In this document: positions 1-64,000 of the stretch, in pieces | Position numbering within the stretch: the stretch's first letter is position 1 | Layout of the letters: each line of letters begins with the position of its first letter | DNA from: a virus | Strand: one strand, 5' to 3' | DNA length: 64,000 nucleotides | Virus record (IMG/VR): IMGVR_UViG_3300009506_000005 | Location: 49,770-113,769 of that record | Position numbers and translations under genes: made by a program | Notes under the pieces: model-generated | What the model was told of the DNA's origin: nothing | Databases searched by the model: none | The model's input: only the letters and a program-made list of their open reading frames with translations

Positions 1-2
1 GC

Positions 3-167
3 TTCTGCGGGACGATGAAGGCGGTGCCCGGCGTGGAGGTTCCGAGGCTGGAGACGAGGACGGCCTTCGACAAGATAGTCCGCCAGGAGCGCGATAGCTA
101 CGCGGTGAGGAAGGCGCACATGCGCTCGATGAACACCCTGGCCGACGCCCTGAGGAACCCGAGGTGA
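3..167 (+). CDS. C-terminal end of an unknown phage protein (5' truncated)
   Basis: An open frame runs from the window edge to TGA at 165-167 and gives 54 residues ending ADALRNPR. The residues are mixed and charged, as in a real coding end. No domain can be recognised from this fragment. The next gene starts 7 bases further on, so this is probably the upstream member of the same small-gene operon. Confidence 0.6.
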   Translation, partial: FCGTMKAVPGVEVPRLETRTAFDKIVRQERDSYAVRKAHMRSMNTLADALRNPR

Positions 168-174
168 TGGAGCG

Positions 175-465
175 ATGGAGGAGAGTCAGGCAGCGGTTCG
201 AGAAGGTGGTGAGGGCGATGCTCTCCGTGGCCCTTGGCCATGTCCGAATTGTGGTGACGAACTGGGCATCTCGACTGTGGAAAAACGCGCGAAGGTGCTT
301 CGCCCTGGGGACAAGGACTTCGTCACTGTCGTTTATGCTTTCGCCCGGTGCACCGCGTGCAGGACGCGGATTGACGCAGCGGGAATCGGCCGCGAGGATG
401 CGGCGCAAGACCTCGCGCGAATCATACGTGCGAGGGGAGAGGTAAGGAACGATGGCAAAGGATAA
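175..465 (+). CDS. Small zinc-ribbon protein
   Basis: This 96-residue protein carries two Cys pairs, CPNC near residue 23 and CTAC near residue 59, spaced as in a single zinc ribbon. I prefer this frame over the overlapping frame at 164-445, which is arginine-rich and has no motif. Its end overlaps the next gene by 14 bases, and that gene's SD lies inside this one. Function is unknown; a structural zinc-binding adaptor is the simplest reading. Confidence 0.7.
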   Translation: MEESQAAVREGGEGDALRGPWPCPNCGDELGISTVEKRAKVLRPGDKDFVTVVYAFARCTACRTRIDAAGIGREDAAQDLARIIRARGEVRNDGKG

Positions 466-679
466 GAAGAAGACCGCGAAGGGAAAGACCGTTGAGACGC
501 CGAAGACTCCGGCGCGCTGGTTCAACGCCATGCAGCGAGACAAGGCGCTCGCGCACGGGAAGGACAACTCGCTCGACGTCTACGAGGTCACGCACGGGAA
601 GCACAAGGCCGGCTTCTTCGTTGGCGACAAGCTCCCGAAGACGGCTACGGGTTCCACTGTCAAGAAGATCACCGAGTAA
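452..679 (+). CDS. Small basic hypothetical protein
   Basis: The protein has 75 residues, with a lysine-rich start (MAKDKKKTAKGK) followed by a compact domain containing WFNAMQRDKALAHG. It starts at ATG with GAGAGGTAAGG just upstream. The basic tail may bind nucleic acid, but no family is recognised. It sits between two Cys-pair proteins in the early small-gene array. Confidence 0.7.
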   Translation: MAKDKKKTAKGKTVETPKTPARWFNAMQRDKALAHGKDNSLDVYEVTHGKHKAGFFVGDKLPKTATGSTVKKITE

Positions 680-713
680 GGTGCTCGGCAAAGGTAAAGA
701 AAAGAGGTAAAGG

Positions 714-1145
714 ATGAGACTCGAATTCACGGGACACAGTGACGACGCCGTCCAGATCGAGCGCTACCGCTCGGGGAATGTGGACGAGGAGCCGGAGACG
801 GACGAGGCTTCGGCAATGGGCGAGGGCGCGTTCCAAGCGTCCTTCAACGTGCTCGGTCCGGGGAAGGTGTGCGGCGAGTGCGGACACGAGAGCGACGCGG
901 AGACGCTCGCGATCGTCTTCGCCCACTTCCTCCCGACCGGGTGTTGGTCTTTCTCGATCTCGCCCGTCGAGGAAGACAAGGCGCTTCCCGCGGACTGGAA
1001 GGTCACGACGATCCAGGGTCACGGCTACTCGACCGCGCTTGTGATCAACTCGGAGCACGCGCTCGGAGTGAGCAGCGGCAAGGGAGGGAAGAAGATCTTC
1101 TCGGTGCCGACCCCGAAAAGCGAGGCCGAAGAGGTGACCGAATGA
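714..1145 (+). CDS. Hypothetical protein with one Cys pair
   Basis: The protein has 143 residues. It carries a single CGEC pair near residue 53 and a glycine/lysine-rich stretch near the C-terminus. The start at ATG 714 is preceded by two copies of AGGTAAAG (692-699, 705-712), a motif seen in front of several other genes here. It ends EEVTE*, where GAGGTGA serves as the SD of the next gene, and the two overlap by ATGA. No function is recognised. Confidence 0.75.
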   Translation: MRLEFTGHSDDAVQIERYRSGNVDEEPETDEASAMGEGAFQASFNVLGPGKVCGECGHESDAETLAIVFAHFLPTGCWSFSISPVEEDKALPADWKVTTIQGHGYSTALVINSEHALGVSSGKGGKKIFSVPTPKSEAEEVTE

Positions 1146-1594
1146 AGGCCGCCGAATTCCTCCGCTCGTTCAAGTTCCGCGTGACCATTGACGGGCGCTT
1201 CGTCGGGATCTCTCGCGTCTCCGAAATCGAATATCTGATCGCGCGCAGCGGGAACGGCTACTGCAAACCGATCACGATCGAGTCCGCGCCGAAGGCGGGG
1301 ACGGGTGGACTCGCGGAGGCGCTCGGCTCTCGGCCGTGGGCGCGGCGTGACGTGACGCTCACCGAGAGCACGCGAGAGGGCGAGACCGGCCGCGTGATCC
1401 GTCTCCGCTCTTGCAAGCTCAAGGGCTACACGATCGCGGAGCATGACGCGATGGCGGACGGCGTGGTGATCGATCGCGTGAAGCTCCACCCGAAGCGGAT
1501 CGATATCGTGGCGGGGCCGGCGAAGTCCTACGTGAAGCCGCGGCCCGTCGCGAAGATCGAGCCGGGCCTCCCGCCTTCGGAGGTGTCGCCATGA
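1142..1594 (+). CDS. Tail-tube-like protein (T4 gp19-like fold), paralogue outside the tail operon
   Basis: The 150-residue protein opens with FLRSFKFRVTIDGRFVGISR, the pattern of contractile-tail tube proteins (F.F.V.IDG...S.v..i). It later shows a VTLTE strand and the VVIDRVKLHPKRIDI end typical of that fold. The true tail tube is at 55022-55483, so this would be a second, divergent member. It begins at ATG 1142 inside the stop of the upstream gene. It could be an alternative tube or a tube-fold protein with another job; the family call rests on pattern only. Confidence 0.55.
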   Translation: MKAAEFLRSFKFRVTIDGRFVGISRVSEIEYLIARSGNGYCKPITIESAPKAGTGGLAEALGSRPWARRDVTLTESTREGETGRVIRLRSCKLKGYTIAEHDAMADGVVIDRVKLHPKRIDIVAGPAKSYVKPRPVAKIEPGLPPSEVSP

Positions 1595-1887
1595 ACCCGG
1601 AGACCAATCGGTTCGAGCAGCTCCGCGAGTCAACCGAGGAAGAGACGGCGGAGATCAACAAGCGCATGGTGGAGAGCCTCAAGAACTTGGCGAAGGTTGC
1701 GTCCGGCTCCTTCCTCTTGCGCCCGGACGGCTCGCCCGTCCCCGGCCACTGGCCGATCCTTTCGGTGGGAACGAAGGTTGAGATCGAGGGGTACACGTTC
1801 CGGGTCGGCTACATCGGGGAGAGCGTGGTTCTCTTGGAGCCGATCGGGATCGTGGAGATCGGGAAGGGCGAAGAGGTGACGCCGTGA
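1591..1887 (+). CDS. Hypothetical protein
   Basis: The protein has 98 residues. The N-terminal 35 residues look helical and charged (EQLRESTEEETAEINKRM). A glycine- and beta-rich C-terminal half follows, with VGTKVEIEGYTFRVGYIG, like a small SH3/KOW-like barrel. It starts at ATG overlapping the previous stop and ends EEVTP*, whose codons hold the SD of the next gene. Function unknown. Confidence 0.7.
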   Translation: MNPETNRFEQLRESTEEETAEINKRMVESLKNLAKVASGSFLLRPDGSPVPGHWPILSVGTKVEIEGYTFRVGYIGESVVLLEPIGIVEIGKGEEVTP

Positions 1888-2093
1888 TCGATCACGATTG
1901 CAGCGGAGAGGGTTGTCTCGTGTGCGCGTGGGTCGAAATGTTCAAGTGCATCCGAGACTCCGTCTTCGATTTCGTGGACTGGTTTTTCGAGGCGCTCGGA
2001 GGCTCGAACGGTTGCCGGTGTCTCTATGCCGCGGCGATGGACGAGCGCGCGGAGGGCGTGGACGTGCGGCCGATCGTGGAGGTGCGCGAGTGA
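1884..2093 (+). CDS. Small Cys-rich protein
   Basis: The protein has 69 residues with cysteines in CSGEGCLVC near the start, one in the middle, and CRC near residue 46. An aromatic helix (FDFVDWFFEAL) lies between them. The start is GTG 1884, fixed by the GTGA overlap and the GAGGTGA SD inside the previous gene. The Cys spacing suggests metal binding. Function unknown. Confidence 0.6.
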   Translation: MIDHDCSGEGCLVCAWVEMFKCIRDSVFDFVDWFFEALGGSNGCRCLYAAAMDERAEGVDVRPIVEVRE

Positions 2094-2461
2094 GCGGCGT
2101 TCACATCGAAGAGGCGCGCCCGGTGCGCTCGTGGGGATCGCGCATGGTCTACCGCGTCTCGTGGTCTTGCTCTTGGTGCGAGAGGCCGGTTGAGATCGAA
2201 CTCGACACGGAGATCGGATCGCGCGAAGCCTACCGCCGGGCGGAGGCCGTCAAGGATCTCCCGTGCCTCTTCTGTCTCGTTGGCGTTCCCCATCGGACCT
2301 ACTCGGAGACCGAGGGAGGCGAGACGGTTTGCACGGAGCACCGCGCCGCGCCGCTCGTGACCGTCGAGGAGTCCTACCTCGAAGCGCTCGAAGAGTACCA
2401 GCGGAGCAAGGGAGAGAGCGGCGGCGTGCTCACCTTGCGAGACGAAGGGGGGATCGAGTGA
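2090..2461 (+). CDS. Zinc-ribbon hypothetical protein
   Basis: The protein has 123 residues, with Cys pairs CSWC (near residue 27) and CLFC (near residue 57) forming a likely zinc ribbon. It starts at GTG 2090 through a GTGA overlap; a longer upstream frame exists but runs through the previous gene. The C-terminal 40 residues are acidic. Function unknown. Confidence 0.65.
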   Translation: MSGVHIEEARPVRSWGSRMVYRVSWSCSWCERPVEIELDTEIGSREAYRRAEAVKDLPCLFCLVGVPHRTYSETEGGETVCTEHRAAPLVTVEESYLEALEEYQRSKGESGGVLTLRDEGGIE

Positions 2462-3576
2462 GCGCACGCGAGCCGGCCTTTGACGCGGGAGCAACCGCGG
2501 CCGATTACGCGCGAGCTGCTCACGCTTTGATCCGTGGTCACTTCACGACGCGCGAGGCTTGGGTCGAGATGCTGGACAAGGTGAGCGGCCCGGAGATTTC
2601 CGCGGACGTGGACGCCATGCTTCGCGAGTGCCTCGATCGGTTCGGCTACGTTCCCACGCTGGCGGCCCTCGTTCGCGAGAGCGCGAAGAGGGAGGCGGCG
2701 AGGAACCATCCGACCGTCAAGGACTTCGCCCCCTCGGATCTCAAGGCCCTCTACCCCGCGAAGGTGATCGAGGTGGAAGCCTACGAGATCGGAGCGGCGC
2801 AGATCAACGCACCGCGGATCGCCTACGAGATCCCGTCCAGCATTGCGGATCGCGTCTCCGGCCCGTTGACGGGATGGGCCGACCCGCTCTACCAGTGTTA
2901 CGCGCCGGACGTCCAGATCCCGATGGCGGGGGACGCGGTGTTGATCTCGTTCGTTGAGGGCCTCTCATACGGACGCGCGATCTGGCACCTCGGGCTGCCG
3001 GTCTCCGTATCGAGCGCGCTCACGAAGGACATGATCGAGCAAGCGATCGAGGACTTCCAACAAGTCCCCCCGCCGGCCGGTGGCGATCGCTACTCCGAGG
3101 CCATGCTCCGAAGAGAGGCGAAGCGGTTCTCCGATCGCGCGCTCAAGGACTACACGGACGATATCGCGAGCATGACGATCGCGGTCAACGGCGTTCCGCA
3201 TCCAGCTCTCGCCGGCTCCGGCTCGGACGCCAACTACGCGACGGCGAAGGCGCAGCTCGATCAGTTCGAGAACAATTTCTACGAGTGGGCAATGGGGAGA
3301 GAGACCTCCGCTATCGCGAAACAAGTGGACGCGGAGATCATGGCGCACTATGAGGGCGACGCCTCGCGCGTGACCGCGCAAGAGGTCGCGGACTCGATCT
3401 CAAAGGTTCCCGGGGTTGCGGCTGTGGTGACGCCGGATGGCGGCGAGGTGAGGGTGAGCAGCTCGAAGGAAGAGGCGAGGACGGAGATCGAGATCATGGC
3501 GCGCGCGGTGTGCGAGGACATCGATTCCTCGGAGGTTGGCCGCGAGTGGGACGCGGCGAAGAAAGGGGGCGCATGA
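2458..3576 (+). CDS. Hypothetical protein, about 372 residues
   Basis: This is the largest gene of the first 5 kb. It starts at GTG 2458 (GTGA overlap) and ends at the ATGA of the next gene. The N-terminal third is helical; the middle has mixed alpha/beta character (PTVKDFAPSDLKALYPAKV, VQIPMAGDAVLISFVEG). The C-terminal 80 residues contain a short beta unit, SISKVPGVAAVVTPDGGEVR. No catalytic motif or known family is recognised. Confidence 0.75.
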   Translation: MSAREPAFDAGATAADYARAAHALIRGHFTTREAWVEMLDKVSGPEISADVDAMLRECLDRFGYVPTLAALVRESAKREAARNHPTVKDFAPSDLKALYPAKVIEVEAYEIGAAQINAPRIAYEIPSSIADRVSGPLTGWADPLYQCYAPDVQIPMAGDAVLISFVEGLSYGRAIWHLGLPVSVSSALTKDMIEQAIEDFQQVPPPAGGDRYSEAMLRREAKRFSDRALKDYTDDIASMTIAVNGVPHPALAGSGSDANYATAKAQLDQFENNFYEWAMGRETSAIAKQVDAEIMAHYEGDASRVTAQEVADSISKVPGVAAVVTPDGGEVRVSSSKEEARTEIEIMARAVCEDIDSSEVGREWDAAKKGGA

Positions 3577-3791
3577 TGGCGAAGCTCGACTTCTCGCTAC
3601 CGATCGAGATCGTCGTCTCCGCGGAGGTTCCCGAGGACGGGATCTATCTCGCGAGCGGGTTGAAGTTCGAGCCGAACCCGGAGGGGCCGGACACTCCGCC
3701 AGCGTTCGAGGTGCGGACCGAGGGCGAGCGCGTCGAGCTGATCAGCCGTGGCCGCGTGCGCTTCACTGGCGCGGCGAAGGTGAAGCTATGA
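3573..3791 (+). CDS. Small beta-rich hypothetical protein
   Basis: The protein has 72 residues, almost entirely beta-prone (IEIVVSAEVPEDGIYLASGLKFE, VELISRGRVRFTG). It starts at ATG 3573 or 3576 in an ATGATG cluster that overlaps the previous stop. It is coupled to the YkgJ-like gene by an ATGA overlap. Function unknown. Confidence 0.6.
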   Translation: MMAKLDFSLPIEIVVSAEVPEDGIYLASGLKFEPNPEGPDTPPAFEVRTEGERVELISRGRVRFTGAAKVKL

Positions 3792-4339
3792 AGATGGCGA
3801 TCCCCGAGCCGGGCCACTTCACGGCCAAGCAACGCGAGCGCCGCCTCGACGGTTGCCGCCGGTGCGGGTTGTGTTGTGTCCTCTTCGCGATCTCGAAGTG
3901 CTCACGCGCCGACCGGGATCGACTCGGCCCGGAGTTCTTCGTCGAGCGCGAGGACGGCGGGATCGAGTTGCGGAGCGCGCCGCGTTCGTTCGTCCCGTCC
4001 GAGGTAGGCGGGACCGCTTGCGTCTTCTTGGAGTTCGACGGGGAGCGCGCGCGCTGCGCGGTCAACGAAGAGAAGCCGGGACTCTGCGCGCGTTGGAGTT
4101 GCGGCAAGCCGCAAGCCGCGGCGCTGATCGATTGGGCGCTCGCGAACCGTCTCGGCCGCCTCTCCGCGGAGGCCGAGCGCACGCACGATCTAACGTGCCG
4201 ATGGATCGACGCATGGGAAGAAGACCGGCGGAGCCGGACGCCAGCTCGACACGAGCGAGAGCGCCAGCTATGCGCGGATCTTTGGGAGAGCTATCGCGCG
4301 TTGCCGGGACATCCCGAGCACGCGGAAGGGAGAGCATGA
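3788..4339 (+). CDS. YkgJ-like CxxCxxCC cysteine-cluster protein
   Basis: The 183-residue protein carries CRRCGLCC near residue 24, followed by further Cys at CS, CVF, CAV, and a CARWSC pair near residue 98. This matches the YkgJ (CxxCxxCC) family, which is predicted to chelate zinc or iron. The family's biochemical role is not settled, so only metal binding is proposed. The C-terminal 60 residues are a charged helix. It is coupled by ATGA overlaps at both ends. Confidence 0.7.
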   Translation: MKMAIPEPGHFTAKQRERRLDGCRRCGLCCVLFAISKCSRADRDRLGPEFFVEREDGGIELRSAPRSFVPSEVGGTACVFLEFDGERARCAVNEEKPGLCARWSCGKPQAAALIDWALANRLGRLSAEAERTHDLTCRWIDAWEEDRRSRTPARHERERQLCADLWESYRALPGHPEHAEGRA

Positions 4340-4755
4340 TGGGCGAGTCAAGTTTCTCGGTTGAGATTTTCGACAAGGACGGGAACTACCGGAGGACGCT
4401 CCGGGTCGTCATGGCCGGCGCGGTGATCTACGTCTTCGCGGACGGGGACAACGATCGCGAGCTGGCGCGCGGAGAGTTGAAGGCCGCCGGGTTCGTGAAG
4501 TGGGAGCACCAAAACGGGATCTACAATTCCGAGGTTCAGACGATCGAAGAGGCGGCCCTCGCGTTCGATCCCGAGGCGGAGCCGGAGGTCACCGAGGAAG
4601 AGCCGAAGCCTTCGACGATCCGCGAGACCGGCTACACGCTCGAAGACATGGCCGCCGCGTGGAGCGCTGGCCGCGCGAACTTCAAGAGCTACGGCGAGGC
4701 GACGGGAGACGCGCCGGACTTCCTATCGTGGATCAAGGAGCGCAACGACGGATGA
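4336..4755 (+). CDS. Hypothetical protein
   Basis: The protein has 139 residues in two parts. A beta-rich N-terminal domain (SFSVEIFDKDGNYRRTLRVV) is joined through an acidic Glu/Pro linker to a C-terminal helical piece (ETGYTLEDMAAAWSAGRANF). The ending, with aromatic DFLSWIKERNDG, resembles small phage proteins of unknown role. ATGA overlaps occur on both sides. Confidence 0.65.
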   Translation: MMGESSFSVEIFDKDGNYRRTLRVVMAGAVIYVFADGDNDRELARGELKAAGFVKWEHQNGIYNSEVQTIEEAALAFDPEAEPEVTEEEPKPSTIRETGYTLEDMAAAWSAGRANFKSYGEATGDAPDFLSWIKERNDG

Positions 4756-4964
4756 GCCGCGCTCGTGATCACCTCGCCGGTCCCTTCGTTGTGGACCGTG
4801 CCGCGCTCGACTTCTTGACGCCGGAGAGCGTCCGGTCTATTATGGCCGTCCGGGGGAAAAGGCCCCCGCAAGGTGAAGAACAAGAGGAGCCGCGCAAGGC
4901 TCCAACGCTGCGAGCTTCGATCGCTGATCAGCTCGCGGCCAAGGTAAAGAGAGGGGAACCATGA
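4752..4964 (+). CDS. Small hypothetical protein
   Basis: The protein has 70 residues, starting at ATG 4752 in an ATGA overlap. Its first half is FVVDRAALDFLTPESVRSIMAVRG, and the C-terminus is a basic helix ending AKVKRGEP. The last codons contain an AGGTAAAG motif (4942-4949) and the SD for the next gene. No family is recognised. Confidence 0.55.
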   Translation: MSRARDHLAGPFVVDRAALDFLTPESVRSIMAVRGKRPPQGEEQEEPRKAPTLRASIADQLAAKVKRGEP

Positions 4965-5392
4965 ACGAGTCGAGAGTGGAGGACGCGGCGCAAGTGATCC
5001 GCGATTTGCGCCGCGAGTTGAGGGAGGCGAGGAAGGTGATCAAGCTACAGGGCGAGATCACGGATAACCTCCGATCTTCCTCGATTGTGCGCGCGGAGTG
5101 TGAACTCTTCCGCGAGCTGCTACGCGCGCTCGTGGATGAGTGCTCGCCAAAGAGGATACCGGGGGACAAGAAGTTCCACGGGACCAAGGCACCGTCGAAG
5201 CACTTGCTCGAACTAGCGCGCAAGCAGATCGGCCAGCCGCTAGAGAAAGTAGACGCGGGAATCCCGGTCCAGTGTTCCGATTGTGGGCGCGAGGGGTTCG
5301 TCCGCTTCCGTCCCGACTTGCTACAGATCCCACAACTTGCGGAGGGGCCGTTCGTCACCATCGAAGAGCTGGATCGAGAGGTGACGCCGTGA
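4961..5392 (+). CDS. Coiled-coil protein with Cys pair
   Basis: The protein has 143 residues. The N-terminal 70 residues are a long charged helix (AAQVIRDLRRELREARKVIKLQ), likely a coiled coil. The C-terminal part has CSDC near residue 107 within a small beta unit, GREGFVRFRPDLLQ. It ends REVTP*, with the next SD embedded. Function unknown. Confidence 0.65.
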   Translation: MNESRVEDAAQVIRDLRRELREARKVIKLQGEITDNLRSSSIVRAECELFRELLRALVDECSPKRIPGDKKFHGTKAPSKHLLELARKQIGQPLEKVDAGIPVQCSDCGREGFVRFRPDLLQIPQLAEGPFVTIEELDREVTP

Positions 5393-5796
5393 GCGCGCGC
5401 GTAGAGATCACCGAGAGACTCGGGGCGCTGCGCGCGGTGGCGCTCGACGCGACGCCCGGACCGTGGACGATTTCCTCGGACGGGAACGGGAATGTCTCCG
5501 GCGTGATGCCGGAGCCGGAGGTTCTACACGACGGGGAGATCTTCTTCGCGCACAACCGAGAGCGCGAGAACTTCGAGGCGGACGCGGAGTTCATCGCGGC
5601 GCTCGATCCGCCAACGGTGATCGGCTTACTCGACGCGCTCGACGAAGTGATCGCAGCGCTTCACCCGGAAGAGGGATCGAAGTCAGTGGGTCACGCTTCG
5701 TTGATCTCGGTCGGCAAGGCGCGCCACGCTCTCGCGATTCACGGGATCGCCTTCATGGACGGTCTACCGCCGGATCCGGAAGAGGTGACGCCATGA
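5389..5796 (+). CDS. Ead/Ea22-like protein
   Basis: The 135-residue protein follows the Ea22-like pattern: an N-terminal helix RLGALRAVALDATPGPW, then DAEFIAALDPPTVIGLLDALDEVI. Ea22-like proteins are common in early regions of lambdoid and other phages and have no clear biochemical role. The start is GTG 5389 in a GTGA overlap. Its N-terminus (ITERL.ALRAVA) is repeated in the next gene, which suggests a tandem duplication. Confidence 0.65.
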   Translation: MSARVEITERLGALRAVALDATPGPWTISSDGNGNVSGVMPEPEVLHDGEIFFAHNRERENFEADAEFIAALDPPTVIGLLDALDEVIAALHPEEGSKSVGHASLISVGKARHALAIHGIAFMDGLPPDPEEVTP

Positions 5797-8252
5797 GCGA
5801 GCGAATTCCTATCACCGAGAGGCTCCACGCCTTGCGCGCCGTCGCCATCGGCGCGAACGCCGGCATAGTGTGGGAAACATTCCTCGCGGACAAGGAAGTC
5901 TTCCGCGTCGTGACGGAAGAGATCTCCCACCATCCGAGCGTGACTGTCGCGGAGTGCAAATGGGGCAGTTCACCGAAGGAGAATGCGCGGCACATTGCCA
6001 CGTTCGATCCCCCCACCTGCATCGAACTGCTCGACCTGATCATATCGTTGCAGCGGCGCATAGAGGATCCGGACACGGAGCTTTGTGACAAGAAGGCGCC
6101 TGAGTACGAGGTGGTCACTCTCGATGATCGTCTTGAATCCGCCATCGGGCATCTCTCGTCGCATCTCGGGGTCATCAACGTAGACCTCGCCGCGCTGATC
6201 GATGCGGCAATCGCCGAGCTCGTTCGCCAGCGTGAGCGCGGTGATGCCCTCGTCCTCACCGTGGAGATCCTGTCCAAGGCCGTCGAGTCCGCGCGATCGG
6301 AGTTTGTGAAGAGCGCCTCCGAGGGTGCTGCGATTCGTAAGCTCATGGACAAGGTCGGCGAGCTGGAGTCCGAACTGGATTCCGCCAAGGATCCCATCCC
6401 AATGGACAACGCCGAGCGCGAGATCAGGCGAGCGCGCGAGCAGCGGGACAGCATCTCCGATCAGTACGCACGCCTCTTGGCCGAGCTCAACCCGGGGCGC
6501 GAGGACCCGATCCTGGTTGTGAAGAAGCTCAAGGAGGCGTCCTCCGGTCCGGGCGAGAAGCAGCTTGAGCACATGAAGGACAAGGCGCGCATTCAGGCGA
6601 GTTCCCTCCAGCGCTTCAAGCGGGACGTCACTGCCGAGCTCGGGCTTGGGGAGGACGCCAGCGTGCCCGTCATCCTCTCCGCGATCGGCCGACTCGATGG
6701 AGATGGTGGTGCCGCGGCAAAGCTCTACTCCGAGCTGTGCGAGCGCATCAAGCGGTCCCACAAGGAGAACGGCGGCCGCGAGGACGAGGGCTTCTTCTCG
6801 TTCGTCGACCGCATCTGTGGCGAACTCACACTCACAAACGAGACCCTGGGGCGTGTGCGGCGGGAGAGGGACACAGCCCGGGCGAGGCGAGACGAGCTGC
6901 GCTCTCAGCTCATCAACTCCAAGGCCGAGCGAGGCGCCGAGGCCGAGGCTCTCCGGGTCGCGTTTGAGCAGATGTCCGAGCGCAGCGACCTGGACAACAT
7001 CTCCGTCTGCGATGAGATCGTGGCCGTCCTGGAGCGCGTGGACGCCGAGGAGTCCCTGGCCTACATGGAGAGGCTCAAGTCGATGGGAGCGCAGCGGGAC
7101 AGTGCCATGTCAGCTCTGGAGGAGTTGGAAGCCACGGTCAGTCTCATCGGGGACATGATCCAGCGGTATCAGGAGCACGGCATCCCCTCGCCGGCGAAGC
7201 TCGTCTCGCAGCTGGCCGAGGTCATGGAGAACCCCGAGGAGGGCCCGCCTCTGGACCACGACGCGATGAAGCCAGAGAAGATGCTGGCTGCGGACCTCAA
7301 CGAGGAGATCGCCGTCGCGGACTTCCTGCGCCGGAAGGTGGACGCCTTCGGCCGCTGGTTCAAGGCGAACTGCGTGATGACAAAGACAGACGAGAACGGC
7401 ACGCTGGAGCTGGACGGCATCGCCCCGGGTGCGGAGCCGGCCGAGGAGTTCGAGCGCCTGCTCTCGGACAACGAGTACTTCGGAGAGGAGCCGCGCAGTG
7501 GATACTGGAAGTGCAACAACTGCGGCGACATCCAGGACAAGGAAGAGGAGGTCAAGTGCTGGGCCTGCGGCAAGGGAGAGATGATCTATCACGAGGGCGT
7601 ACCAGGCCACACCGAGAATCCCGATGTCCTGTACGACAAGTGGATCAAGGACATCATGTCCCAGACCGCAGAGCCCACACCCCATGATGTCTTTGCCTAC
7701 GCCTTGGGCGCGAACGGATGGGTCGCTGTTGAGGAGGAGGATGGGAAGTGGTTCTGGGTTCTCGATGAGACCGGGTTCCCAGGGTTCAAGGGGCGTGTGC
7801 AAGCCTCGGACGCGGATGTCTTGGACGCCCTGGACAGGGACGACTACGAACACATGGTCAAGCTCCTCGGCGGAGGATGGAGCGAGGAGGCGCGCCAGTC
7901 GATTACCAAGAACATCATCGATCCCGCCAGTGATGTCTGGGAGCAGTTCGAGAAGTGGGCAGATCCCACCCGCGCCGGCGTCCGTCCCCAGCTCATCGGC
8001 GAGCCCAAGGAATGGGAGTGCGTGTACTGCTCAACCATCAACCAAGGGCGCTTCTCTTGCCGAGTGTGCGGCTCAGGCATGGGCTTCGAGGCGGCCGTTG
8101 CCACCAAGGCGAACCGCTGCGGTGACTGTGCCCTCTTCGATGGCGGTGGTCCGGATGACCGCTACGAGGAGTGTGTGGAGGGCCACGCCGAGGACATCAC
8201 CGCGGACTCGCCGGCCTGCGATGAGTTCGAGGAGAGGGAGGTGGAGGAGTGA
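5793..8252 (+). CDS. Large Ea22-like/coiled-coil/zinc-ribbon protein
   Basis: The 819-residue protein starts at ATG 5793, fixed by an ATGA overlap. Residues 1-75 repeat the Ea22-like start of the previous gene (ITERLHALRAVA, then FDPPTCIELLDLI). Residues about 80-560 are largely charged heptad-like helices. The C-terminal 270 residues contain three Cys modules: WKCNNC with CWAC, WECVYC with CRVC, and CGDC with later single cysteines. It reads like a scaffold or adaptor built from a duplicated small protein. Codon choice shifts relative to the first 5.8 kb. Function unknown. Confidence 0.75.
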   Translation: MSERIPITERLHALRAVAIGANAGIVWETFLADKEVFRVVTEEISHHPSVTVAECKWGSSPKENARHIATFDPPTCIELLDLIISLQRRIEDPDTELCDKKAPEYEVVTLDDRLESAIGHLSSHLGVINVDLAALIDAAIAELVRQRERGDALVLTVEILSKAVESARSEFVKSASEGAAIRKLMDKVGELESELDSAKDPIPMDNAEREIRRAREQRDSISDQYARLLAELNPGREDPILVVKKLKEASSGPGEKQLEHMKDKARIQASSLQRFKRDVTAELGLGEDASVPVILSAIGRLDGDGGAAAKLYSELCERIKRSHKENGGREDEGFFSFVDRICGELTLTNETLGRVRRERDTARARRDELRSQLINSKAERGAEAEALRVAFEQMSERSDLDNISVCDEIVAVLERVDAEESLAYMERLKSMGAQRDSAMSALEELEATVSLIGDMIQRYQEHGIPSPAKLVSQLAEVMENPEEGPPLDHDAMKPEKMLAADLNEEIAVADFLRRKVDAFGRWFKANCVMTKTDENGTLELDGIAPGAEPAEEFERLLSDNEYFGEEPRSGYWKCNNCGDIQDKEEEVKCWACGKGEMIYHEGVPGHTENPDVLYDKWIKDIMSQTAEPTPHDVFAYALGANGWVAVEEEDGKWFWVLDETGFPGFKGRVQASDADVLDALDRDDYEHMVKLLGGGWSEEARQSITKNIIDPASDVWEQFEKWADPTRAGVRPQLIGEPKEWECVYCSTINQGRFSCRVCGSGMGFEAAVATKANRCGDCALFDGGGPDDRYEECVEGHAEDITADSPACDEFEEREVEE

Positions 8253-9463
8253 CTGATTCCAAATGCGTCACCCATCACCACGCTTGCGATTGCCGAGAGG
8301 CAAAGTTCGCGGAGCAGGAGTCCAGGTTGCGATCGATTCAGAACGCCATCCGCGCATTCGACCGCATCGGAGAGCCTGCCGGCGAGCAGGTGGCGTCACT
8401 TCTTTCCTCCATCCGAGATCTCTCCGGTGCAAGACCGCCCGGGCCAGTACTGTCTGAGGTGGAGAATCTCCAGGCTCGTTCCCGCACACTGGAGGTAATC
8501 GAGACCACGATGCGCATGTCCAGGTCCTGGCCGGACGGTCTATCGCTATCGGAGGCTATCGCCCAGGGACTGGATGAGCGGGATCGCGCGATCGCAAAAC
8601 TGGAGAGAGAACGGGAGAGACTGCGCAAGCTGCTCAGGGACAAGGCCGAGGGAGACCCCACCAACTACGCGGCCAAGGAGGCGGTAGTCCTCGCCGATCC
8701 AGACGCCGCCCACGCCGCGGTGATCAACGACCTCAGGCGGGAACTGGCCCGGGCCAACGAGGCGAACCGTGAGCTCGTTCAGGCCGCGGTGGACAACGAG
8801 ACGCTGATCCAGGGGATGAAGGCCGACCTCAAGCGCCAGGGTGAGTGCATCTCCGAGGTGGTGAAGTGGGGGAGGGGCGTGGATCTCTGGGGCAAGTCCC
8901 CGGACGTGCCTGCGGCCGAGGGTCTCAAGGACGCTCTTGCCATCGCCCTGACCCTGGACGGTGACCCTGTGGTCATGGCTGCTCTGAGTCCGGCCCGGTC
9001 CCTGGTCAATGACATCCTCCTGAGCGAGCGCAACCACTGGAAGGACCAGGCCGAGGCTCACAAGGACGGCGTGGACATCGAGCTGGATGCGCTCAACGAG
9101 CTCGGGCTGCGGACGCGGACCCACCACGTGGACGAGAGCGGCGGGTTCGTCTCCATCCTCCTGGACAACGCTGAGGTGGAGATCCGGACGGTGGACGAGA
9201 GGGACGCGGACCGGACGCGCTACAACGGGAAGCGTGAGGTGCTTATCACATGGTGGAACGAAGCGATCGGATCGAACGATGATCCCGAGCAGACCTACTG
9301 GTTCGGCGGCGACCCGAGCAACCCGAAGGATCACGAGTACAGGAGGGTGCCGCGTGCCGATGGAGACAAGTGCGATCGCTTCGTCTGCATCCACTGCGGG
9401 GCCGTGGCCTGGCACCATACCGCGGCGAGGCCATGTACGCGCCAGATGGAGGCAACACAATAA
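8249..9463 (+). CDS. Coiled-coil protein with terminal zinc-binding module
   Basis: The protein has 404 residues, starting at GTG 8249 (GTGA overlap). A CDCREAK start and long helical segments (residues about 15-180, with ERERERLRKLLRD) are followed by a beta-rich C-terminus ending in CIHCGAVAWHH and a last Cys. It resembles the preceding 819-residue protein in plan: helices followed by Cys/His modules. Function unknown. Confidence 0.7.
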   Translation: MTDSKCVTHHHACDCREAKFAEQESRLRSIQNAIRAFDRIGEPAGEQVASLLSSIRDLSGARPPGPVLSEVENLQARSRTLEVIETTMRMSRSWPDGLSLSEAIAQGLDERDRAIAKLERERERLRKLLRDKAEGDPTNYAAKEAVVLADPDAAHAAVINDLRRELARANEANRELVQAAVDNETLIQGMKADLKRQGECISEVVKWGRGVDLWGKSPDVPAAEGLKDALAIALTLDGDPVVMAALSPARSLVNDILLSERNHWKDQAEAHKDGVDIELDALNELGLRTRTHHVDESGGFVSILLDNAEVEIRTVDERDADRTRYNGKREVLITWWNEAIGSNDDPEQTYWFGGDPSNPKDHEYRRVPRADGDKCDRFVCIHCGAVAWHHTAARPCTRQMEATQ

Positions 9464-9735
9464 TCACGGGTATCATCGTCATCGGAATTCTCTCCGGCGC
9501 CATGCTCTTCCTCGTGGCCGAGAGCGAGCTCAGTATCGGGATGCGCCTCTTTGCCCTTGTCCTCATCGCCTGCTTCGCCTTGGCTGGGTCGTGGCTATCC
9601 TGGCGCTTCCTCCGCCCGGGCGCCGCCACCTACTCCTCAGCGACCCCCGATACCCCTCCCAGAGTCCCCCCTCCCTCCCAGTGCTGCCCATGCCCTGTCA
9701 CTGACACTCGCCCGCAGGGCGGGGGTTCCCCGTGA
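9433..9735 (+). CDS. Two-span membrane protein
   Basis: The 100-residue protein has two hydrophobic segments (about residues 10-28, IITGIIVIGILSGAMLFLV, and 37-55, LFALVLIACFALAGSWL) and a Pro/Cys-rich tail. The start is ATG 9433, inside the end of the previous gene. Size and topology would allow a holin role, but no endolysin lies nearby, so only membrane protein is claimed. Confidence 0.6.
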   Translation: MYAPDGGNTIITGIIVIGILSGAMLFLVAESELSIGMRLFALVLIACFALAGSWLSWRFLRPGAATYSSATPDTPPRVPPPSQCCPCPVTDTRPQGGGSP

Positions 9736-9917
9736 CGCCTTCCCTCATCGCCGCGGTGGTCTTCTGGACCTGCGCCGTCTTCTGTGGCTCGATGGCCCTG
9801 GTACGCGGTGGAGAGAAGCTCGCCCCGTTCGATCGCGCCCTGATCCCCACGTCCCTCGCCATCCTCAGCGCCGTCCTCTGGTATGTCATCGGGACGAAGG
9901 GCATCCCCCTGGAGTAG
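9732..9917 (+). CDS. Small two-span membrane protein
   Basis: The protein has 61 residues with two hydrophobic helices (SLIAAVVFWTCAVFCGSMAL and ALIPTSLAILSAVLWYVIG). It starts at GTG 9732 overlapping the previous stop, so the two membrane proteins are translationally coupled and may work together. Function unknown; a holin/antiholin-like pair is possible but unproven. Confidence 0.6.
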   Translation: MTPSLIAAVVFWTCAVFCGSMALVRGGEKLAPFDRALIPTSLAILSAVLWYVIGTKGIPLE

Positions 9918-10102
9918 CACGTACCGAATCAGATTGACGTCCCTACGCTCCCTCACCTTCCCCTCCAATCCCACTCCAACCAACGAACCTGTCGATATTC
10001 CTAGCCTTGTCATCCTGTCACCATGTCTTGCCATCTTGTCGCAGGTGTCTTGCCACTCTGGCGTCCTTGACACGACAGCCCCACATCGCTACCATCCTTC
10101 CC

Positions 10103-10909
10103 ATGGCAGGCAAGCGCAAACCACTGAAAACTCAACGCCGTAAGTGCGGACCCAAACCACCCGGCGAGGAGATCAACTACAAGTACATCGACCGACTCAT
10201 CGTCCATGGCGAAACCAGAGTAGACCCAACTACCAAAGAAAAAATGGTCACTTACCCCACATACAGGGAACTCGCCGCACGATTCGGAGTCTCGCATACC
10301 ACCATCTCCAACTACGCCAGACGACATAACTGTATAGAAAGACGCAAGAAAGCCATCCAGCGGGAGCACGAGAAGATTGACCAGACACTCGCTGAACTGA
10401 GGTCGGATGCCCGCGCCCTCTCGATCGAGGATGAGCTTCGCATGGTTGACAGTGCCCTCCTCGATGCCTGGACCCGGATCAAGGAGGGGGGGCTGAGAGT
10501 CGACTCCATCTCTGACCTCAACGTTGCGATAAGACTCAAGAAGTTCCTCATGGGTGACGTGGAGAGCCGCGTCGCCGTCCAGCATGGGATCGCCATCGAG
10601 GACATCCAGAAGCGGCACCAAGCTGCGGTGAAGCTGGCGAACACGGTCGCGGACGAGGCCGAGCAGGAGCGGGCCCGCCTCCTGGCTGGCGAGGTGGATG
10701 ACGCCCCCATCGACGTGGAGTTCACCGCAGAGGACAAGAAGCCCGAGGAGAGCTCGCCGGCCGAGGAGCCCGCAGGACCCCAGGAGAGCCACGAGGATGC
10801 GCCTGAGGAGCCGAATGAGGACGATCCCTTGGCCACCATCATGCGGCTGGAGAACGAGAGCACAGAGCAAGAGAGCGGCCCGAGGCCTCCTCTGGTAGCT
10901 GGGGCCTGA
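10103..10909 (+). CDS. HTH protein, candidate terminase small subunit
   Basis: The 268-residue protein starts at MAGKRKPL (ATG 10103); an upstream in-frame ATG at 10007 lies in a low-complexity leader and is less likely. Residues about 55-90 form a helix-turn-helix (TYRELAARFGVSHTTISNYA). The helical middle (DLNVAIRLKKFLMGDVESR) and a very acidic C-terminus follow. HTH plus oligomerisation helix plus acidic tail fits small terminases. It lies 18 kb from terL, however, so a regulatory DNA-binding protein is the main alternative. Confidence 0.6.
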   Translation: MAGKRKPLKTQRRKCGPKPPGEEINYKYIDRLIVHGETRVDPTTKEKMVTYPTYRELAARFGVSHTTISNYARRHNCIERRKKAIQREHEKIDQTLAELRSDARALSIEDELRMVDSALLDAWTRIKEGGLRVDSISDLNVAIRLKKFLMGDVESRVAVQHGIAIEDIQKRHQAAVKLANTVADEAEQERARLLAGEVDDAPIDVEFTAEDKKPEESSPAEEPAGPQESHEDAPEEPNEDDPLATIMRLENESTEQESGPRPPLVAGA

Positions 10910-10961
10910 ATTATATTAGGGCTCCTTAGGCCCTCACACCATCCGGTCATCGCATCAATCT

Positions 10962-11273
10962 GCCGAACGCTGAACAAGCTGGTCTCATCAAACCGCCGGC
11001 TGAGACCTGACCCGCCTGTGGATCGTTCGGCTGACCCCCCTCGCCAGCCTGGCCGATTGCCTACTTCACGTAATAGTGGCAATGGTTTCGGGGTGTGCTC
11101 GTATGATTCCGCGTAGTTACGAGAGAGCGTGGCCCCTGGATGCCAGGTACCCGTTGCCACTTTCGCTAGCTGGACCAGGGGCCGACGCCTACCGCAGAGG
11201 GCGACGACCCGTAAGATCCTGTAACCATTAATAAAACCCAAAATTTCAAAAATACTGTAATTCAGGGTAGGCG
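10962..11273 (+). ncRNA. Candidate structured RNA with long-range pairing
   Basis: Perfect complementary arms are GCCGAACG 10962-10969 with 11024-11031; GGTCTCA 10981-10987 with 11001-11007; GGCCCCTGG 11131-11139 with 11175-11183; and CGCCTACC 11186-11193 with 11266-11273. A fifth stem, 11075-11085 with 11151-11161, is 11 bp if one U-G wobble is allowed, which favours a + strand RNA over a DNA cruciform. That stem and the 11131/11175 stem interleave, so they form a pseudoknot or alternative folds. No promoter or known RNA family is recognised. Confidence 0.35.
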
Positions 11274-11306
11274 CATCCCCCTCCACACACTGGGTGGGAT
11301 CTGGTT

Positions 11307-11407
11307 CCTTTCCAGGGAAAGGCTAATGATAGTGGGTAGTTAGTGGGTTTACAGGGGGAGTGGGCGGTTTCTGGAACCTTTCCACGTTAGTCTAATGAAA
11401 ACGTGGA
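11307..11407. repeat. Two related hairpins with shared CTAATGA
   Basis: The first hairpin is CCTTTCC (11307-11313) with GGAAAGG (11316-11322), followed by CTAATGA. The second is TCCACGTT (11381-11388) with AACGTGGA (11400-11407), with CTAATGA in its loop. Both are preceded by CTGG-(T/A)-(T/A)-CCTTTCC. They look like two diverged copies of one element, about 75 bp apart. Role unknown. Confidence 0.4.
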
Positions 11408-11578
11408 GTTATGAGAATTCGCAAGGTTTCCAGTGGATTGTTGTTGGATGTGGGAGATGGTAGCGGAGAGTATCGATGTAAAGGAATGGGGCCGATGGAG
11501 GCTGTATTGTCAATCGAGGATGGTGTGTGATGGCGGTTTGTTGCTCACGTATGAGCGGCGAGGGCGGTTGTTGTTCAT

Positions 11579-11671
11579 GGATCGGGGTTTGATTTCACGA
11601 AAGGGCCTTTCTGTTTCACGGATCGGGGTTTCGTTTCAGGAATGGGGCTAGAATTTCACGGATCGAGGATT
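11579..11671 (+). repeat. Iteron-like direct repeats, 40-41-bp period
   Basis: GGATCGGGGTTT occurs at 11579-11590 and 11620-11631, and a two-mismatch copy GGATCGAGGATT occurs at 11660-11671. TTTCAC ends the first two units, just before the next GGATCG. The period, near four helical turns, would place bound proteins on one DNA face. This fits iterons of a replication origin or an operator array. Confidence 0.45.
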
Positions 11672-11858
11672 CTGAAAATCCGGGATCTTGGGGGTGGTGG
11701 GGATTTGAAGCTTGACGGAAAGAAAGTGGTGTGGATAGTGTCGGGGGTGAGCCGGTCTCCGGCGGGGTGCTTGGTCTTGGAGCTGCGATGCCCCCCCCCA
11801 CATCCACGCGAGACCATGTGCTGGAGGCCGGCGTTTTTTCTTGGTCCTGTTCCTCCTT

Positions 11859-11995
11859 CATTCAGTGGACTAGATCGCGGGATTCTTGGGTGGAGTAGTC
11901 CAGGGGCTTCGTGAGGCTGCGGAGAATGGGCGTGAGGGGGCGTTTGGGAGTGGACTAGTTGATGGGTAGGTAGTGCGTAGGTAGTCCACTGAATG
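11859..11995. repeat. 14-bp perfect inverted repeat with extra half-sites
   Basis: CATTCAGTGGACTA (11859-11872) is perfectly complementary to TAGTCCACTGAATG (11982-11995). The core AGTGGACTAG recurs in direct orientation at 11949-11958, and TAGTCCA recurs at 11896-11902. Four related sites in 137 bp suggest a protein-binding array or the ends of a former element. No gene lies between the arms. Confidence 0.45.
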
Positions 11996-12254
11996 CGATT
12001 GTGGGGAGGCTGGGAGGGGAACGGGGGCCCCGCCCGCGGGGCGGGCTCCTGGGGCTGGGAGCAGAGGGCTTGGTGGCCGGGCCCGGGGGGAGTGGATCCG
12101 CTTGGTGGCGGCGCCCGGAGCATGGGAGATCATCTGCTTCCGCTGGTCTTCGATCGCGCGCACGCGACTTGACCCCGCCCAGCTGTCGTGCGAGGATGGA
12201 TCCAGATGCCGGGATTGAGCATCGAGACAACCGAAAGGAGAAGGAGATGAAACG

Positions 12255-12635
12255 ATGAGAATCACTGCAAGGGCCCTCGCTGTGGTTGTGCTCCTGGCCG
12301 CGCTCGCGTTCTGCGTCGTGGCCTCCGCCGACCAGATCGAGATCACCAACCACGAGACGGAGATCGCCGCGGTGGACACCGACAACGTCAGCACCGCCCC
12401 GATCGAGGTCTTCAACGGAGGACATCCCCTCGTCTCCCACGTGGACGACGCCGGGCTGAGCGTGATCGTCTGCCATACGGACGGCCGAGCCGTGGCCACG
12501 GCACACGTAAGCGCGACCACTGAGGATGACTACTTGAAGGAACAAACATCAACACGGAAGTGGGTGAACGCTTGCTCTGGCGCTACTCTGCCACCGCGGC
12601 GTATCCCATTCATCGCTGGATTCGTGGGTGAGTGA
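12255..12635 (+). CDS. Small exported protein
   Basis: The 126-residue protein has a textbook signal peptide (MRITAR, hydrophobic core ALAVVVLLAALAFCVV, cleavage near ASA-DQ). The mature part of about 100 residues contains two cysteines (VIVCHTD, VNACSG) that could form a disulfide. The start at ATG 12255 follows GAAAGGAGAAGGAG. It is the only gene between the non-coding region and the - strand operon. Function unknown; a cell-envelope or superinfection role is possible. Confidence 0.7.
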   Translation: MRITARALAVVVLLAALAFCVVASADQIEITNHETEIAAVDTDNVSTAPIEVFNGGHPLVSHVDDAGLSVIVCHTDGRAVATAHVSATTEDDYLKEQTSTRKWVNACSGATLPPRRIPFIAGFVGE

Positions 12636-12682
12636 ACTCGTTCTTTCCTAGATTGATGCCCTGACCAGTCAGTACGATCCGA

Positions 12683-13249
12683 TCAATCCGAAAGACGTTT
12701 TTCAATGGCAAGGTCCAAAGTGGACAGGGCCCGGATCCGGTTGCGGAGAGACCGTTTCTTCTCGCGATCGTCCGTGGCCTCCAGCTCGGTGGAGAGATCG
12801 CTGATCACCGCGTTGAGCCAAGTGCACGCCCGCTCCCACTCCAGGCGGGGCATGGCGACGGAGATCAGCTGGGTGCGGCGCTCCTCGTCGTACACATCAT
12901 CCGCGCGATCCTTACCAATGTCCTGGCGCATGGCGAGTACCTCGCGGCCGAGGTCGGTGATCGCGTAGCCGTCTCCAGCCTGTGGAACGTGAACCAGGTT
13001 CCTCGTGATGAGCAGCGTCGAAACAGATGGCAGCTTGTTCCCCTCGGACATGGTGAGGAGATCCCCAATCATCTTGGCGTTGATCGTCTCGGCGAGCATG
13101 GCCACCTCCTGAGCGTGCTCCCCGTAGGCGGTCAGATTCCCGTCTCTCTTCGCCAGGCCGCGTCGCACGAGCTGAGACACTGCATCCGGGCTCGGCTTGA
13201 TGGTGGGATCCGTGAGACACTCGCGCTCCTCCTTCGTGAGCTTGATCAT
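12683..13249 (-). CDS. Winged-helix-like hypothetical protein
   Basis: The 188-residue protein begins MIKLTKEERECLTDP. It contains two repeats resembling winged-helix segments (AVSQLVRRGLAKRDGNLTAYGEH; STLLITRNLVHVPQAGDGYAITDLGREV) and a C-terminal helical bundle. Such domains are common in phage transcription regulators, but no exact family is recognised. It is the last gene of the - strand operon and overlaps its upstream neighbour by 4 bp. Confidence 0.65.
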   Translation of the reverse strand: MIKLTKEERECLTDPTIKPSPDAVSQLVRRGLAKRDGNLTAYGEHAQEVAMLAETINAKMIGDLLTMSEGNKLPSVSTLLITRNLVHVPQAGDGYAITDLGREVLAMRQDIGKDRADDVYDEERRTQLISVAMPRLEWERACTWLNAVISDLSTELEATDDREKKRSLRNRIRALSTLDLAIEKRLSD

Positions 13250-13905
13250 CGCCCCACCTTCTCGCGGAAGACGGCGACCTTCTTCCTGAGCTTGGCCTCG
13301 TACCGCGAAAGCTGCTCGATGGCCTTGCGAATTGGAGCGCGCTCCTCCCGCGGAACCAGCACGAGCTTCTCGGAGAAGAGGACCACGGCGCCGGCAAGCG
13401 CATCGGCCAGGGCACCCGCATCATCGATCCTCGGAGGTTCGAGGAGCTGGACGCGGCCGCGTTCCTCCATCTTTGGAACCTCTCCTGGTTCGTCGACAAG
13501 CAGCCCACGATCCACGGCCTCCCAGTACGTGACCAGGCCACGATCGCTGATCACGTTGCGCTTCTGGTTCCTGTCATACTTGATCAGCCGGTAGCCGCGG
13601 AGGATCATCCAGATGTCCGTCTTGACGAAACGCCTGGCCCATGTTTTCTCATCATCTGCGAGTATCTTGATAGCCTCGACAATCTTCTCACGGTTCTTCT
13701 TTTTTTCGAGCTCGTCCATGGCGCGGATCGCCTCGGTGCGCAGTTGCCCGGCAGATGTCCGATTCCATGATCGTCCATCTCCTTCCGGAGCCGATTCGAG
13801 CAGACCGAGATCGCGCAATTCGATCGCCGTATCCGCGCTTCCGGTGATGTCCCCGCGCAGCATGTCCCGCTGCTCGTCCGTGAGCTTGAGGGGCAGGCCG
13901 GTCAT
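13246..13905 (-). CDS. Winged-helix-like hypothetical protein
   Basis: The 219-residue protein has a plan similar to its downstream neighbour. It opens LKLTDEQRDMLRGD, has a segment DTAIELRDLGLLES...RTSAGQLRTEA and then a second wing-like unit (RDLGL, SDRGLVTYWEAVDRGLL). The last 70 residues are helical. The two genes may be diverged duplicates acting on DNA or protein partners. Function unknown. Confidence 0.6.
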   Translation of the reverse strand: MTGLPLKLTDEQRDMLRGDITGSADTAIELRDLGLLESAPEGDGRSWNRTSAGQLRTEAIRAMDELEKKKNREKIVEAIKILADDEKTWARRFVKTDIWMILRGYRLIKYDRNQKRNVISDRGLVTYWEAVDRGLLVDEPGEVPKMEERGRVQLLEPPRIDDAGALADALAGAVVLFSEKLVLVPREERAPIRKAIEQLSRYEAKLRKKVAVFREKVGR

Positions 13906-14144
13906 CTGGCCTTCCTCTTGGCCAGGGCCGCGGAAACTGTCTCCGCGATCCCCAGCGCCGTGAGCAGACGGTAGAGCCGCGGACGGTGGATGCCGAGCTC
14001 CTGGGCCAAGGCAACCAAGGTCGGCTGCTCGATGGACTCCACGGCTGCGAGAACCTCTTCCAGGGCCCGGGCCGCTACCCGGCGATCGAACTTGCTGCGG
14101 TTGTCCGTGAAGACGGAGATGGAGTTGGAGTTGGGGCCGGTCAT
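13902..14144 (-). CDS. Fis-type HTH protein
   Basis: The 80-residue protein ends in a Fis-like helix-turn-helix: ALEEVLAAVESIEQPTLVALAQELGIHRPRLYRLLTALGI. It starts at ATG 14144, within the end of its upstream neighbour (ATGA-type overlap). It is related in plan to the HTH protein at 23170-23439. A small DNA-binding regulator is likely. Confidence 0.65.
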   Translation of the reverse strand: MTGPNSNSISVFTDNRSKFDRRVAARALEEVLAAVESIEQPTLVALAQELGIHRPRLYRLLTALGIAETVSAALAKRKAR

Positions 14145-14512
14145 GATGTGCCCTCCTTGTCCAGGTGCTCGCGGAGGAGCTTGTTGATGCGGCGGGCCAT
14201 CCTGATCTTCCCCGTCTCGTAGGGATCCCGAGAGGTCCGCCCTTCGAGTGGCTCGGTCTCGGCCATCACCGCCTTGAGCGCAGCCCCGGTTCTTTCGAGC
14301 TCCTCGATGGCCGCCGGCACGCCCTCGGCGATCTTGTGCTTGCAGAAGCGCTGCGACAGCGTGTTGCACTGCTCCTCGTACTCGCGCAGGCGCATGATCT
14401 CCTTTCCCATGTCCTCGAACACGACGAGAACATGGTTGCAGGCCTTGTGGCCGCACTCCGAGCATTCGACAACCCACTCTCCTCCGACCTTCCTCGTTAT
14501 GATCTCAGGCAT
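14141..14512 (-). CDS. Cys/His-containing hypothetical protein
   Basis: The 123-residue protein starts MPEIITRK (ATG 14512) with GAAAGGAGG eight bases upstream, preferred over an earlier in-frame ATG. CSECGHKACNH near residue 17 gives a zinc-binding knuckle, and the rest is helical with further Cys (EEQCNTLSQRFCKHK). Function unknown. Confidence 0.65.
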   Translation of the reverse strand: MPEIITRKVGGEWVVECSECGHKACNHVLVVFEDMGKEIMRLREYEEQCNTLSQRFCKHKIAEGVPAAIEELERTGAALKAVMAETEPLEGRTSRDPYETGKIRMARRINKLLREHLDKEGTS

Positions 14513-14957
14513 GCGATTCCTCCTTTCTCGGCCCACGCATGACGGCCTTCTCCAGCTGTCTCATGAGGTCTTTCCCGCGCTCCCGCAGGTGCTGGTACCG
14601 GTGTTGATGTTTCTTGGCCTCCTCACAGACCTCACAGAGCTCCTCCGCCTCCATGTCAACCAGGCACGGGTCACGGCCACTATCCAAGCGGCACTCGTTG
14701 AGCAGCTCGTTCCGCTTGTTCTTCGACACGATCTTCTGGCGCCGGACCTGGACGAGTTCGATGGCGATCTCCTCGATCGTCTTGCCTCGCCTCGGTTCTG
14801 GCACCTTGGGCTCAAGCCAGTAGTGCCCTTCGTGAAAAGGGCACCGGATCGGATTCCTGTTCTCGGCCGCGATCTCTTTCCGCGTGATCGGCTCCTCGTA
14901 GACCTCTACGTCCAGCCAGATCTCACGCCCGCACTTCTGACAGATGAACGCTCTCAC
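14505..14957 (-). CDS. Zinc-ribbon hypothetical protein
   Basis: The 150-residue protein starts MRAFICQKCGREIWLDVEV, an N-terminal zinc knuckle with a further Cys-His at RCPFHEGHYW. The C-terminal half has CEVC near residue 108 within a helix. It overlaps the downstream gene by 8 bp. Function unknown. Confidence 0.65.
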   Translation of the reverse strand: MRAFICQKCGREIWLDVEVYEEPITRKEIAAENRNPIRCPFHEGHYWLEPKVPEPRRGKTIEEIAIELVQVRRQKIVSKNKRNELLNECRLDSGRDPCLVDMEAEELCEVCEEAKKHQHRYQHLRERGKDLMRQLEKAVMRGPRKEESHA

Positions 14958-14960
14958 CCA

Positions 14961-15299
14961 TCACCTTCCTTTCTTCCTTCTCGTGAACCCCGCAGTCTGT
15001 GAGTCCTCGCACATGAGCTCGCCAGCGGCGCAGCTAGCTGAGAAGCAGGCATCACAGACGAGCTCGCCTTCCTCCTCCCCATCTCCCTCGCACTCCGAGA
15101 TGAGACGGAGCAGGTCGTTGTAGCGGAACTCCACGCGCTCGGCGTGCTCCTTGCAGTTGCTCAGCCATTCCCTGGCCTTGATCGGATCCGGGTTGTCTCC
15201 GCGCAGGTGCACCTTCGCTGCGGAAGCCATCCTCGTCACGAGGTCCGCGTCAGACTGCAACTGGAACGCAGCCTCGGCCGCCAGCTCAAGCTTGGTCAT
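14961..15299 (-). CDS. Hypothetical protein with Cys cluster
   Basis: The 112-residue protein is mainly helical. It has a late Cys cluster (CDACFSASC, then C) and a short basic end, TRRKKGR. It overlaps the upstream gene by 14 bp. No family is recognised. Confidence 0.6.
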   Translation of the reverse strand: MTKLELAAEAAFQLQSDADLVTRMASAAKVHLRGDNPDPIKAREWLSNCKEHAERVEFRYNDLLRLISECEGDGEEEGELVCDACFSASCAAGELMCEDSQTAGFTRRKKGR

Positions 15300-15474
15300 C
15301 GTCTCCCTCCTCGATGGTGTAGACAGCGAAACTCGTGGGCGCCGCGTTGCCCATCTTCATACCCTCGATCGCGAGATCCACATCCACGTAGTTCCCCTCC
15401 AGCTTGGAGCGGAGCTCTTCCATGGTGATCTCCTCGCGGTCTCCGTTGTCTTTCCACGTGCGGATGATCTTCAT
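15286..15474 (-). CDS. Small hypothetical protein
   Basis: The 62-residue protein starts MKIIRTWKDNGDREEIT (ATG 15474) after an AAAGGAGATGAG SD. It contains MEELRSKLEGNY, which resembles MNDLCANLEGNM in the protein at 16265-16561, so the two may share a small domain. Function unknown. Confidence 0.6.
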   Translation of the reverse strand: MKIIRTWKDNGDREEITMEELRSKLEGNYVDVDLAIEGMKMGNAAPTSFAVYTIEEGDDDQA

Positions 15475-15815
15475 CTCATCTCCTTTCTTGATCGCTCCCG
15501 GCAATCCGGGCAGCGGTTCAGTAGTTCGGTCAGAGCTGCGCATCGATCGACACGGAACTCCAGATGCTCATTCGGAAGGTAGGAGAAATCAGGCTGGCTC
15601 AGAGGGCTCTCGTGGCGATGTCCACGGCGCAGCATCTCTGCGGCAAGCTCATCATGGCGCAGCTTGTACGATCCGGGCTCGATCTGGTTTCCCGCAACGC
15701 GGCCGGCGATGGAGTGGCGCTTGGCCCAGCTCGGCATGAACTTGTGGAGTTCGCCGTGCTCGCCGAGTAGGTGACGCTGGCAGAGGATACAGGGATCTGC
15801 CATCCACATTCTCAC
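15471..15815 (-). CDS. HNH-like/zinc-binding protein (tentative)
   Basis: The protein has about 114 residues from GTG 15815, chosen because it overlaps the upstream stop as GTGA; ATG 15809 is the alternative. Near the start is CILCQRHLLGEHGELHKFMPSWAKR, which resembles the CxxC...EH...PxW opening of some HNH/treble-clef proteins. A second pair, CPDC, ends the protein. The catalytic His cannot be assigned with confidence, so nuclease activity is only a suggestion. Confidence 0.5.
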   Translation of the reverse strand: MRMWMADPCILCQRHLLGEHGELHKFMPSWAKRHSIAGRVAGNQIEPGSYKLRHDELAAEMLRRGHRHESPLSQPDFSYLPNEHLEFRVDRCAALTELLNRCPDCRERSRKEMR

Positions 15816-16081
15816 GGGAGCACCTCGCAGTACTTGGGATCGATGGTAAACACGAAGTGCCGCCGCTCGTAGTCCGTGTCGCCCAAGTAATAGGACCAGC
15901 GGTTTTTCAGGTGGCGCGGGTTGTCGGCACACCGCGCACGGATGCGCAGCTTGCCGGACAGGGTGCATACGCTGAGCACCTCGCCGCGGGCCACGTTGTA
16001 GCCGGTGTTGGGGCAATCGACGCGCACCCAGTCACCGCGCTGCGGGATAGGTGATTCGAACAGTGGGAGGGTCTGGGTCAT
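15812..16081 (-). CDS. Hypothetical beta-rich protein
   Basis: The 89-residue protein starts MTQTLPLFESPIPQRGDWVRV (ATG 16081) after an AGGAGAG SD. Its composition suggests a small barrel (GDWVRVDCPNTGYNVARGEVLSV). Function unknown. Confidence 0.6.
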   Translation of the reverse strand: MTQTLPLFESPIPQRGDWVRVDCPNTGYNVARGEVLSVCTLSGKLRIRARCADNPRHLKNRWSYYLGDTDYERRHFVFTIDPKYCEVLP

Positions 16082-16088
16082 TTCTCTC

Positions 16089-16403
16089 CTAGAGCACGGC
16101 GAACGGGTTGAACGAGTCCCCGATGTTGAAGCGGCCGTGGCGGGTGTCCACCGCGTAGCCGAACTTGTTCCAGATTGCCTTGGCAACCGCGGCGCGATCG
16201 CGGCCGGCGGCGAGCCACTTCTGAGCGTAGGCAACGGCCTCGACCATAGCCAGGCCGATCCGAGTCATTCTCGTAATCGGCCCGGTCTGGGCAGTCCCTC
16301 TGTCAAAAGAGAACAGCGCTGGCCACGCAGACGGCCACACCTCGCCGCCATAGGATGAAACGTGGCCGTCTTCCGTGTTGACGGATATTTCGCACCACGC
16401 CAC
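16089..16403 (-). CDS. Hypothetical protein (start uncertain, overlaps next gene out of frame)
   Basis: The open frame gives 104 residues from GTG 16403. A shorter 59-residue form starts at ATG 16268, which overlaps the TGA of the upstream gene as ATGA. The longer form's extra residues (AWCEISVNTEDGHVSSYGGEVW) look like real protein. Either translation starts upstream or a frameshift joins it to the previous gene. The C-terminus KWLAAGRDRAAVAKAIWNKFGY is helical. Function unknown. Confidence 0.5.
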   Translation of the reverse strand: MAWCEISVNTEDGHVSSYGGEVWPSAWPALFSFDRGTAQTGPITRMTRIGLAMVEAVAYAQKWLAAGRDRAAVAKAIWNKFGYAVDTRHGRFNIGDSFNPFAVL

Positions 16404-16561
16404 GCGCCCGTTTCGAGGCGACCATCCGTCGGCAAGTTCGCCACCTCAAGCCGAACACGCACATAACCAGGAATGCCAGCCTTGTGACCAAAAACTTTGA
16501 TCATTGGATTTCTCATGTTCCCCTCCAGATTGGCGCAGAGATCATTCATGGTGATCTTCAT
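16265..16561 (-). CDS. Hypothetical protein, 3' part doubtful
   Basis: The 98-residue frame starts MKITMNDLCANLEGNM at ATG 16561, coupled to the upstream stop by a TGATG junction. The first 52 residues (up to GRLETG) read well. The remainder (RCGRLRGQRCSLLTEGLPRPG) looks like out-of-frame translation of the neighbouring frame. A frameshift near 16403 would explain this. Confidence 0.5.
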   Translation of the reverse strand: MKITMNDLCANLEGNMRNPMIKVFGHKAGIPGYVRVRLEVANLPTDGRLETGAWRGAKYPSTRKTATFHPMAARCGRLRGQRCSLLTEGLPRPGRLRE

Positions 16562-16950
16562 CACGCCGCCATCTCGCGCGCGGCCTCGATCTCGCGCTGG
16601 CACTGCTCGGCGTAGGCCTTGTTTCCCCACTTCTCGGCGCGCTTGATCCGGCGAGCTTGCTGCTTCTCGAACGCCGCCAGGACCGCGGTGAAGAGATCGT
16701 GCCCGGGGTGCACGCGGATGCGGTCCTTCTCGAAGTAGTCCTGGTTGTAGTCCGTGTTGTTCTCCACCTCGAACATCTCGTGGATCTCGGCCGGGAACCC
16801 GGAGTACTCGCTCGCGTAGATGACCAGCTGGTCCTTGATCTCGCGCTCGCCGCTGACCCAGTTCTGGATGACCGAGTAGTGCGCCTTCACAAGCTTCTTC
16901 TCGCCGTTGATCTTGAGACCGTTGTAGAAAAATTTGATCGTGGTTGCCAT
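16561..16950 (-). CDS. Hypothetical protein (conserved-looking phage/plasmid type)
   Basis: The 129-residue protein begins TIKFFYNGLKINGEKKLVKAHYS and contains a tyrosine- and acid-rich middle (VENNTDYNQDYFEKDRIRV). This pattern recalls small proteins widespread in phages and plasmids, but I cannot name the family. The C-terminus is a basic helix. SD GGGAGAACG precedes ATG 16950. Confidence 0.65.
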   Translation of the reverse strand: MATTIKFFYNGLKINGEKKLVKAHYSVIQNWVSGEREIKDQLVIYASEYSGFPAEIHEMFEVENNTDYNQDYFEKDRIRVHPGHDLFTAVLAAFEKQQARRIKRAEKWGNKAYAEQCQREIEAAREMAA

Positions 16951-16965
16951 GTTCGTTCTCCCTTC

Positions 16966-17172
16966 CTAGAGCACTTCGATGGAGGTGACGCGCTCGGAGC
17001 CGCGGTAGTTGACCAGGAACCAGACCGAGGCGTTGTGGATGTTCTGGATAATGGACATCCGTCCGCCGCGGGGGCCCACGAGGTCCATGCTGAACCCGCC
17101 GATCTTCGTGACCGTGAACTTCTTGGTGCCGTTGATGACGATGTTCGCGCCCTTCGCGATTCCCTGTGTCAT
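16966..17172 (-). CDS. Small hypothetical protein
   Basis: The protein has 68 residues from ATG 17172, preceded by AAGGAGGACAGC; an upstream in-frame ATG at 17202 lacks such a site. The sequence is beta-rich (ANIVINGTKKFTVTKIGGFSMDLV...MSIIQNIHNASVWFLV). It is the first gene of the 12.7-17.2 kb - strand operon, 37 bases from its promoter. Confidence 0.65.
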   Translation of the reverse strand: MTQGIAKGANIVINGTKKFTVTKIGGFSMDLVGPRGGRMSIIQNIHNASVWFLVNYRGSERVTSIEVL

Positions 17173-17208
17173 GCTGTCCTCCTTGTGTGTCCCCGTTGCC
17201 ATGTTCTA

Positions 17209-17237
17209 AGTATGGACACATTGGCCGAGTGTGTCAA
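17209..17237 (-). promoter_or_regulatory. Sigma-70-like promoter of the - strand operon, with internal operator
   Basis: Read on the - strand: TTGACA (17237-17232), 17-base spacer, CATACT (17214-17209). The spacer carries GACACA (17215-17220) and TGTGTC (17230-17235), a perfect 6-bp inverted repeat, and the motif TGGCCGAGTG, also found at the promoters near 28.7 kb. It drives the genes from 17172 down to 12683. Confidence 0.7.
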
Positions 17238-17374
17238 CCTAAAACAGCAAAAAAATCGAAAAAAGTTACAAGCTGGCGGAATCATGTGAGTTTTAACGCT
17301 TAAATAAACGGCGAATTCTGCGACAGGCATGGACGTCGAGACCCGTACTTGACGGGTACTTGATCGGAAACGGG

Positions 17375-17404
17375 TTGACCGCCGGCGCCGTCTCGCGGTA
17401 GCCT
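17375..17404 (+). promoter_or_regulatory. Weak promoter candidate
   Basis: TTGACC at 17375-17380 and TAGCCT at 17399-17404 are 18 bases apart. The region resembles the stronger promoter at 17471. The -10 match is poor, so this may be inactive or need an activator. Confidence 0.3.
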
Positions 17405-17470
17405 ATGGGCCTGGGACCTCCTTTCAGAAGGCTGTCGCACGGGCCACATACCCGGGCGTCAGTCTGCCCC

Positions 17471-17499
17471 TTGACCGCCCGGCCATTTCCGGCTATCGT
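17471..17499 (+). promoter_or_regulatory. Promoter for 17550 gene and tRNA
   Basis: TTGACC (17471-17476), 17-base spacer, TATCGT (17494-17499). It sits 51 bases before the ATG at 17550 and has the same -35 and spacing as the element at 19990. Transcription would continue into the tRNA at 17871. Confidence 0.6.
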
Positions 17500-17549
17500 C
17501 GGGGTCAGGTAGTTCTAGAAGGCAGACAACTAGAAAGGGAGGTGGTCAG

Positions 17550-17864
17550 ATGATCATCAAAGTGCAGGCTTCCAAGGACAGGAACAAGTGGTGGTTGATG
17601 GACAACCTGGCGAAGGTCAGGTTCCAGGATCGCGCGGACGTGCTCGAAGATGGAGAGGGGTTCAAGGAGGGTGCCTTCGACATCGATCTGCGCGGGATGC
17701 TGAACGAATACGACAACAGGCGGACCGAGTACTCCGTGATGGTGGTCCGGGATCGCGACGGCAAGGAGACCTCGGTGCTCTTCGATGGCGTGGCCTACAT
17801 CATGAACGACCAGGGCGAAACCGTGGAGAAGGTGGTTGGGAACCTGGAGAAGGAAGGGATGTAG
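17550..17864 (+). CDS. Hypothetical protein
   Basis: The 104-residue protein starts MIIKVQASKDRNKWWLMDNL, with charged alpha/beta character throughout (YSVMVVRDRDGKETSVLFDGVAYI). A strong SD, GAAAGGGAGG, precedes the ATG. The leader bases ACAACTAGAAAG also occur in the capsid gene leader at 41 kb. It lies six bases before the tRNA gene. Function unknown. Confidence 0.75.
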   Translation: MIIKVQASKDRNKWWLMDNLAKVRFQDRADVLEDGEGFKEGAFDIDLRGMLNEYDNRRTEYSVMVVRDRDGKETSVLFDGVAYIMNDQGETVEKVVGNLEKEGM

Positions 17865-17870
17865 ATTCAA

Positions 17871-17942
17871 TGCGGGGTGACGCAGTGGCAGCGTGTCGGG
17901 CTCATAACCCGAAAGTCGGCGGTTCAATTCCGCCCCCCGCTA
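17871..17942 (+). tRNA. tRNA-Met (anticodon CAT), initiator-like
   Basis: A full cloverleaf folds. The acceptor is 17871-17877 with 17935-17941; the D stem ACGC/GCGT has loop AGTGGCA. The anticodon stem TCGGG/CCCGA has loop CTCATAA (anticodon 17903-17905). The T stem GGCGG/CCGCC has loop TTCAATT. Three consecutive G-C pairs flank the anticodon loop, and positions 1 and 72 are T-T and cannot pair; both are initiator hallmarks. Pair 11-24 is C-G, not the A-U usual in bacterial initiators. CCA is not encoded. It could also be elongator Met or, if modified, Ile-CAU. Confidence 0.85.
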
Positions 17943-17947
17943 CAAAG

Positions 17948-18060
17948 GCCCGTTCGATTCGGGCTCGTTCGCCGAGGGCGTGGTCGCGAAGGGAGCTGGG
18001 TTTGACTCCCAGTGATATGTCCGGCGTCACAGAGGCGCCGGTAACTCCGCAGAGACATAT
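17948..18060 (+). other. Structured stretch after the tRNA
   Basis: Two T-arm-like hairpins occur: GCCCG-TTCGATT-CGGGC (17948-17964) and CTGGG-TTTGACT-CCCAG (17996-18012). They are followed by nested pairs ATATGTC 18015-18021 with 18054-18060, and CCGGCG with CGCCGG (18021-18041). No complete second tRNA folds. This could be a decayed tRNA cluster or a processing and termination structure. No gene is seen from 17945 to 18142. Confidence 0.35.
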
Positions 18061-18142
18061 GGCGCGGGCTGCCTCGCTCGTGAGGGACACGGCGGAATCC
18101 GAGGTCCTGGAGGCGCTATTTTTTCGATGAAAGGAGGCTGGC

Positions 18143-18613
18143 ATGAAGTGGGAGGAGACGGAGGCGGACAAGTGCCGCTACGGTGAGATCGCATCGCGCA
18201 TTTTCGGCGAGGCGGAAATCATCTGGGAGCGCTCGGAGGCAGGCTACCAGGGATCGGCGAACGTACTGGCGGCGATGCCGGACGGCACCTTCGTTCACTA
18301 CGAGTGGACCTACGGGTCGTGCTCCGGCTGTGACGAGTGGGAGGCGCGCGGTCTGTCCGACGATGAGGTCGAGCAGGAGATGCGCAGCGCCATGGCCGTG
18401 CTCAAGGACGTGGAGACGCTTCGGAAGTACCTGCACCTGACCGAGGGATTCGAGGACGCGGAGGCGCCCTCGGCGAACACGCCCACGAACGGCGGAATCG
18501 TTGGTCCGCTGCGCGCGCTCTGCGGCACGGACGGAACTGAGTTCCAGGCGATGGCCTGCGCCGCGCAAGAGTGGCTGGCGAAGCGGGAGGTGGGCGATGC
18601 AGCGCAAGGTTGA
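18143..18613 (+). CDS. Hypothetical protein
   Basis: The 156-residue protein starts at ATG 18143 after GAAAGGAGGCTGGC. The N-terminal 65 residues are alpha/beta with a CSGC pair near residue 59. The rest is acidic and helical. It overlaps the next gene by 17 bp. Function unknown. Confidence 0.7.
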   Translation: MKWEETEADKCRYGEIASRIFGEAEIIWERSEAGYQGSANVLAAMPDGTFVHYEWTYGSCSGCDEWEARGLSDDEVEQEMRSAMAVLKDVETLRKYLHLTEGFEDAEAPSANTPTNGGIVGPLRALCGTDGTEFQAMACAAQEWLAKREVGDAAQG

Positions 18614-18887
18614 GACGTTCGATCTGGAGCAGGCCTACGATGAGAAGATCACCCCGCTCATGGATCAGATCATCGAGATCTGCCAGGAGCACAAGATGCC
18701 GATGATCGCGGACTTCATCTACTGCGTCAATGATCAAGGGCTCCTGAGCGGTTGCGAGACGCTGCTCAACGGCTTCGAGAACAGACGCATCGACACGATG
18801 GACGGCGCGCACAACGCGCTGCGGGCACCCGCTCGTCTCACGGCGTGGATGGATCCTCCGAGGAATTCTGGAGACGGCCGTGGCTGA
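18597..18887 (+). CDS. Hypothetical protein, paralogue of 24699 gene product
   Basis: The 96-residue protein starts at ATG 18597. Residues 10-40 (YDEKITPLMDQIIEICQEHKMPMIADF) match in pattern the protein at 24699-25187 (KEIKPIVDQMREKCVELNIPFFTSF). I recognise this as a recurrent phage protein type of unknown function. It is coupled on both sides. Confidence 0.65.
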   Translation: MQRKVETFDLEQAYDEKITPLMDQIIEICQEHKMPMIADFIYCVNDQGLLSGCETLLNGFENRRIDTMDGAHNALRAPARLTAWMDPPRNSGDGRG

Positions 18888-19734
18888 TCACGACGAAAAC
18901 GGCGAGGGCTGCCTCCAGGAGAAGTGCCCCTACTGCGCTGAGGAGTACTGCCCGATCTGCCAGCCGTGCTTCGCCGCAGCCATCGCGGAGATCGCCGCCA
19001 AGGACGAGGTGATCGAGCACGCGCGCCAGGCCATCGAGGAGGCTGGCTTCCAGAGCATTCACGGCCTGGTCAAGGAGCTCAGCGTCAGGACCAAGGAGCG
19101 GGACGAGCTGAGCAAGCGCAACGAGTGGCTAGAGGAGCGCGTTCCGCATCCAGGGGCTCGGATCGCGTTGAAGGACATGGAGAAGGTGAAGGCCGAACTG
19201 GACGACCTGCGCAAGAGGAACGAGATCCTTCGCAAGGATAATCTTGAGGTCTCGATCGAGCGCTCGGAGAGTGACGAAGTCCGTCGCCGGCAGAAGATAG
19301 AGCTGGACCACGCGAAGCGGATGGCCGAGCGCCTACGCCGTGAGCGGAACGCGCGAGTCAACACGTCGGTCCTGGGCGCACTTTCCGAGGAACTGGAGCA
19401 GGACAACCGAGCGAGCGAGGCCAGCGAGGTCCGGAGCTTGATGCATGAGATCATCGCGGTCCGCGGTGCGAACTCCGGAGACCTGACCTTGCAGAACTCG
19501 ACGGTGGTTCGCGTTGGCGCTGTCCTTGTTGGTGATTCCGGAGGCATGCAGTGGGCTGTCCGCGCCACGGCCGTCGGACGCCAGTCGTTCCTTGGAATCA
19601 CGGTAGACTCCATGTGCGGCCTGAAACTTTCTGGAAGGGAGGAGCACTACACCATGACGCAGCCGATCACGTGGAGGCCATGGGAAGAGGTGTTCCCGGA
19701 TCGTTCAGAGCCCGAGGTCGCCGATGGGGAGTAA
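18880..19734 (+). CDS. Cys-rich, coiled-coil protein
   Basis: The 284-residue protein starts at GTG 18880. Residues 10-30 hold CLQEKCPYCAEEYCPICQPC, a dense zinc-binding cluster. A coiled coil follows (about 60-165) and then a beta-rich C-terminal domain (VRVGAVLVGDSGGMQWAVRATAVGRQ). The plan resembles that of the proteins at 5793 and 8249 in reverse order. Function unknown. Confidence 0.7.
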   Translation: MADHDENGEGCLQEKCPYCAEEYCPICQPCFAAAIAEIAAKDEVIEHARQAIEEAGFQSIHGLVKELSVRTKERDELSKRNEWLEERVPHPGARIALKDMEKVKAELDDLRKRNEILRKDNLEVSIERSESDEVRRRQKIELDHAKRMAERLRRERNARVNTSVLGALSEELEQDNRASEASEVRSLMHEIIAVRGANSGDLTLQNSTVVRVGAVLVGDSGGMQWAVRATAVGRQSFLGITVDSMCGLKLSGREEHYTMTQPITWRPWEEVFPDRSEPEVADGE

Positions 19735-19993
19735 GCCGACGCTCAGCTGCGAGCCCCCTGACCACGAAGCGTTTCACGAGGGGATGATCGCGAGCAAACA
19801 GAGCGATGGAGACCCTGGGGTTGTTTCGAACCCATACCCGAAAGGGACCGACAAGTGGTTCTCCTGGAACAGGGGCTGGAACACTCACTACGACAAGAAG
19901 TGGAAGGAGCCATCCTTCGAAGGCCTGCACCGCCAGGCCACGCCGGAGGAGATCGCGGAAGTGGAATCTCAATCTGGTTCAGCCGAGGGTTGA
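19724..19993 (+). CDS. RMF-like (ribosome modulation factor-like) small protein
   Basis: The 89-residue protein contains HEGMIASKQSDGD followed by NPYPKGTDKWFSWNRGWN. This matches the G-x-x-A ... NPY ... W-x-x-GW pattern of RMF-like phage proteins. In E. coli, RMF binds the 30S subunit and promotes 100S dimers; phage relatives may act on ribosomes or on other targets. It starts at ATG 19724, and its stop overlaps the -35 of the next promoter. Confidence 0.6.
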   Translation: MGSKPTLSCEPPDHEAFHEGMIASKQSDGDPGVVSNPYPKGTDKWFSWNRGWNTHYDKKWKEPSFEGLHRQATPEEIAEVESQSGSAEG

Positions 19994-20018
19994 CCGCTCC
20001 ACGCTTCCCGGGTACTAT
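19990..20018 (+). promoter_or_regulatory. Promoter of the putative sRNA
   Basis: TTGACC (19990-19995), 17-base spacer, TACTAT (20013-20018). This is the best + strand promoter of the region. It lies at the very end of a gene with no gene downstream before a strong terminator. Confidence 0.65.
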
Positions 20019-20024
20019 CTGATC

Positions 20025-20100
20025 GCGTCGCTTGCCACGACGTCTCCTTTCATCGGGGGCGCCCCGGGTTTTCAGCCATTGCTCGGGGCGCCGTTTTTTT
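20025..20100 (+). ncRNA. Putative small RNA of about 76 nt with anti-SD segment
   Basis: The unit runs from the expected start point after the promoter at 19990 to the T-run at 20100. It has a 5' hairpin CGTCG-CTTGCCA-CGACG, then an unpaired stretch with CTCCTTTC, which is complementary to the phage SD GAAAGGAG, then the terminator stem. No ORF fits. Pairing to SD sequences in trans is inferred. The start site is an estimate. Confidence 0.45.
20058..20100 (+). terminator. Rho-independent terminator
   Basis: Stem GGCGCCCCG (20058-20066) pairs perfectly with CGGGGCGCC (20084-20092) and is followed by G and seven T (20094-20100). It ends transcription from the + strand genes and from the promoter at 19990. 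Confidence 0.85.
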
Positions 20101-20117
20101 GTATCCTGAAAGAAGAA

Positions 20118-20180
20118 GGGCCGGCCCTAATCGGTCGAGGTGAGATTGCTCTGGGAGAGCGGACCGAAGAGGGCCGGCCC
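20118..20180. repeat. Duplicated palindrome GGGCCGGCCC
   Basis: The 10-bp palindrome occurs at 20118-20127 and 20171-20180, in the 100-bp gap between convergent genes. The two copies can pair with each other. A terminator or pause role for the - strand operon ending at 20200 is possible, but there is only a short T/C-rich tract. Confidence 0.35.
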
Positions 20181-20199
20181 GGCAGGGCTCTTCGAACTT

Positions 20200-20403
20200 C
20201 TAGCAGGCCACCGGGATGTCGAGCGGGCGCTTCTTGCAGTGCTTGCCGTTCCGCTCGCTGATCCCGTCCCTGTATCCACGCCTGTAGGCCCGGGCATACG
20301 CCCTCAGGGCTCGATCATTGAGGCGCCCCGTCTCCAGTGCGGGATCCATCGGCGCGCAGCTCAGCGCGTCTTCACGGCCTTTCTCATACGCTCTGCGGTT
20401 CAT
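20200..20403 (-). CDS. Small basic RMF-like protein
   Basis: The 67-residue protein starts MNRRAYEKGREDALS (ATG 20403) after GGAAAGGAGACC. It has two G-x-x-x-A helices, AYEKGREDA and AYARAYRRGYRDG, a pattern seen in RMF-like phage proteins, and a basic tail with two Cys. It is the last gene of the amidoligase operon. Ribosome association is inferred, not shown. Confidence 0.55.
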   Translation of the reverse strand: MNRRAYEKGREDALSCAPMDPALETGRLNDRALRAYARAYRRGYRDGISERNGKHCKKRPLDIPVAC

Positions 20404-20666
20404 GACTTGGTCTCCTTTCCGAGAATCCAATCCAGGCCACGATCTATGTTGAGGTCGATCCTGGTCAGTGTTGAGAGTGATCTGCGGATCTTCGTCCGCT
20501 GCTCGCTGTCCACGGCGTTGGCGAGCTTATCTCCGAGCGCCTCCATGGCTACATCCAGGGCCTCGCGCACTTCTTCGAGCGGCAAGAGCCCATCTTCCTC
20601 CGGCTCTCCACCGTTCTCCCGCGCCTCCTCGATGCCCTGCATGTGGATCTCAGCTTCGATCTTCAT
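20400..20666 (-). CDS. Small helical hypothetical protein
   Basis: The 88-residue, acidic, helical protein (LPLEEVREALDVAMEALGDKL...LSTLTRIDLNIDRGLDWIL) starts at ATG 20666. It overlaps its neighbours at both ends (4 bp and 17 bp). Its LSTLTRIDLNIDRGL resembles the ALSTLDLAIEKRL ending of the protein at 12683. Function unknown. Confidence 0.6.
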   Translation of the reverse strand: MKIEAEIHMQGIEEARENGGEPEEDGLLPLEEVREALDVAMEALGDKLANAVDSEQRTKIRRSLSTLTRIDLNIDRGLDWILGKETKS

Positions 20667-21042
20667 CTTTCAACTCCTTCATCGCTTGTTTCACAGCGGC
20701 CCACGCCTCTTCCTCTGTTCCGTATCCCTTACCGCTCAGGCCGTACTCCGTGTCGTATCCGGTGTGCCTGTGGAACGCCCAGTAGCGCCAGCCCACAGCC
20801 AGGTGGAGCAGGCGCACGGCGAAGACCGGCTCACAGCCGGCCGCCACGTTCTCGCACGCTGCGATCACCGATGGCAGGTCGCCGCCGTGGATCTTTTTGA
20901 GATCGTGGCCCTTGGCGATCCACTCCTCGCCCTGGCCGCTTCCGATCCAGATATCGTTCTCACGAACGATCTCGAACATGAATCCGGCGCTCTCGCCGGT
21001 TGCGCGAGCCTTGTTGTGGTATGTCCAGTTGATGAGGTCCAT
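20650..21042 (-). CDS. Hypothetical protein
   Basis: The 130-residue protein starts MDLINWTYHNKARATGESAGF. It is rich in aromatic residues (LAVGWRYWAFHRHTGYDTEYG) and ends in a helix (TEEEAWAAVKQAMKELKDED). It lies just downstream of the double GGCT-like gene and is probably in the same operon. Function unknown. Confidence 0.65.
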   Translation of the reverse strand: MDLINWTYHNKARATGESAGFMFEIVRENDIWIGSGQGEEWIAKGHDLKKIHGGDLPSVIAACENVAAGCEPVFAVRLLHLAVGWRYWAFHRHTGYDTEYGLSGKGYGTEEEAWAAVKQAMKELKDEDRS

Positions 21043-21045
21043 CGT

Positions 21046-21912
21046 TCACTCCCCGTTCCCACACACACGGAGATGGGATCCCATGGACCCCTGGTACTTC
21101 TTCCAGTCGCCCTCAGCCACGCGAGAATAGCCACGGACGCGATCCCGATGCAGGGTGTAGGTCTCCACCACCTCGCCGCCCTCCAGCTCAATCTCGCGCC
21201 TCTGATAGAACGCGGGGTGCCCTTCAAGTCGATCAAGCATCTGGAGAACCTCGGCGTTCACCTCGTAGAGCTCGCCCACCACCGATTCGTCTTCGAGGTC
21301 CTCGCGCTCCACCATGCCGGGGTAGGCGCCGAGATCGTAGAGTGCGAAGCCACCACGAGTCCGTGCCCGGCCAACGAACTTGGCGCCCGGTCCGGCGAGC
21401 AGGGGATGGTTATGAAGTCCCCTGAGGAGCGAGCCGTAGACGAAGACCACGCGCGGCGCGAACGCCCGGCCAACGGCATCGCGAAGCGCGGAGACGCCGA
21501 TCCCATGGTCTCGGCAGCCGCGCTTGATTATCGCTACATACGATGAGGAAGGCGGGGACTCCGTCTCGCCATCGTCGCGCACGTAGGTGATCGCCTTGTG
21601 CTCTCGTCCCTGATCGTCATGAACGATGATCGCCGTCTGAGCGTAGCAACCGGAGTTCGCTCCCTCGTATCTGTCCAGCGTCTTCACCTGGTCCGGAGTC
21701 AGGCGGTAGAGAACTCCGGGCACGCTGTTCCCTTCCTCGGGACGAATCGTCGCCGGCGCGCCTCCCCACGTTCCAGCATAACCAGCGAAGGCCAGGCGAT
21801 GATCGCGGAGATGGGCAACGGGCCCTTGGAGCACATCTCCCAGGCGTCTCCGGATCTGCTTCGTGGAGAGATTCGAGCCATACGCGAAGTAGTTGGTCAG
21901 CTTTCCCTTCAT
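21046..21912 (-). CDS. Tandem gamma-glutamylcyclotransferase-like (AIG2/GGCT) protein
   Basis: The 288-residue protein starts MKGKLTNYFAYGSNLS (ATG 21912); an earlier in-frame ATG is less likely. Two GGCT-like domains are visible: domain 1 with YFAYGSNL (8-15) and catalytic-type LDRYEG (E83), and domain 2 with VFVYGSLL (157-164) and LDRLEGHP (E230). GGCT-fold enzymes cyclise gamma-glutamyl groups to release 5-oxoproline. The gene sits directly downstream of an amidoligase, a pairing described for phage amidoligase systems, so it likely removes or edits glutamyl-type amide conjugates. Confidence 0.8.
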   Translation of the reverse strand: MKGKLTNYFAYGSNLSTKQIRRRLGDVLQGPVAHLRDHRLAFAGYAGTWGGAPATIRPEEGNSVPGVLYRLTPDQVKTLDRYEGANSGCYAQTAIIVHDDQGREHKAITYVRDDGETESPPSSSYVAIIKRGCRDHGIGVSALRDAVGRAFAPRVVFVYGSLLRGLHNHPLLAGPGAKFVGRARTRGGFALYDLGAYPGMVEREDLEDESVVGELYEVNAEVLQMLDRLEGHPAFYQRREIELEGGEVVETYTLHRDRVRGYSRVAEGDWKKYQGSMGSHLRVCGNGE

Positions 21913-21949
21913 CGGTCTACCTTTCTGGCCGCTTGCCCGGCCGTCGTTC

Positions 21950-22897
21950 CTATTCGGTTCGGAATGGACGCTCGGAGAGCAGTTCCCGTGCCGTGGCGAA
22001 TGCTGCCCCAACCATCCCGGAGTGGACCATCATGAGCCTGGCGCTCTCCCTCGTCACCTTCTCGTTCTGAGCGCAGCGGGCGCGCTTGTTGTTGATGGCG
22101 CGCGCCGAGAGAGCCGTCACGAGCTGGACCCAGCTCTTCACGTAGCCAGCGTGAAGGGTGCGGCTCTTGAAGTTGAAGCAGCGGAACTCCACCGTGCGGC
22201 CACCGGTGTTGAAGAAGGCGTGGAGATTCAGAGAGCGATACCGGGAGCTGTCATAGTGGCGAACGTCACGAGCGCCCTCGAACGAGTAGCAGCGGTAGTG
22301 GTTCTCCCAGTCACGGCCGTACCATTCGCGGCAGAGCTTGTCGAGGGTGATGCCGCGCATGCCCTTCACCTTCGAGATGAAGTCTGCGGGAGAAGTCTGG
22401 CACCACCTGCGGATGCGGTCCTGGCGAGCGCCGATCATCCGAAGAGCCAGCCTCTCGTTGGAGTACCAGATCTTGACGAGGCGCCCGAGAGCCGAAGGAT
22501 CCTGCTTGAATTTCTCGCCGCCCACGTGGATGTGGACTCCGCAGCTGTTGTCGTTGCGCGCGCCAGCCTCGCGAAGAGCCCTGACGATCTTCTGGAGCAT
22601 CTCCATGTCATCGTCCTCTCCTGTGATTCCCTTGAGGACCGGGGAGACAACCTCGCCGCCCATCGGAGAGCCGTCAGCCACGCTGCCATCGTACATGACG
22701 ATCCAGTCGCGCCCGTCTGCCATCCGCACACCGTACTTGTCATAGAACCCTCCGATGTGGTGAACCGTGCCATTCACCGTCTCGGCGATGACGCTGGCCG
22801 CGCGGGACTTGGTGAGGCCCACATATTCGATCTCAACGCCGTAGGTCAGCTCGTTCATCGTCTCGAAGTTGGCAGCGTTATTGTGAGTGCTGGTCAT
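21950..22897 (-). CDS. Putative amidoligase (Amidoligase_2-type)
   Basis: The 315-residue protein starts MTSTHNNA (ATG 22897) after CGGAGG. It shows the signature blocks of phage amidoligases of the glutamine-synthetase/COOH-NH2 ligase fold: GVEIEYVG (20-27), GEVVSPVL (81-88), CGVHIHVG (119-126) and RTVEFRCFN (234-242). These enzymes are predicted to form amide or peptide bonds using ATP. With the GGCT-like neighbour it probably makes and edits a peptide-type modification of a protein or small molecule. The substrate is unknown. Confidence 0.8.
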   Translation of the reverse strand: MTSTHNNAANFETMNELTYGVEIEYVGLTKSRAASVIAETVNGTVHHIGGFYDKYGVRMADGRDWIVMYDGSVADGSPMGGEVVSPVLKGITGEDDDMEMLQKIVRALREAGARNDNSCGVHIHVGGEKFKQDPSALGRLVKIWYSNERLALRMIGARQDRIRRWCQTSPADFISKVKGMRGITLDKLCREWYGRDWENHYRCYSFEGARDVRHYDSSRYRSLNLHAFFNTGGRTVEFRCFNFKSRTLHAGYVKSWVQLVTALSARAINNKRARCAQNEKVTRESARLMMVHSGMVGAAFATARELLSERPFRTE

Positions 22898-22935
22898 CGT
22901 GGCCTCCGTGTTCCCGTTGCGCGTCATGCCCTAAG

Positions 22936-22976
22936 ATTATGCATGGTTCATGCCATGTTTGCACAACGCTTGAACA
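22936..22976 (-). promoter_or_regulatory. Promoter/operator of the amidoligase operon
   Basis: On the - strand a -10-like CATAAT lies at 22941-22936, with no strong -35. The + strand sequence TGCACAACGCTTGAACA (22960-22976) sits where the -35 would be. It recurs as near-copies at 23094-23110 (inverted, one mismatch) and 23118-23134. This looks like a repressor or activator site over the promoter. Confidence 0.5.
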
Positions 22977-23093
22977 CTCGAAAAGTTCAATAATTTCGAG
23001 AAAAGGATCAGGGATCGATCACGTCTCGTTGCACGGCTGTGTGGTGATTCTGCGACGGTGAGACATGTGGTTTTGTGTAGTATGATTGCTAAA

Positions 23094-23134
23094 TGTTCAA
23101 GCATTGTGCATTGTTGATGTACAACACTTGAACC
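23094..23134. promoter_or_regulatory. Operator-like dyad
   Basis: TGTTCAAGCATTGTGCA (23094-23110) faces TGTACAACACTTGAACC (23118-23134) across 7 bases. GTTCAAG/CTTGAAC is perfectly inverted. The same 17-mer type overlaps the amidoligase promoter at 22960. The Fis-like HTH gene next door is the obvious candidate binder, but this is inference. Confidence 0.5.
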
Positions 23135-23169
23135 AAGACAATTTTGTCAGCTGCTATGAAAAGATTGCA

Positions 23170-23439
23170 CTACGCTTGTGCACGGTCACTTGAGAGCTTG
23201 TTCGCGGTGAATATCGCGTTGATTTCCTTGCGGATTTTTAGAGTAGAGCAGAGTCTTGCTGCTCTGTTCCTCGGGATTTCGAGCTTCTCGGCGAGGCCGC
23301 CGATCGTCGTCACGTCCGGGTCCCTTGCAGCCTTGATGATGACCTCGATCGCCGTTCCTTCCATGGTCCTGTCGAAGTAACTGTCCGAACCAGCTGCGAA
23401 TTTCAGTGCTCTTCCAAGGTTCCTGTCGCTCTTCTTCAT
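23170..23439 (-). CDS. Fis-type HTH regulator
   Basis: The 89-residue protein starts MKKSDRNLGRALKF (ATG 23439) after GCGGAGGTGAG, preferred over an earlier in-frame ATG at 23565. The C-terminal half is a Fis-like HTH (GTAIEVIIKAARDPDVTTIGGLAEKLEIPRNRAARLCSTLKI). It lies upstream of, and in the same direction as, the amidoligase operon and between two groups of operator-like sites. It is probably a local regulator. Confidence 0.65.
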   Translation of the reverse strand: MKKSDRNLGRALKFAAGSDSYFDRTMEGTAIEVIIKAARDPDVTTIGGLAEKLEIPRNRAARLCSTLKIRKEINAIFTANKLSSDRAQA

Positions 23440-23472
23440 CCACTCACCTCCGCATCGGGTAATGCAGACAGC

Positions 23473-23565
23473 GTGCCAGGATGTCTCTGGCACGACGATT
23501 GCACAGCAATTGTGCATTGAGAGGCGAGTGAAAAGGCTTGCTTTTCGTGTTTCACTGTGAAACAC
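23473..23565. promoter_or_regulatory. Divergent regulatory region with three inverted repeats
   Basis: Three perfect dyads lie between divergent genes: GTGCCAG/CTGGCAC (23473-23493), TGCACA/TGTGCA (23500-23516) and the 19-bp palindrome GTGTTTCACTGTGAAACAC (23547-23565). The last is 22 bases before the + strand gene at 23588. They are likely binding sites controlling both directions. Confidence 0.5.
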
Positions 23566-23587
23566 TATCGAGCGCGAAGGAGGGCGG

Positions 23588-23845
23588 ATGATCGGACTCT
23601 GGATCTACCTTGGGATCGGCGTGCTTTGCGGGATTGCGTGCTTGGTTCTCCACGCCTACGTCAGCTTTCAGGCATGGAAGCTGAGCCGCACAACCGAGGC
23701 GAAGCTGGGGAAGCATGTCGATGTCCACCTCATGGATCAGTTCTCCATCCTGGAGCTCACCGTGGTCATCTTGCTTTGGCCGGCTGTAGCCGGCGGTGTC
23801 GTTGCGAGGATCGCGATGATGAGGATCAAGAAACGTGGCGGATGA
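23588..23845 (+). CDS. Two-span membrane protein
   Basis: The 85-residue protein has hydrophobic segments at about 3-27 (LWIYLGIGVLCGIACLVLHAYVSF) and 53-74 (ILELTVVILLWPAVAGGVVA), with a basic end RIKKRGG. SD GAAGGAGGGCGG precedes ATG 23588. It is the first gene of a + strand operon under the palindrome at 23547. Function unknown. Confidence 0.65.
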   Translation: MIGLWIYLGIGVLCGIACLVLHAYVSFQAWKLSRTTEAKLGKHVDVHLMDQFSILELTVVILLWPAVAGGVVARIAMMRIKKRGG

Positions 23846-23993
23846 ACTGCATAAGCCGGACCGGTGCGGATGGTGCGGCAGTGTGACCGGACGCCTGCAC
23901 TGGTTCGGGAGAGCGTTGGCCTGGGTCTGCTACCGCTGCTTTCATGGTAGTGAGTACGACAGGCGCAAGGAGGCGGGTGAGTTTGATGACTGA
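23835..23993 (+). CDS. 52-residue zinc-finger protein
   Basis: A short frame runs from GTG 23835, overlapping the previous gene by 11 bp, to TGA 23993. It holds two Cys pairs, CGWC and CYRC, spaced 19 residues apart as in a zinc ribbon or treble clef, with a basic end before EFDD. Overlaps on both sides support translation. Confidence 0.6.
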   Translation: MADELHKPDRCGWCGSVTGRLHWFGRALAWVCYRCFHGSEYDRRKEAGEFDD

Positions 23994-24099
23994 GTTCCTG
24001 AGAACGGCGTCCCTCTGCATCCTGATCCCCATCGGTGTCGTTCTCTTGTTCGGCATCGTGTCCGAGATCGTCCAGGCGATCTGGAGGAGGCTGCGATGA
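23986..24099 (+). CDS. 37-residue single-span membrane peptide
   Basis: The frame from ATG 23986 to TGA 24099 reads MTEFLRTASLC, then a hydrophobic core ILIPIGVVLLFGIV, then a charged end. It overlaps its neighbours by 8 bp and 4 bp, which supports translation. Function unknown. Confidence 0.5.
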   Translation: MTEFLRTASLCILIPIGVVLLFGIVSEIVQAIWRRLR

Positions 24100-24419
24100 G
24101 CGATCTCTCAGAGAACCTGGCCCGGATTGTCGGGCTCAAGAATGGGAGGATCGAGGAGCTGGAGAAGGCGATCGGAGCGATCGCCGGCGCCATGAAGGCG
24201 GATGAGGAGAGCGGGATCGCCGTCGTGGGCGCCGCCCCGAAAACGTGGGAGGCGATCCTGGACGCGGTGGAGGCCCTGAACTTCACCCAGATGGACGCCG
24301 GAAGGTGGGGAAGGGAGCGGGCCGAGCTCGAAGCGAGGATTGCCGAACTGGAGACGCAGCTCCAGCAACTCAAGGCAGATGCAGTCCAGGCCATCGCGCC
24401 CAGCGCGGGAGACGCATGA
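24096..24419 (+). CDS. Coiled-coil hypothetical protein
   Basis: The 107-residue protein has helical ends (LARIVGLKNGRIEELEKAIGAI; RAELEARIAELETQLQQLKAD) flanking a short middle. It starts at ATG 24096 through an ATGA overlap. It is likely oligomeric. Function unknown. Confidence 0.65.
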   Translation: MSDLSENLARIVGLKNGRIEELEKAIGAIAGAMKADEESGIAVVGAAPKTWEAILDAVEALNFTQMDAGRWGRERAELEARIAELETQLQQLKADAVQAIAPSAGDA

Positions 24420-24451
24420 AACAGCGGGTGAGAACCCGGGAAGGAGACGCA

Positions 24452-24697
24452 ATGGAGAACTCGAAGAGGCAGACGAGGCGTGGCAACCTCATCCGCATCG
24501 AGGAGAAGGAGGGCGGCCAGTACGTGAAGGCGGAAATACTGGACAAGGTGGCCCGGGAGGTGCGCGGCCTCATAGATGCGTGGGACGGATGCGGTGGCTG
24601 CGCCAACGAGAAGATGACGGTTGAGATGAGCGCAGCTATCGCGAACGCGCGGGCCATGGTCAAGGCGATCGACGACGCCTTCGCCGCGGAGGGGTGA
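24452..24697 (+). CDS. Small hypothetical protein
   Basis: The protein has 81 residues from ATG 24452, which has GGAAGGAG eight bases upstream. An in-frame ATG at 24416 overlaps the previous stop as ATGA and is a real alternative, giving 93 residues. The sequence is helical with CGGC in DGCGGCANEKMTVEMS. Function unknown. Confidence 0.6.
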   Translation: MENSKRQTRRGNLIRIEEKEGGQYVKAEILDKVAREVRGLIDAWDGCGGCANEKMTVEMSAAIANARAMVKAIDDAFAAEG

Positions 24698-24698
24698 C

Positions 24699-25187
24699 AT
24701 GAGCGAGAAGAAGCAGGAGAAGCGGATTGAGGAACGGCACTGCACGGAGCTCGATCTGGAAGCCGAAGACGTTGGGCCGATCGCCGCAGCTTTCACGAAG
24801 GAGATCAAGCCGATCGTCGATCAAATGCGCGAGAAATGCGTGGAGCTGAACATCCCGTTCTTCACCTCGTTCGTGCTCGACAGAAGGGATGATCTCGGTG
24901 GCGTCGCCTCAGCGAACCTCATCTACTACGGGGCCGTTGGAGAGGACGACAAGCCAAGGGATGAGGATCGCGCTCTTCCCATGAGCAAGCTTGCCCGCGT
25001 CGTCATCGATGGCTGGCAGCCGCTTCCGCCGCAGATGGCGGCGAACGCCGTGCGGGCAGAGGCCGCGAAGAAAGCCCTGGAGCCGGTGCTGCGCGAGGTG
25101 CTGTCGAGGCACACGGACTGCGACTGCGAGATGTGCCAGGCGGCGCGCGGGGCACAGGATGCCAGGGACAAGGATCTGATCAACTAG
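24699..25187 (+). CDS. Hypothetical protein, paralogue of 18597 gene product
   Basis: The 162-residue protein contains EIKPIVDQMREKCVELNIPFFTSFVL (about 34-59), matching the 18597 protein's core, followed by a second half ending in a CDCEMC pair (near 146). It belongs to a recurrent phage family of unknown function. Confidence 0.65.
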   Translation: MSEKKQEKRIEERHCTELDLEAEDVGPIAAAFTKEIKPIVDQMREKCVELNIPFFTSFVLDRRDDLGGVASANLIYYGAVGEDDKPRDEDRALPMSKLARVVIDGWQPLPPQMAANAVRAEAAKKALEPVLREVLSRHTDCDCEMCQAARGAQDARDKDLIN

Positions 25188-25196
25188 GGAGGTGGG

Positions 25197-25586
25197 ATGA
25201 GCAGGAGGAAGACGCGGCGCCGGCGCCTTGCTGAGATCGAGGGCAGGCGAGAACAGCGCGCCGAGGAGAAGAAGCGCGAGCAGAAGCTGGCCTACCAGAA
25301 GTGGAAGTCAGCGACGAAGATCGTGAAGCTCTCCATTCGTGGCCGGGTCCCGGAGGATATCCCGTCGAAGCTCCGTGCGAAGGTTCCAGGGCTCTTCATG
25401 ACTAGGCAGCACACGATCACAGAGAAGCTCGGCGAGTGGAACGAGGCCGCACGGGAGAAGGGTGAGGAGGAGCACTCGCTGGAAGATGCCATGGCTCAAT
25501 ACGTGATGGAGTGCGTGGGCAATGGAGACCTCAGCCCCCTCGAAGGAGAACCCGAGAAGGGCGACCTGATCGTTGTCCTGAGGTAG
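25197..25586 (+). CDS. Basic hypothetical protein
   Basis: The 129-residue protein has a very basic first 45 residues (MSRRKTRRRRLAEIEGRREQRAEEKKREQ) that could bind nucleic acid, then a small acidic domain. SD GGGAGGTGGG precedes ATG 25197. Function unknown. Confidence 0.65.
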   Translation: MSRRKTRRRRLAEIEGRREQRAEEKKREQKLAYQKWKSATKIVKLSIRGRVPEDIPSKLRAKVPGLFMTRQHTITEKLGEWNEAAREKGEEEHSLEDAMAQYVMECVGNGDLSPLEGEPEKGDLIVVLR

Positions 25587-25589
25587 GTG

Positions 25590-25826
25590 ATGGGGCTGGA
25601 GACCGTCCAGGCGAAGCCAGGGGATCGGGTGGACGTAGAGCGCTTTGAGCGCCTGCGAGAGGAGCGGGGATTCAGCTACTCGCAGGTGGCCGGATCCCTT
25701 GGTATTTCACGGGCCACGCTCTGGCGGCGCCTCAACGGGACCCATCCATTCCGGCGCCTGGAGATACAGCGCCTCGCCGAGGTGTTCGACGCCAACGTAG
25801 CTTGGCTTGTGGGCCGCGATGGTTAG
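25590..25826 (+). CDS. Cro/C1-type (XRE) HTH regulator
   Basis: The 78-residue protein contains a clear Cro/C1-like HTH: FERLREERGFSYSQVAGSLGISRATLWRRLNG, then RLAEVFDANVAWLV. GTG 25587 directly precedes ATG 25590 and could also serve. A perfect 14-bp palindrome lies six bases after its stop, a natural operator. It is likely a repressor controlling downstream genes. Confidence 0.75.
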   Translation: MGLETVQAKPGDRVDVERFERLREERGFSYSQVAGSLGISRATLWRRLNGTHPFRRLEIQRLAEVFDANVAWLVGRDG

Positions 25827-25831
25827 AGTAT

Positions 25832-25845
25832 GGTATGATCATACC
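25832..25845. promoter_or_regulatory. Palindromic operator candidate
   Basis: GGTATGATCATACC is a perfect 14-bp palindrome between the Cro-like gene and the gene starting at 25879. Its position suggests autoregulation or control of the downstream genes. Confidence 0.5.
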
Positions 25846-25878
25846 GTGCGCTGCTCGATGCGGCGAAGGAGGATCGTC

Positions 25879-26331
25879 ATGGACCTGGAGATGAAGGAGA
25901 TCCGCGCGTGCCCCGCGTGCCGAGGCAACTCCTTGACCGCGGCCCGGGTATTCAGTGACGGAGTGAACTGGAGAGCTGTCGTGATCTGCAAAAACTGTGG
26001 GATCCTCAGAGATGGATCCGAGCAGTACGATGACGAAGCAGAGGCTCGCCTTGTGCTAGCCTCCGTGCCACTGCCTCCGATTCAAGGCGGCGTCCGAGTG
26101 AGATGGCAGACGCCTGGGTGCGGGCCGCGCAGGTGCCAGCGAGAGGGTACTATTGTTGCCTGGGTTCCGGCTTTCAAGGATGCTGGGTCGTTCCTTCCGG
26201 ATGACGGCGACAGGAGGATGCTGCGTTCCAGGGCCCTCGCCAGCCAGCCGCGATACCTGATCGCCGTGGACAGGGGTGGCGTGACGGAGTACATGACCGC
26301 GCCAGCAAACTGGGTCGAGGTCAACCGTTGA
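25879..26331 (+). CDS. Zinc-ribbon hypothetical protein
   Basis: The 150-residue protein starts MDLEMKEIRACPACRGN (ATG 25879) after AAGGAGGATCGTC. CPAC and CKNC form an N-terminal zinc ribbon. The C-terminal part is beta-rich (GVRVRWQTPGCGPRRCQREGTIVAW) with two more Cys. Function unknown. Confidence 0.65.
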   Translation: MDLEMKEIRACPACRGNSLTAARVFSDGVNWRAVVICKNCGILRDGSEQYDDEAEARLVLASVPLPPIQGGVRVRWQTPGCGPRRCQREGTIVAWVPAFKDAGSFLPDDGDRRMLRSRALASQPRYLIAVDRGGVTEYMTAPANWVEVNR

Positions 26332-26453
26332 TCGGCTACCTCATCGCGTTCGCCGCGATCATCTTCCTCACAATCGGAGGTCTTGCGGCAGAGGATGTCA
26401 TGGAGTCACGGAAGCGCCGGCGCGACGACGCGCGACTAGGTAAAGGGAGGTGA
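26328..26453 (+). CDS. 41-residue single-span membrane peptide
   Basis: A frame from TTG 26328, overlapping the previous stop as TTGA, runs to TGA 26453. It encodes a hydrophobic segment (LIAFAAIIFLTIGGLAA) and a basic tail, ESRKRRRDDARLGKGR. TTG is a rare start here, so confidence is moderate. Confidence 0.45.
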   Translation: MIGYLIAFAAIIFLTIGGLAAEDVMESRKRRRDDARLGKGR

Positions 26454-26456
26454 AGT

Positions 26457-27137
26457 GTGAAGAATGATCGAGTGGCAGCCGATAACTACCCCACTCCAGA
26501 GGGGCTCGCTGCGTGGATTGCGGACCATGCGCTGACCGAGTTCGAACGCTGGAAGCAGGCGAAGAGAGACGTGATCGAGTTTCTGGAGCCTGGGTGCGGG
26601 GAGACGGCACCGTTCGCGAGACACGCAAACGAACGCGATGACGTGCACGCAACGGCCATCGAGTTGCGGCCGATCGACGTCGAGGCCATCTGTCAGTTAC
26701 CAGGTGGGAGCGGGCTGAGCGTGGCGCATGACCAGGACTTTCTCGATCGGGCGTCTTCGTTCTTCGAGAAGCGGCGTGGGATCGTTGACGTGATCGCAGG
26801 GAACCCTCCGTATGCCTACGCCATGCAGTTCGTCAAGGCGAGCCTGGAGCTCCTCGCCCCGGATGGCGTGGCGTCCTTTCTCCTGCGTCTCGGGTTCCTG
26901 TCCTCGAAGGCGAGGCGCGAGTTCTTCGCCGAGATGCCACCTACCATCGTGACGGTTCTCCAGCGCCGGCCATCCTTCGTTCATGGCAAGACGGACTCCC
27001 AGGAGTACGCGGTGATGACCTGGTTCGGGAACGCGACCCAGGGACTACGCGATCCTCATGAGATGAGATCGTCACCCCTGCTCAAGTGGCTGGACAACTC
27101 GCAGATCCCCAACGGAGCGAAGCACCCCAAATATTAG
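26457..27137 (+). CDS. N6-adenine DNA methyltransferase (NPPY type)
   Basis: The 226-residue protein starts at GTG 26457 after AGGTAAAGGGAGG. Motif I-like EPGCGETAPF (44-53) for S-adenosylmethionine and catalytic NPPY (116-119) in DVIAGNPPYAYA mark an adenine-N6 methyltransferase. The N-terminal YPTPEGLAAW is also typical. No restriction enzyme lies nearby, so it is probably an orphan enzyme that protects phage DNA or affects regulation. Confidence 0.8.
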   Translation: MKNDRVAADNYPTPEGLAAWIADHALTEFERWKQAKRDVIEFLEPGCGETAPFARHANERDDVHATAIELRPIDVEAICQLPGGSGLSVAHDQDFLDRASSFFEKRRGIVDVIAGNPPYAYAMQFVKASLELLAPDGVASFLLRLGFLSSKARREFFAEMPPTIVTVLQRRPSFVHGKTDSQEYAVMTWFGNATQGLRDPHEMRSSPLLKWLDNSQIPNGAKHPKY

Positions 27138-27772
27138 CAGGGCAAGTTGTCGATAGCTGATCGGACACGGTCATCGCTCGGAGCTGCGTAGATGGTTGTC
27201 GTGTGGATGTCCGCATGCCTGGCAAACCGCTGGGTGAGCCTCAGGTCACCCGCCTGTTCGTAGACATTCTGGATCGCCGTGTGGCGCAGGGCGTGGAAGG
27301 TGAAGAGCGGGTCGGAGAATCCAGCGCGCCGTTGCATCTTGCGCCAATTGTGACGCAGGGTGCGAGTGCTGATCGGAGTCCCCCTAGACGTTGTGAAGAG
27401 TGGGGAATCGCTCCTCGTTGGCTCAAGCATTCTCTTCTTCCAGGAGATGAACTTCGAGAGCTTCGTCCTGAGCTTCTCCGGGACGAACACCTCCTGGACG
27501 TTCGGCGAGCTCTCCCTGCTCTTTCCCTTGAACGTGCGCAGACGAATGCGGTCCCGGACTCCGCGATCTGCGCGGTAGACGTCTCCGATGGAGAGGGCGG
27601 CGATCTCATGCTCGCGGAGGGCCGTGCCGAGGGCGATGGAGACTACCATGTGGTCCCGGTACCAGAGATCCACGGTTCCCTCGTTCGTCCCCATGATCAT
27701 GGGGCTGAGGACCCTCTTTTGCTCCTCGGCCGTGAGAGTGCGTGGAGCCCGCTGTCGTGCTCGCTCGATCAT
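27134..27772 (-). CDS. Compact tyrosine recombinase/integrase
   Basis: The 212-residue protein holds the full catalytic set: Arg53 in TALREHEI, Lys in the beta-hairpin near 82-84 (FKGKS), His160-x-x-Arg163 in HALRHT, His186 in RHADI and Tyr195 in TTTIYAAP. It lacks most of the N-terminal arm/core-binding domain of usual 300-400-residue integrases. It may integrate the phage or resolve genome multimers. No attachment site could be recognised nearby. Confidence 0.85.
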   Translation of the reverse strand: MIERARQRAPRTLTAEEQKRVLSPMIMGTNEGTVDLWYRDHMVVSIALGTALREHEIAALSIGDVYRADRGVRDRIRLRTFKGKSRESSPNVQEVFVPEKLRTKLSKFISWKKRMLEPTRSDSPLFTTSRGTPISTRTLRHNWRKMQRRAGFSDPLFTFHALRHTAIQNVYEQAGDLRLTQRFARHADIHTTTIYAAPSDDRVRSAIDNLPC

Positions 27773-28137
27773 GACCTACCTCCTCTTCCGGGGATGCGGT
27801 CCGCGCGGACGACAGAGACGTTCTCGTGACTCACGAGCAGACACGAGCCGTTGACGTTGACGGTGAGCGCTGTGAGCTGTGCCAGATACTCCGGCGAGCC
27901 ATAGCACCACCCCTTGCTTCCAGCGAACGGTCCGCCGGTGATGAGGACAGTCGTCCTCCACGGGGGCAGCATCCTGAGGCAGTTGGCCCGTGGCCACGCA
28001 ACCCCGCCTCCTTCGAGTTTCACGCCGACGCGCTGGGCTAGCCTGGCCCGGCGCTCGATCTCCATGGGGGCGAGCTGGACGATACCTGATCGCCCCGCGT
28101 GCTCCCCGTTCTCGATCCTGACTTGCGTCTGTTCCAT
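27769..28137 (-). CDS. Protein with two KOW-like motifs
   Basis: The 122-residue protein starts MEQTQVRIENGEHAGRSGIVQ and has a second copy, VLITGGPFAGSKGWCYG. Both fit the KOW pattern (V.I..G...G..G.V) of ribosomal proteins and NusG. An RNA- or protein-binding role is possible. It overlaps the integrase by 4 bp and has SD GAAAGGAG. Confidence 0.55.
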   Translation of the reverse strand: MEQTQVRIENGEHAGRSGIVQLAPMEIERRARLAQRVGVKLEGGGVAWPRANCLRMLPPWRTTVLITGGPFAGSKGWCYGSPEYLAQLTALTVNVNGSCLLVSHENVSVVRADRIPGRGGRS

Positions 28138-28149
28138 CGGAATCTCCTT

Positions 28150-28602
28150 TCAGAGCGGCCTGACGACCGCCTTGTTCAAGATGAGAACGCACTCCACGTC
28201 CCAGCCATACATGCTGGGATTCGTCAGCCGTGTGCGCCACTGTCCGGCCTCCGTGAGGTAGATGACGTCCAGCTGCTTGGCCATCGCCTCGAAGTCCATG
28301 ACAGTGAGGTGCCGGAACGATCCACTGCGCCCGTAGGCACGGATGAGCGCCCGGAGATCGCACATGCCGTCCACGGTGAAGATCCTGGCGAAGGGGCAGA
28401 GCGTGAACTCAAAGAAGACCGCGAGGTCATCGGTGTTGAAGCCTTCGTCCTCGCACCACTCTCTCCACGGATCTTTGCCCGGCCCCACTGGACACGCCCA
28501 GAGGCCACCCCTCGGCTTCACGAAGTCCGGGATGTTGGTGATCACCTCGAAGAGAGCTGGGTCAAAGCGCTCGTGGCCGTAGTGCCTGTAGACTGTCTCC
28601 AT
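28150..28602 (-). CDS. Hypothetical protein
   Basis: The 150-residue protein starts METVYRHYGHERFDPALFE (ATG 28602) after GAAAGGAGGC. Aromatic- and Cys-containing segments (GLWACPVGPGKDPWREWCEDEGF) are followed by an alpha/beta C-terminus. It is the first gene of the integrase operon, read from the promoter at 28633-28661. Function unknown. Confidence 0.65.
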   Translation of the reverse strand: METVYRHYGHERFDPALFEVITNIPDFVKPRGGLWACPVGPGKDPWREWCEDEGFNTDDLAVFFEFTLCPFARIFTVDGMCDLRALIRAYGRSGSFRHLTVMDFEAMAKQLDVIYLTEAGQWRTRLTNPSMYGWDVECVLILNKAVVRPL

Positions 28603-28632
28603 CGCTTGCCTCCTTTCAGCCTGTCGCAATCC

Positions 28633-28661
28633 AGTATGGTCGCGAAAGTGGCAATTGTCAA
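28633..28661 (-). promoter_or_regulatory. Promoter of the integrase operon
   Basis: On the - strand: TTGACA (28661-28656), 17-base spacer, CATACT (28638-28633). These hexamers and the spacing are identical to the promoter at 17209-17237. TTGGCCGAGTG lies just upstream of the -35 (28664-28674). Confidence 0.7.
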
Positions 28662-28727
28662 ACTTGGCCGAGTGGAAAAAGCAAGAAAGTTCGAAACGAG
28701 CGGATCGTACAGTCGAGGAGCGCGGTG

Positions 28728-28755
28728 TTCACTTCTGGCCGAGCGTTGATATAAT
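28728..28755 (+). promoter_or_regulatory. Promoter of the head gene block
   Basis: TTCACT (28728-28733), 16-base spacer, perfect TATAAT (28750-28755). The spacer holds TGGCCGAGCG. It lies 56 bases upstream of the terminase start and faces away from the integrase promoter. Confidence 0.65.
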
Positions 28756-28810
28756 GGAAGCCACGATCGCCGGAAGACGTTGAACGCGGTGCGATCGGAT
28801 CGGTGTTTAG

Positions 28811-30256
28811 ATGGTTCTCGCCATAACGAAGAAAACGGAATCAGATCTCACCGACTGGCTTGCCACGGAGGCCGGGTTCCTCCAGGGGCTGTGCCGGTAT
28901 GACGAGGAGCCGATCAAGCTCGACGCCTACCAGGCGGCGTTCCTGTCCCAGGACAACAAGTACCGCTGTGTGGAGAAGGCCAGGCAGGTTGGATTCTCGT
29001 TTCTCTTCGCCCTGGAGGCCGTGGCCAGATGCCACCTGCGGCCAGCTCAGACCTCGGTCTTCGTGTCCTACAATCTGAGCGACTCCAAGGAGAAGATCGG
29101 GTACGCGCGCCAGCTCTACGAGGAGATGCCCGCCGCGTATCAGAAGAAGCTGATCGTTGACTCCAAGCTGGAGCTCGCCTTCGAGAGCAACGGCTCCAAG
29201 AAGGTGAGCAGGATCATCTCCAACCCCAGCCGCGCGCCCCGCGGGAAGAAAGGGGACATCTACCTGGACGAGCTCGCGCACTATGTGGACGACAGGAGCG
29301 TCTACAAGGGATCCACCGCGCTCATCCTCCGCTCCCGCGGCCAACTGTCCATCTGCTCCACGCCCCTCGGGCGCCGCGGGGTCTTCTGGGAGATCGCGCG
29401 CCAGGAGCTCAAGCCGTACCGAGCCTACAAGAGACAGCGCGTGCCGTGGTGGCTCTGCCGGTTCTTCTGCGTGGACGTGGAGAAGGCAGCCGTGGATGCG
29501 CCGCACATGCCAACGGAGGATCGCGTCAAGCGTTTCGGTTCGGAGGGCATCGTCGATCAGTTTGATTCCCTCCTCCTCGAAGACTTCCAGCAAGAGTTCG
29601 AGCACGAGTACATCGATGAGAGCTACTCGTTCTTCCCCTACGACCTGATCATGCCCTGCACGGACGACCCCAGGGAGGGCGAGCTGGGGGGCTTGGACTT
29701 CTGGCGTGACGTGACCGATGCCGGCAGGGTAAGAGGGCGCCTCATTGCGGGGTTCGATGTCGGGCGTCACCGGGACTTGTCCGAGCTCGCCATCTTCGAG
29801 GAGATAGGAGAGCACAAGTTCTGCCGCATGCTCCAGCGCTTCGATCGCGTGCCGTTCGCCGTCCAGGAGGAGGAGTGCCGGCGCGTTCTCAACACCCTAC
29901 CGATCGCGCGTTTCTGTATCGACTCCACCGGGATCGGGATGCACCTGGCAGAGAACCTCTCCGTGGACTTCCCGCAGATCCAAGAGGTCACGTTCAGCAA
30001 CGAGGTGAAGGAGACCCTCTGCAACGATTTCAAGATCCTGCTCCAGCAACGCAGGATGACGCTCCCGAGCGATCGCGAGCTCGTGGCGCAGATTCACTCC
30101 ATCAAGCGCCGTGTCACCTCCACGGGGAAGGCCAAGTTCGAATCGGAGTCCACAGGGAAGGGGCATGCCGATCGATTCTGGGCGTGTGCCCTCGCTGTGC
30201 AGAAGGAGCGTGTCCCCATAGGCAAGCCCAGCGTGGGCTTCCGGGTAGTTGGATGA
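28811..30256 (+). CDS. terL: Terminase large subunit
   Basis: The 481-residue ATPase/nuclease packages DNA into the prohead. Walker A-like KARQVGFS (56-63), Walker B YLDE (151-154) and the SAT-like motif [10 protein letters not shown] (181-190) mark the motor. The RNase H-like nuclease shows [12 protein letters not shown] (D316) and CIDSTGIG (D371). Length is normal. It starts at ATG 28811 and is followed closely by the head genes. Confidence 0.93.
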
Positions 30257-30301
30257 GACGGCGGCACCCGTGATAGGATTGCCGAAACGAAAGGATCAGA
30301 G

Positions 30302-30598
30302 ATGAGACCTCAGCAAAAAGCACTTGATATCCCGGCCGCCATCGGCCAGGGGGCGCCCATCGATGTTTTCAACTTCCGGGATTCCTCGGTTCAGATCGGC
30401 GGCACGTTCGTGGCCACCATCCAGATCGAGGGGCGCCTGGACGATTCGATGCCGTGGAGCGCGATCGGTTCTCCCGTGACGGCTCCCGGGTTCGTGGACC
30501 TCCCCCACATCGTGAAGGACATCCGTGCGAATGTGACCGGATACACGTCCGGCACCCCCGAGGGCTTCTTCGCTGGGTTCAACGCGAGGACCGAGTAA
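30302..30598 (+). CDS. Small structural/decoration-like protein
   Basis: The 98-residue, all-beta protein (VQIGGTFVATIQIEGRLDDSMPWSAIG, then ANVTGYTSGTPEGFF) has the G-T-F...I.I.G..D pattern seen in many small phage structural proteins near head genes. SD AAAGGATC. Its stop overlaps the portal start. Exact role unknown. Confidence 0.6.
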   Translation: MRPQQKALDIPAAIGQGAPIDVFNFRDSSVQIGGTFVATIQIEGRLDDSMPWSAIGSPVTAPGFVDLPHIVKDIRANVTGYTSGTPEGFFAGFNARTE

Positions 30599-32418
30599 TG
30601 AGCGATGCGCCTGACAGCGTGAAGCTCAAGGTCGTCGAGAGTGCTGCGGACGGCACGGAGAAGAACAGGGAGATCATCTTCAAGGTAGCTGGAGAGGGTG
30701 CCGGCCTGGAGAGCAACGCGGTGGTCTCCACTCAGGAGACGGAGAATGGGTTCCTCGCGCTCGGAGCAATCGACCCTCCATACCCGCCAGATTCTCTCTG
30801 CCGCATCTTCGAGCACTCAAATTCGCTGAGGCAGTGCGTGGACGCATACGTCACGAACATTGAGAGCTTTGGCTTCCGGCTCGATCCGTTGATCGACTTC
30901 GAGAGCAGTGAGGCCGATGAGCAGATCGCCGATGCGATCTGGTTGTCTCGCGGAGGTGGCAGCGATCGGCCGTCCGATCAGGAGGTTGCCGAGAAGAAGA
31001 AGGAGATGGTGGCCGAGGCCGTCATGGAGAAGGCCAGCCTTCTCCGCTTCTTCGGTCAGGTGGGACTCGACCTCAACCTCACGTCCCTGCGCAAGAGAAA
31101 GCGCGGAGACCAGGAGGTGCAGGGGAACGCGTACTGGGAGATCCTCAGGAGCAAGAGCGGGGAGCCGGCACGGTTCGTCCACGTTCCGGCGCAGACCGTC
31201 CGCTTGATGCCGCTCGATCCTCGCATAGTGACCGTCAGGGAGAAGGTGAGGTCCTCGGTCTTTGCCTACACGGAGAAGCCGGCGAGGAAGCGCTTCCGCA
31301 AGTACGTCCAGATGATCAACGGGATGCCCACCGTCTACTTCAAGCAGTTCGGCGATCCGCGCACCTACTCGAAGAAGACAGGGGATGAGATCAGAGATCC
31401 CGAGTCTCATCAATGGGACTCAGGAGATGGTCCGGCGACGGAGATCATCCACTTCGAGATCTACTCGCCGAGGAGCGCCTACGGCGTGCCGCGGTGGATC
31501 GGTGCTCTGCTTTCCGTCCTCGGTTCTCGCAGTGCCGAGGAGGTCAACTACTACTACTTCGAGAACAAGGCCGTTCCCCCTCTTGCCATCCTCGTGAGCG
31601 GGGGACGTCTGGCTGAGGAGGCGATCCCTCGTCTGGAAACGTTCATCAAGGAGAACCTCCAGGGCTCCACGAAATCATTCCACAAGATCATGATCCTGGA
31701 GGCTGAGGGGGAGAAGGGTGGCGGAACAGCCGGGAACGTGAAGATCGAGATCAAGCCCCTGACCGAGGCCATGATACAGGAGGAGCTGTTCTCGAAGTAC
31801 GATGAGCGGAACATCGACAAGGTGGGGGAGGCGTTCCGTCTTCCGCGCATTCTCCGCGGGCAGTCCAAGGACTTCAACCGCGCTACTAGCCTGAGCGCCT
31901 TGCGGTTCGGCGAGGAGCAGGTCTTCCAGCCGGAGCGTGACGAGTTCGATGCGTGGATCAACCGCGAGATCTTCCCCCTGCTCAACTCGCGCTACTGGAT
32001 TTTCCGGACGAACGCACCGCTCACCCGCGATCCAGAACGCATGACGGAAATGGTCGTGAAGCTCGTGGAGGTGGGTGTTCTGACTCCGAACGAGGGGCGC
32101 CTGCTCGCGGGAGACATCTTCAACAGGGACTTCCGGGAGATCCGCGAGGACTGGGGACGCCAGCCGTTGAAGATGACTCTTGCGGGGATCAAGGGAGGGA
32201 ACGGCCAGAAGGGTGCCGATGGCATGGCCCTCGACGTTGTTGGTGGAAACGATCTGGACAAGATGCGCGATGGAGATGGGCGGGAGACGGTCATGTTCAA
32301 GGTAGCGAATCTTCAGGCGCTCCGGGACCTCTGCGATCAGCGTCTATCGGACATCGACGATCATCTGCTTGCCCAGGATCTTGAGGCGTTCCCCGAGATG
32401 GACGAGCTGGAGGAGTAG
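30598..32418 (+). CDS. Portal protein
   Basis: The 606-residue protein starts MSDAPDSVKLKVV (ATG 30598, overlapping the previous TAA). It shows portal-type blocks: LRQCVDAYVTNIESFGF, then YGVPRWIGALLSV...EEVNYYYFENKAVPPLAILVSGG, and FRLPRILRGQSKDFNRATSLSALRFGEEQVFQPERDEF. It forms the ring at the packaging vertex and docks terminase and connectors. It resembles PBSX/Mu-type portals. Confidence 0.9.
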   Translation: MSDAPDSVKLKVVESAADGTEKNREIIFKVAGEGAGLESNAVVSTQETENGFLALGAIDPPYPPDSLCRIFEHSNSLRQCVDAYVTNIESFGFRLDPLIDFESSEADEQIADAIWLSRGGGSDRPSDQEVAEKKKEMVAEAVMEKASLLRFFGQVGLDLNLTSLRKRKRGDQEVQGNAYWEILRSKSGEPARFVHVPAQTVRLMPLDPRIVTVREKVRSSVFAYTEKPARKRFRKYVQMINGMPTVYFKQFGDPRTYSKKTGDEIRDPESHQWDSGDGPATEIIHFEIYSPRSAYGVPRWIGALLSVLGSRSAEEVNYYYFENKAVPPLAILVSGGRLAEEAIPRLETFIKENLQGSTKSFHKIMILEAEGEKGGGTAGNVKIEIKPLTEAMIQEELFSKYDERNIDKVGEAFRLPRILRGQSKDFNRATSLSALRFGEEQVFQPERDEFDAWINREIFPLLNSRYWIFRTNAPLTRDPERMTEMVVKLVEVGVLTPNEGRLLAGDIFNRDFREIREDWGRQPLKMTLAGIKGGNGQKGADGMALDVVGGNDLDKMRDGDGRETVMFKVANLQALRDLCDQRLSDIDDHLLAQDLEAFPEMDELEE

Positions 32419-32427
32419 AGCACGCGG

Positions 32428-34527
32428 ATGTGCGGAAATTGCCACGCGGTCACGTCAGAGCCCGCAGAGGGGTTTGCTACACTCTGGCCACCGGCCTTTC
32501 TTGGGAACGATCAGGGTTCAGCCTTTAAGCTCGCCGGCATCTCCGGTGACACTCCGCGCGCTGCGAATGGATACGGATTGATCGGACCGAGCGGCGAGGC
32601 CATCCGCGTGAACGCCAGGACGATCGAGGAGGCCCGGGCCATCGCCTTCCTCGGAACAGCCGCTGGCCCGATCGACATCCTGGAGGCCGTGGCCATCGGC
32701 AAGGATGATCGGGTGGTGTTCCAGAAGCGCGAGCGCTTGCAGGTCGCCAAGGGCCGGGATGTCCACCGCGGAGTCATCGTGAGCTCGAACGGCTCGGTCA
32801 CGAAGGCCAAGCTCCCACGCAACCCGCGCAACCCTGAGAACTTCGACGAAGAGGTGGAGAAGCTCTCGAAGAAGACGAGCGCGATCGACAGGAAGTACCT
32901 GCTCCCGGCTGTGGCCTCCTATGTGGCGATGCTCAACCGGCAGAAGTGGGACGAGATGACGAAGGCGCAGATCAACAGCGCCTTCAAGAAAGCGGACGCA
33001 GTCTTCACCAAGAGCGTGGCAACGCAGGCGACGAAGGCCATGCCGCCGTGGGCCAAGGCAACCGGTGACAGCGGAGTTGTTGTGGGCAAGGGCGCCTTCT
33101 ACTCCGTGCACAAGGAGTATTTCGATCACATCTCGATTTCCTGGGACCAGCCGAACACTGTGGCCATCAAGCAGATAGGCGTGCAGGGCGGATGGTGGTA
33201 CAGGAACTCGGCTGGCGTCCGCTCCACGGCTCTCACAGCCGAGGCCCGCAAGATCGTCGAGCGCGGTATGCAGCAAGGGTTCGGCCGGGACCAGATCGCC
33301 AAGGACCTGCGCGCGCAGCTCGGCCGCAGCTGGAGGGCTGCGGGTTTCAACTACGCAAGGGTGAATGCGGCCGTGGCCCTGGGCCGTTCGCGTTCCTATT
33401 CAGAGCTAAAGAGTTACTTGAGCGCTGGCATCGAATGGCTTGAAATTAAAGCAGTTCAAGACGAGAGGACCACAGACATCTGCAAAGCTCTTGATGGGCA
33501 GGTTGTGAGCGCGTCGGCTGTGGACTCGGTGAATGAGGCTGCGGCGAATGTCAGGCGCCCAGAGGACATCAAGGTCGTCAATCCATTTCTGCGAGAGATG
33601 AGGAATCCACAGACTGGATTGAAGGAGATTCGGACGCGCACTGGCGTGAAGTTCGCAACGATCCTCTCTCCCGGAGCTGGGCTTCGCGACCAGAAGGGCG
33701 TCTACGCCTTCTCGAAGATGGGAACGCAGATGGCAGCGGAGGGCGTCGGAACTCCACCGTATCACGAATTATGTCGTTCGTGGACCGAACCAAGAGGGGA
33801 TATCTTCCAGGTTCCACGCGGGATGCAGCTCCGCTCGCCTCTCCAGCGCACCATTCCGCCGCCCAAGGTTCCGCGCGAGGTGAAGAGGCCGCACGAGCCG
33901 CTCAGGGTAGTGAAGAGCCCCACGCCGGGCAACCCCACGGTGATGGGCGTCCCGAGTGATCTGGACCGCCTGGACCCCACGGGACGCTTGCTGGAGATGG
34001 ATCCAGGGCGTCCCTTCGCCCTGCGCCCTGGGAAGCACGCCTCTTTCGCGACATTTCGCCCGAACGCAGCGGGCAATGCGTTCGTGACCGGATCACGCTG
34101 GCAGTCCCTCGAACTCGATCCGCGTCTCGCCCGCATGCCTCGATACGCTGATTGGGATCAGACGGACGCGCTCCGCAACTTCAAGGCCGATGCCAGAGAT
34201 CGCGTGGTCAACCTGTGGTCGAGGGCCATGAACCAGATTGAGGATGTGAAGGCGATCATCTTGTCGGAGTCCACGGGCGCTCGCCGGGTGAGCCGCGTGT
34301 GGCAGGTTTTCGATGCGCGGACGGGGAAGAAGACGTTCTACAGGTTCGATCAAGCGAAGCGCCCCACGCGCAAGTTCCTGATCGAGCTATCGAACGCGGA
34401 TGGCCAGAAGGCCGCGAAGCTGATACGCAAGCTCCAGGATACCGGATACATCACGAGAGCGTCGAATCCTGACAAGGTGTTTGGCAAGCTCGCGAAGGAA
34501 GTGGACGAGATAGGCAGGCCGCTCTAG
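32428..34527 (+). CDS. Head morphogenesis protein (Mu gpF/SPP1 gp7-like) with long C-terminal extension
   Basis: The 699-residue protein has the head-morphogenesis core at about 285-365 (ARVNAAVALGRSRSYSE, then AVQDERTTDICKALDGQVVS, then YHELCRSWTEP). A CGNC knuckle opens the protein. Beyond about 470 come a Pro-rich linker and another 200 residues of unknown fold. Relatives are minor head proteins bound to the portal; the extension is unusual. Confidence 0.8.
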   Translation: MCGNCHAVTSEPAEGFATLWPPAFLGNDQGSAFKLAGISGDTPRAANGYGLIGPSGEAIRVNARTIEEARAIAFLGTAAGPIDILEAVAIGKDDRVVFQKRERLQVAKGRDVHRGVIVSSNGSVTKAKLPRNPRNPENFDEEVEKLSKKTSAIDRKYLLPAVASYVAMLNRQKWDEMTKAQINSAFKKADAVFTKSVATQATKAMPPWAKATGDSGVVVGKGAFYSVHKEYFDHISISWDQPNTVAIKQIGVQGGWWYRNSAGVRSTALTAEARKIVERGMQQGFGRDQIAKDLRAQLGRSWRAAGFNYARVNAAVALGRSRSYSELKSYLSAGIEWLEIKAVQDERTTDICKALDGQVVSASAVDSVNEAAANVRRPEDIKVVNPFLREMRNPQTGLKEIRTRTGVKFATILSPGAGLRDQKGVYAFSKMGTQMAAEGVGTPPYHELCRSWTEPRGDIFQVPRGMQLRSPLQRTIPPPKVPREVKRPHEPLRVVKSPTPGNPTVMGVPSDLDRLDPTGRLLEMDPGRPFALRPGKHASFATFRPNAAGNAFVTGSRWQSLELDPRLARMPRYADWDQTDALRNFKADARDRVVNLWSRAMNQIEDVKAIILSESTGARRVSRVWQVFDARTGKKTFYRFDQAKRPTRKFLIELSNADGQKAAKLIRKLQDTGYITRASNPDKVFGKLAKEVDEIGRPL

Positions 34528-34568
34528 TTGCGGCGAGAACAGGTCAAGAACCAACGGAGGTAAAGAAA

Positions 34569-35003
34569 ATGACCGAGGAAGAGAAGAAAGACGGGAAGGG
34601 GAAAGAGGGCGAGAAGGACGGGAAGGACGAGAAGAAGGGTGACGAGGAGAAGAAGCCCGAGGAGGGAAAAGGGGGCGAGGGTGCCGCTGGCGACAAGGGC
34701 GGTGATGACAAGGAGAAGGATGGGGACGACGCCAAGGGCAAGGATGGCGGCGGTGATGACAAGGGGGACAAGGGTGGCGACGATGGAGGCGAGAAGCCGG
34801 TCAAGGACAAGCCCGAGTCCGGCGGTGAGGGTGGCGGCGGTAGTGACAAGGAAGACGGGAAAGGCGGGGACAGCGGGGGTGACGAGAAGGACTCCGGTGG
34901 TGATGGAGACGGCGACAAGGACTTCGCGTGGCCCGCTGATATGAACGCCAAGGAAGAGGACGAGAAGGACAAGATCAGCTTCGGAGACGACCCCGTCTTC
35001 TAG
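34569..35003 (+). CDS. Low-complexity K/E/D/G-rich protein
   Basis: The protein has 144 residues, of which the first 115 are almost only Lys, Glu, Asp and Gly. It ends with a short ordered-looking segment (FAWPADMNAKEEDEKDKISFGDDPVF). SD and AGGTAAAG precede ATG 34569. It is disordered by composition. Its place between morphogenesis and protease/scaffold genes suggests an internal head or scaffold-associated protein. Confidence 0.65.
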   Translation: MTEEEKKDGKGKEGEKDGKDEKKGDEEKKPEEGKGGEGAAGDKGGDDKEKDGDDAKGKDGGGDDKGDKGGDDGGEKPVKDKPESGGEGGGGSDKEDGKGGDSGGDEKDSGGDGDGDKDFAWPADMNAKEEDEKDKISFGDDPVF

Positions 35004-35012
35004 GAGGTCCCC

Positions 35013-38000
35013 GTGGGCAAGAGAGAAGGGAACTATCGAGCGCCGACCGGGAAGGTCTCGGGTGGCAGGAAGCCGGCGGCGAAGCGCGAGGACGTCGAGG
35101 CGACGATCGAGCTTGGCGAGGAGTCCGCTACCGCAGTGCTATCAGCGCGTTCGCTCGCGCAGAAGTTCGCCGAGGTGGCCGCTGGGTTCGATGACGATGT
35201 GATCGATCCACTTCGCGAGTGCGAGGTGGGAGAGAACGCGGTGGAGATCCTGGAGATCCTTCCGCTCGTCTCGAAGAATCTGGCAGCCGAGTTCTCACGC
35301 CTCCAGGATGAAGGTGGCGATGGGGAAGTCCCGCAGGTGGATACGGGCGATCCGCTGGAGATCGGCGCCGCCCTTCTCTCTTGCTCAGCGAACGTCAGGA
35401 AGTCCCTGGAGGACGCCCCGCGGGACATCGTAGAGGCCGTGGACCAGGGCATCGATTCCCTGCGGGCCTTTCTCTCGTTGCCGGATCAGCTCGATGGAGA
35501 GGACCATGCGGCTGAGTTCTTCACGAAGGCTGACCGCATTCCGAAGCCGTTCCGCTCGCCGGGTGGAAAGGCGCAGCTCGTCAACGTTCTTCTGTCCAGG
35601 GTTCCCGAGCACAAGGTCTACGTGGAGCCCTACGCTGGCTCGGCCACGCTGTTCTGGGCGAAGAAGAAGGTGGAGAAGGAGGTGCTTTCTGACCTGAACG
35701 AGGGCGTCGTGGGGCTGTTCAAGTTCTTGCAGGAGGCCGGAGAGGCGGACTTCGAGTGGATGCGGAAGCAGATCTGGGGCTACGACGCGGTCAACTTCAA
35801 TAAGCTCAAGGAGAAGGAGAGCGGCTCCGCACGCTACAAGGCATATCGCTTCAAGTACCTGAACCTCTACTCCATGCGCGGGCGTGGCGAGACCATCGAT
35901 GATTCCCCGCGCTCTCGCGGTCAGACGGGTGCCCTGTTCCTGCGGAACCTGGAGCGCTACAAGGAGCGCCTCGAAAACGTTCGTGTCATCCACGGTGACG
36001 CCCTGGAGGTGATGAAGAAGTACGATCGCTCTGGCGTCTTCATGTACATCGATCCTCCCTGGCGTCCAGAGCAGGGTTCTCCCGAGTGGAAGGCCTACGA
36101 CCACGAGGCGTTCGAGAAGGCGGTCAGTGGACTGAAAGCGAACGCCTTGGTCTCCTACCAGGGGAAGCTCGTACTGGGAGATGGATGGCGGAAGCACAAG
36201 CACACGAGCGTGCTGGGTGGCATCTCTAAGGAGACCACGCAATCCCTCTACTGGAACTACAACTTCCGTGGCGTTGAAGCCAAGCGCGAAGGGACGTCCG
36301 GATGCGAATTCTGCGATGCTCTCGCGGCCGAAGCCTTCGTCTGGGATGGCGGCATCATCAAGTCGTGTCACGAGCACGAGAGCCAGGCGCGCGAGCTGAT
36401 CGAGAACGTGAACAAGTCCGAGGTCCTGGCCGTCCGGGATTGCGAGCTACCCGAGCAGGAGGAGGTGGCGAAGCTCTCCATCGATGAGATGAACCCGCGC
36501 AGCCTGCGAGAGGTCAGCGACAGGGAGCTGCTATCCCTCAACCGGCGCCTGCATCAACTGTATGGCAAGAACTTCGAGGGCAACGACAAGATCACGTCTG
36601 GAGACCTGAACCGAGAGGATCTGGTCAACGCCTACATCTTCGTCTCGAACGAGATGAAGACGCGGGAGATGGAGCTGAACGATACTTCCTTGGCGATCGA
36701 GGCGCGGACGCTCGCCAAGGAAGAGGGGAAGAAGGAGCTTGCTCCGGTACTCCCGGGATCATCCGGCGCGCATCCGCTGATCAAGATCGAGGAGGTGCTC
36801 CCGCACTTCAAGTCCTTCAAGATCCGCATGCCGTTCCTTTGGCTCGTTGGCTCGCTTGCGAACATGGGCAAGACGGAGAACGACATCGACCTCCTCGTGA
36901 AGGGGCCCTGCTCCGAGGAGCTGCTCCAGGTGCTCAAGTTCCGTCTCGGGCGCATGTTGCCGCCGGAGCTGAGCAAGCGCCTGTCGGTGATGGAAGACGA
37001 GCTGGGTGGCCCGTTCACCTCGCATGTGGAGCTCGCCGACCTCGTGGTGGAGATGAGGCCGGCGTTTGCGGTCAAGGAGATGGCGCTCGCCAAGCAGGAC
37101 GACCCGCTCCTGGACTTGCCGAAGGAGGCCGGGAAGAAGAAGGCCGTCTTCCAGTACCACGCACGTGGGTCAAGCTTGCATCTGGATCTCAGGATGGAGC
37201 TCGCCGACTTCCTCGTGGGCTGGACCATGGCCAACCAGCGCTCTGGTAAGGTGCCAGTGATTGAGACGATGGACGAGTTGAAGAGGATCGGCTCCTCGTT
37301 CTCGCCGGACGGTGACCAGTACACGAAGCCCTTCCGCTCGCCAGCGAGACTGGCTGCGTTCCCGAAGAGCAGGCAGCCGGAAGTCTGGCTGGGGATATCA
37401 GCCAGGCGGTTCGAGCCCGGCGAGGTAGGCGCCTCGCGGAACGAGTACGGCGTGATCGTGGCCGTGGATCGGCCCTCTGTCGAGTACGGTACCCAATCAA
37501 GCCGCTTCCACGAATACTTCTTCACTGGGAAGGACGCCGCCGTGCAGGGCATTCTCGCCTTCCGCCAGCTCGTGGGGAGGGGAAAGGCCATCAAGCTGGA
37601 GGGCGAGGGGGGCGATCCATTCGAGGAGGGGCGCCGCACGCCGGCTGGCCGCACCTTCTGGACCTCGATGCTCACCTCCTCGGCGCTACCCTCCGTCCTC
37701 AAGCGGCGCGCAGTGCACGAGGGCCGAATGCCGCCCGATGGGAAGAGCGCGATCCCCATCTCGCTGGAGAGGGTCACGCCCAAGGAGTTCCGCTACTGGG
37801 AGGCCAAGGGTAAGGAGGCACGCGAGATCCGCGATGCGCTGGTCTCCTCCCGCTTCTTCACCGAGCAGAACGTAGGCATCGTGGACGGCGAGTTCCGGCG
37901 CCTCGTCCAGAAGACCTACCTCTACACCGGCGACGGCTCTGATTTCACGTTCAAGGCCGAGTCCGAGCCATTCGCCTTGTCTTGGCAGAGGTGGAAGGGT

Positions 38001-39902
38001 CAGAGCGTTGTGAGGACCGGGCCCAGCCGCCAGGTGTGGCACCTGACAGTCGGTGGTCTCCCTGGCTGGAAGCTCCAGCGTGATCCCCTCGCGGGTGACG
38101 AGGTGACGGCCGTCGAGAAGCCGAAGGCCAACTCCGCGCTCTTCGAGCTCGAAGGTGATGTCGAGCCTGGAAAGGAGCTTGGCGGCGAGGTCCTGAACGA
38201 TACCAAGGCCACGCCCTCGGAGATCTCCATCGTCGATGAGGGCCGGGCGGAGATCATCGACAGGAAGCCCGGGCTCATCCGCCTGCGGTTCAGGGGCAAG
38301 AAGCTCCAGGGGATCTACACGCTGGAGGCCGAGGAGAAGGGATCGGAGATCTGGACGTTCGCCAAGGATGCCGAGGCAGAGAAGAGAGAGGAGGACGACC
38401 CCTGGAAGACGGGTGATGTGGAGTTGGCGGACATCGAGGACACGGAGAAGGCGATCCCCGTCCGTGGAGGGGTGCAGATCTGGGACCCTGAGAAAAAGGA
38501 CCCGAACGTTGACCGCGAGCAGCTGGAGCCACTGGCCATCTTTTCTCCGATGAAGCCGGCGAAGCGGTTCGATGACACGGCTGCGGCCGTCAAGGAGTGG
38601 GGCCATGGCGCCGCCATCGAGCACGGCGTGTTCGTGGAGCCCAAGGAGAACGGTTTTAGATTCAGCGTCCAGAAGAAGGGCGATCAGGTCTTCTCGTTCA
38701 CCGAGGACGAGAAGCGGGACTTGCTTCCGCTGCTTCCAACGGTGCGCGAGGCTCTGGAGAGAATCCCCGGGGAATGGATCCTGGACACCGAGTTCATGGA
38801 GGAGGAAGAGGGCGGTGGGTTTGTTCCGCGTCGTGACTTGGCGAGGTTCAGGGGGAAGGAGCCGCAGGACGACAAGCGCGTGCGCTTGAAGGTGGTTGAC
38901 CTGCTCTACCACAACGGCCGCAACTTGCTCGGACGCCCGTACCACGAGCGCCGCTCTGCCCTGCGTCGGTTCTTCGATGGGAAGAAGACGCTGGGACCGC
39001 TGGTCATCACGCCCACGAAGCTGGCGAAGAGCGCTGAGCAGCTGCAACGAGCGATCGCCTGGGCTCGCAAGGTTCCTGGGTCCGAGGGCGCCATGCTCAA
39101 GCTGTACGGATCCACTTACTCCCTCGGTGGCGAGAACTCGGCGTGGGCGAAGATCAAGGACTCGCGAGAGATTCGCGCCATCGTCTACGAGAGACATCCT
39201 GTCAAGGATTCGCCCGGGGTCTACAACTTCTTCGGCGCCGTGGGGCCCGTGCGCGAGGATGAGTGGAATGAGACTGTGGAGGTCGGAGGAAAGACCTACA
39301 CGCCGGTGGGGCGCACCTTCAACTCGAAGGAGGAGGCCGAGGTCGGAGATGTCATCCGCGTGGAGGCCACGGAGATCCTCGTTGACGCGAGTGGCGACAA
39401 GAAGTCACTGCGCTGGTTCACGCCCACGGTGATCGAACGGGTGGACACGAGACCAATGACGGCGGCCGATGTCGTAAGGCTGGCGAAGCCCGAGGAGATC
39501 AAGAAGATCGCGGACGCCATCCTCCAGCGCGAGATCCCCATCTTCAAGGCTGACGAAGAGCGGCTCGTCTACGGCGAGGTCCTCATCCCCGAGGAGGTGG
39601 ACGCGCAGAAAGAGATCTACAGCGAGGAGGAGGTGCGCCAGGCGGCCCACGGGTTCATGGAGAACTTCCAGAACCTCGGTGTCATGCACAAGGAGCTCGC
39701 GAACGGGCGCCTCAAGATCCTGGAGAGCTTCATCGCCCCGGTGGAGATGGAGATCGCTGGGAAGAAGATCAAGAAGGGCACATGGCTCCTCGCCGTCCGC
39801 GTGATTTCGGACAAGCTGTGGAAGCAGGTGAAGGACGGAAAATGGACCGGATTTTCTATCGGCGGATCGGCCGTTCGCGTGGCGGAAACCTCGGCAACTT
39901 GA
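35013..39902 (+). CDS. Polyvalent fusion: Dam methyltransferase, NTase-like, LigD-PE-like, ATP DNA ligase, XkdF-type protease
   Basis: The 1629-residue protein starts at GTG 35013 after AGGAGG. Residues 176-425 form a Dam-type adenine methyltransferase (KPFRSPGGK, VEPYAGSATLF, catalytic DPPW 347-350). Residues 605-630 hold an NTase-like GSLANMGKTENDIDLLV. Residues 712-740 resemble the LigD 3'-phosphoesterase (HARGSSLHLDLRMEL). Residues 1200-1460 are an ATP-dependent ligase: motif I KENGFR with Lys1211, LDTEF, VVDLLYHNGRNL, EGAMLKLYG, WAKIK. Residues 1505-1625 match the XkdF phage protease (VYGEVLIPEEVDAQKE, MHK, ESFIAPVEM, WTGFSIGG). It is probably the prohead protease, packaged with enzymes that may act on incoming DNA. 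Confidence 0.85.
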   Translation: MGKREGNYRAPTGKVSGGRKPAAKREDVEATIELGEESATAVLSARSLAQKFAEVAAGFDDDVIDPLRECEVGENAVEILEILPLVSKNLAAEFSRLQDEGGDGEVPQVDTGDPLEIGAALLSCSANVRKSLEDAPRDIVEAVDQGIDSLRAFLSLPDQLDGEDHAAEFFTKADRIPKPFRSPGGKAQLVNVLLSRVPEHKVYVEPYAGSATLFWAKKKVEKEVLSDLNEGVVGLFKFLQEAGEADFEWMRKQIWGYDAVNFNKLKEKESGSARYKAYRFKYLNLYSMRGRGETIDDSPRSRGQTGALFLRNLERYKERLENVRVIHGDALEVMKKYDRSGVFMYIDPPWRPEQGSPEWKAYDHEAFEKAVSGLKANALVSYQGKLVLGDGWRKHKHTSVLGGISKETTQSLYWNYNFRGVEAKREGTSGCEFCDALAAEAFVWDGGIIKSCHEHESQARELIENVNKSEVLAVRDCELPEQEEVAKLSIDEMNPRSLREVSDRELLSLNRRLHQLYGKNFEGNDKITSGDLNREDLVNAYIFVSNEMKTREMELNDTSLAIEARTLAKEEGKKELAPVLPGSSGAHPLIKIEEVLPHFKSFKIRMPFLWLVGSLANMGKTENDIDLLVKGPCSEELLQVLKFRLGRMLPPELSKRLSVMEDELGGPFTSHVELADLVVEMRPAFAVKEMALAKQDDPLLDLPKEAGKKKAVFQYHARGSSLHLDLRMELADFLVGWTMANQRSGKVPVIETMDELKRIGSSFSPDGDQYTKPFRSPARLAAFPKSRQPEVWLGISARRFEPGEVGASRNEYGVIVAVDRPSVEYGTQSSRFHEYFFTGKDAAVQGILAFRQLVGRGKAIKLEGEGGDPFEEGRRTPAGRTFWTSMLTSSALPSVLKRRAVHEGRMPPDGKSAIPISLERVTPKEFRYWEAKGKEAREIRDALVSSRFFTEQNVGIVDGEFRRLVQKTYLYTGDGSDFTFKAESEPFALSWQRWKGQSVVRTGPSRQVWHLTVGGLPGWKLQRDPLAGDEVTAVEKPKANSALFELEGDVEPGKELGGEVLNDTKATPSEISIVDEGRAEIIDRKPGLIRLRFRGKKLQGIYTLEAEEKGSEIWTFAKDAEAEKREEDDPWKTGDVELADIEDTEKAIPVRGGVQIWDPEKKDPNVDREQLEPLAIFSPMKPAKRFDDTAAAVKEWGHGAAIEHGVFVEPKENGFRFSVQKKGDQVFSFTEDEKRDLLPLLPTVREALERIPGEWILDTEFMEEEEGGGFVPRRDLARFRGKEPQDDKRVRLKVVDLLYHNGRNLLGRPYHERRSALRRFFDGKKTLGPLVITPTKLAKSAEQLQRAIAWARKVPGSEGAMLKLYGSTYSLGGENSAWAKIKDSREIRAIVYERHPVKDSPGVYNFFGAVGPVREDEWNETVEVGGKTYTPVGRTFNSKEEAEVGDVIRVEATEILVDASGDKKSLRWFTPTVIERVDTRPMTAADVVRLAKPEEIKKIADAILQREIPIFKADEERLVYGEVLIPEEVDAQKEIYSEEEVRQAAHGFMENFQNLGVMHKELANGRLKILESFIAPVEMEIAGKKIKKGTWLLAVRVISDKLWKQVKDGKWTGFSIGGSAVRVAETSAT

Positions 39903-39936
39903 CAAGCCCTACATTCAGGCGGCAAAATATCACCAA

Positions 39937-39966
39937 TTGACACGGGTATTTCGGAGCGGGTAGGAT
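39937..39966 (+). promoter_or_regulatory. Promoter upstream of scaffold and capsid genes
   Basis: TTGACA (39937-39942), 18-base spacer, TAGGAT (39961-39966). It lies in the 200-bp gap after the polyvalent gene and 137 bases before the scaffold-like gene. It could boost capsid expression. Confidence 0.55.
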
Positions 39967-40102
39967 CTAGGAAATCGCGCGACTTGGAAGGGGAACCCAA
40001 CGTGGCGCGGAAGTGAACAAGATGACTGCATCCTTGCAAAGTTCCCCATCCCAATCACACGGTCGGATCGGAGCGTTGCTACCTACCCACGGGGAGAGGT
40101 AA

Positions 40103-41212
40103 GTGGATTTTCTGGACCACTTGGCGAGCATCGAGAAGCAGGTCACGCGCCTGTTGGACATCGAGGTCAAGGAGGTCTCTGTTGTGGACCGTGCGGCCAA
40201 CAAGCGCCGCTTTCTCATCGTCAAAAGGGAGGACGACATGCCGGATCCCATCGGTAAAGAAGTGAAAGAAGACGGGCAGGGTAACCTCTCGACCGAGGAG
40301 GACAAGATGGAGGAGGAGGACGAGAAGAAGGCAGACGCCCCTCTTCACGCCAAGCTCGCCGGCGAGGCGATCGACTCCCTCATCATGAAGGTGACCGGCC
40401 TGCGGGAGAAGCTCACGAGCGGCATGGCCACTCTGGAGGAGATCAACGACCTGAGCAGCGCCTTCTGGCCGCTCATGGACTCCCTGCGCTCGGCTGCGGT
40501 GGTGATCGCCAAGGCCGACGTGGAGAAGGCCGACATGGAGATCCCGAAGCCCGTCAAGGAGGCTGTCCTGCGGACGGCCACCGAGGCGATGGAGCGCCTG
40601 CTCTCGGCTGTCAACGGTCTCAAGGAGGCCCAGACGAACGATGAGCAGTCCGACGCCCCGCTGCCCGAGGAGTACACCAAGGAGTTCAGCGCGATCGCCG
40701 GGCTGCTCTCCGGAATCTCCGAGAAGTACCCGTCGCCGAAGTCCGCCGCCTGCGGGGACAAGGAGAAGGCGAAGAAGGGCGACGCGGAGAAGTCCGATGC
40801 CATGGAGAAGGTCATCGACAAGCTCGATGCCATCTCCAAGAAGGTGGACAGCGCCCTCTCCAGCGTGAAGAAGGTGGACGAGGAGGAGGAGAAGAAGGGC
40901 GACTCCAAGGAGGAGAAGGGCGGCGAGGGCGAGGAGGAAGAGAAGCCGAAGGCAGAGGAAGGCAAGAAGCCCGAAGGCGACGGCGAGGCCAAGGAGGTGG
41001 AGAAGGCCCTGGCCAAGCGCGACAAGGAGATCACCGATCTTCGCGAGCAGGTCGCGAAGCAGGCGGAGAAGATCACCGCACTCGAAGAGGCGGATATCGC
41101 CCCCAACTCGTCAGCCCCCGAGGGCGTGGCGAAGATGGAGGAAGAGGATCCGTGCTGGCGAAGTGACATGGCGGACGAGTCCGAGGTGGACGCGGACGTT
41201 TCCTTCGATTAG
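40103..41212 (+). CDS. Scaffold-like protein with protease-tail motif
   Basis: The 369-residue protein starts at GTG 40103 after GAGAGGTAA. The N-terminus contains DIEVKEVSVVDRAANKRRFLIVKRED, a sequence commonly found at the end of prohead proteases, here separated from the XkdF domain upstream. The rest is helical, highly charged and coiled-coil, as in scaffolds. It likely guides capsid assembly and is cleaved away. Confidence 0.65.
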   Translation: MDFLDHLASIEKQVTRLLDIEVKEVSVVDRAANKRRFLIVKREDDMPDPIGKEVKEDGQGNLSTEEDKMEEEDEKKADAPLHAKLAGEAIDSLIMKVTGLREKLTSGMATLEEINDLSSAFWPLMDSLRSAAVVIAKADVEKADMEIPKPVKEAVLRTATEAMERLLSAVNGLKEAQTNDEQSDAPLPEEYTKEFSAIAGLLSGISEKYPSPKSAACGDKEKAKKGDAEKSDAMEKVIDKLDAISKKVDSALSSVKKVDEEEEKKGDSKEEKGGEGEEEEKPKAEEGKKPEGDGEAKEVEKALAKRDKEITDLREQVAKQAEKITALEEADIAPNSSAPEGVAKMEEEDPCWRSDMADESEVDADVSFD

Positions 41213-41281
41213 CGAGCGGACGAGGTAAAGGTCAAGAGAGACGATCAACAGAGCGAACAACTAGAAAGACGGAGGAAACAA

Positions 41282-42217
41282 ATGAACGACAACCGCTCGA
41301 TCATCGAAAAAGCGGACCTCGCCGTAAGCGATCTGATCTCGGGAGGGGGCTATCTCCAACCGGCACAGGCGGCGAAGTTCATTCGGCTCTTGATCAAGGA
41401 GAGCTCGGTCATGAACATGGCGTCGGTCAAGCCGATGAAGGCCCCGAAGGAGCTGATCGAGAAGATCCGCTTCGGTTCCCGGGTCCTGCGCGCTGGCACC
41501 GAGGCCGTGGCGCTTCCGGTGGCGGACCGGGTGAAGCCGGACCTCACCAAGACGGAGCTGGACGCCAAGCTGTTCAAGGCGGAGACGCGGATCAGCTACG
41601 AGGCGCTGGAGGACTCCATCGAGAGGGGCCAGCTCAAGAACACGATCATGCAGGAGCTCGGCAAGGCCGTCGCCCGGGACATGGACGAGGTGATCGTGAA
41701 CGGCGACACCGCGAGCGCCGACACCTTCCTCGCGCAGCTCGACGGCCTGCTCAAGCAGACCACGAGCAACGTGACGGACGCCCTGATCGCCCCGCTGGAC
41801 AAGGACATCCTGCGGGACATGCTCAAGGCGATGCCGAGCGAGTGGCTCCGCGACAAGAAGGCGATGCGGTTCATCACCTCCGTGGACGCCCTGCTCGACT
41901 ACCGCAACACGCTCGCGGACCGCGAGACCGTGGCCGGGGACCGGTGGCTCACCGAGGACGTGCCGATCATGTACTCCGGTGTGCCGCTCGTGGACGCGCC
42001 GCTCTTCCCGGAGAACCTCGGCGCGGGGAGCAACGAGACGAACGTCCTGCTCTCCGACCCGAAGAACATCCAGGTCGGCATCTGGCGGCAGATCCGCCTG
42101 GAGACGCAGAAGGACGCCCCGGCCGGCGTGCTCATCATCGTGGCGACCCTCCGCTTCGACGTGAAGTGGGTCGAGGAGACCGCCGCGGTGAAGTGCATCA
42201 AGGTCAAGGTGGCCTAG
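41282..42217 (+). CDS. Major capsid protein (HK97 fold)
   Basis: The 311-residue protein shows the capsid pattern: N-terminal helix, [16 protein letters not shown], then [21 protein letters not shown], then the P-domain to A-domain section [18 protein letters not shown], and [18 protein letters not shown]. Length is typical. A long leader with AGGTAAAG and ACAACTAGAAAG precedes ATG 41282 (SD CGGAGGAAA). Confidence 0.88.
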
Positions 42218-42302
42218 AGCGCTTCTTCCCCGGGGAGAAGGTAACCAAGAACGAACGGGGAGCGCGTCGGTTGGCGTGCTACCCGAAGAAGGAGAGTGAA
42301 AG

Positions 42303-42632
42303 ATGGCCCTCACCAACGTAGCATCGCAGACCCCCTCCGGCGGCCAGCCGTCCGCACCCCTGCGCGCGGACCGCGTGACGTTCAGCGGAGACAACGCCTA
42401 CCCCGCCGGCGGGACGCCGGACATGCCGACCGAGCTCAAGGCCGCGTTCCCCAAGATCCTGCCCACGATCGTGGACATCACGGGGCGGGACTCCACGGGG
42501 CAGTACGCCCTGTCGTGGGACTCGGCGAACCAGAAGCTCCAGATCCTGGACATGAGCGCCACTCCCCCGGCGGAGGTGGCTCCGGGCGATCAGTCCGCCC
42601 TCACGTTCCAGGCGACCGTCCTGAGCAAGTAG
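42303..42632 (+). CDS. Head decoration/stabilisation-like protein
   Basis: The 109-residue protein follows the capsid gene directly. It has a Pro/Gly-rich N-terminal arm and a small beta domain (IVDITGRDSTGQYALSWDSANQKLQIL). Position and size fit a decoration protein; sequence alone does not prove it. A strong terminator follows. Confidence 0.6.
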   Translation: MALTNVASQTPSGGQPSAPLRADRVTFSGDNAYPAGGTPDMPTELKAAFPKILPTIVDITGRDSTGQYALSWDSANQKLQILDMSATPPAEVAPGDQSALTFQATVLSK

Positions 42633-42655
42633 CTCCGGCTGGTTGAGAGCACAAC

Positions 42656-42688
42656 AAGAGGGGGCGGCGTGAGCCGCCCGCCTCTTTT
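42656..42688 (+). terminator. Terminator after the capsid genes
   Basis: AAGAGG plus GGGCGGC (42656-42668) pairs with GCCGCCC, one bulged G, and CCTCTT (42673-42686), with loop GTGA, and runs into TTTT. It probably isolates the abundant capsid transcript, perhaps partially. Confidence 0.75.
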
Positions 42689-42729
42689 CCCGCCTTCATG
42701 GCGGCCAGGTAAAGAAGAAAGGACCGATC

Positions 42730-43203
42730 ATGGCCAAGACTGAGAAGGTTTTAGCGCGTCTCAAGCCCTACAACCCGAAGCGTGGACACGTGATGCAGCG
42801 CTACGTGGCGAAGGGCGCCCGCTTCCTCGCCGGAGTGTGGTACGAGGTTCCGAAGTCCCTCGGGGACTACCTCGCCGAGGTGACTGAGCAGGACCAGGAC
42901 CCCGATTCCCCCCTCGCGTTCGACGTGGGCGATCTGGAGCATGCCCGCGATGTGATGCGGCGCGAGAAGGAGGAGGAGGAGCGGCGCCGGCGCAGGGTCA
43001 CTGGGACCAAGGTGCGGCAGACGGGCAAGGACGGCGTCGTCCGGGAGATCAACCTGGACGAAGAGGACGAGTTCGAGGAGGAGGATGAGCACGCAGCTGC
43101 TCTCACCACGGCCGACCTCGAACCCAAGAAGCCCAAGGCGAAGAAGAAGCCGGCGCCGCGGAAGAAGACCACGAAGAAGGGCGGACGCTCCTCGCGTAGG
43201 TAG
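42730..43203 (+). CDS. Structural protein with basic histone-like tail
   Basis: The 157-residue protein has an N-terminal domain (LKPYNPKRGHVMQRYVAKGARFLAGVWYEVP), a charged E/R helix, an acidic block, and a C-terminal tail of Lys/Pro/Ala/Arg repeats like histone H1. The tail would bind DNA, which fits a head protein contacting packaged DNA. AGGTAAAG precedes it. Confidence 0.65.
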   Translation: MAKTEKVLARLKPYNPKRGHVMQRYVAKGARFLAGVWYEVPKSLGDYLAEVTEQDQDPDSPLAFDVGDLEHARDVMRREKEEEERRRRRVTGTKVRQTGKDGVVREINLDEEDEFEEEDEHAAALTTADLEPKKPKAKKKPAPRKKTTKKGGRSSRR

Positions 43204-43214
43204 GGGAGGTTCCT

Positions 43215-43643
43215 ATGCCTCCTGTCTCTTCGGTACTGGATCTCCGTAATCTGGCGGGCTCCATGCTCGCCACGGTCGCTCCCCTGGCAGTGTTCATCGA
43301 CGATCCCTGGAGCGCAGCTGTCGGGCTCTCTATCCAGCTTCCTGGCGGAGCGGTTGTTAGGGTCGGGGAGAGGGCCCTGGAGCAGGCCCTCGAAGGTCAG
43401 GAGGATGAGGCATCTCCAGCGGGGATGTTGGTCCCGGCCGTGATCGATACGGTGGACTTCCCGCCGGCGCCGATCTTGATCCCTCTCTACGACTTGGAGC
43501 ACTCGTTCAACGTGATCGAGCGGAAGCCCGAAAGAACCCCTGCTTCCTGCCAGCATGGAGAGATCGATCTGTCTTGCCGTGCCTGCTACGCGAGGTGGTG
43601 GAAGCAGCGCGCCAGGGAGGAGGGGCTGATCGATGGGTCATAA
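43215..43643 (+). CDS. Hypothetical protein
   Basis: The 142-residue protein has a beta-rich first half (LAVFIDDPWSAAVGLSIQLPGGAVVRVGE) and a C-terminal Cys group (ASCQHGEIDLSCRACYARWW) that could bind zinc. SD GGGAGG. Overlaps the next gene by 11 bp. Function unknown. Confidence 0.65.
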   Translation: MPPVSSVLDLRNLAGSMLATVAPLAVFIDDPWSAAVGLSIQLPGGAVVRVGERALEQALEGQEDEASPAGMLVPAVIDTVDFPPAPILIPLYDLEHSFNVIERKPERTPASCQHGEIDLSCRACYARWWKQRAREEGLIDGS

Positions 43644-44022
43644 AGCGCGGAGAATGGCCCGTAAGCGGCGGAAGGCCGAGGCCAAGGCGAAGGTCGCCAG
43701 GGAGATGGAAGAGCTGGCAGGAGGCAACCTGAGCGATCCTGGGGCGGCTCTGGGCACACCGAGGATGGAGTTGAGCGAGAACGTCGACCTGACCAAGGCG
43801 AGCCCATCTTGCATCCGCTGTCATGGGACGGGAATCAGGGGTGCTCAGCACGTGCAGACGGTGGAGGGTGTCGAGAGGATACCGATCATCTGCCGATGCG
43901 TGACGAGAAACGGTGGCGTGAAGCTGCGTGGGGCCGAGAGGATCAGCGCGGAGATCGCGAAGAAGAACGCCGATGCCGCGACGGAGATCGCCTCGCAGAT
44001 GGACCCGGAGATAGAGGCATGA
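43633..44022 (+). CDS. Zinc-finger hypothetical protein
   Basis: The 129-residue protein has a basic helical start (HKARRMARKRRKAEAKAK) and a DnaJ-like knuckle CIRCHGTGIRG with a second pair CRC near residue 88. It may bind RNA or DNA. ATGA overlap with the next gene. Confidence 0.65.
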   Translation: MGHKARRMARKRRKAEAKAKVAREMEELAGGNLSDPGAALGTPRMELSENVDLTKASPSCIRCHGTGIRGAQHVQTVEGVERIPIICRCVTRNGGVKLRGAERISAEIAKKNADAATEIASQMDPEIEA

Positions 44023-44285
44023 GCGACTGGGAGGGCAAGGAGTACCATTTCAATGCCGAGGCCGATTCTGTGGCCGCGGCCGGGCTCCTTAGCTCTGGGG
44101 AGATCATCAAGCATCGTGGAGGTGCCCTTGTTCTTCGTTGCCCGTCCTGCAACTCGATGCAGTTCGCCGTGGCGGAAATAGACGGTTCGGATGAAACACC
44201 GACGATCAAGACGCCTATCTCCTGTGCCTGTACTCGCTGTTCTGTGGAGTTCAGGATCAGGCATGGGAAGGCTGTCCGGGAGTAG
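44019..44285 (+). CDS. Zinc-ribbon hypothetical protein
   Basis: The 88-residue protein starts MSDWEGKEYHFNAEADS (ATG 44019, ATGA overlap). CPSC and CACTRC form a classic zinc ribbon of about 35 residues. Function unknown. Confidence 0.65.
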   Translation: MSDWEGKEYHFNAEADSVAAAGLLSSGEIIKHRGGALVLRCPSCNSMQFAVAEIDGSDETPTIKTPISCACTRCSVEFRIRHGKAVRE

Positions 44286-44342
44286 CCACCCCAGATCGTC
44301 AGGTGATGAGATCGCATGGCTCACTAGGTAAAGGGGTGACAG

Positions 44343-44714
44343 ATGGTGGACGGAACGGCGAGAGCGCCGGTTGTGAAAACCACGAGGGATTTGGCCATTG
44401 CCGGGTTTCTGTACATGCATGGGCTTCCACTTCGGAAGGCGGCGAGACAGGACAGGGAGTTCCTGTTCCAGTTCGACGACCCGCCTGACGAGGCGCATCC
44501 AGATGGGCGCTGGGAAGAGCTCCACATGGCGTTCGCGAACTCGGAGTGCGCACGGTACGATGCGTCCATACGCGGGTTAAAGAAGATGGTGAACCGCGAG
44601 GGGGCAGAGGCGGTGGAGGATGCGAGAGGGTTTTCTAACGGCCATCGGAGCAAGCGCAGGAGAAGGCGGTACAACTCTCAGGCGCGGAACGCCAATGGAA
44701 ACGGGAATCAGTAG
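44343..44714 (+). CDS. DUF5659-like protein
   Basis: The 123-residue protein carries TRDLAIAGFLYMHGLPLRKAARQDREFLFQFDD and then MAFANSECARYDASIRGLKKMV. This fits the DUF5659 pattern of small phage proteins (T.DL..A.FL...G......F.F). The C-terminal tail is basic (SKRRRRRYNSQARN). Role unknown. AGGTAAAG at 44326-44333. Confidence 0.6.
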   Translation: MVDGTARAPVVKTTRDLAIAGFLYMHGLPLRKAARQDREFLFQFDDPPDEAHPDGRWEELHMAFANSECARYDASIRGLKKMVNREGAEAVEDARGFSNGHRSKRRRRRYNSQARNANGNGNQ

Positions 44715-44769
44715 CGCGATATCGCCATGGAGGCGCAATGGATCGCGAGGCATAAGGCTGGAACTGTGA

Positions 44770-45120
44770 ATGTGGCCAAGGAACCCATTCTTTCGACCCG
44801 TTCTCCGCAGGGACTTGCTGGACAACAGCACGGACTTCATCGTCGTGGGGGACAAGACGAAAGAGCGGAAGGTGGTCCTGGACTACTCCTACGAGCTGCC
44901 CATCGCGGGCAAGGCCATCACCGGGACGTTTGTCTTCAACCACGACGGAACCAGCGTGGACCTCGACAACTGGTACAGCTTCCTAGACAAGTCGATCACG
45001 AAATCCGTGACGTTTGGCGCGGTCCTCTCGGGATCGGAAATACGCTTGACCATCGTGACAAACAGCGTTGGGGAAAACCCTACAATAAGATACCGCCGCA
45101 GTAGCATCGGCGTTGCATAG
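44770..45120 (+). CDS. Small structural beta protein
   Basis: The 116-residue, beta-rich protein (IVVGDKTKERKVVLDYSYELPIAGKAITGTFVFNHDGTSVDLDNW) opens a run of fibre-like structural genes. Similar small beta proteins occur next to head or tail fibres. Role unknown. Confidence 0.55.
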   Translation: MWPRNPFFRPVLRRDLLDNSTDFIVVGDKTKERKVVLDYSYELPIAGKAITGTFVFNHDGTSVDLDNWYSFLDKSITKSVTFGAVLSGSEIRLTIVTNSVGENPTIRYRRSSIGVA

Positions 45121-45129
45121 GAGGAATCG

Positions 45130-45954
45130 ATGACGAGTCACAACCACGGGCTGATTGGGATCAATGGGAATGTCGAGTTCGGACAGGATGGGCCGAGAGT
45201 CAAGGACGATGCTTCTGGGGCGGCGATGGGCATCCGCAACTCTGCGGATGACGCCTACATCCCGCTGCGCGTCGGTTCCCCTCTGAGCGAGGACGATGCC
45301 GTCTCCAAGAAGTATCTGGAGACGAGAGCCAATGCGATCGTCACCGGGCAGATCGATGGCACGTCACCTCCATCTCCCGGGACTCCAGGGAGGCTGTGGA
45401 TCTGCACGACGGCCGGCGGATCGTTCACGCTGAAATACCTCTACTACGATACCGGCAGCGCCTGGGATGAGATCGCCCCACAAGAGGGTCTCACGATGCG
45501 CGTCACGGATGCCTTGACTGGCGGCACGGACGAGTATCTCGCAGATCATATCTACGTCTGGGACGAGGATGGCAGCGTGTGGAAGGACATGGGGCCGAAC
45601 CCCGCCGAGTCCAACACGCTCAAGGGGTACCCTGTCGTACTGGATTACACGGACGTGGGCGCGAACCTCATCGTGAAGGTTCCCTCCGGTGCGCGCGTCC
45701 TGCGGTGGAAGGTGTACGTCAGCCAGGTGTTCGATGGCGTCACACCGCAGGCGGAGATCGGCGATGCCACCGACCCGGATCGCCACGCGCCGGCGAACGA
45801 GATAAACCTCAAGAAGGTGGGTCTCTACTATGGTGAGCTCCTGTATCTGTATGGTGCGGCGACAAACGTCAACCTGACGCTGACCATCGGTGGAACCCCG
45901 AGCCAGGGTCAGCTCACGGCGTACCTGGAGTTCGTCAAGCCAGTGGGGATCTAG
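45130..45954 (+). CDS. Fibre-like structural protein
   Basis: The 274-residue protein contains VGSPLSEDDAVSKKYLETRANAI, a signature found repeatedly in phage fibre and tip proteins, followed by a short helix and a beta-rich C-terminal domain (LIVKVPSGARVLRWKVYVSQ). It is a likely head or tail fibre component. Confidence 0.65.
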   Translation: MTSHNHGLIGINGNVEFGQDGPRVKDDASGAAMGIRNSADDAYIPLRVGSPLSEDDAVSKKYLETRANAIVTGQIDGTSPPSPGTPGRLWICTTAGGSFTLKYLYYDTGSAWDEIAPQEGLTMRVTDALTGGTDEYLADHIYVWDEDGSVWKDMGPNPAESNTLKGYPVVLDYTDVGANLIVKVPSGARVLRWKVYVSQVFDGVTPQAEIGDATDPDRHAPANEINLKKVGLYYGELLYLYGAATNVNLTLTIGGTPSQGQLTAYLEFVKPVGI

Positions 45955-46781
45955 TGACGGATCCGAAGGCCACCTCTGCGAACGGAACGAGCCAGACCAA
46001 CTGGGAGGTGGGTCCTGACGCAACGCATGGCGTGAAGAGAGAGAACGGGGAGCTGGCCCTGTACGATCCGGTCAGCGGAACCAGGAAGATGACGGAGCTC
46101 GGTGCCAACTCACCTCTCGTGTTGACCTTTCAAGCATTCCCAACGGCCAACGGTATCATCAACCTCGTTGGTGGTTACGAGCAGACGGATGCTGCGGCGG
46201 TCGTGACGAGTGCAGCGCCGTACACATCGGCGCACCCCTACTTCAACTCGAGGCTGTATGCTGACATCACTGCGATCACCGGGGAACCTTTCACTTTGAG
46301 AATCACAGGTACCTCTGTGAGTCAGGTCGACGCGTCGTTGACTCCAGCCGACACAGAGGACATTAATGTCACTGGTATCGGAAAGTACGCGTCGACGAAG
46401 TACTGGATCACAGCACCACAAGTCAGCATCGTAGAGGCGTCCAAGTCAGCCACGATGGATTTGTCCAAGGCGTTTGCCTATGCGCTTGGTGGAAAGAAGC
46501 TGACCGTGAAAGGTCTTATACTTCTCTGGACCCCTGACGGCACGACCTGGGACCTCGAGGTCAGGATGGTGCGAGTGGCCAACGACGGAACGCTGTCGGA
46601 CGTCTTCAATGTCGTCTTGCATTCCACAGACACGCCTCCGTGGGCTGCCAACTTGGAGCTTGGGAGATATAAGCTGTCCAGTCTAAGCGAGGTTGTCGAT
46701 GGAACAGCCGGGGAAGGGGTCTATTTGTACGCTGATCAGCAAAAGATTGCGGATCTTCTAGTAGGGATAGAGTATGAGTAA
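45954..46781 (+). CDS. Fibre/structural protein
   Basis: The 275-residue, all-beta protein starts at GTG 45954, overlapping the previous TAG. The N-terminus (NGELALYDPVSGTRKMTEL) resembles a fibre attachment segment. It lies between two other fibre-like genes. Exact role unknown. Confidence 0.6.
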   Translation: MTDPKATSANGTSQTNWEVGPDATHGVKRENGELALYDPVSGTRKMTELGANSPLVLTFQAFPTANGIINLVGGYEQTDAAAVVTSAAPYTSAHPYFNSRLYADITAITGEPFTLRITGTSVSQVDASLTPADTEDINVTGIGKYASTKYWITAPQVSIVEASKSATMDLSKAFAYALGGKKLTVKGLILLWTPDGTTWDLEVRMVRVANDGTLSDVFNVVLHSTDTPPWAANLELGRYKLSSLSEVVDGTAGEGVYLYADQQKIADLLVGIEYE

Positions 46782-48057
46782 TACACAGAAATATTTTCGG
46801 CTGGACGAGCCTTCGCTTTGTGATTGCTCACAAAAGAATGTTGTTGATTCTGAAGACTGCGTCCTGATAAACGATTGCTGCAATGATGGCGCTCCAAGAA
46901 CGGTAAAGGCACATTCTGTGGCAAGGGTCCCGGAAGTATTTAATGTGCAGACGGATGACTATACGCTTGAGCAAGACGATGCGATCAAGACGATTCAAAT
47001 TTCCATGGAGACAACCGCGTTTGTGACGGTGCCAAAGAATCAGACTATCTCTATTGGAATTGGATCTGTTTTCAATATCGATAATATCTGCGATGAGAAT
47101 GTGATAGTGATGCTGGACTCTGGAGTGGTCCTGCGCTCTAGAGACGGTGCAAATATCATCCCTCCATATTCGTCAGCCCGTCTCAAGAAGATAGGCGAAG
47201 ACGAGTGGTTGCTTACTGGGGATCTCTCTGGAAGCACTCCGAAATTTACATGCACAAGCACTGGGGTCCTGAGCATTATCACGAGAGGACCAGCCGATAC
47301 TGGAATGTGGGTGAATTGGGGAGATGGTTCAGATCTTGAATGGATAGCTCACGTTGGGATATCGACGGATGTAACAACAAACCACGATTACGACGGATCG
47401 CCAGGAACAAAGGAGATCGCCTTCACGGGTCTTCTTGAGCAGATTACCAAGTTCAGGGTGACGGATCCTGAATTTGGCGGGTCCATGCAGGCAGTGGCAG
47501 CGTTTGCAGGTCTCACATATTTGAATCTGGCATTCACAGCTATTGAGGGATCTCTTGAAGACATCTCAGGTTTGACGTCATTGGAGGTAGTGTATCTATA
47601 CAACATAGATGGTCTTGTTGGAGATCTTGAGGCACTCGTTCCGCTCACAAATATCACCCATCTTTACCTGTATAGCACCGGAATACAGGGAGACGTTTCA
47701 GAGCTGTATTGCCTGTCATCAATGAGAGATTTTCGTGTCAACAGTCTTGGCGCTTCAATAGTGGGAAACGTGGGATCACTTTCAGCATGGGAAGAGTTGA
47801 CTTGCCTGTACGTTCAGTACACGTCTGCTAGCTACGTGACCGCAGTTCTCCCCGTGTGGGATGGGATATTGTGGAGATTCCAAGGATGTGCACTGACTGA
47901 ATTGGAAGTAGACAGCGTTTTGATAGATCTTGCTTCCAGTGGTTCCGTGAATGGGAACTTGAATATCTCCGGAGACAACGCTGCGAGATCCTCGGCGAGT
48001 GATTCCGCATTGGCTACACTGTTGGCAAATGGATGGACGGTAACGGTTAATGAGTGA
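46774..48057 (+). CDS. Leucine-rich-repeat fibre-like protein
   Basis: The 427-residue protein has an N-terminal adhesin-type segment with six Cys (LCDC, DCC), then a phage-fibre module (FVTVPKNQTISIGIGSVFNIDN...DEWLLTGDLSG), a PKD/BspA-like WGDGSDLEW...HDYDGSPGTKEIAF, then LRRs of about 22-24 residues (LTYLNLAFTAIEGSLEDISG; LTNITHLYLYSTGIQGDVSE). LRRs often bind surfaces, so receptor binding is likely. The gene is clearly more AT-rich than its neighbours, a sign of recent transfer. Confidence 0.75.
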   Translation: MSNTQKYFRLDEPSLCDCSQKNVVDSEDCVLINDCCNDGAPRTVKAHSVARVPEVFNVQTDDYTLEQDDAIKTIQISMETTAFVTVPKNQTISIGIGSVFNIDNICDENVIVMLDSGVVLRSRDGANIIPPYSSARLKKIGEDEWLLTGDLSGSTPKFTCTSTGVLSIITRGPADTGMWVNWGDGSDLEWIAHVGISTDVTTNHDYDGSPGTKEIAFTGLLEQITKFRVTDPEFGGSMQAVAAFAGLTYLNLAFTAIEGSLEDISGLTSLEVVYLYNIDGLVGDLEALVPLTNITHLYLYSTGIQGDVSELYCLSSMRDFRVNSLGASIVGNVGSLSAWEELTCLYVQYTSASYVTAVLPVWDGILWRFQGCALTELEVDSVLIDLASSGSVNGNLNISGDNAARSSASDSALATLLANGWTVTVNE

Positions 48058-48286
48058 AATCAGAGACAAGAGGTTCCATTTGATATGGAACAATGCTTCT
48101 CGGGAGATCATTCTTGAATATGAGGCTGAGAATCCGAGAACGGTGACCTATTGGTCTCGTCTGGATCTATCCGGTTCTGGGTATGATTTAGAACTAGATA
48201 AGGATGCGAAGATAGAGTCAGACAGACTCATCCGGACACCAAGCGCAGTTACCGATCCTGGCGTGCTTGAGAGCAGGGTTCGATGA
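48050..48286 (+). CDS. Small hypothetical structural protein
   Basis: The 78-residue protein is coupled to the LRR gene by an 8-bp overlap and to the next gene by 4 bp. It keeps the AT-rich codon style of the LRR gene in its first half. It may be an assembly helper for the LRR fibre. Function unknown. Confidence 0.55.
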   Translation: MSEIRDKRFHLIWNNASREIILEYEAENPRTVTYWSRLDLSGSGYDLELDKDAKIESDRLIRTPSAVTDPGVLESRVR

Positions 48287-48867
48287 GCAGGGAGATCAAG
48301 CTTGGTGACGAGGTCATCGATCAGTTCCCGATCTGGATGGATGACGGGTACTCCAAGAAGTCTGGGGAGTCTTCTTTCTCCGTCAACCTGTGGCATGGGG
48401 GAGTTCCGAGTGCTGTACCCGTGACGATCACCGAGATAGGATCATCCGGGGAATACAGGGTGAGATTCACGCCGGACGCACTTGGCTTCTGGCTTCTTGA
48501 GGTCGTTCCGGATTATGATCACCAACCATGGCAGGGTGAGTACGACGTTGACTACGGAGGAGAGACGGACATCCAGGTCAACGGGGCGATCTCGGACGAC
48601 ACGGCTACGGTCAAGGCGGCGCTGTGGCTGGAGATAGATGGCGAGCCGGTCACGGATGTTGATTCGATGTCTGCGAAGGTGAAGGAACCGGATGGGACGG
48701 AGGTTGTCGATCTCGGGACGTCCGTCACACCGAGCGCCGATGGCGTGTTCGAGTTCAGCTTCTCCACCTCTCTGCTCGCCTCGCACACGCCATACCTCAT
48801 CGCTGCGACGGTGGCGAAGGGGAGCAGGATGTGGAACGGGAACTTCGGGTTCGTGAAGGTGGGATAG
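48283..48867 (+). CDS. Ig-like structural protein
   Basis: The 194-residue protein has two beta domains. The first (GESSFSVNLWHGGVPSAVPVTITEIGSSGEYRVRFTP) matches a pattern common in phage structural genes. The second ends FEFSFSTSLLASHTPYLIAATV. It lies among fibre and connector genes. Confidence 0.6.
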   Translation: MSREIKLGDEVIDQFPIWMDDGYSKKSGESSFSVNLWHGGVPSAVPVTITEIGSSGEYRVRFTPDALGFWLLEVVPDYDHQPWQGEYDVDYGGETDIQVNGAISDDTATVKAALWLEIDGEPVTDVDSMSAKVKEPDGTEVVDLGTSVTPSADGVFEFSFSTSLLASHTPYLIAATVAKGSRMWNGNFGFVKVG

Positions 48868-49152
48868 ATGCCGGCTGGAGTGATCATATCTGACAAGTTC
48901 TGGATCATCGGCCCGAAGTTCGCCATCTACGGTACGACGACCCTGCGTCCCACATCCACGAAGGCGATCGATCTCAAGCCGGATCCCACGATGGCGCTGG
49001 AGCTGAGGCCGCACTCCGTGTCAGCCGTTGACGAGAGCGTAACGCCAGCCGCGGATCTCAGGCCACTGTCAACAAGCGTGGCCGATCTCCGTCCTGAGCC
49101 GCGCAGTGCTCAAGATCTCCGTCCAACGCCTGTATCGGCGAGCGAGGAGTAG
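48868..49152 (+). CDS. Repeat protein with (D)LRP motif
   Basis: The 94-residue protein has a short ordered start (VIISDKFWIIGPKFAIYG) and then about six imperfect 10-12-residue repeats centred on D/E-L-R/K-P (LRPTSTKAI, DLKPDPTMALE, LRPHSVSAV, DLRPLSTSVA, DLRPEPRSAQ, DLRPTPVSA). It starts at ATG directly after the previous stop. An extended linker or spacer is likely. Confidence 0.6.
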   Translation: MPAGVIISDKFWIIGPKFAIYGTTTLRPTSTKAIDLKPDPTMALELRPHSVSAVDESVTPAADLRPLSTSVADLRPEPRSAQDLRPTPVSASEE

Positions 49153-49156
49153 CGAT

Positions 49157-50182
49157 ATGGCAGCGATCAAGTTCAGGTGGACGGTCAACGAGCTCGCGAA
49201 CGTCCTGACGAAATTCGATGTCCAGAAGGTCTACCGCAGCACGGCGGGACCCACGGGACCTTGGAACGAGATCACGACACCGGCAACACGGGTTCCGCTC
49301 GTGGCCGGCGTGGAGAGCTACCTCTACGACGACATGGCCGGGGACGCGTCCTACTACTATGCGAGCGCGTACTTCAACACGTCCACCCTGGAGGAGTCCA
49401 ACCTCTCCGATCCGATCCGCGGGGATCTGGTCGGCTACATCACCATCGAGGACGTGCGGGCGCAGGGCTTCACCGATCCTCCCTACTCGGATGCCCAGGT
49501 CATCGATGCCATCGAGACGGCGACGGCCATCATCGATACCGTGACGGGGAAGTGGTTTGAGCCACGGACGCGGACGTTCAAGCTCGATGGGAGGATAGAC
49601 GTGAGGGGCGTGGACCTCCTGCTCAAGATCCCGATCATCGCCGCGACGAAGCTGACCATCGATGACGAGGAGCAGAACCTGGAGGACTTCATCGTCTACA
49701 ACCGCCACCTGACGCAGGGGCTCTCCAACCCGGATGACAGGTACAACCCACATATCGCGTGGGATGATCACTACGCTCTGCTCCCCCCGTATCCCGTGCG
49801 CATCGGCTTCGGTGAGCCGTTCTTGACCGGGAGGCAGCTGATCGAGCTGGAAGGCATCTTCGGCTGGACCGAGCTCGGTGCCTCGGATCCCGTGGGAGAG
49901 ACAACGCCCGGCTCTCAGGTGCCTCTCTCGTATGGTGACACCCCGAAGTTGATCAAGCGCGCGGCGTTGATGCTGGTTGCCGACAACATCGAGCCCATCG
50001 CCGATGGTGGGACCATCGGGCCAAGCGGCCCGGTGACGAAGGAGAAGACGAGGGATCAAGAGGTGACTTTCGCGTCCGGGTCGAAGACAGCCACGGCGGC
50101 TGCCTACAGCCTGACTGGGAACGTCCGCGTTGACGCCATGCTCATGGCCTTCCAAGCGCCGCTTGGACTGGGGGCGGTATGA
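49157..50182 (+). CDS. Head-tail connector (gp6-like) with N-terminal beta domain
   Basis: The 341-residue protein starts MAAIKFRWTVNELAN (ATG 49157 after GAGGAG). Residues about 20-90 form an Ig/FN3-like domain (VQKVYRSTAGPTGPWNEI...SYYYASAYFN). Residues about 95 onward (ITIEDVRAQGFTDPPYSDAQVIDAIETATAIIDTVTGKWFEP) match head-tail adaptor proteins that bind below the portal. Confidence 0.7.
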   Translation: MAAIKFRWTVNELANVLTKFDVQKVYRSTAGPTGPWNEITTPATRVPLVAGVESYLYDDMAGDASYYYASAYFNTSTLEESNLSDPIRGDLVGYITIEDVRAQGFTDPPYSDAQVIDAIETATAIIDTVTGKWFEPRTRTFKLDGRIDVRGVDLLLKIPIIAATKLTIDDEEQNLEDFIVYNRHLTQGLSNPDDRYNPHIAWDDHYALLPPYPVRIGFGEPFLTGRQLIELEGIFGWTELGASDPVGETTPGSQVPLSYGDTPKLIKRAALMLVADNIEPIADGGTIGPSGPVTKEKTRDQEVTFASGSKTATAAAYSLTGNVRVDAMLMAFQAPLGLGAV

Positions 50183-50691
50183 CCTATAGGGGTAGGCTCA
50201 TCCAGGTATTCATGCTCATCGTGGAGCGCCTGGACACGGATGCGACGGGGACCAACCCTGGCCTGGGGTACGATGATGTCTTCGGAGCACCGAAGCTGGA
50301 GGATGACGGCAGCCAGCTCGGGGCGCCCTCGGAGAAGTTCCATCCCCAGGATAGCATCCCCTGCCAGGTCGACAGGAACGTGTGGGGCCAGGAGGAGATG
50401 AGCGGTGGTGGAGGTGAGCAGGCCACCGAGGCGGTCTTCACCCTGCACTTCAAGGACCTGGAGCGGCTCGGGCTCGTGCGCGCCGATGGTTCTCCGAGGT
50501 TCAGCATCGGAGACAAGATTGTGGAGCTGCGGCGGAAGTCCGGGGCGCTCGTGCGGTCTTGGGCAGACAAGCCGCTCTACGTGACGCAGGTTGAGGATGC
50601 AGGCATGGGCATCGACATCGGGGCACCGACCAGGAACCTGCTCTACCTCCATGCTCAGTTCCGGCGGAAGGGTGAGGCAGCCAGGCGATGA
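50179..50691 (+). CDS. Neck/head-closure-like protein
   Basis: The 170-residue protein lies directly after the connector. It has a beta-rich core (IPCQVDRNVWGQEEMS, then AVFTLHFKDLERLGLVRADGSPRFSIGDKI) resembling head-completion proteins. It starts in an ATGA overlap. The call rests mainly on position. Confidence 0.55.
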   Translation: MTYRGRLIQVFMLIVERLDTDATGTNPGLGYDDVFGAPKLEDDGSQLGAPSEKFHPQDSIPCQVDRNVWGQEEMSGGGGEQATEAVFTLHFKDLERLGLVRADGSPRFSIGDKIVELRRKSGALVRSWADKPLYVTQVEDAGMGIDIGAPTRNLLYLHAQFRRKGEAARR

Positions 50692-51323
50692 TGAAGGCCA
50701 TCCCATTCGGGTTCGTGGAGAACGGCGTGCGCATGACGAGCGCGGCGGCTGTCCTCGCGGCCGAGGCCAACATCGTCCTCGCGCAGGAGGCCGAGTTCCT
50801 CAAGGCCGGGATCCGCTCGGGTCTCCGTAGCCAGTCCCCAGGAGGCAGGAGGTTGACGCCGTTGGCGCAGGTCACCCTGGATTTGCGGACGGTTGGCGCC
50901 AGCGGGCGCTCCGGGAAGAAGAGGAAAAAGGCCGGGACGAAGGCCTTGATCTACAACGCGGACATGCTGAACTCCGTGAACGTCACGAAGGTGAAGAAGA
51001 GCGAGTTCTTCGTCGGCATCCATCGCAAGGAGCGGTCCACGTTCGGCGAGCGCCTGTACAACATCGCCATGATCCAGGAGGAGGGGAGCAAGCCCTACTC
51101 GATTCCAGTGACGGAGAGCCTGCACAGGTTTTTCATCTTCCTCAAGATCGAGGGGATCGTGTCCGGGATCCCGAGAGTGGGGAGCACGATCAAGCACCCG
51201 GGTCTCAAGGCGCGGCCGTTCCTCGTGCCGGCGTTCAACGAGTGGCAGAAGAAGTCCGAGAAGCGTTACGCGAATCGGATGCTGTCGAAGATGGGGCCCT
51301 ACGGCTTCCGGATGAGGGGTTAG
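50688..51323 (+). CDS. Tail completion protein (HK97 gp10-like)
   Basis: The 211-residue protein has an Ala-rich N-terminal helix, a basic loop (GRSGKKRKKAGTK) and the segment YNIAMIQEEGSKPYSIPVTESLHRF with GLKARPFLVPAFNEWQ. These match gp10-type neck/tail completion proteins (the RPFL.PA ending is typical). It stands between connector and tail genes. Confidence 0.65.
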   Translation: MMKAIPFGFVENGVRMTSAAAVLAAEANIVLAQEAEFLKAGIRSGLRSQSPGGRRLTPLAQVTLDLRTVGASGRSGKKRKKAGTKALIYNADMLNSVNVTKVKKSEFFVGIHRKERSTFGERLYNIAMIQEEGSKPYSIPVTESLHRFFIFLKIEGIVSGIPRVGSTIKHPGLKARPFLVPAFNEWQKKSEKRYANRMLSKMGPYGFRMRG

Positions 51324-51326
51324 GCC

Positions 51327-52298
51327 ATGGCCGTTCCAACGATTTCAGGTGTCGATCCAACGAGCGGGCCCACGAAGGGCACGAACGTGGTGAAGATCTC
51401 CGGCACGGGCTTCCGGCTTCCTCCCACGCCGCCACCTGGCCCGGTTGGTGGTGCAGCCCAGAGAACGGTCAGCGTCCAGTTTGATGGCCGGGAGTCCGAT
51501 TGGGCGCACGCCATCACCGACTCGCTGATCTACGCCCGTGTCCCGGAATGGAGGGGGCCTGCCGATGCGACGATGCCGGTCGCGCTCGATGTCCGCGTGG
51601 CGAACCTCGATGACTCCGGCGTGGAGATCCCTGGAGAGAACGTCACGGCGGCAGGCGCATACTCCGTGGACAGGCCGAAGCTCTCGGTGCAGACGGACTT
51701 CCAGAACGTGATCAGGGAGTTGATCGATCTCATCCGGCGGCATGTTGTCCCGAACGTTTGGCTCACTATCTCGGCGGAGTACGATGATACCTATGCCGAT
51801 GGCCTGGACATCCCGAAGCAGGCCGATCTTCCGGTAATCCACCTCGCAGGGCCAGCGACGCCAGAGAACCGCTTCTACTCCCTGAATCGCTTGGATCCGG
51901 AGGAAGACCCGGCGGATGCGGATGCGTGGATCCAGAAGAAAGAGCCCGTGACGGTGGACCTGGACTTCGAGATCATCGGGTGGGCGGACCATCCAGATCA
52001 CCTGTACGGCATGGGCCAGGCGCTCTCCCTGCTCTTCCGTGATCACAAGTGGCTCTACGTTCCGATAGACCCCAATGATCCGGCGCAGGGCGAGAAGCGA
52101 TATGAACTCGATCAGGGGAAGGACTTCGGGGGCCAGCCGGAGTACGACACCCCTCCAGCCGTTGACAACTTGCGGAACTTCCGCGCGTCTTGTACGATCC
52201 GGGGTGTAGATATAGACGAGCGGGACGGAATTATCATCCGGCGCGGTTGGAACGCATACGTCGATTCTGGCTACGTGCTCGACATTCAGTCGATTTAG
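51327..52298 (+). CDS. IPT/TIG-domain protein fused to tail-terminator-like domain
   Basis: The 323-residue protein opens with an IPT/TIG fold (PTISGVDPTSGPTKGTNVVKISGTGFR). From about residue 115 it has a second domain (FQNVIRELIDLIRRHV, then YGMGQALSLLFRDHKWLYV) of tail-terminator type. The fusion is unusual; terminators cap the tail tube before joining to the head. Confidence 0.6.
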   Translation: MAVPTISGVDPTSGPTKGTNVVKISGTGFRLPPTPPPGPVGGAAQRTVSVQFDGRESDWAHAITDSLIYARVPEWRGPADATMPVALDVRVANLDDSGVEIPGENVTAAGAYSVDRPKLSVQTDFQNVIRELIDLIRRHVVPNVWLTISAEYDDTYADGLDIPKQADLPVIHLAGPATPENRFYSLNRLDPEEDPADADAWIQKKEPVTVDLDFEIIGWADHPDHLYGMGQALSLLFRDHKWLYVPIDPNDPAQGEKRYELDQGKDFGGQPEYDTPPAVDNLRNFRASCTIRGVDIDERDGIIIRRGWNAYVDSGYVLDIQSI

Positions 52299-52316
52299 GC
52301 CGCAACGGAGGACTCG

Positions 52317-52733
52317 ATGAGCAAGGCAAAAGAACCCACCGTCAAGATCACCAACAAGACCAGGATGCCCCTTCCGCTTTCGTTCACGCACGCAGAGGTG
52401 TGCGGACCGATCGGACGGTGTATCTGCGACAGGATAGGGAAAGGCGGTACAATCCACCTCGCCGCCATGGAGAAGGGCAGAGAGGTCCATCCACGTCTTT
52501 TGTTCGCTCGCCAGTTCAAGGCAGCGGAGAAAAGCGGAGCGATCAGCGTGAATCGGGTGATGCCGAAGGCGACAGACAAGGACGCCAAGGCTGAGGAGCC
52601 CGACAAGGTGAAGCCAAGCGATAGCGAGGACGCGAGTGCCGAGGAGGCCGAAGAGGTGACCGAGGAGGTGACCGAGGAAGAGCCACAGGCCAGCGAGCCC
52701 GCAAAGAAGACCAAGGGCAAGAAGAAGAAGTAG
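52317..52733 (+). CDS. Small tail-region protein with acidic/basic tail
   Basis: The 138-residue protein has a domain of about 75 residues (LPLSFTHAEVCGPIGRCICDRIGKGGTIHLA), then a long acidic region and a Lys-rich end (KKTKGKKKK). It lies just before the sheath gene. Function unknown. Confidence 0.6.
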   Translation: MSKAKEPTVKITNKTRMPLPLSFTHAEVCGPIGRCICDRIGKGGTIHLAAMEKGREVHPRLLFARQFKAAEKSGAISVNRVMPKATDKDAKAEEPDKVKPSDSEDASAEEAEEVTEEVTEEEPQASEPAKKTKGKKKK

Positions 52734-52754
52734 TAAGTCCAAGGGAGGAAAACG

Positions 52755-54995
52755 ATGGCTTCAACCGAATTGCTGGCTTCCAAGATCGTCATTCTCGAAG
52801 AGGCGCCGCGCATCCCGGCGATCGCCCCGCAGCCCACCGCCGTCACCGGCGTCGTTGGGATCTGCGAGCGCGGACCCATCGGCGTCCCCACTCTCGTGAC
52901 CTCCCAGGAGGAGTACACGGAGATCTTCGGCGGGTACACGCTCAACAGCGGGCCCGCCATCGCCGCGCAGGGGTTCTTCCAGAACGGAGGCTCGTTCCTC
53001 TGGGTGGTGAGAACCTGTCACTACACGGATATCCTGGACCCGGACGCCTTCACCGCGACGAAGGGCGAGCGGATGCTCCAGACCGTTGGTGGCGCTGACT
53101 CCCCGGCGCAGGTGACGAGCACTCTGGCCGAGACCTATCAGCTCGCGCACAACGACACGCTCGATATCAGCGTGGACGGCGGGGGCCCGGCCACGGCGCA
53201 GTTCCAGGCGACGGCCGCACAGGCGATCTGCAACGGGCCGTTCCCGATCGCCCCTCTTCCCGCCGGCGTGAACATGACGCTCACGATCGGTGGCGTGGCG
53301 CACGTCGTCAACTCGGGGATCGGCGGCCAGACCACGGCCCTCGACATCTCGGATCTGATCAACCAACAGATCACCGGAGCATACGCCTTCGCGCTCGGTG
53401 CCCAGGTCTACATCATGACCGACAAGAAGGGCACTGGGCAGAGCATCACGGTGGCGGCCGGCGCCCCGGACATGGCGGCCCTCATCGCCCTCCCCACGGG
53501 AACCACGAGCGGCGGCGGGAACGTGGCCGACATCGATGCGGTGACGGGTGCGGAGGTCAAGACCAGGGTTGAGGCAGCGGTGGCCGGAACCGCGGTCACG
53601 GTCAACGGCAACGGGACGATCACGATCGCCACGGTGGCGGTTGGTCCCACGCACGACATCCAGGTGCAGGCGAGTTCCACGGCCGACACGAAGATCGGCC
53701 TGGACAACCTGCTCCACACGGGTGGAACGGCCACGCCGCAGGACACGCTCAAAGTGGAGGGCAAGACGGAGGGGTCGTACACCGACAACATCACGATCCT
53801 CATCGCCGATGCCACGAACGGCGAGGCGGACTCCTTCAACCTGTCCGTGATCGTCTCCGGGGTCGTGACCGAGGTCTACCCGAACATCACGATGGACAGC
53901 ACGAGCGCGTCCTACGCGGAGACGGTCATCAACCACGCGAGCCTGGGCAGCAACCTGATCAGCGTGGAGGACCAGAGCGCCACGGGGACGCTGGAGGAGC
54001 GGAAGCCGGCCAACGGGACGTCGGCGGCCCTGGCCGGTGGCGGTGATGGCCTGGCGGGCATCGTGGACATCGACTTCCTCGGGAGCGAGGCGGCGAAGAA
54101 CGGGATGTACGCGCTGGACCTGGTTCAGCAACTCGGCCTCCTGATCATCCCCGGGAAGACGGGGAACTCGATCGCGAACGGGATGCTGGACTACTGCGAG
54201 GGCCACAGGAACGGCGGGACGTTCGCCATACTCGACCCGCCTCCGCTGGCCACGGTGCCGACGGCGCAGGACATGGTGACCTACGTGGAGCTCACCACGG
54301 CGATCCTGGGCAAGTCCGAGTTCGGTGCCATCTACTGGCCGCAGATCCTGATCACCAACCCGAGCACCACGGTGTTCGGGGACGGAGAGACGATCCCCGT
54401 GCCGCCCTCGGGCCACATCGCGGGTGTCTACGCCCGGAACGACGCGAGGATCGGCGGGGTCTACGAGAACCCGGCAGGTGTCGAGCAGAACGCCGGCACC
54501 GTGCTCGGGTGCGTGGGCTTCGAGACGGACGAGGTCCTGGACGAGCGGAAGCGGGACCTCATCTACCCGAAGCGCATCAACCCCATCACCCAGCTCCCCG
54601 GGACGCCGCGCCACATCGACGGGTCGCGGACGCTCAAGTCCACGGGCAACTTCCCGTACATCGGCGAGCGCCGGGGCGTGATCTTCATCGAGCAGTCCTT
54701 GAAGAACGGGCTGGTCTGGGTGAAGCACCGCCCGAACAATAGGGTGCTCCGACAGCGGGTGCGGAGGTCGGTCACGGCCTTCCTCCTGCGACAGCTGGAC
54801 GTGGGGGCCTTCCGGTCCACGGTCCCGAGCGAGGCGTTCAGAGTGGACGTGAGCGATGCCCTGAACCCGCCTGCGGTGGAGTTCGCCGGGCAGCTCAAGA
54901 TCAGGATCGGCCTCGCCACGAACAAGCCGGCCGAGTTCGTGATCCTGCTCGTGACGCAGGACACGCGGGCCTTCGAGGAGAGCCTCGCCGCCTAG
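52755..54995 (+). CDS. Contractile tail sheath protein
   Basis: The 746-residue protein has a sheath-type N-terminus (TAVTGVVGICERGPIGVPTLVTSQEEYTEIFGGYT, GGSFLWVVRT) and C-terminus (INPITQLPGTPRHIDGSRTL, FPYIGERRGVIFIEQSLKNGLVW, RRSVTAFLLRQLDVGAF). An extra beta-rich region at about 120-400 includes two flagellar IN-motif-like units (172-246, 262-318). It proves a myovirus tail. SD GGGAGGAAAACG. Confidence 0.92.
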   Translation: MASTELLASKIVILEEAPRIPAIAPQPTAVTGVVGICERGPIGVPTLVTSQEEYTEIFGGYTLNSGPAIAAQGFFQNGGSFLWVVRTCHYTDILDPDAFTATKGERMLQTVGGADSPAQVTSTLAETYQLAHNDTLDISVDGGGPATAQFQATAAQAICNGPFPIAPLPAGVNMTLTIGGVAHVVNSGIGGQTTALDISDLINQQITGAYAFALGAQVYIMTDKKGTGQSITVAAGAPDMAALIALPTGTTSGGGNVADIDAVTGAEVKTRVEAAVAGTAVTVNGNGTITIATVAVGPTHDIQVQASSTADTKIGLDNLLHTGGTATPQDTLKVEGKTEGSYTDNITILIADATNGEADSFNLSVIVSGVVTEVYPNITMDSTSASYAETVINHASLGSNLISVEDQSATGTLEERKPANGTSAALAGGGDGLAGIVDIDFLGSEAAKNGMYALDLVQQLGLLIIPGKTGNSIANGMLDYCEGHRNGGTFAILDPPPLATVPTAQDMVTYVELTTAILGKSEFGAIYWPQILITNPSTTVFGDGETIPVPPSGHIAGVYARNDARIGGVYENPAGVEQNAGTVLGCVGFETDEVLDERKRDLIYPKRINPITQLPGTPRHIDGSRTLKSTGNFPYIGERRGVIFIEQSLKNGLVWVKHRPNNRVLRQRVRRSVTAFLLRQLDVGAFRSTVPSEAFRVDVSDALNPPAVEFAGQLKIRIGLATNKPAEFVILLVTQDTRAFEESLAA

Positions 54996-55021
54996 AGCGG
55001 TTGACGAAAAGGAGAAGAGGG

Positions 55022-55483
55022 ATGGTTACTCCCAGGACTTGGTGGAAGAAGTTCAAGTTCGTCGTGGAAATCGACGGCGTGGCGCGCGCGGCGTTCAACA
55101 AGTGCAGCGCGATCGAGCCGGAGGTGGCGGACGTGGCCTACTCCGAGGGTGGGGACATCCGTCCCTACCACTCCCCGGGCAACATGACGCAGCCCGAGGT
55201 GACGATGGAGCGCGGGGCCACGGACGATTTCGACCTCTACAACCTGTGGAAGAACACGATCGATGTGGCCACGGGCGAGGGGCTGAACGAGCCGGACCTG
55301 TACTTCGAGTGCGAGATCGTGCAGCTCGACAGGAACGGGGACGAGGTGGAGCGCTACCACCTGTACGACTGCTACGTCCGGAAGTTCTCCTCGGGGGACT
55401 GGGACAACGCGGCGGACGAGGTGAGGCTGGAGGTGGTGACCATCCAGCCGCGCTACGCGGAGCGCATCCCCACGGCCGCCTAG
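55022..55483 (+). CDS. Tail tube protein
   Basis: The 153-residue protein starts MVTPRTWWKKFKFVVEIDG (ATG 55022 after AAAGGAGAAG; an earlier in-frame start at 55001 is less likely). It shows the T4 gp19-like pattern: FKFVVEIDG, then YSEGGDIRPYHSPGNMTQPEVTMERGATDDFDLY, W, and DEVRLEVVTIQP. It polymerises inside the sheath. Confidence 0.88.
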   Translation: MVTPRTWWKKFKFVVEIDGVARAAFNKCSAIEPEVADVAYSEGGDIRPYHSPGNMTQPEVTMERGATDDFDLYNLWKNTIDVATGEGLNEPDLYFECEIVQLDRNGDEVERYHLYDCYVRKFSSGDWDNAADEVRLEVVTIQPRYAERIPTAA

Positions 55484-55528
55484 AGGCCGCGTAGACTCTC
55501 TTCGTGAGGGTCCGAGGTAAAGGTTCAA

Positions 55529-55557
55529 CGAGGGCGGCCACAGGATGGCCGCTCTCG
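55529..55557 (+). promoter_or_regulatory. Intergenic hairpin flanked by AGGTAAAG motifs
   Basis: CGAGGGCGGCC (55529-55539) pairs with GGCCGCTCTCG (55547-55557) with one G-U wobble and loop ACAGGAT. There is no T-run, so a processing or attenuation site is more likely than a terminator. AGGTAAAG flanks it at 55515 and 55565. Confidence 0.45.
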
Positions 55558-55592
55558 TTCGTCGAGGTAAAGGTAACAGAAAGGTCAAGATC

Positions 55593-56393
55593 ATGAGGCG
55601 TGAGATTTTCACATTGCCGTCCGGCGCGCAGCTCGAATTCCGAGGCACGACAGTAGCGGAAGAGGACGCGATGACCGCGCAGAAGAAGCGGGAGTTCCAG
55701 CACGTGAACGACCTGCTCTCCGCGTGTTGTCTCGGGGTCGTGGATCCTGGTCCGTACCCGAACCTACAGGCTGGAGACAAGCCGGACTGGGACAAGATGC
55801 TTGGCGGAGACAGGGGTGCGGCGTTCATTTACCTGCGCACCATCTCCTTCCGCGATGGCAAGGACTACGACTTCGACTGGAGCTGCCCCGCGTGCAAGAA
55901 GAGGCGCGAGTATCGGGTGGACCTGCTCTCGGAGTTCCCGGTGCAGCCACTCAGCGAGGAGAGCGCCGAGGCCTTCCGCGAGGGCCGCGGGTTCGAGATC
56001 GTCGTCGATGGGAAGAAGGTCACATACCGGCATGCCATCGGCAGCGATGCCGAGCGGTTCGAGCTCCTTTCCGAGCAGCACGAAGACCAGGCCTCTTCCG
56101 TCTCGCTCTACTGTCGGATCAAGAGTGTGGAGGGTTTGAAGCAGGGGGAGATCTTACCTTGGCTCCAGGGACTTTCCTCGGACGATGCAGAGGACCTGCG
56201 GGACGCCGTGGACGAGATGGACTGCGGGTTTGACCTGGACACGGAGATGAACTGCCGGTGTGGGTTCAACACCATGATCCAGCTCCCTTTTGTGATCGCC
56301 TTTTTCTTACCGGGTCGCAAGCGAAACAAGCGCAAAAAATCTCGCCGCTTAAAGCACTTGGCTTCGGCTCACTCGGAGAGGATGGAATCGTGA
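55593..56393 (+). CDS. Tail assembly chaperone / T4-type baseplate assembly protein
   Basis: The 266-residue protein starts MRREIFTLPSGAQLEFRGTTVAEEDAM (ATG 55593). The LPSG...FR..T..E start, the zinc-binding CPAC with later CRC, and the middle region resemble the T4 gp26-like assembly family found between tube and tape-measure genes. The last 30 residues are basic and follow the run CAAAAAAT, where a -1 shift would enter the next frame. Confidence 0.65.
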   Translation: MRREIFTLPSGAQLEFRGTTVAEEDAMTAQKKREFQHVNDLLSACCLGVVDPGPYPNLQAGDKPDWDKMLGGDRGAAFIYLRTISFRDGKDYDFDWSCPACKKRREYRVDLLSEFPVQPLSEESAEAFREGRGFEIVVDGKKVTYRHAIGSDAERFELLSEQHEDQASSVSLYCRIKSVEGLKQGEILPWLQGLSSDDAEDLRDAVDEMDCGFDLDTEMNCRCGFNTMIQLPFVIAFFLPGRKRNKRKKSRRLKHLASAHSERMES

Positions 56394-56554
56394 AGCTGAT
56401 CCACGAGCTGAACTGGATCCCCACCTTCGGAAGCGGCTGCATCTATCAGCCCTCCGAGGTCATGGCGATGCCAGTAGCTCGGTTGGAGCGGTTGATCGAC
56501 CTCATAATCGAGCAGCGCGAGGACGAGGCGCGGCAGCTGGCGAAGAAGAGGTAG
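56390..56554 (+). CDS. Second tail chaperone segment (separate start or -1 frameshift product)
   Basis: A 54-residue frame starts at GTG 56390, overlapping the previous stop as GTGA ([16 protein letters not shown], then [21 protein letters not shown]). The same frame is open back to 56258 and can be reached by a -1 shift at AAAAAA (56334-56339). It would then add about 70 residues to the chaperone, as in many tail chaperone pairs. Which route is used is unknown. Confidence 0.6.
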
Positions 56555-56557
56555 CTC

Positions 56558-59191
56558 ATGGCACTCGCCAACATGGGGGCTGGGTTCACGCTTGTTGCGA
56601 AGGATCTGGCGTCCCCCGTGTTGGGGCGCGTGGGCAACAACTTCATGCGCATGGGCAGCCGGGTGGAGAAGACCTCGGCTGGCATGGCGGCGGGGTTCCA
56701 GGCGATGGCCGTCGGGATGGGGGCGCTCAAGATCGGGACGGGGATCACGGGTGCTGTCGGTGCGGCGGCTGAGGCCGCAGGTGGATTCCAGCAAGGGATC
56801 GCGGCGATCGGTGTCATCTCCGGGGCCACCTCAGACGAGCTCAACCAGCTGCACGACGCGGCGATCAACGCGGCGCTTGGGACGAAGTTCTCGCCGGACG
56901 AGGCGGTGGAGGGCCTGACGAACCTGGCCACGGCCGGGCAGACGGCGCAGGAGCAGATGAGCACCCTCATCCCCGTGCTCGACCTGGCCACCGGGTCGCT
57001 GGGGCAGCTCGGACTTGGCGAGGCGTCAGCGGCCGTTGTCGGTACGCTCAAGGCGTTTGGCGAGGGCGCGGACCAGGCTGCGGTCACGACGGACAAGCTC
57101 CTCAAGATCACGCAGATGACCAACTTCCAGGCGCGCGACTTTGGTGTGGGGCTTTCTCGGGCAGCTACGTCAGCGGCCCTCTACAAGCAGAGCTTGGACG
57201 ATACCCTGATCGCCATGGGTCTGTTGCGGAACATGAACATCGAGGCGAGCGTGGCGTCCACCGGGCTGCGGGAATCATTCGCGCGCCTGGCGACGGACGA
57301 ACGCACCCAGCAACTCCTGGCGAAGAAGGGGGTCAAGGTCTTTGACGAGAGGACGAAGGCCGTGCGGCCCTTCCTCGATGTGATGGGGGACCTGGCGGTG
57401 AAGCTCAAGGACGCGAAGGATGCGGAGGCGTTCCTGACGACAACCCTTGGCTTCGGGCGCCGCGGCATGGCGGCGTTCAACGCCGTGGCCAACGCTCAGA
57501 AGACGATCATGGTCAACGGCCGCGAGGTGTCCCTCAAGGGTGCCCAGGCGATCGAGGCCATGCGGTTCGAGATCGCGAAATACGATACAGATCAGCAACG
57601 CGCGGAGGCGGCAACGAAACTCAGCACGGCCACGCTCCGTGAGTGGGGGAAGACGGCGAAGGGATCCAAGGGCGCCGCACTCGAATTCAGGGAGGCCCTA
57701 CTCGACACGGCGCAGGGGCAGAAGGAGCTGCTCCAGGGGTCGATAGAGACGCTCAAGACCGTGGTAGGCGAGGGAGCTCTGCCAATCATGAAGGTGATTC
57801 GCATGGCGCTGTTCAACGTGACGAGCGCGATCACCAATCTGCTCAACGCCATGCCCCCGTCCGTCCGCACCGCGATCCTCGGCGTGTTCGGGGCCATCGG
57901 AGGCATCGTCGCATCGGCCGGGGCCTTCCTCGTGTTGAAGGGCATCTTCGTGGTGCTCGGCCTGTCGATCACTGGCCTGGCGCTTTCGTTCTTGAAGCTG
58001 GCGCTTGTCATGGCGCCGATCACACTGCTCTTCGCCGGTCTTGCCGTCTCCGCTTTCGCCGCGTTCAAGGCGATCACCAAGGGCACCGGTCTCGCCGCTG
58101 ACTCCTGGTCAAACTTCGTGGACAAGGTGAAGCTCGGCTTCACGGCCATTACCGAGCTCTGGACCAGCGGCGCACTGTCATCGGAAACTACCAAGGAGCT
58201 GGAGAAGGTCGAGAACCAGGGTCTCATGCCGATCTTGGAGAGCTTCAATCGGTTCCTGAACAGGGCAGAGGCCTTCTGGGAGGGGTTGAAGGCTGGGTTC
58301 GACGTCGGCGTGGAGGGACTGACGGAACCCATGCGGGAACTGCGCCAGGCGGTGGCCGAGCTCTTCGGAAGAGATGGCGAGACGCTCACCGGACCCATCG
58401 GCGAGTGGAAGACGGCCGGCCAGGAGGTTGGTGCAACCCTCGGCGGCCTGGGGGAGATCATGCTTCGTGTCTTCACCGGGGCGATCAAGTTGATGACAGA
58501 GCTCAAGGGGCAGATGAAGGGGGTCTCTGCGGGTGATGTGGTGAGCGGGATTTTGAAGGTGGTCTCCGTCTTCACCACGCTCTGGAACGTGATCAAGTTC
58601 ATCAAGAACGCCGTGATGACAGTGATCGATCTAGTGGTCCTGAGCACGAACATCTGGGTGGAGATGTTCGGTTCCATCGTCCAGGGGGCAATGACAGCCT
58701 TCGGCGTGATCAAGAAGCTGGCCACGCTCGATTTCAGCGGTGCCATGGAGACGGCGAAGTCAGGCTTCCGCGGAATCGTCGAGTCCTTCAAGGGAGGCGG
58801 GATCCTGTCATCCGTCGAGCGTATCTCCACGCGCTTCGGTGGCCCGGACCTCGATGCGGTGCGTGGCGGCCTGGAGGGCGTCCAGGACTTCGCCGGGCCG
58901 ACGAAGTCCTCTGAGGAGATCCTGGGTGATACGGTGGCGAAGCTAGGGCGCCTCCGCAGGGAGCGCGAGGGAGTTCTGGAGGCGGCCGCAGCTCGTGGTG
59001 GGAGTGGCATGGACCCGGAGCTCATGCTGTCTGCTCTGGAGCGCATCGACAAGGGAATCGCCACGCTCTCCAAGAAGCGCGATGAGATCAAGGTGGAGGT
59101 CGATGGCGAGACGCTGTTCAACATCATGCAACAGCGAGATCGCGAGGGCCTGGAGCGGAGTATGGGGTCCGAGGCCCTGGAGGAGGTGTGA
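56558..59191 (+). CDS. Tail tape measure protein
   Basis: The 877-residue protein has a typical tape-measure N-terminus ([52 protein letters not shown]), helical throughout, with a hydrophobic stretch at about 435-500. Its length would set tail length. It follows the chaperone genes as expected. Confidence 0.9.
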
Positions 59192-59823
59192 TGGCGGTAC
59201 AGAGACCAGATTCCCCCTCGCGCAAGCCCTCTGGCGATCGGAACCTATCGGACATCTTCGGCGCCGGGCGCCAGCTCGTCAGGGGCACGATCACCAACGA
59301 GTACAGCAACGAGACCTGGATCTTCTTCTTCAACCCGAATCAGGTGCAGGAGGAGTACGCGGCGAACTACAACACGCAGTCTCCGATGGGCATGAGCCAC
59401 GGCTACCACCAATACCAGTCGGGAAAGAACACGGGCATCGCCTTCGACATCTACTTCAACCGCATGCTGGTCATGCGCGAGCTGTCTGGCCATCCGCTTG
59501 TCGACGCGCAGGCGAGGTTCGATCTCGCTGTAGAGCTTGGCGAAGAGGGGAAGAAGTTCTTGCAGTCGCTCCTCTATCCTCCTGAGCCGGAGCCGCAGCT
59601 GTCTCCGAGTGAGGGCATCATCGGTGCGGCACCGCCAGCATGCCGCGTGGAACTCGTGAACGTGTTCTCCATGCGCCTGAGGCTGCTCACCCTGTCGTTC
59701 AACATGCAGCGGTTCGACAAGAGGAACAGGGTGATGATCTGGACTGCGAGCACGCGCTGGGAAGAGGCGCCAATCTCCAGGATCACGATGGAGGACGTCC
59801 GCAAGCTCGGGAGCTTTAGGTGA
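59191..59823 (+). CDS. Baseplate/tail protein
   Basis: The 210-residue protein starts at ATG 59191 (GTG 59188 also possible; SD GGAGGAGG). The segment TNEYSNETWIFFFNPNQVQEEYAANYNTQSPMGMSHG resembles proteins preceding LysM adaptors in contractile tails (T4 gp54/gp53 region and related injection systems). A tube-to-baseplate junction role is likely. Confidence 0.6.
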   Translation: MAVQRPDSPSRKPSGDRNLSDIFGAGRQLVRGTITNEYSNETWIFFFNPNQVQEEYAANYNTQSPMGMSHGYHQYQSGKNTGIAFDIYFNRMLVMRELSGHPLVDAQARFDLAVELGEEGKKFLQSLLYPPEPEPQLSPSEGIIGAAPPACRVELVNVFSMRLRLLTLSFNMQRFDKRNRVMIWTASTRWEEAPISRITMEDVRKLGSFR

Positions 59824-60161
59824 TGGCACTCTATCCGTTGAGCAGATATAGGTACGTGTTCGCCGTCACTGACGATGATGGCAAGGACTACCTCGTGGAG
59901 CGCCAGGCGTTCGGGTATCGCGAGGAGCCGGACAACAGGCGTCACCTCGTGCAGGAGGGTGATACCCTCTTCAACCTAGCCGGCCGCTACTTCCGGTCCA
60001 TCGATTCCGAGCGAGCCTGCGGTCTGTGGTGGATCATCGCGGATTTCAACGGAGTGCATGACCCCACGCTCCAGATCACCCCGGGAACAGAGCTTGTCAT
60101 CCCATCGGCGCGTCTCGTGCAGACGGAGATCTTCGACTCGAACAGGCGGCGGGAGGTCTAG
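59823..60161 (+). CDS. LysM-domain baseplate protein (gp53/gpX-like)
   Basis: The 112-residue protein ends in a LysM module: HLVQEGDTLFNLAGRYF, then WWIIADFNGVHDPTLQITPGTELVIPS. In phages these bind the hub and sheath base. It starts at ATG 59823 (GTG 59820 is an alternative), overlapping the previous stop. Confidence 0.75.
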   Translation: MALYPLSRYRYVFAVTDDDGKDYLVERQAFGYREEPDNRRHLVQEGDTLFNLAGRYFRSIDSERACGLWWIIADFNGVHDPTLQITPGTELVIPSARLVQTEIFDSNRRREV

Positions 60162-60164
60162 TCC

Positions 60165-61499
60165 ATGCCCTTCGCTGACGTCCGTCTCTTCGTCAAGCTG
60201 ATCCACGCGGACGAGGGAGAGAAGCTGCTCGGCTTCCTCCAGGACCGCCTGCTCTCCTTCACGTTCGATGACTCGGACAACAAGGTGGACCAGGCAGAGT
60301 TCAGGCTGCGGAACACGGACTTCAAGCTGTTCGATGAGCCAGCTTTCGTGAAGGGGCAGCGTCTCCGGATTCGATGGGGATACCCAGGAGACATGAGCGC
60401 ACCGCGCGACGTCATCATCCAGAAGATCAGCGGATCGGATCCCATCACCATCAAGGGGCGTTCTCCCGTGGTCCTGCTCGACAGGAAGCGGCGCCAGAGG
60501 TTGTGGAAGAACACCACGCACTCTGACATCGCGGTCCAGATCGCCGGCGAGTATGGCTACGAAGGTGAGCTGCTATCCGTCGAGGAGACAGACCAGATCT
60601 ATGGTGAAGTTCAGCAACGTATCTCTGACATGCGCTTTCTGGCGAAGCTCGCGAAGCGGAACGGCTTTGTCTTCTACATCGATCACCTCGGCTTTCACTG
60701 GCACAAGCGTCCTTTCGAGCTGACGCCATCTCACATCTACATCTACTCCACGGACCCGGGACAGGGGGATATCCTGTCGCTGCCGAAGGTGACTGCGAAC
60801 CTGACGAAGGGCGTGACCCGCGTGCGGTCCCTTGCGCGCGATCCGGTGACGAAGGAGTGGGTCGAGGCCTACGGGTCGTCGAAGGACACGGAGTTCGTGT
60901 CCCTGGGCAAGGAGGAGGAGGACGGGGACCCGGACAACTATGAGGGCGAGCGTCAACAGCGTGTGACCAGGCAGGTTGATAGACCCATCTTCCTCATGCC
61001 CACGGCAGAGGCGAAGCTCAGGGCGGACGCGCGCTGGCGCCTGACGGCCGAAGGCCGCTACAAGGTCGAGTTCAACGCATTGGGGCGCCCGCAGATCGGC
61101 GCGAAGCAAGTGGTCGAGGTGCTCAACATCTCCGATACGTGGAGCGGGAACTACTACCTGAACAACGTCCGCACCCAGATCCAGCCCGGGAGCTTCATCC
61201 AGACCATAAAAGGCACGAAGAACGCCCTGGACAAGGTGCCGTCCCTCCTCAAGAAGACGCTGGACCAGAACATCAACGACAGCAAGGGCGGTGGTGGCGG
61301 GCTCACGAAGCACGCTGTCTTGATGCGTGGGCCCGGGGACGAGTTCATCCTGGGTTGGGTGTGGGAGGACTCCAAGGGAAACAGGAAGGGCGATGCGAAG
61401 CCACTCACCGCAGAGGAGTTCGCGGCATTGCCAGAGCAGAAGCGCAAGACGTGGGAGCGGAACGGCGTGGTAGTACCGCGCACGGCGGGACCAGGTTGA
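60165..61499 (+). CDS. Baseplate hub protein (gpD/gp27-like)
   Basis: The 444-residue protein starts MPFADVRLFVKLIHADEGEK. It contains the late-control/hub pattern: LRIRWGY, IIQKISGSDPITIKGRSPVVLLDRKR, and ISDMRFLAKLAKRNGFVFYID. It would trimerise at the tail tip beneath the spike. A Gly-rich linker precedes a short C-terminal domain (KHAVLMRGPGDEFILGWVWED). Confidence 0.82.
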   Translation: MPFADVRLFVKLIHADEGEKLLGFLQDRLLSFTFDDSDNKVDQAEFRLRNTDFKLFDEPAFVKGQRLRIRWGYPGDMSAPRDVIIQKISGSDPITIKGRSPVVLLDRKRRQRLWKNTTHSDIAVQIAGEYGYEGELLSVEETDQIYGEVQQRISDMRFLAKLAKRNGFVFYIDHLGFHWHKRPFELTPSHIYIYSTDPGQGDILSLPKVTANLTKGVTRVRSLARDPVTKEWVEAYGSSKDTEFVSLGKEEEDGDPDNYEGERQQRVTRQVDRPIFLMPTAEAKLRADARWRLTAEGRYKVEFNALGRPQIGAKQVVEVLNISDTWSGNYYLNNVRTQIQPGSFIQTIKGTKNALDKVPSLLKKTLDQNINDSKGGGGGLTKHAVLMRGPGDEFILGWVWEDSKGNRKGDAKPLTAEEFAALPEQKRKTWERNGVVVPRTAGPG

Positions 61500-61500
61500 T

Positions 61501-62397
61501 ATGGGATACGACGACGACGGATACAGCCGGGATCCAGACCGCCTAGACGGCCTCTACGTGGGGACGGTGGTACGCGTGGAGAACGATCCAGACGACCCGA
61601 ACGCCGAGACTCTCCCGCGCATGGGGCGCCTCAAGTTCGTGATCCCAGGGCTGATCGAGCCAGAGAGCGTCTGGGCTCTTCCATTCGGCGCCGGTGGCTC
61701 TCCGGCATGGGGTAGGAACGTCATCCCGCCGAAGGGCGCGGATGTCTACGTGATGTTCATCAACGGGGACCCGGACCAGCCGGTGTGGGCTCCTGGATGG
61801 CATGCAGACGGCGAGGCGTTCCCCGAGTTCGTGGACCCGAGGATGCAAGTGTTCGGCTTCGGACCCTTCCGTGTCGTCCTCGACAACCGCGCCGATCCCG
61901 CCAGGGTACAGGGGACTGTGTCCGAACCGTTCTCCGGGGTTGATGGCCTGACGCTTACGGTTGCGGTGAACCTGGCGACGGCCGAGTCCGTCACGCTCCA
62001 GGACGCGGAGACCGCGGCGGAAATCGCCTCGCGGATCTCCGCGGGGATGACACGGGCCCGGGCATACGCCCTGAACGGCGCGGTGGTGGTGGAATCCAAC
62101 TTCACTGGCGCGTCAACATCCATGCAGGTGGGCGGATCGGCGGCGAGCGTGCTGGGTCTGTCCACGTCGCAGGTGCGAGGTTCCGGGGCGAGGCAGGCGA
62201 CGATCAAGACGGTGAGAGACGTGATGGGGACGGCCGAGGACCTGTGCGAGATCGTGATGGACGCGGACCTGAACGGCGTGCGTATCTTCGGCACGACGAC
62301 GGTGGCCATCGAGTCCAACGGGCTCGTGAGCATCAAAGGTGAGCAGGTACAGATCAAGGAGCGGATCGTGATGCCGAGCACGAAGCCGATCAACTGA
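61501..62397 (+). CDS. Baseplate spike (gpV/gp5 OB-fold) with IN-like insert
   Basis: The 298-residue protein opens with an OB-fold (LYVGTVVRVENDPDD...GRLKFVIPG, VWALPFGAG, PPKGADVYVMFINGDPDQPVWAPGW) as in puncturing spikes. Residues 149-221 are a flagellar IN-motif-like unit (TAAEIASRISAGMTRARAYALNG, VLGLS). The end (GVRIFGTTTVAIESNGLVSIKGEQVQIKERI) is beta-helix-like. Confidence 0.78.
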   Translation: MGYDDDGYSRDPDRLDGLYVGTVVRVENDPDDPNAETLPRMGRLKFVIPGLIEPESVWALPFGAGGSPAWGRNVIPPKGADVYVMFINGDPDQPVWAPGWHADGEAFPEFVDPRMQVFGFGPFRVVLDNRADPARVQGTVSEPFSGVDGLTLTVAVNLATAESVTLQDAETAAEIASRISAGMTRARAYALNGAVVVESNFTGASTSMQVGGSAASVLGLSTSQVRGSGARQATIKTVRDVMGTAEDLCEIVMDADLNGVRIFGTTTVAIESNGLVSIKGEQVQIKERIVMPSTKPIN

Positions 62398-62399
62398 AC

Positions 62400-63179
62400 A
62401 TGGCGTGGTCACCTACAGACGAGATTTGCCTGGAGCTCCCACCCATCCCGAGCATTGATGACATCTGCTTGCCGGGTGGCTTCTGCCTATCCCACGTCTG
62501 GAACGGGATCGATCAGATCCCGCATCTCGCCGATGTCCCGCTCCAGTTCTTCGGGCAGATCGGACCAGCTCTCGCACCGCTGGCGCCTGTCTTTGATATC
62601 ATCGATTTCGCGCTGGCCATCTTCAAGTGCGTGCAGGGCACGATCGACGCCATCACAGAGCTCAACCCGGTGAAGATCATCGAGTGCATCCCTGACCTGG
62701 CGAAGTATATCGACAAGCTTCTCGCTCTGATCCCACAGCTCTCGGTGCCGCGGATGGTGAAGAAGGCGATCGAGGCCATGGCTCTCTTGCTGCGGGCCCT
62801 GGCCTCTGATTTTGAGTACGTGAAGACCACGATCCAGCGCATCATCGACCTCATCGACAGGGCGGCGGATCTCAATGACGTGAACCTGAACTCCATCCTT
62901 GCATGTGCGCAGAAGACCGTGACTGACCAGAGCCTGTCCACGGCCGAGGCGCTCAAGGGGATCGGCCGGATCATCCTCCTGCTCAACATCTTCATCGGGC
63001 TCATCGGCGGGGAGCCCATCCCCTGCTTCGGGACCCTGATCGAGGACAACATCACCGATGGCCTGGACGTGATCATCGCGACGCTCACGGCTCTGGCCGA
63101 GGTACTGGAGACGCTGGCTGCGCTGATACCGGACCCGATACTGGAGCTCACGCTGGCGCTTGGCGCGGAGAGGTGCTAG
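62400..63179 (+). CDS. Helical baseplate-region protein
   Basis: The 259-residue protein begins with a Cys/Pro-rich stretch (ICLELPPIPSIDDICLPGGFC) and continues as amphipathic and hydrophobic helices (PLQFFGQIGPALAPLAPVFDIIDFALAIF; IIATLTALAEVLETLAALIP). It lies between spike and gp25-like genes. Function unknown; it may be a chaperone or tail-tip component. Confidence 0.6.
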   Translation: MAWSPTDEICLELPPIPSIDDICLPGGFCLSHVWNGIDQIPHLADVPLQFFGQIGPALAPLAPVFDIIDFALAIFKCVQGTIDAITELNPVKIIECIPDLAKYIDKLLALIPQLSVPRMVKKAIEAMALLLRALASDFEYVKTTIQRIIDLIDRAADLNDVNLNSILACAQKTVTDQSLSTAEALKGIGRIILLLNIFIGLIGGEPIPCFGTLIEDNITDGLDVIIATLTALAEVLETLAALIPDPILELTLALGAERC

Positions 63180-63578
63180 ATGCCTGACTTCGGAAGAGGA
63201 ATCATCACCCCGTTCCAGAGAGATGGGAAGGGTGACTTCGCGAACGATACGGGAAACCGGTTGCTGCAATCGGACATCTCCGAGCTCCTCGGCATCATCG
63301 GTCCGACGAACACCGATCGCGGCGAGCTGCCCTGGCGAGACGAGGTGGGGGCCCGTTTCATCAATTTGAAGCACCGTGCCATTGATTCTCTCAGCATCCA
63401 GGGGCAGGCCCAGAGCATGTCCGCTGGACAGATCAGGCGCTTCGAGACACGCGTGCGGGTGACCGGAGCCAGGGTCGAGGTGCAAGAAACGAAACTTCGG
63501 ATCTTCGTTTCCTACCTGCCTTTGGGGTACAATACGAATCGAACCGAAGAGGCGACCATCGAAGTGCGGAGGCGATAG
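63180..63578 (+). CDS. Baseplate wedge protein (gp25/gpW-like)
   Basis: The 132-residue protein has the gp25-like layout: ITPFQRDGKGDFANDTGNRLLQSDISELLGI, then GELPWRDEVGARF and a C-terminal beta part (VEVQETKLRIFVSYLPLGYN). It forms the inner wedge with the next protein. Confidence 0.8.
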   Translation: MPDFGRGIITPFQRDGKGDFANDTGNRLLQSDISELLGIIGPTNTDRGELPWRDEVGARFINLKHRAIDSLSIQGQAQSMSAGQIRRFETRVRVTGARVEVQETKLRIFVSYLPLGYNTNRTEEATIEVRRR

Positions 63579-63579
63579 C

Positions 63580-64000
63580 ATGGCACTCCTACCAACGAGC
63601 TACGACTATACAGACCGTGATTTCGATGCCTTACGCGAGCGCCTCATCGATCTCGCCACCTCGGTGTTTCCCGATTGGACGGACTTCGAGATCGCCAACT
63701 TTGGCAACATCATGATGGAGATGTTCTGCTTCGTTGGAGACGTTGTCACGTTCTATGAGGACAAGCAGGCACCCGAGGGGCGCTGGCTGTTCGTGCAGCT
63801 GCGCAAGAACGCGATCGCCCTGGCGAAGCTGATTGGCTACGAGCTGAGCGGCGCCACGGCAGCTACGGCAGACACGGTGATCAGCCTGGTCAACGGTCCG
63901 CTGCCAGGGGACGTGAACATCCCCATCTTCTCTGAGATTCGTACCGAGGAGGTGACGGACCCGATCAGGGGGCAGATCCAGGAGGCCGCCACCATCCCAG
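63580..64000 (+). CDS. Baseplate protein (gpJ/gp6-like), 3' truncated
   Basis: The frame from ATG 63580 to the window end gives 140 residues. YDYTDRDFDALRERLIDLATSVFPDWTDFEIANFGNIMMEMFCFVGDVVTFYEDKQA is the standard start of baseplate J/gp6 proteins. The rest lies outside the window. Confidence 0.82.
   Translation, partial: MALLPTSYDYTDRDFDALRERLIDLATSVFPDWTDFEIANFGNIMMEMFCFVGDVVTFYEDKQAPEGRWLFVQLRKNAIALAKLIGYELSGATAATADTVISLVNGPLPGDVNIPIFSEIRTEEVTDPIRGQIQEAATIP

Follow-up and report, generated by a model that had tools for sequence, protein, structure and literature searches.

A phage accessory cassette with an amidoligase and two fused GGCT-type domains of different class is encoded in the 64,000-nucleotide stretch analysed here (the window, bases 49770-113769 of a 113,769-base virus record). 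We favor, with modest confidence, a role in making and removing an amide, in which an amine would be capped with a gamma-glutamyl or similar group at the expense of ATP and the capping reversed by GGCT. Two-enzyme cassettes of this kind are already known, and the new element is the variant with two GGCT classes fused in one protein. Iyer et al. 2009 are said to have predicted phage amidoligase-GGCT modules by comparative genomics. The window shares with those modules a phage-borne amidoligase that has a GGCT gene as its neighbor. Unlike those modules, the window joins two GGCT classes in one protein, and its relatives add a small partner, here called T3.

The cassette forms a compact operon on the minus strand, running from 22897 to about 20200. 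The amidoligase (315 aa, 21950..22897) comes first, its ATG at 22897 preceded by a Shine-Dalgarno-like GGAGG, and the gene for the tandem GGCT protein (288 aa, 21046..21912) follows after 37 nt. Three small open reading frames continue the minus strand downstream. A 130-aa ORF in the same operon (20650..21042) begins after a 3-nt gap, with a codon-position GC of 0.60/0.44/0.78. It is overlapped by an 88-aa ORF (20400..20666), for which no family was found, and a 76-aa ORF with a TTG start (20200..20430) is a weak candidate for the operon's last gene, judged by codon-position GC. The same measure favors minus-strand coding over the long plus-strand ORFs that overlap the operon. No relatives of the 130-aa ORF were found in viral contigs, phage records or 145 Myxococcales genomes, and the small downstream ORFs are uninformative on function since they have no detectable relatives. 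Likely genes on both sides lie on the plus strand (e.g., 17550-19734 and 24096-25187), which gives the operon the appearance of an accessory insertion. The wider surroundings also hold a Pyr_excise gene for a pyrimidine dimer DNA glycosylase (15471-16016, minus strand) and a tRNA-Met (cat) gene (17871-17943, plus strand).

The 242-bp gap upstream of the amidoligase contains three copies of the 15-base operator-like site GNACAANRCTTGAAC, which occurs nowhere else in the window. Copy 1 (22961..22975, plus strand) and copy 2 (23095..23109, minus strand) make up a 17-nt inverted pair, and copy 3 (23119..23133, plus strand) matches the pattern. The chance expectation of 0.05 is flattering because the pattern was drawn up with the sequence already in view. 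A small upstream ORF (23170..23439, minus strand) with a weak helix-turn-helix match (HTH_IclR, 0.074, below the cut-off) could encode a regulator of the operon. A simple scan for sigma-70 promoters returned nothing above chance. Gene order, tight spacing and the three operator-like sites suggest one regulated operon. A known defense system was also considered for the cassette and rejected, as no anti-phage defense family in PADLOC matched.

The first enzyme is assigned to Amidoligase_2 (PF12224), the glutamine-synthetase/GCL-like COOH-NH2 ligases, with a match of 1.6e-42 and 146.5 bits (cut-off 22) across profile positions 2-244 of 245. A sequence-only reading had named it a COOH-NH2 ligase-type amidoligase. 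The amidoligase assignment stands, whereas the family COOH-NH2_lig (PF14395) was not reported by the Pfam scan at E up to 1. Searching the PDB by sequence gave only chance matches, so the fold was modeled. The AlphaFold2 model, built on a 73-sequence alignment, has a mean pLDDT of 91.6, and its top 50 structural matches in VIA-align all belong to the glutamine-synthetase superfamily. The best match is 1tt4 (Z 14.4, 3.8 A over 238 residues), with YbdK (1r8g, Z 14.2), plant glutamate-cysteine ligase (GCL; 2gwc, Z 14.1) and E. coli GshA (2d32, Z 12.4) also among the matches. Eleven residues are invariant across the 73 aligned amidoligases (D70, S72, E82, P86, G120, H122, H124, R219, T235, E237, R239), and two more, E22 and E24, come close to it. 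Going by the modeled fold, the conserved residues are predicted to include those for binding ATP and metal and for phosphoryl transfer. The fold and the invariant residues are consistent with an enzyme whose glutamine-synthetase-type site would use ATP together with metal ions to activate a carboxylate and then join it to an amine. The carboxylate would most likely be the gamma-carboxyl of glutamate. This gamma-glutamyl reading is borrowed by analogy from GCL, YbdK and GS relatives at about 10-13% identity, which counts against our preferred explanation.

The GS-like superfamily also includes the Pup deamidase/depupylase Dop, to which the model aligns with Z 11.7 (5lrt). The sequence-only reading had suggested a peptide tag on host or phage molecules, which is one target class among several. 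In such a scheme the ligase would attach a peptide or glutamate to a protein of the host or the phage, and GGCT would take it off again. We regard such reversible tagging as very improbable, as the best structural matches are small-molecule ligases (YbdK, GCL), the known GGCT classes have small gamma-glutamyl compounds as their substrates (PMC12756093) and no tag sequence was identified.

The second protein matches the GGCT family PF06094 in two stretches (7.5e-28 and 7.3e-14, separately, in the record search). The N domain (residues ~6-150; 21463..21897, minus strand) is of the GGCT class, with a YGSN loop (YGS at residues 11-13) and Glu83. Its best solved relative is human GGCT (2i5t, 2.1e-16, residues 8-140). 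The C domain (residues ~155-274; 21091..21450, minus strand) is of the GGACT/YtfP class, with a YGS loop at residues 159-161, Glu230 and a PF06094 score of 94.2 bits; its solved relatives are YkqA (2qik), GGACT (3jub) and YtfP (1xhs). Glu83 aligns with the active-site position mutated to Gln in the human GGCT variant 3cry, and Glu230 with the corresponding mutated position in the human GGACT variant 3jud. The claim of two complete GGCT domains, each with a YGS motif and a catalytic-type Glu, is thereby borne out. Of the domains collected, 231/232 N domains and 55/55 C domains retain the catalytic Glu, although the LEGHP motif with its Glu was part of one pattern used to search genomes. YGS was likewise part of the search patterns, so selection accounts in part for how well that loop is conserved. 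Active-site residues have been lost in neither enzyme, as seen from the invariant amidoligase residues, the kept Glu and the GS/GCL/YbdK fold. The GGCT, GGACT and ChaC classes and their Glu-dependent mechanism have been reviewed (PMC12756093). Judging from the domain classes and the conserved Glu, glutamate's own alpha-amine would attack the gamma-glutamyl amide, yielding 5-oxoproline and the free amine. The N domain class would act on gamma-glutamyl amino acids or peptides, and the C domain class on gamma-glutamylamines.

The two domains have separate histories. In a tree of 133 domains, for which the bootstrap is not fully settled, N and C domains split with 100/100 support. The N domain of the window falls in a clade of 26 (89/82) and the C domain in a clade of 21 (93/86), and both clades come from amidoligase-linked loci. 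In 11 loci N and C are separate genes that lie in different frames and share four bases (GTGA or ATGA), hence the fused protein is most simply a frame fusion of such an overlapping pair. The fused form occurs in the window and in loci L002, L012, L013 and L170. The tandem protein is the joined form of two old GGCT lineages, which elsewhere are separate genes beside amidoligases, as in myxobacterial prophages. Fused N-C proteins also occur without an amidoligase, in Planctomycetota and other bacteria, and these group in a separate clade. The double domain had been called unusual, which is not supported, as the two classes are repeatedly met fused or side by side, in bacteria as well as in viral contigs. 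The solved Bacillus protein YkqA (2qik) likewise has two GGCT-type stretches in one protein, but its first domain, not its second, best matches the C domain of the window.

The sequence-only reading was right that the pairing of phage amidoligases with GGCT is known. An amidoligase lies within 2 kb on the same strand in 64/80 GGCT-anchored viral loci (51/62 distinct at 70% identity). Conversely, a GGCT gene lies within 2 kb in 65/80 amidoligase-anchored viral loci (16/20 distinct after merging at 70%). Each set of 80 comprises the best-scoring loci of its search rather than a random sample. The amidoligase of the window matched 65 of 50,697 phage records, and whole amidoligase-N-C modules recur in Myxococcales prophages. 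The two enzymes might also be independent metabolic genes travelling together, with GGCT depleting glutathione-like thiols of the host or feeding glutamate and the amidoligase doing something else. Among bacterial GGCT loci of the same family, an amidoligase is nearby in 31/80 and absent in 49/80, which speaks for this reading. In viral loci, however, same-strand adjacency is the rule across many contigs, and Myxococcales keep amidoligase, N, C and T3 together, which makes this explanation improbable. An amidoligase without GGCT in the fetched stretch was found in 12/80 phage loci, and this counts against the paired making and removal of an amide that we prefer.

A comparable pair of amidoligase and GGCT-class gene is found in gut Firmicutes phages and in C. 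difficile Tn6164 (PMC3485107). Those loci differ from the window in having mostly a single GGCT class, without a fused GGACT-class domain. Some of the loci adjoin packaging genes, and T3 is present in part of the gut loci. Many gut-phage modules (L101, L104-L106, L111, L115-L131 and others) also carry a divergent second amidoligase paralogue just upstream of the main one.

The record encodes a large terminase, portal, tail sheath, tape measure and baseplate proteins as well as an integrase, and the phage is contractile-tailed. Over the best-matched pieces, the terminase shares 57-68% identity with Myxococcales genomes and the tail sheath up to 46-60%. From the likeness of both proteins to Myxococcales prophages we infer that the host is likely a myxobacterium. 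At least 11 elements from 8 Myxococcales genomes have the order terminase, sheath, cassette inside a stretch of about 36-52 kb. This co-location places the relatives' cassettes in prophages of the window's lineage, prophage status being judged by the co-location of terminase and sheath. Compared with the relatives' prophages, the cassette of the window lies in another place, on the opposite strand and before the terminase. No close DNA relatives of window positions 26000-50000 were found among phages.

Two structural genes of the window differ in layout from their prophage counterparts. The terminase large subunit is one ORF in the window (28811-30256, plus strand), and in many related Myxococcales prophages it matches in two parts, residues 2-264 and residues 266-481, separated by a few bases, the gene there being split or frameshifted. 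In the head-gene cluster (35013-39902, plus strand), a single 1629-aa ORF combines a D12 adenine-methyltransferase, an ATP-dependent DNA ligase and a C-terminal XkdF-type prohead protease. In related Myxococcales prophages one open frame, mostly of ~440-610 aa, holds both the methyltransferase and the protease region, and the elements with these frames gave no reported match to a ligase.

The LUZ24/RIO1-like cassette shares with the window an Amidoligase_2 enzyme and a GGACT-class GGCT, and is termed a 'peptidoglycan modification' cassette (PMC3890496, PMC5498523). For related amidoligase and GGCT cassettes, published work proposes peptidoglycan modification against superinfection (PMC5498523, PMC11945000). 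The cassette of the window could similarly change the cell wall for superinfection exclusion or lysis, with the amidoligase adding unusual peptide linkages to stem peptides and the GGCTs trimming or recycling gamma-glutamyl peptides. In myxobacterial prophages the cassette lies ~20-27 kb beyond the tail sheath gene, which makes late, host-surface-related expression conceivable. An ATP-grasp ligase and a glutamine amidotransferase are further members of the LUZ24/RIO1-like cassette, whereas the cassette of the window shows neither and adds a GGCT-class N domain. Searches of the cassette's 130-aa, 88-aa and upstream ORFs against Pfam and PHROGs gave no match to either enzyme. In normal stem peptides, moreover, the D-Glu amine is blocked by L-Ala, which bars GGCT from acting without prior cleavage. 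Cell-wall modification for exclusion or lysis is conceivable, yet unlikely.

T3 is a family of ~80 aa found by comparing the ORFs around amidoligase-GGCT modules. An iterated profile search returned 46 strong hits among 39,296 ORFs of the fetched loci (L171-L184, L016-L019, L203-L244 and others; e.g., L176 at 6815-7054). All but one of the hits (45/46) overlap a module gene or sit within about 0.6 kb of one on the same strand. T3 is placed after C in Myxococcota and between the amidoligase and N in Bacillota phages. Because module genes had served to select these loci, the linkage was checked without that bias in 145 whole Myxococcales genomes, of which 22 carry T3, with 36 occurrences in all. 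An amidoligase lies within 4 kb on the same strand for 33/36 of these T3 genes. Of the other three, one is a partial hit, one is a fragment at a contig end with a C-type GGCT beside it, and one adjoins a partial C-type GGCT match. Conversely, T3 accompanies 32 of the 34 full-length Myxococcales amidoligases, and the remaining two are both near contig ends. T3 adjoins the fused form in L170. Neither the window nor record positions 1-52000 gave a T3 hit, and T3 was likewise not found in the fused-form records L002, L012 and L013, which may be fragments. The 130-aa and 88-aa ORFs of the window were rejected as T3-like (hhalign probability <1%).

No family in Pfam, PHROGs, NCBIfam or PADLOC matches T3. 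Its model (pLDDT 96.6) has a beta-beta-alpha-alpha-alpha-beta arrangement with no clear match in the PDB (best Foldseek E 2.8; best VIA-align Z 3.3). A carrier protein or a ubiquitin-like tag was rejected for T3, since no PDB fold matches clearly, no serine is conserved and the C-terminus is not fixed. Phages of Myxococcota and Bacillota might use on their hosts a widespread conjugation-deconjugation system of amidoligase, GGCT-class and GGACT-class removers and T3 as adaptor or amide acceptor. We advance only tentatively, as an unlikely proposal, that the operon of the window is a stripped-down member of this system.

In butirosin synthesis, the ligase BtrJ and the GGCT protein BtrG protect and deprotect an intermediate via a gamma-glutamyl amide. 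The activities predicted here are the same pair, with a ligase making and a GGCT removing a gamma-glutamyl amide. The cassette might by analogy serve small-molecule synthesis, adding a gamma-glutamyl cap, allowing chemistry and removing the cap by GGCT, and the ~80-aa T3 of the relatives is comparable in size to a carrier protein. BtrJ, however, is an ATP-grasp enzyme as opposed to the GS-like ligase of the window. The cassette shows no antibiotic genes or further biosynthetic enzyme, T3 lacks a matching fold and the conserved serine of carriers, and T3 was not found in the record. Protection and deprotection in a biosynthetic pathway is thus quite improbable.

The capping and uncapping of an amine that we prefer would most likely target cell-wall peptides or another host amine. 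A maker beside a remover would amount to a futile cycle unless the two are separated in time, place or substrate, and the GGCT might work on some host pool unrelated to the amidoligase, for example glutathione. Both points count against the preferred explanation. We know of no substrate for a phage Amidoligase_2 enzyme, and the literature searched turned up no biochemical study of a phage amidoligase-GGCT pair.

Phage amidoligase-GGCT pairs are widespread and have been annotated by guess, as 'peptidoglycan modification' or 'auxiliary metabolism'. The myxobacterial form is distinguished by two different GGCT classes, and its relatives almost always have the small partner T3 linked to them. The T3 gene is the part most worth following. 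A defined cassette of two to four genes in prophages of culturable Myxococcus species makes the function of these pairs directly testable.

Follow-up and report, generated by a model that had tools for sequence, protein, structure and literature searches.

Why would a virus make its head protease as the last domain of a protein that also carries enzymes for modifying and joining DNA? The question is raised by one gene in the window, a 64,000-nucleotide stretch at the very end of the 113,769-bp record of an uncultivated virus (IMGVR_UViG_3300009506_000005). The frame at 35013..39902 on the plus strand, to which the domain segments and the head genes given below as start..end also belong, runs for 1629 codons without an internal stop and starts with a GTG that lies 7 nt after a perfect AGGAGG Shine-Dalgarno sequence. 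In order, the 1629-aa product (the polyenzyme) comprises a D12 adenine methyltransferase (MTase), a nucleotidyltransferase (NTase), two LigD-type phosphoesterase (PE) folds, an ATP-dependent ligase with an OB-like region, and an XkdF protease. The original prediction, that MTase, NTase, PE, ligase and protease share a single frame, was borne out. Of the segment profiles that it named, three matched above curated Pfam cut-offs (MethyltransfD12 at 183-383, DNA_ligase_A_M at 1185-1382 and Peptidase_S78_2/XkdF at 1512-1623), and the fourth, LigD_N, remained below its own (E 0.02; 15.5 bits against 31.1).

The fusion is not an accident of the data. The same fusion is found in independent contigs of many metagenomes, with 36-52% identity across hundreds of residues, and these relatives refute the idea that separate genes were joined by faulty assembly or sequencing, a reading to which we assign practically no probability. 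They also rule out an artefact produced by the loss of a stop codon, the error that the original prediction had itself raised. Together with the E-values of the domain matches, the many contigs exclude a chance origin of the fusion.

No family matched the N-terminal region (aa 1-172; 35013..35528) with an E-value under 0.05. The MTase domain (aa 183-383; 35559..36161) matches PF02086 at E 5.3e-19, with 69.4 bits against a cut-off of 22. Its Dam-type DPPW motif lies at residues 347-350, where it had been placed, and DPP(Y/W) and F/YxG are kept in 14/14 homologues. The domain scores below the cut-off for Dam proper (NCBIfam TIGR00571, 66.7 against 114.85 bits). Downstream of it lies a conserved 'mid' segment (aa 426-575; 36288..36737; ..VSDRELLSLNRRLHQLYG..), which, like the N-terminal region, matched no known family. 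By its motifs, the NTase is a minimal domain of the Pol-beta superfamily (aa 590-700; 36780..37112) with G613-S614, D624-x-D626 and D676. Among 26 homologues the G[GS]...DxD...D motif is well kept (G in 25/26, D624 in 24/26, D626 in 25/26, D676 in 19/26), which upholds the NTase-like motif of the original prediction at the level of residues. At the level of fold the match is weak: the best hit of the predicted model is the MntA-HepT entry 6m6u (prob 0.87, E 0.33). The Pfam model NTP_transf_2 (PF01909) was reached in one relative only, L022, at E 0.042. In two other relatives (L019:1807-4011 and L023:4772-6022) the NTase motif is preceded within its ORF by a LAGLIDADG-like insertion, either an intein or a homing endonuclease.

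Because the LigD_N match of the window protein is sub-threshold and the ligase scores well below the LigD cut-offs, the PE assignment was checked separately. The region consists of PE1 (aa 703-868; 37119..37616; H716/H723/D725/R727 and H833), a conserved helical segment, PEmid (aa 869-985; 37617..37967; MPPDGxSAIP..PKEFRYWE..), and PE2 (aa 986-1118; 37968..38366). The relative L019 matches LigD_N at 1.4e-5 over almost the whole model, with 25.6 bits against the same cut-off of 31.1. A profile built from 31 relatives aligns to the archaeal PE structure 3p43 at E 3.2e-7, with PE1 and PE2 both placed on the same PDB segment, and profile A4 aligns to 3p43 over PE2 at 7.6e-7. The alignment of PE1 on its own is weak (7 bits), yet it includes the H-H-D-R residues, a set conserved in 35-37 of 38 homologues. 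An AlphaFold2 model from the 31-sequence alignment has a mean pLDDT of 84; an earlier model from 9 sequences reached 52 and was poor except in PE2. The top seven Foldseek matches of the newer model are all LigD PE structures (best E 3.1e-6, TMt up to 0.79), and a BFVD fold search returned a single significant match, which is unnamed. Since the profile aligns both segments to 3p43 and the leading Foldseek matches are all LigD PEs, the protein contains two tandem PE-like folds, PE1 with its catalytic residues and PE2 having lost them, where the original prediction had seen one LigD-PE-like motif.

The ligase adenylation domain (aa 1165-1385; 38505..39167) matches PF01068 at 3.9e-19 (69.6 bits against 26.2), and it has the complete motif set that had been read from the letters: Lys1211 in motif I (KENGFR) followed by motifs III, IIIa, IV and V. 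K1211 is kept in 24/29 homologues, and E1260, E1358 and K1380 are also conserved. The OB-fold-like region that follows (aa 1386-1492; 39168..39488) has no OB match in Pfam; the NCBIfam NHEJ ligase model extends to residue 1492, and a profile of our own detects a counterpart in 24/43 clusters of relatives. Pfam matched no replicative-type N-terminal DNA-binding domain in the polyenzyme. Among NCBIfam models the general dnl1 model scores best, above the LigD models, and the ligase falls far under the LigD/NHEJ cut-offs (46.5 against 227.75 and 46.2 against 373.2 bits). Elsewhere in the same virus record there is an RtcB-type RNA ligase (L075:12104-13300, record 29104-30300).

The combination invites comparison with LigD, which consists of PE, POL and LIG and which Ku-expressing mycobacteriophages borrow from their hosts (PMC7719229). 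Like bacterial NHEJ LigD, the window protein unites a PE fold, an ATP-dependent ligase and a nucleotide-adding enzyme. In contrast to LigD, it has a Pol-beta-type NTase in place of the AEP polymerase and a duplicated PE, and the set is fused to a capsid protease in a record without Ku. Pfam and NCBIfam scans of the polyenzyme found no POL-domain match of the AEP type, and searches of the 113.8-kb record, itself possibly incomplete, revealed neither Ku nor a Pol A family polymerase. As there is no AEP match and no Ku, and the scores lie below the LigD cut-offs, the PE-NTase-ligase set is, judged from sequence, LigD-like and not LigD.

The C-terminal domain (aa 1503-1629; 39519..39899) is an XkdF / Peptidase_S78_2 head protease, confirmed by PF14550 at 2.4e-29 (102.3 bits against a cut-off of 24). 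Its presumed catalytic site is nearly invariant, with H1559 in 41/42 and S1615 in 42/42 homologues. The gene lies in the head operon, as predicted, and its neighbours have family matches to the terminase large subunit (28811..30256), the portal protein (30598..32418) and a MuF-type minor head protein (32428..34527) on one side and the major capsid protein (MCP; 41282..42217) on the other. Between polyenzyme and MCP lies a scaffold-like protein (40103..41212) whose N-terminal motif (EVSVVDRAANKRRFLIVK) corresponds to what stands ahead of XkdF in PHROG 3017. The PHROG is split over the two genes, with positions 4-33 matched in the scaffold-like protein and 35-157 in the polyenzyme C terminus; motif and protease have swapped sides of the gene boundary. 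Between MuF and the polyenzyme lies an extremely charged, K/E/D/G-rich protein of 144 aa without a family match (34569-35003). A tRNA-Met (cat) gene is present at 17871-17943, and a Baseplate_J protein encoded in the record points to a virus with a contractile tail.

Could the protease be made without its cargo? A scan of the polyenzyme frame showed that in-frame internal starts near the protease part lack a convincing Shine-Dalgarno sequence, for which reason a free protease from an internal start was rejected. With no convincing internal start and no further XkdF or S78 protease found in the 113.8-kb record, the protease seems to be made only together with the enzymes that precede it.

To place the gene in a family, we made a pattern scan of viral contigs with an alignment from this region and obtained 51 related loci (L numbers), 16 of which had already been found in an earlier scan. 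Adding the window and ANMV-1 brings the set to 54 PE-containing ORFs, which fall into 43 clusters at 80% identity. Alignment queries were required, as the whole polyenzyme used as a single-sequence query matched nothing in viral contigs. Because the loci were picked by PEmid patterns (PKEFRYW, MPPDGxS), the presence of PEmid everywhere follows from the way of selection, and the counts should not be read as a census. XkdF occurs in 29 of the 43 clusters and is the C-terminal-most domain in 29/29. The ligase is found in 22 clusters, the NTase in 18 and the MTase in 12; ligase and XkdF occur together in 12/43. The complete set of MTase, NTase, PE, ligase and XkdF is present in three (the window, L033 and L036), and the L033 protein, at 1972 aa, has two MTases. 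Almost all contigs that are long enough have the fusion in the same slot, portal-MuF-[enzyme-XkdF]-scaffold-MCP. Exceptions are an inverted portal/MuF order (L027/L028), an NTase ORF between MuF and the fusion (L048), no detected MuF between portal and fusion (L049) and no detected scaffold motif (L066). Beside polyenzymes in L033, L055, L057, L062, L065 and L066 lie MuF-domain proteins of 1058-1215 aa, which likely have extra C-terminal cargo domains.

The enzymes also travel without the protease. The order NTase-ligase-PE recurs without XkdF in ANMV-1, L046, L050 and L060, NTase-ligase-MTase-PE occurs in L058, and L051 and L072 have the enzymes as separate neighbouring genes of the head region. 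The L058 protein (L058:3435-9467) is 2011 aa long and reads NTase-ligase-OB-metal-dependent hydrolase (phrog_392)-MTase-PE. L038, L039 and L045 have the enzymes in separate ORFs, with an XkdF-scaffold gene downstream (in L039 and L045 there are two such ORFs, directly ahead of that gene). A TAG between motifs IIIa and IV splits the ligase into adjacent ORFs in these three (L039:4544-9841; L045:2287-7824), where the frame is the same, and also in L040. This could mean a two-part ligase, readthrough or recoding; a true gene split appears likelier than recoding, since L040 has additional non-coding sequence after the TAG. Other relatives have lost the adenylation domain (L011, L034, L035) or retain PEmid-XkdF alone. 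At the sensitivity of our scan 84,980 cellular genomes yielded no relative, plasmids gave ligase-like matches only, and among 50,697 phage records ANMV-1 alone held the core, as a partial set. The family is found here in viral sequences only.

Substitution patterns in close pairs show purifying selection. Across the XkdF, PE1, ligase, NTase and MTase domains, dN/dS was 0.04-0.29 in three informative close pairs. For XkdF it was 0.04-0.17 (L063/L065, L011/L034, L038/L045, L011/L035), and for active enzyme domains 0.06-0.29 in the informative pairs. The very distant pair L061/L069 gave 0.64-0.66, which is not reliable. At 30-50% identity, MTase, NTase, PE1 and ligase still have their catalytic residues.

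Parts of this architecture have precedents. Polyvalent proteins, described by Iyer et al. in 2017 (PMC5512222), likewise combine several unrelated enzymes per protein in a phage head context, with C-terminal capsid-type peptidases and with adenine MTases and Pol-beta NTases among their cargo; the window protein resembles them in its several unrelated enzyme domains, encoded close to the portal and terminase genes of a phage. They differ in having a zincin as their main peptidase and MTases that are largely EcoKI/TaqI-like and accompanied by a SWI2/SNF2 helicase; the term 'DNA ligase' is absent from the paper, in which no passage on a LigD PE was found either. PHROG 13242 ('unknown function') has an N-terminal D12 MTase and a C-terminal XkdF in one protein, but at ~450 aa it lacks NTase, PE and ligase. 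Gp18 of Arthrobacter phage Salgado (PHROG 14859), downstream of MuF, also has an enzyme N-terminal to XkdF, but its cargo is a 2H phosphoesterase (LigT family). That protein (L006:4269-5390) is annotated 'RNA ligase' and represents another cargo type on the same protease. The cultured Rhizobium phage RHph_TM16 has homologous portal (31% identity), MCP (32%) and XkdF (39%), whereas its XkdF is a separate 210-aa gene in the same slot without enzyme cargo, in keeping with the original remark that most phages have a small, separate protease. ANMV-1 virus AJP62006 (KP703175; 866 aa), encoded directly downstream of the portal gene, unites NTase, ATP ligase and PE1-PEmid-PE2; it differs by the order NTase-ligase-PE and by lacking MTase and XkdF. 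Two XkdF proteins labelled 'DNA methyltransferase', from PAK_P1 (L004:2983-3453) and phAPEC8 (L005:4878-5357), were rejected as fusions because they hold the XkdF domain only; they are 156-159 aa long, and the label was probably passed on to them from members of PHROG 1530 that are fused. The claim of novelty therefore needs narrowing: MTase-XkdF, 2H-XkdF and polyvalent proteins with C-terminal capsid peptidases came before, and the open-licence literature searched yielded no head protease joined to a DNA ligase and LigD PE, nor NTase-PE-ligase(-MTase)-XkdF as a whole. The two-domain MTase-XkdF form is already known, and the ligase/PE/NTase version appears to be undescribed. On sequence grounds, the best reading of the polyenzyme is a variant within the polyvalent class, a cargo-carrying prohead protease.

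Prohead proteases of tailed phages act inside the prohead, so that partners fused to one should be brought there. XkdF has been proposed to act in this way as a head protease (PMC7824862). We consider it on balance probable that the enzymes are enclosed in the prohead, freed and active on packaged DNA. The polypeptide would be produced from the head operon late in infection, and an early replicative role is unlikely given synthesis alongside head proteins. The C-terminal XkdF would dock with the scaffold and be enclosed, carrying the N-terminal enzymes along; once activated, the protease would degrade the scaffold and probably cleave the linkers within its own polypeptide. After release, MTase, NTase, PE and ligase may remain with the packaged DNA and work on ends and nicks, in the capsid or upon ejection into the next host. 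We infer release by self-cleavage, retention and ejection by analogy with the polyvalent-protein model (PMC5512222) and with P1 DarB, a 250-kDa anti-restriction protein of which ~40 copies are packaged and believed to enter the cell (PMC9024508). DarB is similarly very large and DNA-modifying, with an adenine MTase; unlike the polyenzyme, its packaging is demonstrated (PMC9024508), it has an N-terminal packaging signal and no fused protease, and its MTase is joined by a helicase and no ligase. The cargo-carrying reading is supported by XkdF being last in 29/29 clusters, by the protease slot ahead of scaffold and MCP, by a protease that seems to be made only together with its cargo and, for working enzymes, by conserved active sites and dN/dS <1 in close relatives. 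Against it, a capsid has room for a limited number of 180-kDa proteins only, and the lost ligase cores and PEmid-XkdF-only forms imply that the protein can do without any given cargo enzyme. The lack of Ku, of an AEP match and of a recognisable N-terminal DNA-binding domain on the ligase also counts against it.

Alternatively, the polyprotein may serve the producing cell: cleaved before or during prohead assembly, its enzymes would repair and methylate DNA awaiting packaging, with no delivery to the next host. Expression of the head operon coincides with packaging, and the enzymes of L038, L039 and L045 are separate ORFs. The record moreover has no other recognisable DNA ligase (no NAD ligase, one PF01068 match only) and no second D12 MTase, so the polyenzyme's may be the only such enzymes of the virus. 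This account, which we think unlikely, would not explain why the enzymes are so often joined to the one enzyme that the prohead must take in, and N-terminal to it in every case. It is also possible, though we hold the idea only tentatively, that packaged domains are independent counter-defence effectors, with the MTase directed against restriction, the NTase acting as an MntA-like protein AMPylase on HEPN toxins, and PE and ligase countering nuclease damage. The weak MntA-HepT fold match, the protein modification proposed for polyvalent NTases by Iyer et al. (PMC5512222), the 2H cargo of Salgado gp18 and the variation of cargo between lineages fit this idea. A joint reaction is favoured by the way in which NTase, PE and ligase remain associated while their order has changed several times, even where XkdF is missing. 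That the enzyme domains are inactive remnants, or serve the protease as structural adaptors that bind DNA, is very improbable. PE2 has indeed lost its catalytic residues, and the OB region left behind after loss of the ligase core changes more quickly (dN/dS 0.36-0.51 vs 0.08 where the ligase is kept), but the other catalytic residues persist at the identities given above and close pairs are under purifying selection.

If the polyenzyme is a cargo-carrying protease, what would the cargo do? A common task for NTase, PE, ligase and often MTase is best supported by the repeated occurrence of the set, in different arrangements and also as individual genes of the head region. PE would clean 3' ends, the NTase add or transfer a nucleotide and the ligase seal, and the MTase would mark DNA against restriction. 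In its boldest form this is a virion-borne, LigD-like end-joining machine with a Pol-beta-type NTase replacing the AEP polymerase, its enzymes cut loose from the protease in the capsid to heal, seal and methylate the incoming viral genome without Ku or new protein synthesis. We regard that full scheme as doubtful. Encapsidation, self-cleavage, delivery and joint end repair are presumed steps.

In summary, shuffled forms of this protein in dozens of other uncultured viruses suggest that DNA-repair enzymes may be loaded into particles alongside the protease, in a family missed by current annotation because its PE and NTase domains fall under standard profile cut-offs. The finding extends the polyvalent-protein concept to a DNA ligase and a LigD phosphoesterase. 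If the cargo is packaged, an essential assembly protease would also tag enzymes for loading, which would equip virions for DNA repair and modification in a simple way and amount to a natural design for enzyme delivery. It would also offer a testable answer to how the linear genomes of such phages may be repaired or joined at entry without Ku.
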